Below are positions 1 through 22,694 of a DNA stretch of 22,694 nucleotides, piece by piece (position 1 is the first letter of the stretch; each line of letters starts with the position of its first letter). The position numbers and the translations under genes are program-made. Below the pieces are notes generated by a model that saw only the letters and a list, made by a program, of their open reading frames with translations, searched no databases and was not told where the DNA came from. Source of the stretch: a virus; the IMG/VR virus record IMGVR_UViG_3300021437_000087, positions 1 through 22,694 of that record; one strand, written 5' to 3'.

Positions 1-146
1 TAAAGCGGCTTGACTTTGACGTTTCTGACATCATAGCCTACATGAAAATTGTTGGTTTTGAACGCTTCAACGATAATCTTCTACCGGACGATAACATCAT
101 CTATTTTGATATTGACGAAAATCGAAACCCAATAAGGATTTACTGA
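1..146 (+). CDS. Small array protein A, C-terminal part only
   Basis: The gene is cut by the left edge; the frame begins at base 3 and leaves 47 codons before TGA. The visible part has a helix-like stretch (DIIAYMKIVGF) and then ends in a hydrophobic strand and the tail IIYFDIDENRNPIRIY. This strand plus D-E-N ending recurs in many small genes of this region, so I assign it to the same family. The stop overlaps the ATG of the next gene (TGATG). I recognise no function. The reading frame is supported by the shared C-terminal motif and by the overlap with the next gene. Confidence 0.75.
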   Translation, partial: KRLDFDVSDIIAYMKIVGFERFNDNLLPDDNIIYFDIDENRNPIRIY

Positions 147-397
147 TGAGTTATCTTGGAACCGTGCGGTATTCTGTTCACAACGGGGATGTTGAGATTT
201 GTAGATTTGGCAAAGGATTCTATATAGACCCAACCCCAGATGAACTTGAGAAAATTCTTCCAATAATTGACGTTTTGCGGGTTGCTGGATTCGATAACGT
301 CCCATATGTTTCTTCTGTGGTTTCGCCATACCCCAACAAGGATGCATACGTTTACTTTGACATTGATCATGACTATAACATCGTCGCAGAAGTTTGA
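146..397 (+). CDS. Small array protein B, unknown function
   Basis: This 83-aa protein starts at ATG 146, with AAGGA at 134-138 as ribosome binding site. The N-terminal half looks beta-rich and is followed by a helix (DELEKILPIIDVLRVAGF). It ends in the strand AYVYFDIDHDYNIVAEV, an off-consensus version of the D-E-N ending seen in neighbouring genes. The start overlaps the stop of gene A by one base. No signal peptide, membrane segment or catalytic motif is visible. The product is probably a small cytoplasmic phage accessory protein. The CDS is well supported; function is unknown. Confidence 0.75.
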   Translation: MSYLGTVRYSVHNGDVEICRFGKGFYIDPTPDELEKILPIIDVLRVAGFDNVPYVSSVVSPYPNKDAYVYFDIDHDYNIVAEV

Positions 398-605
398 ACC
401 CAGATACACCGTTCACTTTACGTGCTATGGCGATGACAAAATTGAATTTCGTTTGCGTCAGTATATGCACTTTGATCGTATTGGATACACAAACGAACAG
501 AGGGACAAGATCATAACAGCAATAGCCATTGAGAGAATAGCAAAAATTTACGGCGGCGTGACCATTCTTCTTGATGAAAACTTTGACCTCTTTATTCCCG
601 AATAA
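369..605 (+). CDS. Small array protein C, paralogue of the next gene
   Basis: I take ATG 369 as the start (78 aa), which overlaps gene B by 29 bases. An earlier in-frame start would extend much further into gene B. No clear Shine-Dalgarno site precedes 369, so translation may be coupled to gene B. Residues in the middle (GYTNEQRDKIITAI) match GYTNRQRDRIIDAI in gene D. The ending TILLDENFDLFIPE is nearly identical to D's LDENFNLFIPE, so C and D are tandem duplicates. It belongs to the small-protein family of this region. Function is unknown. Confidence 0.72.
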   Translation: MTITSSQKFEPRYTVHFTCYGDDKIEFRLRQYMHFDRIGYTNEQRDKIITAIAIERIAKIYGGVTILLDENFDLFIPE

Positions 606-835
606 TGACTACGCCAAATAGCCCTAGCTACTATGTGTTAATCAACCAAATCACACAAGAATTCAAGCTATACACTTGGTCATCAATCGAAGCTATTGGG
701 TACACAAATAGACAACGAGATAGGATCATTGATGCAATCAACATCAATAAAGTTGCGCAGGTTTATAGTGAACCGAGAACCATTCTTTTGCAAGTCTGCC
801 TTGATGAAAACTTCAATCTCTTTATTCCAGAATAA
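605..835 (+). CDS. Small array protein D, paralogue of the previous gene
   Basis: This 76-aa protein has an ATG overlapping the TAA of gene C by one base (TAATG). A short beta-like N-terminus (YYVLINQITQEFKLYTW) is followed by a helix with GYTNRQRDRIIDAI and the ending LDENFNLFIPE. Both blocks are shared with gene C, including close similarity at DNA level over the last 30 bases. It is the last gene before the first strong promoter box at 841. Function is unknown. Confidence 0.75.
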   Translation: MTTPNSPSYYVLINQITQEFKLYTWSSIEAIGYTNRQRDRIIDAININKVAQVYSEPRTILLQVCLDENFNLFIPE

Positions 836-840
836 CTCGT

Positions 841-882
841 TTTACTTTTATTGAAACCTCGTTTATAATTACCCTATCGTAA
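841..882 (+). promoter_or_regulatory. Promoter box P1 (sigma70-like, extended)
   Basis: The -35 is TTTACT at 841-846, with a 17-base spacer and a -10 TATAAT at 864-869. The element matches P2 (1172) and P3 (3176) base for base at both ends: TTTACTTTTATTG at the left and TATAATTACCCTATC at the right. The match continues past the -10 into the likely transcribed start. It lies directly upstream of the strong ribosome binding site (CTGGAG) of the 89-aa gene. It is probably an early or middle phage promoter read by host sigma70-type RNA polymerase. Confidence 0.85.
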
Positions 883-900
883 CAAACCTGGAGAATTGAA

Positions 901-1170
901 ATGGGTCGTAAGTCTTTCAAAATCGAAGAATTCGTCACTATCTGCAACGGCGTCTTGCGCTTGAGCGACCCTGAACTCAGCGAGCGTCGTAAGGGCGTCA
1001 TGTTGATTCTTGAGCAAACGCTGATGTCTTCTGGGAATTACAAAGGCTTTCGCTACTTGTCGGCAAAGGAATGCGAAGGAAAACCAGGCGTCAATCTCAA
1101 CGAAGACGGTTCGCTGCTCCCGTATCCAGAGCGATTCAAGGATACTGATCCAACTCGGGTCCAGTATTGA
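901..1170 (+). CDS. Hypothetical 89-aa protein
   Basis: The ATG at 901 has a good Shine-Dalgarno site (GGAG, 890-893) and its own promoter P1 only 30 bases upstream. The 89-aa product is soluble, with an N-terminal helix-rich part (KIEEFVTICNGVLRL, RRKGVMLILEQTLM) and a C-terminal part with YRYL-like and PYPERF segments but no motif I recognise. It lacks the D-E-N ending of the surrounding small genes, so it is not a clear member of that family. P2 begins right after its TGA, so it seems to be a single-gene unit. Strong signals suggest substantial expression. Confidence 0.8.
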   Translation: MGRKSFKIEEFVTICNGVLRLSDPELSERRKGVMLILEQTLMSSGNYKGFRYLSAKECEGKPGVNLNEDGSLLPYPERFKDTDPTRVQY

Positions 1171-1171
1171 T

Positions 1172-1213
1172 TTTACTTTTATTGGTCAATCGTTTATAAT
1201 TACCCTATCTTAA
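1172..1213 (+). promoter_or_regulatory. Promoter box P2 (sigma70-like, extended)
   Basis: TTTACT at 1172-1177, a 17-base spacer, and TATAAT at 1195-1200. It shares TTTACTTTTATTG and TATAATTACCCTATC with P1 and P3. It lies between the 89-aa gene and the AAA+ ATPase gene, and its downstream side runs into the ribosome binding site AAAGGA. It should drive the ATPase gene and the four small genes behind it. Confidence 0.85.
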
Positions 1214-1228
1214 CAAAGGAACTTTATT

Positions 1229-2308
1229 ATGGCAACTATCAACTCTCTGCGTATCAACCACCAAGATGCAATCAACCTGATTGCTGCTTCTGGTTCTGAA
1301 ATCACTTGCTTGCTACAAGGTCAACCCGGCATCGGTAAGTCGGCGATTCTCAAGGAACTCTCTGTCCGGTTCCCTGACTATGAGGTGGCCTACATTGACT
1401 GCGCCAACCTTGATCTGGGCGACTTGGGTATGCCTGTGATTGATCGTGAACTGATGGTCACTAACTATGCAACCAATGCGCGTTTCAAATTGACTAAGAA
1501 TTCAACCAAGCCTGTTCTGCTGATGCTTGATGAATTGGGCAAGGCAAGTCGTCCTGTGATGAACATGCTGCTGCCTGTGATTCTGGAACACCGCATTGGT
1601 GATGTGCATTTCCCTACTGGTTCAATCACATTTGCAACGACCAATCTGGCAACCGATGGGGTTGGTGATAACATTCCTGCCCATGCATACAACCGTATGA
1701 CTGTGGTCGATCTGTCCAACCCCTCATCTGAACAGTGGTTGGGTTGGGCAAACAATAACGGTGTCTGCGAAGAAATCATGTTGTTTGCGCGGGAATTTCC
1801 CCAAATCTTTGAACGCTATGATGATTTGATCAGTAATGATAAGAATAGCAACCCCTACATTTTCAACCCATTGCGCGGTAATGTTCGGGCCTTCTGTTCA
1901 CCCCGTTCGCTGGCTGCTGCATCGGTTCACGTTCGCAACCGCGAGAAACTTGGTGGAGCTTTGTTGGCTGTGCTTGCTGGCACTATTGGTGAAGCTGCTG
2001 CGCGTGATATGGAAGCCAACATTGCACTGGCCGACAAATTGGAATCATTCGAGAACATTGTCAAGAATCCAAAGAAGGCCAAGTTGCCAAAGGGCGTTGG
2101 TGCTAACTTCATGATGGCTTTCCGACTGGCTGCGAATGCAACTGCTGAAACTTTGGATGCAGTGATGGAATATGCTGATCGCATTGAATCGTTCGAAGCC
2201 AAGACATTGTTCATGGTGACGCTGGCATCCAACACTTCAAAGCAGCGTTGGGCCGTTGCAAACAAGACATTCATTGAAGAGTGCCGTAAAATTGGCAAAT
2301 ACTTCTAA
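1229..2308 (+). CDS. MoxR-like AAA+ ATPase
   Basis: This 359-aa AAA+ ATPase of the MoxR/dynein-like (AAA_5) type has Walker A GQPGIGKS at 31-38 and Walker B VLLMLDE at 96-102. Sensor-1-like TFATTN is at 134-139, an Arg at 156 (NR) could be the arginine finger, and R226 in SPRSL fits sensor 2. Family members form hexameric rings and work with VWA-domain partners (RavA/ViaA, NorQ/NorD, CbbQ/CbbO) to remodel or activate protein complexes, often metalloenzymes. The partner-type VWA gene lies 0.9 kb downstream behind an almost identical promoter. The ATG has AAAGGA upstream. The substrate in the phage is unknown; that the two proteins act together is inference from family and context. Confidence 0.9.
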   Translation: MATINSLRINHQDAINLIAASGSEITCLLQGQPGIGKSAILKELSVRFPDYEVAYIDCANLDLGDLGMPVIDRELMVTNYATNARFKLTKNSTKPVLLMLDELGKASRPVMNMLLPVILEHRIGDVHFPTGSITFATTNLATDGVGDNIPAHAYNRMTVVDLSNPSSEQWLGWANNNGVCEEIMLFAREFPQIFERYDDLISNDKNSNPYIFNPLRGNVRAFCSPRSLAAASVHVRNREKLGGALLAVLAGTIGEAAARDMEANIALADKLESFENIVKNPKKAKLPKGVGANFMMAFRLAANATAETLDAVMEYADRIESFEAKTLFMVTLASNTSKQRWAVANKTFIEECRKIGKYF

Positions 2309-2573
2309 GCGGGTCTGCATCATAGGTTTCTGGGATAACGGGGTGAATACAGTTCTAGTTGAAACGTACTCAGAAACCTATGATGAGAATTGGGAAGATC
2401 ACAGAATCCTCACTGATAAAGAAGTCAAACCATACCGAGAAAAGTTATTGAGTATCGGTATGGTTTTTCTGATTGCTGGCGAATGTGCTGAAATTAATTT
2501 GACTGATGGGAGACGCCTCAAGCAGGTTGAATTCGATATTGATGAGAATTTTGATTATGTACAGACGAATTGA
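2292..2573 (+). CDS. Small array protein E (TTG start)
   Basis: I place the start at TTG 2292 (93 aa), with GAAGAG about 10 bases upstream. No ATG is available near the 5' end; TTG 2256 and 2271 and GTG 2342 are alternatives. The gene overlaps the end of the ATPase gene by 17 bases. The protein has beta-like segments, a helix (DKEVKPYREKLLSIGMVF), and the ending QVEFDIDENFDYVQTN, the D-E-N type ending shared in this region. The codons for that ending (GATGAGAA) probably act as the ribosome binding site of the next gene. Function is unknown. Confidence 0.65.
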   Translation: MANTSKRVCIIGFWDNGVNTVLVETYSETYDENWEDHRILTDKEVKPYREKLLSIGMVFLIAGECAEINLTDGRRLKQVEFDIDENFDYVQTN

Positions 2574-2778
2574 AGTTGACATCCGCAAAATAACTGGTAA
2601 GCGACATTACTTTGTTGATAGTTGTATTCAATACGATCTCTCACCAGAATTCAAGTCGTATATTGATTCAATCGTCGATGTTGGATTGATTGCCAATGTT
2701 GGGGTTATGTATGGTGATGAACTTGCAATTCAGTTCTATGTTGATCCAAACGATAAATTCATCGAATTCACAAAATGA
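2557..2778 (+). CDS. Small array protein F
   Basis: The 73-aa protein starts at ATG 2557, inside the last codons of gene E. GATGAGAA at 2541-2548 gives a Shine-Dalgarno-like site about 8 bases upstream; I prefer this start to an in-frame ATG at 2506 deeper in gene E. The order is beta-rich N-terminus, helix (PEFKSYIDSIVDVGLIANVG), strand AIQFYVDPNDKFIEFTK. This is the family layout with D-P-N-D in place of D-E-N. The stop overlaps the next start (ATGA). Function is unknown. Confidence 0.7.
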   Translation: MYRRIEVDIRKITGKRHYFVDSCIQYDLSPEFKSYIDSIVDVGLIANVGVMYGDELAIQFYVDPNDKFIEFTK

Positions 2779-2975
2779 GAATCTACGCAAACAAGAACCA
2801 CGTTCCGTATGAGGTATACTCAAGAAACAAGGAGATTCCGCTTACAGAACAACACAAGGGGATTTACGCGATGGGGGTTATTCTTGGACAGGCGCGTAAG
2901 TCTCCTATCAAGAAAAATTCATACTGCGTCGTGTATGCTGTTGATGACCAAGGCAACTTTGCGAACTTCGTATGA
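2775..2975 (+). CDS. Small array protein G
   Basis: This 66-aa protein starts at an ATGA overlap with gene F and ends in an ATGA overlap with gene H, so translation is probably coupled. A basic N-terminus is followed by a helix (TEQHKGIYAMGVILGQA) and the final strand CVVYAVDDQGNFANFV, a D-D-Q-G-N-F version of the shared ending. TEQHKG resembles TEEQHDKL in gene H. No known domain is recognisable; it is most likely a soluble accessory protein. Confidence 0.72.
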   Translation: MRIYANKNHVPYEVYSRNKEIPLTEQHKGIYAMGVILGQARKSPIKKNSYCVVYAVDDQGNFANFV

Positions 2976-3175
2976 CATTGGTTCTTGTGAAACTCTCAAA
3001 GCTGACTGATTCTGTTACGGTTTCATGTATGCCCATGATAACAGAAGAACAACATGACAAATTAGTAGGCGCAGCCAGAGTCGCCATTCTGTCTGGGGAG
3101 TACCTCGATCATGATACGCATTACGCTGTGTGGATGGAAATTGATGAAAATAGAAACTTTGACAGATTCATTTGA
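2972..3175 (+). CDS. Small array protein H
   Basis: This 67-aa protein is last in the ATPase unit. It has an N-terminal strand (TLVLVKLSKL), a helix starting with ITEEQHDKLVGAARVAI, and the ending AVWMEIDENRNFDRFI, one of the best copies of the D-E-N-x-N-F consensus. The start overlaps gene G by four bases (ATGA). Promoter P3 starts at the base after its TGA, so this gene closes the unit. Function is unknown. Confidence 0.75.
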   Translation: MTLVLVKLSKLTDSVTVSCMPMITEEQHDKLVGAARVAILSGEYLDHDTHYAVWMEIDENRNFDRFI

Positions 3176-3217
3176 TTTACTTTTATTGAATTTTGCGGTA
3201 TAATTACCCTATCGTAA
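3176..3217 (+). promoter_or_regulatory. Promoter box P3 (sigma70-like, extended)
   Basis: TTTACT at 3176-3181, a 17-base spacer, and TATAAT at 3199-3204, again within TTTACTTTTATTG and TATAATTACCCTATC. It begins immediately after the stop of gene H and leads to the VWA gene at 3230, whose ribosome binding site is TTGGAG. Sharing the box with the ATPase gene implies the two are expressed together. Confidence 0.85.
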
Positions 3218-3229
3218 ATTGGAGAAATA

Positions 3230-4354
3230 ATGGAAGCTCTTGACCGTATCAAAAAAGCCCACGTTGACATTATGCGTCACGATGTGTTTTGTGTGTTCTC
3301 TGGGGTGTTGTCTTGCGGTAAAGTTTTTGTCGATGAAACCCCAACAGCCTGCACCGATGGTTGGAATATCTACTATGGCAAGAAGTTTGTTGAAACTTTG
3401 AAGCCGGAAGAAGTGCGGTATTTGGTTCTTCATGAGGCAACTCACAAAGCATACAAGCACTGTGATGTTTGGCGACATCTGATGAAGTTGGATGGACGCA
3501 AAGCCAACGTTGCGATGGATCATTTTGTCAACCTGTTTCTTGATGATACTATTGCCGATTCAAAGTGGGCTTTCATGCCTGCTGACGGTATCAAGGGTGA
3601 TCCAAAGTTCCGTGGAATGAATGTTCAGCAAATCTATGATGCCTTGACTGATGAAGATATGAAAGGTCAAGGTAAGGGCTTTGATGAACATGAATATCGT
3701 GAAATGACTGAGGAAGAAGCAAAGCAGGCTGCTGAGGAAATTGATAGGGCTTTGCGTGAAGGCGAATCAATTCGTCGGTCAAAGAGTTCAGACAAGGGTG
3801 GTAACGGGGTGTTTGGCGATATTCTCGAACCCAAGGTTGATTGGAAGAAAGTCCTTCGGGAATTTGTCCAAGAACAGTGCAATGGGAAGGATGAATCAAC
3901 ATGGCGCAAGCCCAACCGTCGATTCCTTGATATGAACGTCTATATGCCATCCACGTATAGCAACACCATTGAATCTATTGTGATTGGGTTCGATACTTCT
4001 GGTTCTTGCTTTGGGACTGATATGTCAACCCGCTTTGTGTCTGAAATTGCAGGTCTGATGGAAGTTATCAAACCTAACAAACTTCATGTGGTCTATTGGG
4101 ATACCGAAGTTCGCGGTCATCAGATTTTTGAAGATGGTCAGTTTGAAGTTCAGAATTTGACGCCTTATGGTGGAGGTGGTACTGACGGTGCAGTTCTGTT
4201 TGACTATCTGCGCACAGAACGAATTGATCCAACCTGCGTCATTCAACTGACTGATGGTGAGGTTGGTGATTGGGGTCGTTGGAATGGGCCTGTGCTTTGG
4301 GGCGTGATCGGAAGCGCAGTTGCTCCGTTTGGCACAACTATCAATATCAGCTAA
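3230..4354 (+). CDS. VWA-like protein with metallopeptidase-type N-terminus (DUF2201 family)
   Basis: This 374-aa protein has two parts. The N-terminal half carries LHEATHKAYKH (H68, E69, H72), a zinc-peptidase HExxH motif, followed by VAMDHFVN near residue 97, as in DUF2201 proteins. The C-terminal VWA domain has a complete MIDAS site: DTSGS at 255-259, T318 in GGGGTD, and D342 in LTDGE. A charged linker (about 140-190) joins them. In bacteria such proteins partner MoxR-type ATPases; here the ATPase gene is just upstream under the same type of promoter. Proteolytic activity is not proven, since many relatives are called only 'putative metallopeptidase'. Length and ending look complete. Confidence 0.88.
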   Translation: MEALDRIKKAHVDIMRHDVFCVFSGVLSCGKVFVDETPTACTDGWNIYYGKKFVETLKPEEVRYLVLHEATHKAYKHCDVWRHLMKLDGRKANVAMDHFVNLFLDDTIADSKWAFMPADGIKGDPKFRGMNVQQIYDALTDEDMKGQGKGFDEHEYREMTEEEAKQAAEEIDRALREGESIRRSKSSDKGGNGVFGDILEPKVDWKKVLREFVQEQCNGKDESTWRKPNRRFLDMNVYMPSTYSNTIESIVIGFDTSGSCFGTDMSTRFVSEIAGLMEVIKPNKLHVVYWDTEVRGHQIFEDGQFEVQNLTPYGGGGTDGAVLFDYLRTERIDPTCVIQLTDGEVGDWGRWNGPVLWGVIGSAVAPFGTTINIS

Positions 4355-4356
4355 TC

Positions 4357-4569
4357 ATGGATCGTAGATTTCTTATTCGGGAAGATGGTCAAGTTTTTGA
4401 ATTTGGCGAATCTGTTAATGGAGAGCCTCCTAAATGGGAATCGTATGGAGCCGACACAATTACGATTCGTTCTTACTATGATGTGGCATTGATTGCTGAT
4501 GAAGTTGATTTATTTGGTAATGTGTGCGTTCGCACCAATGCCAATCTTGAATTCATCACTTTCTTTTGA
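4357..4569 (+). CDS. Small array protein I
   Basis: This 70-aa protein starts at ATG 4357, two bases after the VWA stop. It has an N-terminal hairpin-like part (RRFLIREDGQVFEF), a central helix (TIRSYYDVALIADEV) and the ending NVCVRTNANLEFITFF. The ending keeps the strand and aromatic tail of the family but has T-N-A-N in place of D-E-N. RRF at the start resembles MRRFTYW of the next two genes. No Shine-Dalgarno site is evident, so coupling to the VWA gene is likely. Function is unknown. Confidence 0.7.
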   Translation: MDRRFLIREDGQVFEFGESVNGEPPKWESYGADTITIRSYYDVALIADEVDLFGNVCVRTNANLEFITFF

Positions 4570-4571
4570 TC

Positions 4572-4805
4572 ATGAGAAGATTTACATATTGGGATAACGA
4601 TAGAGTCAAGAATACTGGGTTTTATCCAACTGGCTATATTGAACATGATGGTAAAGTTAGTTGGAACCCAGTTAACGATCAGAAAATCATTGACATCATT
4701 GATCCGTATTATCAGATAGGCAAAATTGCAGGAAAAGAAAACCGCGGCGGATACATTATGTGTTTGTTTGACGACGATATGACATTCGTTAGGTACGCCC
4801 AATGA
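4572..4805 (+). CDS. Small array protein J, recent duplicate of K
   Basis: This 77-aa protein starts at ATG 4572. An in-frame TTG at 4566 is less likely because the paralogue K also begins MRRFTYWD. Shared blocks with K are MRRFTYWD at the start, NDQKIIDIIDP/TDQKIIDIIEP in the helix, and FDDDMTF/LDDDLNF near the end. Identity extends to the DNA level in the first 25 bases. The ending MCLFDDDMTFVRYAQ is the D-D-D form of the family ending. Its stop overlaps the start of K (ATGA). Function is unknown. Confidence 0.78.
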   Translation: MRRFTYWDNDRVKNTGFYPTGYIEHDGKVSWNPVNDQKIIDIIDPYYQIGKIAGKENRGGYIMCLFDDDMTFVRYAQ

Positions 4806-5053
4806 GAAGATTCACATATTGGGATTCTGAATTAAGAGGGAACCGTCATTCCAGTGGGAACCCCTATTCTAGTTTCATTGAATTTGATTACTTTGACGGC
4901 GCTTGGTCAACTGTGACAGATCAGAAAATCATCGACATTATTGAACCGCTTTATAATCTCGGTAAGATAACAAATCAGTACGATGAGTTTGGTTGGTTGT
5001 TCGTCACACTTGATGATGATTTGAACTTTAAGCAATTCAACGGGAGTCTTTAA
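4802..5053 (+). CDS. Small array protein K, recent duplicate of J
   Basis: The 83-aa paralogue of J begins at the ATGA overlap. It keeps MRRFTYWD, the DQKIIDII helix and the final strand LFVTLDDDLNFKQFNGSL, but has a small insertion after the first block (SSGNPYSS). Such a tandem pair with high DNA similarity points to a recent duplication inside this genome. It is the last member of the small-protein series; the two genes behind it are of another type. Confidence 0.78.
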   Translation: MRRFTYWDSELRGNRHSSGNPYSSFIEFDYFDGAWSTVTDQKIIDIIEPLYNLGKITNQYDEFGWLFVTLDDDLNFKQFNGSL

Positions 5054-5060
5054 GGTATAA
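5032..5060 (+). promoter_or_regulatory. Possible weak promoter before the small membrane genes
   Basis: GGTATAAT at 5053-5060 followed by ACTATC resembles the -10 side of P3 (GGTATAAT, then ACCCTATC). No TTTACT is found 17 bases upstream (5032-5037 reads GCAATT). A transcript from here would start almost at the ATG at 5068. It may be a decayed copy of the promoter box or a chance match. Confidence 0.3.
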
Positions 5061-5067
5061 TACTATC

Positions 5068-5256
5068 ATGCACATAATTTTCTTACTCTTTTTTTTGTTC
5101 CTGTTTGTTGGAATCGTTCTCAAAATCCTTGGGTTCAACCCGATGAGTTGGTGGAAGGTTATTCTGTACCCAACCGCTGCCATACTTGGTCTGGCTGGGT
5201 TTATGGTCGTCAGTTTTCTTGGTTTTATTGTGTTGCTGGCAAGTCTTGCCAAATGA
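5068..5256 (+). CDS. Small two-helix membrane protein
   Basis: This 62-aa, very hydrophobic protein has a first membrane helix at about 2-21 (IIFLLFFLFLFVGIVLKIL), a short loop with GFNPMSWWKV, and a second long hydrophobic stretch at about 31-60. It is related to the next gene: ILGFNPMSWWKVILYP matches ILGFNWKPWDDMFLIP in spacing and type. AAGG lies about 12 bases before the ATG. It is probably an inner-membrane phage protein. A role in lysis timing or superinfection exclusion is possible, but nothing in the sequence decides it. Confidence 0.7.
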   Translation: MHIIFLLFFLFLFVGIVLKILGFNPMSWWKVILYPTAAILGLAGFMVVSFLGFIVLLASLAK

Positions 5257-5263
5257 GGAGTCT

Positions 5264-5413
5264 ATGAGTTTACTTTTATTTTTCATTTCGTTGGTTTGGG
5301 TTATGGCTGGAATCTTCTCGCGTATCCTTGGGTTTAACTGGAAGCCCTGGGATGATATGTTTCTGATTCCAATGGTTTTTCTCGTTCTTTTCTTTTATCT
5401 GTTTTCACTATGA
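5264..5413 (+). CDS. Small membrane protein, paralogue of the previous one
   Basis: I start this 49-aa protein at ATG 5264, with GAGGAG at 5255-5260 as a clear ribosome binding site; in-frame starts from 5186 lie inside the previous gene. It has a first membrane helix (LLLFFISLVWVMAGIF), the shared ILGFN...W...P loop and a second helix (MVFLVLFFYLFSL) that runs to the C-terminus. It looks like a shortened sister of the gene at 5068. The stop overlaps the next ATG (ATGA). It is too hydrophobic for a soluble role; function is unknown. Confidence 0.7.
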   Translation: MSLLLFFISLVWVMAGIFSRILGFNWKPWDDMFLIPMVFLVLFFYLFSL

Positions 5414-5673
5414 ACCTACAACTTGATCAGCAAATCCTCAATCACCGGGGCGATACGGTATTCCTTAACGACACCATCAACAAACTGGTGATGTATAAGG
5501 GGAAACTAGACGTGCAGATTCAGACTTTCCTTGAGAGGTATTGTCCAGGCGTCCATGGTATTGAACAAACCGAGTTGGATGCGTCTAACCCAGTGTATCG
5601 GTACTTTAACCACAAGCGTATGGAGTACGCGCAGGTTGAACGGTTGATTCGAGTTGCAAAGGCATACAAATGA
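5410..5673 (+). CDS. Hypothetical 87-aa protein next to gp33
   Basis: This 87-aa soluble protein has ATGA overlaps at both ends. Predicted features are a helix-rich C-terminal half with charged and Tyr-rich segments (NPVYRYFNHKRMEYAQVERL) and a middle stretch with IQTFLERYCPG. No known motif is visible. Its tight coupling to gp33, gp59 and gp32 suggests it belongs to the same replication and transcription operon, but function is not inferred. Confidence 0.7.
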   Translation: MNLQLDQQILNHRGDTVFLNDTINKLVMYKGKLDVQIQTFLERYCPGVHGIEQTELDASNPVYRYFNHKRMEYAQVERLIRVAKAYK

Positions 5674-5948
5674 ACGATTTCACTATTCTGGATGAGGGCG
5701 ATAATGGTATTGATGCTGAGGGTCAGATTCTATTCAGAACAGCGTCTGAGTTCTCGGTTCATATCACCCAGCTTGCCTTGTCCAGCGGCAATACCCTGAC
5801 TCAGACGATTATTGATTATTGTGATGATCGAGATATTGAGCCGAACGAGGTTGCCAAGCTGATCAGTAAGCCCCTAAAGGATCGCATTCAGGTTGAAATG
5901 GAAGAGGCTGGCCTGCTTGCGAAAGACTCATCTGCTGCGTTTGAATGA
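5670..5948 (+). CDS. 33: gp33-like late-transcription co-activator
   Basis: In T4, gp33 bridges RNA polymerase (beta flap) and the DNA sliding clamp and works with gp55 to activate late promoters. This 92-aa protein carries the gp33-type core TIIDYCDDRDIEPNEVAKLI followed by LKDRIQVE. I recognise this from T4-like phages as 'acidic helix, IEP.EVAKL, LK.KI..E'. An N-terminal acidic tail (about 1-20) precedes it. The order gp33-gp59-gp32 is the T4 order, which strongly supports the call. Start and stop both overlap neighbours (ATGA). The TATAAATA sites at 13429 and 22321 are the kind of promoter gp33 would serve. Confidence 0.85.
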   Translation: MNDFTILDEGDNGIDAEGQILFRTASEFSVHITQLALSSGNTLTQTIIDYCDDRDIEPNEVAKLISKPLKDRIQVEMEEAGLLAKDSSAAFE

Positions 5949-6538
5949 TCGACTCGTTGATATGCTACCGCCTTCACCGGGCGGTGTATCTTCACTTCAA
6001 AACTAAGTATGATGTATTTGAGTACAACGGGGCTGTAAAAGGAATAACCCGAGAGGCGTTTGAGTCTGACAAAAGATCTGTCGCACTCATTAGCAGAATA
6101 CAACGTCGATTTAAGACGCCTCTCGAGGTTATACAGTACCTTGTTGCTCAGTACGCATATAATGACTCTGGGTCAGACCTGTATGACTCTGCTGCCAGTG
6201 AGGACAACTACTCTCGCTGGATGAACTACAAACCCAGAATCGCATATCAGGCAATCGACGATATTGCCTCGGTTGATATCAGTACGGCCACGGTGGGCGA
6301 CCCGCCTCCGTTATTCCCAATGATTTCCCGAGGTACATTCCAACTGGAGTCAGCGGTTGTCCTGAATAATCTGATTGACTTTGTGCAGGACGATTATTTT
6401 GTGTATCCAGGTTTGGCGCGTAGAATATCTAAATTGAAGCGGTTTGTGCGTTGTGATCTTGACAGTGTACGCGCCGCTCTCCCACATTTACCAATGGTAA
6501 ATATCCCGTCAGCAATGACACAGCAAAAACAGGCGTAA
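5945..6538 (+). CDS. 59: gp59-like loader of the replicative helicase
   Basis: T4 gp59 binds forked DNA and gp32 and loads the gp41 helicase. This 197-aa protein matches the gp59 N-terminal signature: YRLHRAVYLHFKTKYDVFEY corresponds to the T4 stretch with KYDVIKYN, and the helical IQRRFKTPLEVIQYLVAQYA follows. It sits between gp33 and gp32 exactly as in T4. Length is close to T4 gp59 (about 217 aa). The start overlaps gp33 (ATGA). The C-terminal half is more divergent. The last 53 bases contain a hairpin that may belong to the gp32 leader. Confidence 0.88.
   Translation: MIDSLICYRLHRAVYLHFKTKYDVFEYNGAVKGITREAFESDKRSVALISRIQRRFKTPLEVIQYLVAQYAYNDSGSDLYDSAASEDNYSRWMNYKPRIAYQAIDDIASVDISTATVGDPPPLFPMISRGTFQLESAVVLNNLIDFVQDDYFVYPGLARRISKLKRFVRCDLDSVRAALPHLPMVNIPSAMTQQKQA
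6486..6502 (+). promoter_or_regulatory. Hairpin upstream of gp32, candidate autoregulatory element
   Basis: ATTTACC at 6486-6492 and GGTAAAT at 6496-6502 form a perfect 7-bp stem around AAT; as DNA it is an 8-base dyad. It lies 64-80 bases before the gp32 ATG, and an A-rich stretch separates it from the AAGGA site. In T4, a pseudoknot at roughly this distance nucleates gp32 binding to its own mRNA and shuts off translation. The analogy is inference; I did not establish a pseudoknot. Confidence 0.4.
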
Positions 6539-6565
6539 TGCCATTAACTAGCAAGGAAAATCAAA

Positions 6566-7444
6566 ATGGATCTTAATGATCTGCGCAAATCGCGCTCAAT
6601 GGACTTCTCTAATATCACAAATGCTCTGAACAAGTCAACCGAAGGCGGGTTCAAGAACGATGATGACGAATACTTCAAACCAACCCGAGACAAAGCGGGT
6701 AACGGTTCAGCGGTAATCCGATTCCTCACAGCAGCCAAAGGTGATGACTTGCCATGGGTACAAATCTATTCTCACGCGTTCCAAGGCCCAACGGGTCGCT
6801 GGTATATTGAGAATTGCCTCAGTACTTTGAGTCAAGACGATCCTGTGAATTTATCTAACAGAATCCTCTGGCAGGGTTCTGACAAGGACAAAGAGCAGGC
6901 CAAGAAGCAAAAGCGCAAACTGCACTACATCGCAAGTGTATATGTGGTGAGCGACCCTGGTAATCGTGCGAACGAGGGTAAGGTACTCAAGTTCAAGTTC
7001 GGTAAGAAAATCTTTGAGAAGATTATGGAGAAAGTCAATCCAACCTTCGCTGAAGATAAACCGCTGAACGTGTTTGACTTGTGGGAGGGGGCAAACTTCA
7101 AACTCCGTATCCGTCAGGTCGAGGGCTATCCCAACTACGATCAGAGCGTGTTTGATGGTGCCAGCGCTATTGCCGAAACCGATGAAGAAATTCTGGAAAT
7201 CGTCAAACAACAAAAGCCCCTGGCTCCGTTGATCGACCCAAAGAACTTCAAGTCGTATGAAGAACTGGAAAAGAAATTCAAGTCAGTGATGACTGTTGGC
7301 CCTGCTCAGCGTACCGAGTCTGAAGAGCCAAGCCGCGCTGCTCCTGAGCCAAAAGCCAAGGAAAGCAAAGCAGCTCCCGCTGTGGCAAGCAGCCAAGGTT
7401 CTGATGAGGAAGATTTGGAAGCGTACTTCAAGAGTATCGGTTAA
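6566..7444 (+). CDS. 32: gp32-like single-stranded DNA-binding protein
   Basis: This 292-aa protein coats single-stranded DNA at the replication fork and organises replication and recombination proteins. RKSRS at 7-11 resembles the basic 'LAST' motif for cooperative binding. The core has VIRFLTAAKGDDLPWVQIYSH (49-70) and YIENCLSTL (80-88). A Ala/Pro/Lys-rich linker (about 255-275) leads to the acidic tail DEEDLEAYFKSIG, which in T4 contacts gp59 and the polymerase. Only H70 and C84 remain in the zinc-finger region, so the T4 zinc site (one His, three Cys) is not conserved. AAGGA precedes the ATG. The stop overlaps the stop of the convergent gene. Confidence 0.95.
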   Translation: MDLNDLRKSRSMDFSNITNALNKSTEGGFKNDDDEYFKPTRDKAGNGSAVIRFLTAAKGDDLPWVQIYSHAFQGPTGRWYIENCLSTLSQDDPVNLSNRILWQGSDKDKEQAKKQKRKLHYIASVYVVSDPGNRANEGKVLKFKFGKKIFEKIMEKVNPTFAEDKPLNVFDLWEGANFKLRIRQVEGYPNYDQSVFDGASAIAETDEEILEIVKQQKPLAPLIDPKNFKSYEELEKKFKSVMTVGPAQRTESEEPSRAAPEPKAKESKAAPAVASSQGSDEEDLEAYFKSIG

Positions 7445-9051
7445 TGCCGCAGTGAGGCACTTAACCTATCGTTAAAGGTAGGGTCAAAGTTCCTCACTGG
7501 GGGTGACACATTAATACTCTTTGTGGTATTGTTTGTCACCACCGAGGTATTCACGCTGGCTGGGGCGGCTTTGGTCTCCCTGGCCATTTCTTTTTCCCGT
7601 TGGATAACTTCAGACTGCTTTTCAGCCTTGTTCAGATCAAGGGATTGGAGTTCTCGGGAAGGGGATTCTTGTTTTGACAAGGTTGCAAACTTCTTTCGCC
7701 CCTCAAGATAGCTTTCCTTACCAATACCATACAACCGAGTGTACCAGGGGGCGTCCTTGAGGGCTTCGCGGTCAGCCTCAAGTTTCGCATCCTCAGCGGC
7801 GATCTGTTTCTTGGTTTTACCCTCAGCCTCGCTCAGAATACCTGCAGCGACCGAGTTATCGCCTCCCATGGCGCCAAGCATTGTGTTGCCAGTTACAGCC
7901 TCGCGCAGGGGCTTTCCAGCCTCAGAAGCCATGATCGAGGTGGCTGCTCCGGTCGCTGCAATACCGCCCCCAACAAGCGAAGTGAGAGGGTTAGCTGCCA
8001 TGGTGCTAACTCCCGAGGCAGCGCCTCCCAGCAGGCCTGAAGCAGCGCTGATTACCGGGGCAGCGATTGAGGCGATTTTACCAACTGGGAAGTTCTTCAG
8101 TAATCCCAAGGCGGTATCAAGGAAACTGGAGCTCTTTTCTTCAGTCTTGACTGCTTTGATTTCATTCAGGGGGTTTGCGGCCTTCTTCTGGGCCTCGTAC
8201 TTATCCTCTTCAGATTGGATTGTACCCTTGCGAATCTCAATCAATTCTTTGAGTTGTTTTTCGCTCAGGGAGACCAGTTCCTCGTATATGCCTGTGATCA
8301 GATTATCCTTGAACTCGCCTCGCTCAGATTCGCTCAGTTTCGTTTTTGTATGTTTCTCATAACCTGAAATTGAGTCATTAACAAACCCGGGGGAACCGGC
8401 AATCTGCTCGGCCAGGGAACGACTTTCTACCTTCTTGTTGAACTTCTCTGGGACAACCTTGGCATACCCAGGTTCTTCGACCGGGGTCGCGCCTTGTTCT
8501 TTTGGGTGGAGGAATGTCTCGTATAGGTTTCTCTTGGCAGTAAGGTCTTTCAGTTCGTCTTTGGTTACCTTGGCTCCAACTTCTTTCTTGAGTTTGATAC
8601 GGGCTTCAATTTCATCAATATCATGCTCAAGTTTCTTGCGCTCCTCGTAAAGCTCAATGGCCCTTTCCATGGCCTTGTTCTCATCCTGCAGTCGGGCTGC
8701 GCGCCCCTCCTCGGTGTGAGTCAGGTACGCTTTGGCAAACTTGTGCGCCTCTTTGGCCTCGGTTTCTGACCGATCGGTTTCTTCCTGTTTGTGCAACTCG
8801 CGAGCGTTTAGAAAGTCTCCAACCAGAGTACCGCTGCCCATACCGATTTTAGAGGCAAGGTTCTTTGCTGAGAATTTCTCCTGAAGGGAGCCTCCGATTC
8901 GCCCAAGAGCAAACGATGAGAAGCCACCCTTGGCCTCGATTTTCTTCTGATCAACCAACCGTTGTTCAAGCCCCTTGACCGCGTTGATCAGGTTCTCGGT
9001 TTGTTTGAATTTTTTACGTTCTTCTCGGTCGAGTTGTTGTTCAGTTTTCAT
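7441..9051 (-). CDS. Putative baseplate hub / tape-measure-like protein
   Basis: This 536-aa protein has a long charged coiled-coil region (about 85-180), a second charged region to about 305, and a Gly/Ala-rich hydrophobic stretch (about 310-376) that could cross a membrane. A C-terminal part with SPPVRNFDPTFNDRL follows. This layout, and its place right after a gp26/gp51-type hub gene and a small chaperone-like gene, suits a tape-measure or hub protein such as T4 gp29 (590 aa). I did not recognise a diagnostic gp29 motif, so the identity is inferred from architecture and position. The ATG overlaps the preceding stop (TAATG); the stop overlaps that of gp32 on the other strand. Confidence 0.7.
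   Translation of the reverse strand: MKTEQQLDREERKKFKQTENLINAVKGLEQRLVDQKKIEAKGGFSSFALGRIGGSLQEKFSAKNLASKIGMGSGTLVGDFLNARELHKQEETDRSETEAKEAHKFAKAYLTHTEEGRAARLQDENKAMERAIELYEERKKLEHDIDEIEARIKLKKEVGAKVTKDELKDLTAKRNLYETFLHPKEQGATPVEEPGYAKVVPEKFNKKVESRSLAEQIAGSPGFVNDSISGYEKHTKTKLSESERGEFKDNLITGIYEELVSLSEKQLKELIEIRKGTIQSEEDKYEAQKKAANPLNEIKAVKTEEKSSSFLDTALGLLKNFPVGKIASIAAPVISAASGLLGGAASGVSTMAANPLTSLVGGGIAATGAATSIMASEAGKPLREAVTGNTMLGAMGGDNSVAAGILSEAEGKTKKQIAAEDAKLEADREALKDAPWYTRLYGIGKESYLEGRKKFATLSKQESPSRELQSLDLNKAEKQSEVIQREKEMARETKAAPASVNTSVVTNNTTKSINVSPPVRNFDPTFNDRLSASLRH
7450..7499. terminator. Nested inverted repeat at the tail-to-tail gene junction
   Basis: CAGTGAGG at 7450-7457 pairs with CCTCACTG at 7492-7499, and inside it ACCT (7464-7467) pairs with AGGT (7476-7479). 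It lies just past the gp32 stop and within the end of the convergent gene. No T-tract follows on either strand, so a classic intrinsic terminator is not shown. A structure that slows or separates the two converging transcripts is possible. Confidence 0.3.
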
Positions 9052-9191
9052 TATGGCCTCGCAGCATTATTCTTCTCGTCAATCAACATATTCAACATTG
9101 TGATGTAGATTTCGCGCTCATACGGAAGCATATTATCCAACTCGGTAAACGAGTAGTTATGCTTTTGTACAAGATCGAAGTTGACTTTCAT
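9051..9191 (-). CDS. Short 46-aa tail assembly protein, probably chaperone-like
   Basis: This short gene fills the gap between the hub genes. It runs from ATG 9191 to TAA at 9053-9051, overlapping the next ATG by one base (TAATG). The product has KHNYSFTELDNMLPYEREIY followed by a helical MLNMLIDEKNN tail. The pattern 'Y(S/T).xELDxMLPxEREIYhxML' is familiar from small proteins located before tape-measure genes in contractile phages, where they act as tail assembly chaperones. No clear Shine-Dalgarno site is visible. Function rests on motif memory and position, so it is inferred; that the gene is real is more secure. Confidence 0.75.
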   Translation of the reverse strand: MKVNFDLVQKHNYSFTELDNMLPYEREIYITMLNMLIDEKNNAARP

Positions 9192-9223
9192 GTGGTTTGA
9201 GAGAGTTTCGTGTGAGAGGCCAA

Positions 9224-9913
9224 TTAGAAAAAATCAGTCAGATTCCTGATTCTTATCTTGTTCTCGGCCCCACACTTCTTACAAGCGTATTTGTGTTCAA
9301 GAACGACCGTCGGGGTGTTCTCGATAAACTGTACCATCGGTTTCATCTCATCATCGCTTCGGTTGAGGATAAATTCCCTCACATCAGCCGGGTCAGCCTC
9401 GTCCACGTGGAACACAGTATCGCCGAAGTAGATCGTTTTGATTGAGGAGGCAATCGCAATGTTATCGGCGTCCTCCTCGTTATTGATCATATTCCCCAGA
9501 TCGCCGATGCAGGCGTACCGCATATCAACGATCAGCTTTTCAGACAGCTTTAGGCGGGTCGGCTGATCATTGCCGATAATTGTGGCTTTGGTGATGTCAA
9601 TTTGAATGGGGTTCTTCTCGGCGCAGCTTGTGCATTCTGAAGTGACGTCGGCCATCTCACCAACGCTTTTCGCCCTGAGCTGAAGGAACAGGTACTCCAC
9701 ATCGAAAGTGGTCAGGTCTTTGGGGCACTTGACAACGCAGGCTCTCACAATAGACTCAAGGGTGTTGAGCATAACGGCCGAGTCTTCAGATTCCTGGGCA
9801 GTCAACAGAGCTCGTTCCTCGCGAACGCGAAAGGGTCGGTATTTGGTTTTGAACTTTGTTGAGGGTACAGTTACCGGGTAATACACGCTGGTATCAATTT
9901 CAGATAAATTCAC
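9224..9913 (-). CDS. T4 gp26/gp51-family baseplate hub protein with zinc ribbon
   Basis: The 229-aa protein opens with VPSTKFKTKYRPFRVREER, the PSxx...YRPF...EE signature of the T4 baseplate hub family (Pfam T4_baseplate). Two CxxC pairs, C94/C97 and C211/C214, can form a zinc ribbon closing the two ends of the domain. The start is GTG at 9913, overlapping the gp16 stop as GTGA, with AAAGGA upstream. In T4, gp26 and gp51 help assemble the central hub with gp27, gp5 and gp29. I cannot tell gp26 from gp51 by sequence alone, so no symbol is given. Confidence 0.82.
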   Translation of the reverse strand: MNLSEIDTSVYYPVTVPSTKFKTKYRPFRVREERALLTAQESEDSAVMLNTLESIVRACVVKCPKDLTTFDVEYLFLQLRAKSVGEMADVTSECTSCAEKNPIQIDITKATIIGNDQPTRLKLSEKLIVDMRYACIGDLGNMINNEEDADNIAIASSIKTIYFGDTVFHVDEADPADVREFILNRSDDEMKPMVQFIENTPTVVLEHKYACKKCGAENKIRIRNLTDFF

Positions 9914-10299
9914 TTGTCAGCCATCCTTTTCATAATGAGTTGATTGAGTTCCTGGGTGGTTCCTGTGAAGACCACGTTGTTTGTGACGTTCTTGGTTACG
10001 GCTTCTTCTGTCTTGACAGTCATCTTTCGTTCCTTTTGATGAATGTCAATCAGCTTTGTGTTCAGATCAGAGGCGGCGTTGATCAGGGTGGCAAGCACCT
10101 CGTACACGCGGGGGTTATCGCTTTGGGTTGCCACATCCAATAGGTTACGCAGAGCCATATCAGAGGTGGCGATGAGCTGGCGCAGGTTCTCCCGAGCAAA
10201 GTCTGAATCACTGGTTACCTTACCGTCCGATATCACAGCGGTTGGTAACTGGGTTGCCGGTAAAGGGGTGACGTCAAAAACTTCAGATAGTTTGTCCAT
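9910..10299 (-). CDS. 16: gp16-like terminase small subunit
   Basis: This 129-aa protein has the T4 gp16 layout. After an acidic or polar N-terminus comes the helix DFARENLRQLI, then LLDVATQSDNPRVYEVLATL, matching 'A..A..SDNPR..EV.ATL' of T4 gp16 (KNADSPRHMEVFATLM), then a coiled-coil helix. The C-terminal NNVVFTGTTQELNQLI parallels T4 NATVFMGSPTELMDEI. gp16 forms the ring that regulates the packaging motor gp17. At 129 aa it is shorter than T4's 164. The gene lies among baseplate genes with no gp17 visible in the window. ATG overlaps the gp54 stop (TAATG). Confidence 0.82.
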   Translation of the reverse strand: MDKLSEVFDVTPLPATQLPTAVISDGKVTSDSDFARENLRQLIATSDMALRNLLDVATQSDNPRVYEVLATLINAASDLNTKLIDIHQKERKMTVKTEEAVTKNVTNNVVFTGTTQELNQLIMKRMADK

Positions 10300-11519
10300 T
10301 ATTCACCAAATAAGTCATTAAGAGCAGGTTGCGAGCTTTGGAGGTCTGCGCCTTGTTTTCCAAACATTGAGCCCAGTTTTGATAACGCGCCTTCAAACTG
10401 TGAGGTTGAACCGGGCACGTTGCTGACAGATTTAGACGCGGTACTGAGAACCGATCCAAGCCCAGTCATGTTTGCTCCGATAGCGCCGACCTGTCCAGGG
10501 ATACCGCCAAGGTTCGATAGGACTGCGACTTTGCTGGTTATTGAGTTCAGGTTACCAATTACCCCGCCGAGGGGCGAGCCAAGGCCGATCATACCGAATA
10601 GGCCGTTGATTGTGCCCAGGGTGCCTGAGATTGCTCCAGTGGCCTGGGCAACCGAGTACACAACTCCGGTTGCTGAGATTGCCCCATCCTTTAGAGCGCC
10701 CAGATTGGCGCCGAGGTTTGAGATTGTCTCACCAAGACCAGAGTAGTTCGAGCCCAATGAGCTGAACGAGGAACCGAAACCGCCTGCCTGTGGCATTGAG
10801 GAACCGATAAGCGAGTTGTTCACTGCCAGACAGGAGCGACTGATTGCCGAACCCATATTGCCACCGTAATTGATCAGGGTTTCGCCTGGGCTGAGAGACG
10901 ACTCAACCGAGGGCAGATCTTCGTAGTACGCGTCACCGTACTGGTCAATATAGGCTGCGTTCTTTGTGAGGGCAGTAATCCTATTCTGAATATCTGCAGT
11001 TTCAGATACCCCAAGGAAACTCTGGGTGAAGTACCGATATGTCAGGGATACGCCCAACCGGATAACGTCATGACTGCCATAGTCAAGGCTCAGGTCAGCT
11101 ACTGATTTTGGGTATGCTTCTTTCAGGGTGACTGAGTGTATCGGTTCGCTCTTTAGATTGAGCACAACAATTTCCACATCACGGCGGCTGTTCGAGTCGT
11201 TGTAGTTGAGGAACCGGGTTTCGCGGTCAAACACACTATTGGACCAGGAATCAAAGAACTTCTTGGAGGTGCCCTGATTATCAACCAACACATTCAGATT
11301 GACGTTGTTGTAGGTGATTCCATAGGGAGTCTCAAACTCCTCGCCGTAACTACGCACGTTGGTAGTCATGATTGTGTGGCCAGGGAGGTTAATTGAATCA
11401 ACCAGCATATCAACAGTCTCGTTTGCCCCGCCTCCGAGAATCCTCACATAGAAGTGGGATGAGGTTGGGAGTCCAGTCTGCTTGATATGGGTGATGAAAT
11501 CTTGAAGCGTTTTTGCCAT
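10299..11519 (-). CDS. 54: gp54-like baseplate tail-tube initiator
   Basis: This 406-aa protein starts at ATG 11519 (MAKTLQDF); an upstream in-frame start would run into the endonuclease gene. Residues 1-200 show the tail-tube fold pattern: SHFYVRILGG, a PGHTI turn, TYNNVNLNVLVDN, KKFFDSW, and LKEAYPKSVADLSLDYGSHD. The second half is long, Gly/Ser/Leu-rich and low in complexity, with repeated Gly-Leu-Gly segments. In T4, gp54 polymerises on gp48 to start the tail tube. Since a clear gp48 lies at 13456, this one fits gp54. It is longer than T4 gp54 (about 320 aa) because of the Gly-rich tail. Confidence 0.75.
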   Translation of the reverse strand: MAKTLQDFITHIKQTGLPTSSHFYVRILGGGANETVDMLVDSINLPGHTIMTTNVRSYGEEFETPYGITYNNVNLNVLVDNQGTSKKFFDSWSNSVFDRETRFLNYNDSNSRRDVEIVVLNLKSEPIHSVTLKEAYPKSVADLSLDYGSHDVIRLGVSLTYRYFTQSFLGVSETADIQNRITALTKNAAYIDQYGDAYYEDLPSVESSLSPGETLINYGGNMGSAISRSCLAVNNSLIGSSMPQAGGFGSSFSSLGSNYSGLGETISNLGANLGALKDGAISATGVVYSVAQATGAISGTLGTINGLFGMIGLGSPLGGVIGNLNSITSKVAVLSNLGGIPGQVGAIGANMTGLGSVLSTASKSVSNVPGSTSQFEGALSKLGSMFGKQGADLQSSQPALNDLFGE

Positions 11520-11534
11520 ATTAATGGGCCTGTT
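11517..11534 (-). repeat. Right flank repeat of the endonuclease gene (gp54 start)
   Basis: On the minus strand this reads AACAGGCCCATTAATATG, ending at the gp54 start codon. It matches 14 of 18 bases with AACAGGCGAACTGATATG at 12382-12399, which ends at the endonuclease start codon. Both copies supply AGG as ribosome binding site. The pair brackets the inserted gene. Confidence 0.5.
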
Positions 11535-12384
11535 TACAAATCGCGATGTGTCTGTATATGCTCGGGGAGGAACCAAGTTTTCCACAATTCTCACAAGTTA
11601 TTTTCGGATTATTGTATATAATCCCCCGTAAATTTTCCCTGGCCTCTTCTGTCTTGGAGTGGTTCTCAAATCCGTATTTCGCTATATTCGTCAATTTCCT
11701 CTTTTCTGGATTGTTGTAGTTTTCATTGCCGTATAATTCTTTTTTCGTAATCGACGCTTTCTCCAAATTGTTGTAGTTTTCGTCGCCGTACTTTTCAAAT
11801 TTAGTTTTTCTTGCGGATTCGCTCGCGGCTTTCGCTATTTCCGGCAATTGTAGAATATGCTCAACGCCGTATTTTAGCATCATAGTTTCTTTTCTGCGTT
11901 GTTCTATGTTATTACCGGGGAAACGCATATTCAATGTTCCGTATTTCTTCAATAGCGCGAGTTTTCTGTTCTCTACACATTTCTTTATTATTTCTGGGTG
12001 CTTCGATACATTATCAACGCCATATTTTCTCTTTATATTCAATTTGTATTCTGCAGAACCGTAACCTTTCAAATTCGTATTGCAGTGAAGGTTCAACCAA
12101 GTATCTTCTACATCGCATCGATTTTCTCGAAGGAACCAAGTCTCATATTCGTATATAGTATTCCAACCGAACGGAAATTTTATTTCTTCCTCTAATAAGA
12201 TATCTAAAATTTCAAACGAATCTACCCCCGTCGTTTCTATTAACTTGTGTATAGTCTTTGAAGAAGTAAAATAACCCCCGGCTTTGAATAATCTGTTTGG
12301 ATCCGCGTCTTTACTCCATTTCGCTCCCGCATATTTCTTGCCGGAAGGCTTATGATGAATTATATAAAAGTATGGCGTCGACAT
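11521..12384 (-). CDS. Free-standing homing endonuclease, GIY-YIG-like
   Basis: The 287-aa protein begins FYIIHHKPSGKKYAGAKW, a GIY-YIG-like opening (YII ... YAG), followed by GYFTSSKTIHKLI and IYEYETWFL, whose Glu could be the catalytic one. About six 'KYG.EN...PE' repeats (about 120-245) form a DNA-binding array. A C-terminal zinc finger has C264, C267, H279, C283. The gene is markedly richer in A+T and uses codons unlike its neighbours, a sign of transfer. It fits between two late genes with only one base on each side: stop-N-ATG at its start, and TAA-N-ATG with gp54 at its end. Homing elements of this type spread by cutting homologous sites lacking the insert. Confidence 0.85.
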   Translation of the reverse strand: MSTPYFYIIHHKPSGKKYAGAKWSKDADPNRLFKAGGYFTSSKTIHKLIETTGVDSFEILDILLEEEIKFPFGWNTIYEYETWFLRENRCDVEDTWLNLHCNTNLKGYGSAEYKLNIKRKYGVDNVSKHPEIIKKCVENRKLALLKKYGTLNMRFPGNNIEQRRKETMMLKYGVEHILQLPEIAKAASESARKTKFEKYGDENYNNLEKASITKKELYGNENYNNPEKRKLTNIAKYGFENHSKTEEARENLRGIIYNNPKITCENCGKLGSSPSIYRHIAICKQAH

Positions 12385-12399
12385 ATCAGTTCGCCTGTT
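12382..12399 (-). repeat. Left flank repeat of the endonuclease gene (its own start)
   Basis: Minus strand AACAGGCGAACTGATATG, partner of the copy at 11517-11534. It spans the last codons of the 193-aa gene and the ATG of the endonuclease, and may mark the insertion boundary or a copied translation signal. Confidence 0.5.
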
Positions 12400-12967
12400 G
12401 CCAGACGTATTGTTTGCTTGCCCCGATAAAGCGTTCGCATGGCAAATGCAGCGCTGTCACCCAATCTTTCGGGTCAACCTTCATATAGGGCGAGTACACG
12501 TGCTCAGTCAGGTAATGTTTGATACAGTGTTTGGCTGGACCTAGTTTTGCCATACTATCGACCATACCCCAGGTGAACTTGATTTTCGACTGGGGTGAGA
12601 ATTTACTATTGTTGATCTCAACGAGTTTCTTGAACAAAGCAAACCGCATCGGATAATCAAGATAGTGAAGGTTCAACCCAAGGAAACCCCCAGGAGCAGG
12701 TTTGTAAATGAAAACCATTGGGAATGCGTCATAGTACGGGAGCACTTCTTTCAGCTTGGGGTCATATTGAAAGAAATACAGGTTTCCCGGCACAACATTG
12801 TTCTTGAGGTTTAGTAGCCCGTCCTTTGATAACAACTGGCCAGGAGTGGCGCGGTTGCTGCGCTTGATTTTATCAACCTTTTCCTTGAACCAGGCCTGCG
12901 ACTGGACCACATCGTCATAATTGATGTGGAACCGATCAAATACCGGGCGTTTGTGTTGTTTGTCCAT
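12386..12967 (-). CDS. Conserved T4-like phage protein, probably virion-related (193 aa)
   Basis: This 193-aa protein contains PGNLYFFQYDPKLKEVLPYY followed by DAFPMVFIYKPAPGGFLGLN and then LHYLDYPMR. I have the impression of this PG..YFF.YDPK....LPYYD.FP signature from T4-like phages, where it is usually called a structural or unknown protein. It lies between gp4 and the tail-tube gene, so a role in head or neck completion is plausible. I cannot assign a T4 gene number with confidence. The ATG has AGGT about 8 bases upstream. The fold looks mixed, with no membrane segment. Confidence 0.75.
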   Translation of the reverse strand: MDKQHKRPVFDRFHINYDDVVQSQAWFKEKVDKIKRSNRATPGQLLSKDGLLNLKNNVVPGNLYFFQYDPKLKEVLPYYDAFPMVFIYKPAPGGFLGLNLHYLDYPMRFALFKKLVEINNSKFSPQSKIKFTWGMVDSMAKLGPAKHCIKHYLTEHVYSPYMKVDPKDWVTALHLPCERFIGASKQYVWQQAN

Positions 12968-12982
12968 TATCTATTTACCTGA

Positions 12983-13429
12983 TCATTTGTTGAACAGGTG
13001 GTCTTCAGTCAGAACCACAAACTCCATCCCGATCTTCTTACCATAGGCCTCGGCTGCTGCCCATTTGCTTTGGTTTACCGAGTAAGTTGCCAGTTCTTCC
13101 AAGTACCGCTGGGTCTTGCGTTTACCTTGTTTTGGGGGAACGGTTTGCGCCTTGGGTTTGATTTCAACCAGATATTTGCATATTGATCCATCGTTCTTTT
13201 TGATCATGATGGCAAAGTCAACAAAGTACCGATGGGCCTTCTGATCAACGGTTGAGAAGTATGGGACAATGGTTTCTTCAGATGACCACTTTAGAACCGA
13301 TGGGTTTGAATCGGCCCAGTGCATGAATTTGCTTTCCCAGGAGCTGCGGTAGAATATCTTTGACAGGTCGCCCACGTACTTTTCAGGTCGCTTTGGGACA
13401 AATGAACCTTGATGGTATGAGCGCGCCAT
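12983..13429 (-). CDS. 4: gp4-like head completion protein
   Basis: This 148-aa protein matches T4 gp4 (also called gp50), which finishes DNA-filled heads before tail joining. The matching blocks are QGSFVPKRPEKYVGD, FYRSSWESKFMHWAD, NPSVLKWSSEETIVPY and YLVEIKPK. The arrangement E32, D71 (RYFVDF) and E89-I-K91 fits a PD-(D/E)xK nuclease core of the TnsA N-terminal type. Length is close to T4 gp4 (150 aa). It is the first gene of the minus-strand block; its ATG is the reverse complement of the bases where the rightward TATAAATA begins. No Shine-Dalgarno site is obvious. Confidence 0.92.
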   Translation of the reverse strand: MARSYHQGSFVPKRPEKYVGDLSKIFYRSSWESKFMHWADSNPSVLKWSSEETIVPYFSTVDQKAHRYFVDFAIMIKKNDGSICKYLVEIKPKAQTVPPKQGKRKTQRYLEELATYSVNQSKWAAAEAYGKKIGMEFVVLTEDHLFNK

Positions 13430-13436
13430 ATAAATA
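13429..13436 (+). promoter_or_regulatory. T4-type late promoter for the gp48 operon
   Basis: TATAAATA is the exact T4 late promoter -10 sequence. With a start point about 6 bases beyond, the leader would be about 14 bases and contain ATAGGT as ribosome binding site before ATG 13456. It overlaps the gp4 start codon on the other strand, in a divergent gap of only 26 bases. gp33 is encoded in this window and would be needed to use it. Confidence 0.75.
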
Positions 13437-13446
13437 TATGAAATAG

Positions 13447-13454
13447 GTATTTAA
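13447..13454 (-). promoter_or_regulatory. Possible leftward late promoter for gp4
   Basis: Minus strand GTTAAATA matches the late consensus TATAAATA at six of eight bases and is placed to start transcription roughly 12 bases before the gp4 ATG. It is the only candidate in the divergent gap for the leftward block. Confidence 0.3.
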
Positions 13455-13455
13455 C

Positions 13456-14526
13456 ATGGCCACAAGAAACTACGGCGATTTCAATGCGATCAAGGGGAAG
13501 GTTGAGTCCAATACGTATGAGATTGGCAACCACCAGTACCCGATTGATCTGGACTCGCCCCAGTACGGCGGTCACCGGGTCGTTTTCTTCATCAACGTCC
13601 AGGGTAATGGATCGTTGGTACGGGCCGATAAGAACAATACTCAGACGGTGGGCGTTGCCCCTTCTCGGTACTCGCGGTATTCAGGTATGGGGGCAGAGTC
13701 GGCTGACCGTATCAGGGGTTTGCTGTTAGATTCTGAGAAGTCCTCGGCAGGCGTTGCAGCTCAGGCTGATTCCTATACCGATGCAAATGGTAACGCAGTT
13801 TCAACACCTGATGTGGCATACGATTCAAAGGGTGCGTTTCAAGAGGCAAAGGAATCAGTAATTAACTTCATTCAGCCGAAGCGCCGCCTTAAGGAAGCAA
13901 TCAGCCTATATGTACCAGAGTCAGTGGTAAAGGGGTATTCAACCAACTGGGGCGATGAAGACCTGATCAAGGGTGAGACGTTTGCCACTGCTATCGCTGG
14001 AACTGTTGAGGCTTCGGGGTTAGGTAACAAGGTATCTGCTGGGGCGGCTCCGTTCCTCAGCGCAACCGCTCGGAATATTCTGTCTGGACAAAAGTACGTT
14101 CAGAAGGCAACCGGGATTGCCCCTGGAAATACCAAAGAAGAATTGTTGTTCAGGGGGATTGACTTCAATACGTTTACGTTTGATTACAAGTTTGCCCCAA
14201 GGACGCCTGAAGAGGCAAAGAATGTGCTGAATATTGTTCGCACATTCAGACACCACATGCTCCCAGAGTATTTTGATTCACTTGGGTACACTTTCGTTTA
14301 TCCCTCAGAGTTTGAGATTCGGTACTATCAGAACGATAAAGAGAACGATAAGCTGGAGCAGCACCTGACAGCAGTACTTACCAATATGAGTGTGAACTAT
14401 ACACCTAATGGGCAGTTTATGACGTTCCCAGATGGAACGCCCACCCATATTGCAATGACCCTTTCGTTCAAGGAGTTAGGTATGGCAACCAAAGAGACTA
14501 GCCCAGCAAACAGGTCAGGCGCATAA
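13456..14526 (+). CDS. 48: gp48-like baseplate tail-tube cap protein
   Basis: This 356-aa protein caps the baseplate hub and is the platform on which gp54 and the tail tube assemble. T4 gp48 is 364 aa. Family features are YPIDLDSPQYGGHRVVFFIN near the start, ISLYVPESV around 155-163, and NTKEELLFRGIDFNTFTFDY around 235. PRTPEEAKNVLNIVRTFRHH, then YPSEFEIRYY and NYTPNGQF follow. It is the first gene behind the late promoter TATAAATA and has ATAGGT as ribosome binding site. The stop overlaps the gp53 start (TAATG). Confidence 0.88.
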   Translation: MATRNYGDFNAIKGKVESNTYEIGNHQYPIDLDSPQYGGHRVVFFINVQGNGSLVRADKNNTQTVGVAPSRYSRYSGMGAESADRIRGLLLDSEKSSAGVAAQADSYTDANGNAVSTPDVAYDSKGAFQEAKESVINFIQPKRRLKEAISLYVPESVVKGYSTNWGDEDLIKGETFATAIAGTVEASGLGNKVSAGAAPFLSATARNILSGQKYVQKATGIAPGNTKEELLFRGIDFNTFTFDYKFAPRTPEEAKNVLNIVRTFRHHMLPEYFDSLGYTFVYPSEFEIRYYQNDKENDKLEQHLTAVLTNMSVNYTPNGQFMTFPDGTPTHIAMTLSFKELGMATKETSPANRSGA

Positions 14527-15047
14527 TGTACTTTAAGAAATTCCCTGATATTCTGTATGAGTTTCCTTTCAACTCGGGAAACCAGCTGTTACGGGTAAAG
14601 GACATCACTCGGAATGTGCGCCCATTTCAAGACGTTCTGAACAATGTGGTGTATTACGATGATTACGATATTCAGGACGGGGATACGCCAGAGATCATAT
14701 CTGAACGGATTTACGGTACGCCTCTGCTTCATTGGGTGATCATGTTGGTAAACGAGAAGTATCATTACCTGAACGATTTTCCAATTCCAGAAACGCGGTT
14801 TGATGACTTTATGATCAACAAATATGGGAGCATTGAGGTCGCGTATCACCAGCATATCCTGTATGGGAAACCGCATTTTGTCTCATCAACAGGTCGCGTC
14901 GTGGATTCTGATTACCCTGGGGCAATTCCAGTCACAAACTACGAGTACGAGCGGGGCTTGAACGAGGCAAAGCGGCGTATCCGGGTTGTCAACGCATCGT
15001 TGATTGATACGTTTGTCAACGACCTTAACCGGGTGATTGCCAAGTGA
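14526..15047 (+). CDS. 53: gp53-like baseplate wedge protein
   Basis: This 173-aa protein has the gp53 N-terminal pattern MYFKKFPDILYEF, VKDITRNVR and YDIQDGDTPEIISERIYGT, followed by LHWVIMLVNEKYHYLNDFPI. The DGDTPE..S...YG part corresponds to the LysM-like domain of gp53. In T4 (196 aa), gp53 joins wedges to each other and to the hub. It lies between gp48 and gp27, overlapping both by one to four bases, so translation is coupled. Confidence 0.9.
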   Translation: MYFKKFPDILYEFPFNSGNQLLRVKDITRNVRPFQDVLNNVVYYDDYDIQDGDTPEIISERIYGTPLLHWVIMLVNEKYHYLNDFPIPETRFDDFMINKYGSIEVAYHQHILYGKPHFVSSTGRVVDSDYPGAIPVTNYEYERGLNEAKRRIRVVNASLIDTFVNDLNRVIAK

Positions 15048-16306
15048 ACGAGGTTCTGTCTCGGGCAGGGCAGTTTGTCCTGGACTCGGTCAGCATCATC
15101 CAGCCCGGTGGGTTGGCGATTGAGATATTTGATCAGATTCAACAGATTACCCTGTACGAGGATATCTTCTCGCCGATAATGAGTGGACATTTGGTTATAC
15201 TTGATAACCGAGATATTGCTGGGCTACTGCTGAACGCGGGAACCGATCTGTTGAGGTTACGGCTGAGAACCCCGACGATTGATACACCAAACCAGATTGA
15301 TCGACTGTTCCATATCTACCGGATGAGTGACCGAGAAGTTGCCAGCGAGCGGACTCAGTCTTACATGTTGTATTTCACAGCGGTTGAGAATCTGATGGAC
15401 ACATCGAACCGCATTAGTAAAACGTACCGAGGCAAGGGTGAGTACGTTATCGGCAGTATTCTGAGCTCGATCGGCTCGACGGTCAAGTTTACCCCAACGG
15501 CCTCAACGAATGACCTTGAGTACACCTCAAACTACTGGTCACCCTTTCAGAATATCAACTATGCGGCTGATCGGAGTATCGCGCAGGATGGAACTGCCTC
15601 GTATTTGTTTTTTGAGAACCGAACAGGGTTCGTTTATGCGCCCCTGACCCAGATGGCTTTGGCGAAACCGAGCCTCAGTTTCCTTGTCACAGATCAGGTT
15701 GCCGATACCGATAAAACGACCTCCCGGGCGGTAAAGAATATTGAGATGGATTATCGGTCGATTCTGAAGTTGACGACAAGGGTCAACTACGATTACGATA
15801 AGAGTAAGCGCGGGGGTATGCTGAACTCACGGTTGTTCTCATATGACTTTGTCAAGAAAACGCTGACTGATAAAACCTTCAATATGAATTCAGACTCACG
15901 TCAGAGGATGAATAAGAACGTATTCTTCAAACCAGAGGTTATTGATTCCTCGTACAAACAGAACGGTACTGTGCATTTGATTATTCCCAAGACAAGCGGA
16001 TTGTACGGGGGATTATCAGCAACGCCTTCAGTTATTCAGAGTCGAATCTCGATCCTTCAGCAGTATCAACAACATAAGATTGAAATTGATGTGTTTGGGC
16101 GTACCGACTATACGGTCGGCATGACGGTCAATATAGATGCGACTAAACTGAAGCAGATTTCAAAAGATATGGATGCCAGTTCGTTGAGCGACCCGTACTA
16201 TTCTGGCGTCTATATTATCTCGGCAATTTGCCATCGGTTCTCAAAAGACGGTGACCACAAGGCGACTATTGAATTGATGCGGGATAGCATCGGAGAAAGA
16301 AACTGA
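15044..16306 (+). CDS. 27: gp27-like baseplate hub protein
   Basis: gp27 is a trimeric ring at the centre of the baseplate that holds gp5 and connects to the tube. This 420-aa protein (T4: 391) has the hub pattern QITLYEDIFSPIMSGHLVIL near residue 35, DRLFHIYRMSDRE near 85, and LMDTSNRISKTYRGKGEYVI near 115. A C-terminal barrel with HKIEIDVFGRTDYTVGMTVN and YYSGVYIISAICHRFS completes it. The start is GTG 15044, overlapping the gp53 stop as GTGA. It is directly followed by gp5, its physical partner (TGATG overlap). Confidence 0.9.
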   Translation: MNEVLSRAGQFVLDSVSIIQPGGLAIEIFDQIQQITLYEDIFSPIMSGHLVILDNRDIAGLLLNAGTDLLRLRLRTPTIDTPNQIDRLFHIYRMSDREVASERTQSYMLYFTAVENLMDTSNRISKTYRGKGEYVIGSILSSIGSTVKFTPTASTNDLEYTSNYWSPFQNINYAADRSIAQDGTASYLFFENRTGFVYAPLTQMALAKPSLSFLVTDQVADTDKTTSRAVKNIEMDYRSILKLTTRVNYDYDKSKRGGMLNSRLFSYDFVKKTLTDKTFNMNSDSRQRMNKNVFFKPEVIDSSYKQNGTVHLIIPKTSGLYGGLSATPSVIQSRISILQQYQQHKIEIDVFGRTDYTVGMTVNIDATKLKQISKDMDASSLSDPYYSGVYIISAICHRFSKDGDHKATIELMRDSIGERN

Positions 16307-18660
16307 TGTTTTTCTACGGTATTGTTGAAAATCGAACCGATGACCCGCTGAAGCTCGGTCGGTGTAAGGTACGGGTGTTTGGACTACATTCGCCAGATAA
16401 GGTTGAGTTGCCAACAGAGGACTTACCCTGGGCAATCGTGATGCAGCCTGTCAACTCGGCTGCCACCAGTGGTATTGGTATATCGCCAACGGGCTTGGTT
16501 GAGGGCGCAGCGGTTATCGTGATGTATCAGGATGAGTTCAAACAGCAGCCGATCATTATCGGTTCGATTGCTGGGGTTCCATCTGCGCCTGCGGTCACAA
16601 AAGCCCCTTCAGGTTGGGTATCTGCCGATGGTACTCCGATCACTTCAGGCGATGGGTCAGTAATTGAATCTGGGACCACTACGTCTGATACAGGGATTTT
16701 GCCGCCCACTTTGGCTCTGGTCGTATCGTCAGCCTGCTTTGAATCAATCCGAGCTGAAGAGTCAATCTCAAGTATCATCAAGGGTCAGAACAAGTACCTG
16801 AACGCAGCGGCGGCTGCTCGGTTATCAGGTTCAACTACTCTGTACTCATACCAGGACACTCGCGGTCTGTGGACTATCGGTTGGGGTAACCGATACCTGA
16901 TTGATGGGTCAGAAGTTAATGAGAACACAACCCTGCTCAAGGCAGAGGCTGATGTGCTGCTTGAGCAAAAGGTGAACGCTGACTTTGCCCCGGTAATTCG
17001 TAAGGCGTTGAAGGCCCCGGTGACTCAGAGTATGTTTGATGCAATGGTTTCAATTGCATACAATACTGGGCAGTACGGGTTTGCCAAGTCAGATGTGATC
17101 GCCGCAGTTAACTCTGGTGAGTATCAGACTGCTGCCTCGCTGATAGCGGTACACAAAACCAACGGGGGGAAGTTGTCGGCGCGGCGCCAGCGGGAAAAGG
17201 CTCTGTTTGAAAAGAATGGGTTCCCTCGTAAAGACATGTCAGGGGTGGATGCGACGGTCGCTGAGATCGTCACTCCCCCAGACGCCACTGAGAACCCGGT
17301 TGTTACTCCGCTAGAATCTGATAAGCCGATTGAATCTCAGGCGACCAAAGGGTTTGTTGATCCAAATAACGTTTACCCAAAGTTCCTCAATGAACCTGAT
17401 ACAAGTCGGTTGATTCGACATGAGAATATTGATCAGACGATCGTTTTCTCAAAAGAGGCGGCTCGGGCCAAGGGCGTTGTCTCAGCAGCGGGTAACTCCT
17501 GGACCCAGCCGACTATTCCATACAACTCAACTTATCCTTATAACCACGCAAGAACGACTGAATCTGGGCATGTGCAGGAGTTTGATGATACCCCAGGGAG
17601 CGAGCGCATCCACACGTATCACAAATCGGGCACGTATGAGGAAATTGACCGTAACGGTACCAAGGTCAACCGTATTGTGGGCGACGGTTACGAGATACTT
17701 GAGAGAAATGGGAATGTGCTTATCCGAGGCACAATGAATGTGACGATTGTTGGGAATAACAACATTCTGGTTGAGAACGACTCGAATATTGACGTTTACG
17801 GTAATGCCAATATGACGGTCGGGGGTAATATGATTACCGGGGTGAGTGGATCGTTCTCGATTAAGTGCGGAGGGGAGTTTAGCGTGGATGCCTCGCAGGT
17901 TCACCTGAACTCAGGTCACTCGGCTTCAGTTCCACTGGGTCGAGGAACCGCTTCAGGGGTGCCTGAGTTTTCTGAGTTGGTTGCTCCGTCTCGTCATGAT
18001 TCAGATATTGCCAATTATGAGTCGCCAGATGAGGGTGATGGGGAAGAGTATCAGCGGGGACTGGTGAAGTCAGGCAAGGCCGATGAGCCAGGGTATTCTG
18101 AGAATCTGGGCGATGCAGAGGTTACATCCGATACTTCAGAAGGTGAAGTATCGGTCGACTGCTCGATGATTCCCCAGTCAGGTTCGGTTGATCCTGGGTT
18201 TAGGCTAAGTAAGAGTTTTGTTCTGCGCGATCTTGATAAGTCAGGGGTTATCAACGGAGCCAGTGTTAGTGGGCTGAGCCGAGCCAATTTGGTTTGTAAC
18301 CTGAAGGGGCTTGCTGAGAATGTGCTGGAGCGCGTCAAGCAGAAGTACCCCAGTATGGTCATCACTTCAGGGCTACGCAACTCGATTCCTCCTGGGGGCG
18401 CTGCCAAGTCTGAGCACCTGACAGGGAATGCGGTGGATATTGTCATTTCAGGCTTCAACCGAGAACAACACTATTTGGCTATCCAGGACCTGGCTCAGTC
18501 GCTGCCTGCGTTTGGTCAGTTGATTCTAGAATACAACGGGACAAAGACCTGGATACATATTTCCTACGGCGGAAGTAAGGGTAACCAGAAACAGATGTTC
18601 ACAATGAACAATCATAAGACGGTTCAGCCGTTTGGTAAATACATACTGATTGGGGCGTAA
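16306..18660 (+). CDS. 5: gp5-like tail spike/lysozyme with extra M15 peptidase domain
   Basis: This 784-aa protein forms the membrane-puncturing needle under gp27; T4 gp5 is 575 aa. An OB-fold occupies about 1-105. A T4-lysozyme-like GH24 domain follows at about 150-310, with YQDTRGLWTIGWG carrying D184 and T190 of the catalytic triad. The catalytic Glu position is G175 (LSGSTTL). A triple beta-helix with VxG-type repeats occupies about 430-540. After a Ser/Glu/Asp-rich linker comes a C-terminal domain (about 637-775) of M15 peptidase type, with zinc ligands H704 and D711 in SEHLTGNAVDI and H751 in WIHIS. The second domain would cut peptide links in peptidoglycan. The missing Glu suggests an inactive or altered lysozyme. 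Confidence 0.9.
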   Translation: MFFYGIVENRTDDPLKLGRCKVRVFGLHSPDKVELPTEDLPWAIVMQPVNSAATSGIGISPTGLVEGAAVIVMYQDEFKQQPIIIGSIAGVPSAPAVTKAPSGWVSADGTPITSGDGSVIESGTTTSDTGILPPTLALVVSSACFESIRAEESISSIIKGQNKYLNAAAAARLSGSTTLYSYQDTRGLWTIGWGNRYLIDGSEVNENTTLLKAEADVLLEQKVNADFAPVIRKALKAPVTQSMFDAMVSIAYNTGQYGFAKSDVIAAVNSGEYQTAASLIAVHKTNGGKLSARRQREKALFEKNGFPRKDMSGVDATVAEIVTPPDATENPVVTPLESDKPIESQATKGFVDPNNVYPKFLNEPDTSRLIRHENIDQTIVFSKEAARAKGVVSAAGNSWTQPTIPYNSTYPYNHARTTESGHVQEFDDTPGSERIHTYHKSGTYEEIDRNGTKVNRIVGDGYEILERNGNVLIRGTMNVTIVGNNNILVENDSNIDVYGNANMTVGGNMITGVSGSFSIKCGGEFSVDASQVHLNSGHSASVPLGRGTASGVPEFSELVAPSRHDSDIANYESPDEGDGEEYQRGLVKSGKADEPGYSENLGDAEVTSDTSEGEVSVDCSMIPQSGSVDPGFRLSKSFVLRDLDKSGVINGASVSGLSRANLVCNLKGLAENVLERVKQKYPSMVITSGLRNSIPPGGAAKSEHLTGNAVDIVISGFNREQHYLAIQDLAQSLPAFGQLILEYNGTKTWIHISYGGSKGNQKQMFTMNNHKTVQPFGKYILIGA
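18128..18154 (+). other. Perfect 11-bp hairpin inside the gp5 linker region
   Basis: CCGATACTTCA (18128-18138) and TGAAGTATCGG (18144-18154) are exact reverse complements around the 5-base loop GAAGG. It lies in the linker codons between the beta-helix and the peptidase domain. No T-tract follows, so it is not a standard terminator. It could slow ribosomes or mark a domain junction made by recombination. Confidence 0.6.
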
Positions 18661-19047
18661 ATGAGACAAGTTCGTAAGTACAGCGACTTGGATGCGGTAT
18701 TTCTACCGAACCCAGTCACCGGGGATATCGCCATTCGCGAGGATGCGGCAGCAGTAAAGTTTGCCATCAAGAATCTGATTTTAACGCAGAATTTTGAGCG
18801 CCCCTTTGATAGTAGCATTGGCAGTCCGATTCGTCGGTTTATGTTTGAGAACATCGACACGCGGACGCTTATCGTACTGAAGGAACTGATTGCTCAGACT
18901 ATTGAGAATCATGAGCCTCGGGTTGATCTGATATCTGTTGATGTCAAACCCGACGGGGATCACTCTGTTGTGATAAATATAATGTTCCGGATTAAAAACA
19001 CAGACAAACCGCTTTCGCTTTCGATTGCACTGGACAGGACTAGATGA
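18661..19047 (+). CDS. 25: gp25-like baseplate wedge protein
   Basis: This 128-aa protein (T4: 132) has the GPW/gp25 signature. It includes DIAIREDAAAVKFAIKNLI, NFERPF.....IGSPIRRFMF and the EPR motif at 85-87 (ENHEPRVDLISVDV). gp25 joins the wedge core (gp6) and starts sheath polymerisation. It directly abuts gp5 (no gap) and overlaps gp6 (ATGA), in the gp25-gp6-gp7 order also found in T4. Confidence 0.93.
   Translation: MRQVRKYSDLDAVFLPNPVTGDIAIREDAAAVKFAIKNLILTQNFERPFDSSIGSPIRRFMFENIDTRTLIVLKELIAQTIENHEPRVDLISVDVKPDGDHSVVINIMFRIKNTDKPLSLSIALDRTR
18972..18979 (+). promoter_or_regulatory. Possible internal late promoter before gp6
   Basis: GATAAATA inside gp25 matches TATAAATA at seven of eight bases, 65 bases upstream of the gp6 ATG. 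The first T of the consensus is missing, so use is uncertain. Confidence 0.25.
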
Positions 19048-20819
19048 GCTCTTTAATCAAAACCGATGATCTTGATTTCGCTGATATCAAGCGCAACCTG
19101 AAGGCGTTTCTTTCGTCGCAGACTGAGCTTCAAGATTACGATTTTGATGGGAGCGTGATCAGTACCCTGATCGACCTGCTGGCGTACAACACTCACTACA
19201 ATTCGTTATATACGAATTTGTCAATCAATGAGATGTTTATTGATTCAGCAAGCAAGCGGAGTAGCCTCGCCTCGATTGCCAAGCTGATGGGCTATACCCC
19301 TCGGTCAGTCACTGCCTCAACCGCTATTGTTGATCTGACAGTCAAAAGCCCCAGCAATCCAGCGACCATGACCATTCCAGCGGGAACCCGGTTCACAACT
19401 GAAAACTCTGGCAAGGCGTACACATTCAACTTGATGGATGATGTGTCGGCTGCTCGGTCATCTGGAAACTCATACGTATTCACAGGCCTGAAGATTTCAG
19501 AGGGCGAGTTGTTGTCAACGACTTATGTGACTGATGTGCATACCAAGTACGTTATCCCAGACGCAAGCGTCGATATGAGCAAGCTGCGGGTATCGGTTGG
19601 TGGGGTCGCGTTTGTTGCAGCCAAGTCGATGGTGGGCGTTCGGGCGACCGATAAGGTCTATTATACCAACCTAAATGAGAGCGGGTTGTATGAGATTTAC
19701 TTTGGCGATGGGGTATTTGGGGTTTCAGTCCCAGTCGGTTCGGTTGTGAAGATTCGCTACCTGGCAAGCGCAGGGGCAGCGGCCAACGGGAATATCTTGT
19801 TCAGTTACTCGGGCGGGGCTGACTCAACGAACCAGTATTCAGCAATCACAACCCAACTGAGCTCAAACGGGGGAGCGGCAGAGTCTCGGGACTCGATTCG
19901 GTACTATGCGCCGCTGTATTATCAGTCGCAGGATCGGGCTGTCACCAGTAACGACTACGCTGCTATTGTGTCAACCGCTTACCCTGAGATTGAGACTGTG
20001 ATGGTCTGGGGTGGGCAGGATAACGTTCCTCCCCAGTACGGTAAGGTATTCATTGCAGCCAAACCTTATGGGCGCGATTTCTTCACAGATGCTGAGAAGC
20101 GAACATTCGCCTCTGGGGTTGCCAAGGTTAAGGGAGTGATCACAGTTACTCCGCAGTTCGTTGACCCCAAATACATGGATATTGAATTTACCAGCAATAT
20201 CTATTACGACCCATCGGTTCTCACTCGGCAGATTGGCGATATTGAAACCGATGTGAGGTATATCCTGGCGCAGTATCAGAACAAGCTGGCAAAGTTTGAA
20301 ACCGCCTATCGTCACTCATACCTGACCCAGGCAATATCAGCGGTGGACGCCTCGATTGTCAGCACAATCAACACAGTACGGGTGCGGACAACTATTCTGC
20401 CCCAGTTGAATGTGGCAACCAATTACAGCGTGAAGTTTGGCAACCCAATCCAGAACAACGCGACCTCGACGTTTTACTCAACCCGCTTCTACCTGTTTGG
20501 TTACGCTGACAGGGGCTATATCAAGAACGTTGGCTCTGACCTGTTCTTCTTTACTGAGGCGGTTGATGGAACGGCAACTCAGCAGATCAAGGTTGGTACG
20601 CTGGACTTTGCTGGGTCTGTTTCTCTTATTCCCCTGATGATCACAGGTAAATACGATCTGACCTTTGAGTTTGTGTTTTACCCAAGCTCCTACGACGTTA
20701 TCCCGCTGAATGGGTATATCCTTCGGATTCCAACCAATCATATCAAGGTAAATATGATTGTTGATGCTATTTCGCAAACTCGCAGCGCAAAGACTGAACA
20801 TATCTTCTCAGCCTCCTGA
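19044..20819 (+). CDS. 6: gp6-like baseplate wedge protein
   Basis: This 591-aa protein (T4: 660) forms the inner ring of the baseplate that switches from hexagon to star. The N-terminus DFADIKRNLKAFLSSQTELQ, then DGSVISTLIDLLAYNTHYNS and SASKRSSLASIAKLMGYTPR are typical of gp6 and the wider baseplate J family. Later blocks include NESGLYEIYFGDGVFG, DSIRYYAPLYYQSQDRAVTS and SVDMSKLRVSV. It starts with an ATGA overlap and stops with TGATG into the next gene. Confidence 0.93.
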   Translation: MSSLIKTDDLDFADIKRNLKAFLSSQTELQDYDFDGSVISTLIDLLAYNTHYNSLYTNLSINEMFIDSASKRSSLASIAKLMGYTPRSVTASTAIVDLTVKSPSNPATMTIPAGTRFTTENSGKAYTFNLMDDVSAARSSGNSYVFTGLKISEGELLSTTYVTDVHTKYVIPDASVDMSKLRVSVGGVAFVAAKSMVGVRATDKVYYTNLNESGLYEIYFGDGVFGVSVPVGSVVKIRYLASAGAAANGNILFSYSGGADSTNQYSAITTQLSSNGGAAESRDSIRYYAPLYYQSQDRAVTSNDYAAIVSTAYPEIETVMVWGGQDNVPPQYGKVFIAAKPYGRDFFTDAEKRTFASGVAKVKGVITVTPQFVDPKYMDIEFTSNIYYDPSVLTRQIGDIETDVRYILAQYQNKLAKFETAYRHSYLTQAISAVDASIVSTINTVRVRTTILPQLNVATNYSVKFGNPIQNNATSTFYSTRFYLFGYADRGYIKNVGSDLFFFTEAVDGTATQQIKVGTLDFAGSVSLIPLMITGKYDLTFEFVFYPSSYDVIPLNGYILRIPTNHIKVNMIVDAISQTRSAKTEHIFSAS

Positions 20820-22453
20820 TGAGCAACTTATCGCTCCTTTCAAGTAACAGACTTCCAGAGTTCATTCGGGAAGAATACCCTGCGCTTGTTGGGTTTGTTG
20901 AGGCGTACTATCGGTTCGTTGAATCGACCGAGAATATCGGCAATCTGGCTGATTTGGATGGCCTTGCTACCAAGTACGTTAACCAGTATCGGCTTCAGTT
21001 TACTCGGGGCTTTTCAGAACCCAAGGTATTGGGGGTCAAGAGCTTTATCCGTAACAACAAGCAACTGTTTGCAGTAAAGGGTACTGAAGAGGCGTTCCGG
21101 TTCTTCTTTAAAGCGTACTTCGGCGAAGAGATCGTCATTCAGAAACCAGAGTACCTGATTGCCTCGGGTGGTGAGGTTATCGGCGATTACTTTGTTTATG
21201 TGCTGGGAATCTTTGGCGCTCTCCCTGACTATTCAAACCTGTTGGTGACTTCAAATGGGGTTGAATATCTGGTTCAGGCCAAGCGGATTGAGCGGTTGGA
21301 TGCGAATACGTATGCGGTTTACTTTAATCCACCAATTGGGTTTGTTTGCGCGGTTGGTGACTCGGTTCGTATCAACGATGGGACATTTGATACCTTTGTT
21401 GGGGAGATCAAGGCTGCTCCGATAAAGTTTAAAATCAACGCAGCTGGCAAGTACTGGCAGGTCGGTAAGGTTATTCAGTTTCCCTCAAGCAGTATCAACG
21501 GAACGCCAACTATTGCGCGGGTAACGAAAGCAACTGCTCAAACTGGGATTGCAAGCCTTGAGATCGTCCAGTATGGTTACCCTCACTCGCTGAACCAGCA
21601 GTTCTCAATTTCCCCGTTTCCAGCTCGCCCATCGTCTGGAGATACAGTTTATACTGTTTCAGTCATTCAGAATTCCCCTCGGATAACTCAACATAACCTG
21701 TTGATGAATGATACGACCGATGGTATCACCGAGACTGTTCTTGGTACTATCCCTGGCAAACCTGGTCCAGCGCTTATTGGTAACTCGTATGGGCTTGAGT
21801 ATTTCCTTGAGGACTATACTGATCTGACATCTGCGTCGATTCCAGCAGTTGATATTTCATCGGTTGCGTCGACGACTGTTACCGTTTCCAATACCGATTA
21901 CTCGCTGGATGTGTGGTTGGAATCCCGAGCCACAATTGAGCTTCTGTTTGGCAGCTTGTCTCGGGAGCGGGTTGGATACGCCAGCGAGCGGAGCTTGATT
22001 TCAAATCAGAACGTCAAGATTCACGACAATTACTTCTATCAGGCGTTCTCGTACCTGATCAAGACGAAACAGAATATCGCTGATTACCGGGGCGCCATTG
22101 AGCTGATTCACCCGGCAGGTCTGAAGTTCTTTGCTGAGCTTGAGAAGGAATTTGTTGCTGACTTTCAGCCAACGATTGGCGTTTCCCGGTCGCGGAGCAT
22201 TGATCTGCTGACGTTTAACGACGCATCAGACGTTACTGCTGTTACTGATGCGATTACTGGGAAAACTGTCACCAAACCGTTATCGGACGCTGCTACAACA
22301 GCCGATGCACAGTCGCTCATTATAAATAAAGCATTACAGGACTACGTTGCTGCTCTGGATAGTTCGTCAGCAAGTTACGCGATATCAACGTATGGACCTC
22401 CAGACTACGCTCAGAGCTACTGGACAACGAATTCTCAACTCACATTAACCTGA
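20819..22453 (+). CDS. gp7-like baseplate wedge / virion structural protein
   Basis: This 544-aa protein begins with RLPEFIREEYPALVGFVEAY followed by YRFVES. Further on it has NKQLFAVKGTEEAFRFFFKA and a YFGEEI segment. This is the pattern of large structural proteins found next to gp6 in T4-like phages, some labelled gp7. T4 gp7 is about 1030 aa, so this is either a short relative or a different baseplate or tail protein; I give no symbol. The middle is beta-rich; near the C-terminus HPAGLKFFAELEKEF is conserved in such proteins. The last codons contain a late promoter sequence for the next gene. Confidence 0.75.
   Translation: MSNLSLLSSNRLPEFIREEYPALVGFVEAYYRFVESTENIGNLADLDGLATKYVNQYRLQFTRGFSEPKVLGVKSFIRNNKQLFAVKGTEEAFRFFFKAYFGEEIVIQKPEYLIASGGEVIGDYFVYVLGIFGALPDYSNLLVTSNGVEYLVQAKRIERLDANTYAVYFNPPIGFVCAVGDSVRINDGTFDTFVGEIKAAPIKFKINAAGKYWQVGKVIQFPSSSINGTPTIARVTKATAQTGIASLEIVQYGYPHSLNQQFSISPFPARPSSGDTVYTVSVIQNSPRITQHNLLMNDTTDGITETVLGTIPGKPGPALIGNSYGLEYFLEDYTDLTSASIPAVDISSVASTTVTVSNTDYSLDVWLESRATIELLFGSLSRERVGYASERSLISNQNVKIHDNYFYQAFSYLIKTKQNIADYRGAIELIHPAGLKFFAELEKEFVADFQPTIGVSRSRSIDLLTFNDASDVTAVTDAITGKTVTKPLSDAATTADAQSLIINKALQDYVAALDSSSASYAISTYGPPDYAQSYWTTNSQLTLT
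22321..22328 (+). promoter_or_regulatory. T4-type late promoter inside the gp7-like gene
   Basis: TATAAATA at 22321-22328 is an exact match to the T4 late consensus, on the + strand, about 130 bases upstream of the next start at 22459. It would give the downstream structural gene its own late transcript. Confidence 0.6.
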
Positions 22454-22458
22454 TCAAT

Positions 22459-22694
22459 ATGAACGATACATTCTACGTGTCTGGCGAACTCCAGATTATT
22501 CTGAAAGACCAGAACGGCAACGTAAAGTCTGACGTTACTGTGCCGAACCTTATCGTTGCCAGCGGGAAAGCATTAATCGCCCAGCGGTTGGCAGGCCCTG
22601 CTTCGGTTCCATCGCATATGGCCCTTGGTTCAAGCAACGTTTCTCCGGCCAGCGGCGATCTTTCGTTGAACTCTGAGGTTGCTCGCGTCGCCCA
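22459..22694 (+). CDS. Virion structural protein, N-terminal part only
   Basis: The frame opens at ATG 22459, five bases after the previous stop, and runs off the window edge after 78 codons. The visible part begins MNDTFYVSGELQIILKDQNG and contains PNLIVASGKALIAQRLAG and PSHMALGSSNVSP. The pattern 'NLIV..GK.LIA.RL....PSHMALGSS..P' is known from phage tail and fibre-associated proteins. The likely role is in the baseplate periphery or tail fibre, but it cannot be fixed from a fragment. It probably depends on the late promoter at 22321. Confidence 0.7.
   Translation, partial: MNDTFYVSGELQIILKDQNGNVKSDVTVPNLIVASGKALIAQRLAGPASVPSHMALGSSNVSPASGDLSLNSEVARVA

Follow-up and report, generated by a model that had tools for sequence, protein, structure and literature searches.

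Analysis of the window, the whole stretch of 22,694 bases studied here (an IMG/VR virus record without further contigs), showed 11 small ORFs of one protein family at positions 1-5053, packed about two larger genes, one for a MoxR-type ATPase and one for a metallopeptidase-VWA protein. The family was named S. This T4-like phage would have amplified it to at least eleven copies; the other phages that carry S have a single copy behind the ATPase, VWA and DUF3150 genes. The reading preferred here, tentatively, is that S may serve a machine made of the MoxR-type ATPase and its zinc-metallopeptidase/VWA cochaperone as an accessory subunit, most probably an adaptor that recognises targets or partners, and that this subunit has been multiplied in the window.

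The S family and its gene neighbourhood

The right part of the window contained T4-type myovirus genes (single-strand binding protein, helicase loader, DNA end protector, tail tube cap, baseplate wedge and hub), and the nearest records found via the baseplate wedge gene were T4-like phages of Methylophilales, Pelagibacter and cyanobacteria. Searches of the window for Rfam families and tRNAs gave no hit. The features of the S region are as follows, with the test that placed each S member.

3..146, + strand: S member A, 5' end cut by the contig edge; 0 of 1000 shuffles as good with the window and external profiles
146..397, + strand: S member B; leave-one-out and external-profile tests
369..605, + strand: S member C, ATG at 369, 29-nt overlap with B; leave-one-out test, weak with the external-only profile
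605..835, + strand: S member D, duplicate of C; leave-one-out and external-profile tests
828..882, + strand: promoter-like repeat copy 1, precedes E
901..1170, + strand: gene E, 89 aa, outside the S family; no significant Pfam or PHROG match
1159..1213, + strand: promoter-like repeat copy 2, precedes the ATPase gene
1229..2308, + strand: MoxR-type AAA+ ATPase, Walker A GQPGIGKS, Walker B LLMLDE; AAA_5; phrog_1297
2292..2573, + strand: S member F, no ATG, TTG start likely; leave-one-out test
2557..2778, + strand: S member G; leave-one-out and external-profile tests
2775..2975, + strand: S member H; leave-one-out and external-profile tests
2972..3175, + strand: S member I; leave-one-out and external-profile tests; AlphaFold2 model, pLDDT 92.3
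3163..3217, + strand: promoter-like repeat copy 3, precedes the VWA gene
3230..4354, + strand: metallopeptidase-VWA protein, HEATH (residues 68-72), MIDAS DTSGS (residues 255-259), T318, D342
4357..4569, + strand: S member J1; leave-one-out test
4572..4805, + strand: S member J; leave-one-out test; pair analysis with K
4802..5053, + strand: S member K, duplicate of J; leave-one-out and external-profile tests

An earlier note on this DNA had described eleven small genes of a common plan, and the leave-one-out test bore out a single family of that size. Each protein was scored with a profile built from the remaining members (C and D were omitted together, as were J and K) against 1000 shuffles of the omitted protein and a background of 634 small ORFs taken from the DNA of other phages. 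All S members scored above 991 to 1000 of their own 1000 shuffles, and only 0 to 4 of the 634 background ORFs per member were not beaten. Gene E, which lies between D and the ATPase gene and had been counted as a member, has to be taken out, for it failed the profile test despite carrying the same promoter element; four small ORFs downstream failed as well. The top background hits were small genes near the MoxR/VWA pair of Roseobacter phage CRP-7, and these were rejected as the motif is absent from their sequences. The conserved parts of S are a helix ending in hydrophobic-x-x-(I/V)-(A/G) and the last hairpin; every member closes with two strands joined by a turn in which an Asp hardly ever varies.

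The close coupling of the genes by ATGA or TAATG and the duplicate nature of two pairs, both described before, were also found: most neighbouring S ORFs overlap or touch, and amino acid identity is 46% for C/D and 43% for J/K, no other pairs being still clearly alike. Synonymous change is saturated in both pairs and pN is 0.39 vs a pS of 0.74-0.75, so selection keeps both pairs as proteins; on this sequence comparison C/D and J/K are under purifying selection. These values tell against a neutral tandem amplification in which one or a few S copies work and the rest are relics. Such a history would agree with the tandem arrangement and with the fact that two pairs only are recognisably alike, but none of the 11 reading frames is broken, and they lie closely joined in a phage genome that is compact. 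We regard this history as very improbable.

A 55-nt repeat with a sigma70-like core (TTTACT-17-TATAAT) occurs three times in the window. Members F, G, H and I come after the ATPase gene and J1, J and K after the VWA gene, with no further repeat copy among either set, and the overlapping gene layout therefore suggests that F-I are probably co-transcribed with the ATPase gene and J1-K with the VWA gene. The shared promoters of the earlier note correspond to the copies of this promoter-like element before the ATPase and VWA genes, with S genes following each; the same element also precedes E, which is not a member.

Both genes of the machine have intact catalytic motifs (HEXXH, MIDAS and Walker), as judged from sequence. 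The ATPase matched AAA_5 with 25.0 bits (cut-off 22) and phrog_1297 with an E value of 9e-47, and its Walker A and Walker B motifs align with those of phage homologues; identity as bpMoxR, the ATPase of MoxR-vWA-beta-propeller ternary systems, was not adopted (17.0 bits, under the cut-off of 27). The VWA protein matched DUF2201_N (PF13203, the N-terminal HEXXH metallopeptidase) with 81.1 bits and DUF2201 (PF09967, VWA) with 53.0 bits, and its HEATH, DTSGS, T318 and D342 are conserved. The phrog_1314 label "HNH endonuclease" was rejected for this protein, since Pfam gives DUF2201_N and DUF2201 only and no HNH domain. Pairs of a MoxR ATPase and a metallopeptidase-vWA protein are common among phages; many are labelled HNH endonuclease or hypothetical, and a relative of the VWA protein was encoded in 687 of the 50,697 phage records of one collection. 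No window protein had a sequence match to solved chains. No DUF3150 gene was recognised among the window ORFs, and the contig starts inside member A; the DUF3150 gene of this phage lies off the contig or has been lost.

Homologous S genes in other phages

Single queries from the window (the VWA protein and member D) and the J/K pair found nothing in viral contigs; VWA relatives were reached there only with the VWA alignment as query, which gave 80 loci. The earlier note had suggested building a profile from the eleven proteins and searching phage DNA with it. Against 32,199 ORFs of the collected loci, this profile gave 13 hits at E <=0.1 (best E 3.8e-5), and 13 of 13 were the same gene, single-copy and a few kb downstream of the VWA gene in uncultured non-T4 phages. 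The loci with these hits are those with the VWA closest to that of the window. With 22 column-permuted control profiles, no S gene was among the top 15 hits and the best E was 0.005. A profile made from external S proteins only recognised A, B, D, G, H and I (0 to 2 of 1000 shuffles as good), F and K weakly (16 to 21 of 1000), and C, J1 and J not significantly; C, J1 and J join the S family via the window profile alone.

A reverse scan, with the external S gene as sole query, returned 71 loci. S came immediately after a DUF3150 (PF11348) gene in 71 of 71, and the order ATPase-VWA-DUF3150-S was found in all 37 loci with at least 5.5 kb upstream. Homologues scattered away from the ATPase/VWA genes, which would have spoken against the proposed link, were not seen. 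When all loci were taken together, counting distinct VWA proteins only (because some loci share a contig) and requiring 4.5 kb of downstream sequence, exactly one S was nearby in 73 of 73 proteins of the window's VWA clade, and S was nearby in 0 of 34 outside it, though DUF3150 was present in 31 of these 34. The clade was first delimited by the same scans, so that 73 of 73 describes the clade and no prior prediction, the independent part being the reverse scan. The VWA tree places the window protein in a single clade with all S-bearing ones (SH-aLRT 98); within it a long branch leads to the window protein, which is sister to all others. The three clade members without S belong to loci with too little downstream sequence. 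A real link of S to the ATPase/VWA machine is supported by this exclusive co-occurrence in unrelated phages.

In all the DNA scanned, this phage alone had the burst, with one copy at each of the other loci; no second multi-copy phage was found, so the evidence for amplification comes from a single contig. A tblastn search of cultured phages gave no S within its sensitivity, and none was found in genome contigs. A tree of the S sequences was also made, and the sequences were too short to group or to split the window copies.

The closest T4-like kin of the window, identified via the single-strand binding protein and including a 165-kb record, had no VWA gene in the records searched, and different genes occupy the position of the ATPase, VWA and S genes. 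The ATPase/VWA/S cassette is for this reason taken to be accessory in the T4-like lineage and has probably moved between phages. An accessory cassette that is replaced by other genes in the closest kin, together with the strong divergence of the S copies, is also what might be expected if S proteins were independent counter-defence proteins or decoys, expressed with the machine by chance and multiplied in an arms race with the host. We consider this unlikely, since S is co-inherited strictly one-to-one with one VWA clade, is never found without VWA or DUF3150, and has no PADLOC match.

Predicted structure and proposed working of S

The AlphaFold2 model of member I showed a beta-beta-alpha-beta-beta fold with a mean pLDDT of 92.3, and the model of the external S of locus L091, made from external sequences only, showed the same core with one extra strand (pLDDT 90.1). 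The core is thus common to the two predicted models, as compared without superposition, and the two are not fully independent as the alignment of member I included external rows. Unrelated folds, which would have told against the earlier note, were not seen between these two models. The top structural neighbour of both models was the ATP-grasp C-terminal subdomain (Z 6.6, rmsd 2.6 and 62 aligned residues for member I; Z 4.5, rmsd 3.8 and 71 aligned residues for L091). No function was adopted from this likeness, since Z of 3-7 is the range of common arrangements. A Foldseek search of the S models against PDB and viral models gave nothing under E 0.02, the best PDB hit having E 0.3.

Since S is always inherited with one VWA clade, it is most simply a subunit or an adaptor of the same machine, and since only S has been multiplied and diverged beside one ATPase and one VWA protein, we infer diversified recognition. 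The S copies would have diverged until the helix and the last beta-hairpin alone were recognisable, and expression is probably shared with the ATPase for F-I and with the VWA protein for J1-K. Each copy would dock on the VWA protein or the ATPase via its conserved core, and its variable regions would present a target. Remodelling of this target would fall to the ATPase ring, and the metallopeptidase may cleave it, so that a set of several S copies would reach several targets. A bolder form of this adaptor reading, which is possible and which we hold with more reserve, is an AAA+ remodelling or protease machine with an exchangeable specificity panel, in which at least eleven co-expressed small adaptors address different host or phage proteins, S being the recognition subunit. 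To our knowledge, phage MoxR-vWA pairs with a metallopeptidase domain have no established targets.

The conserved linkage would also fit S as a substrate or an inhibitor. As substrates of the machine, the S proteins would serve as small precursors for the metallopeptidase-VWA protein to remodel or cleave, with many copies giving many products. The intact HEXXH domain of the VWA partner is in keeping with this, as are the pairs of metallopeptidases and small fast-diverging proteins, involved in peptide processing, that are linked to some MoxR-vWA systems (PMC7159879). It is nevertheless rather improbable, because no common segment resembling a cleavage site was seen, the conserved parts being a folded helix and a hairpin, because the S models are compact with high pLDDT, and because the S of the relatives is single-copy and sits with DUF3150. 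The S paralogues may otherwise be structural subunits that form a hetero-oligomer with the VWA protein or the ATPase, filling many different positions instead of those of a homo-oligomer. The layout suggesting co-transcription with both genes, the core kept in all copies and the exclusive link would suit such an assembly, but the copies vary in length from 66 to about 94 aa, their N-terminal parts are hardly alignable and there was no sign of oligomerisation, so that a low probability is likewise given to it.

The strict tie of S to one VWA clade offers a candidate partner and a direct route to the targets, and the natural eleven-copy diversification offers a ready test of whether the number of partners sets the target range.

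Comparison with known systems

Machines of this kind (MoxR plus metallopeptidase-vWA) are known already, and the S family is absent from the libraries searched, S proteins having no significant match in Pfam, PHROGs, NCBIfam or PADLOC. DUF3150 was not mentioned in the literature searched. The phages with the ATPase-VWA-DUF3150-S order (L086-L116 and L246-L379) have a VWA protein of the same clade with about 44-56% identity to that of the window, an ATPase that is 50-63% identical and a homologous S, in one copy directly after DUF3150 where the window has eleven. Their genomes are about 61-68 kb where contigs were checked over the whole length, and in the one contig that was read the terminase, portal, head protein and DNA polymerase do not resemble the window's T4-type genes.

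Group 2.2 jumbo phages encode a MoxR AAA+ ATPase and a metallopeptidase-vWA protein close together, for which a role in virion assembly with peptide processing has been proposed (PMC7824862). These are the same two proteins as in the window, a MoxR ATPase and a vWA protein with an N-terminal metallopeptidase domain; a small partner family, DUF3150 and a burst of paralogues are not mentioned in the part of that source available to us (PMC7824862). MoxR ATPases remodel proteins with VWA partners, and the pairs NorQ-NorD and RavA-ViaA have, like the window, a MoxR ATPase with a VWA partner; these pairs are cellular and without the S family, and the accessible parts of the two sources do not mention a metallopeptidase domain (PMC9976466, PMC10585395). 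In VMAP and other MoxR-vWA ternary systems, a third component is linked to MoxR and vWA; this is a different protein from S, and some of these systems carry multi-copy small domains, e.g. DUF397 (PMC7159879).

Family name of the VWA protein

The product of the gene at 3230-4354 is a metallopeptidase-VWA fusion, yet its PHROG family, phrog_1314, bears the name "HNH endonuclease", and this name is now found across many phage records.

Structural genes and a phage DNA polymerase

In the baseplate hub/tail lysozyme gene of the window (16306-18660), one lysozyme segment was internal, and the C-terminus held a second segment, which was endolysin-like. An ORF on the minus strand within the structural gene region (11521-12384) had the look of a GIY-YIG-type nuclease when the sequence was read by eye. 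In L386, a phage that bears the S family of small proteins, the matches of the DNA polymerase gene (L386:6431-9166) to polymerase families were split into pieces, between which an endonuclease family matched; this arrangement is perhaps an intein.

VWA relatives in other loci

Among the VWA relatives outside the S-bearing clade (L121-L165), many loci contained a protein of about 290 aa after DUF3150, in the position of S, and this protein is a possible functional counterpart of S. A 4.7-kb contig (L387) in an Armatimonadetes MAG bin encoded a VWA protein 55% identical to that of the window; the contig is probably phage DNA within that bin.

Small membrane proteins beside the cassette

Two small membrane proteins, similar to each other, were encoded at 5068-5413, adjoining the ATPase/VWA cassette. 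The T4-like kin L166 and L167 contained 1-3 similar small membrane proteins at the equivalent position, and such proteins perhaps constitute another small array.
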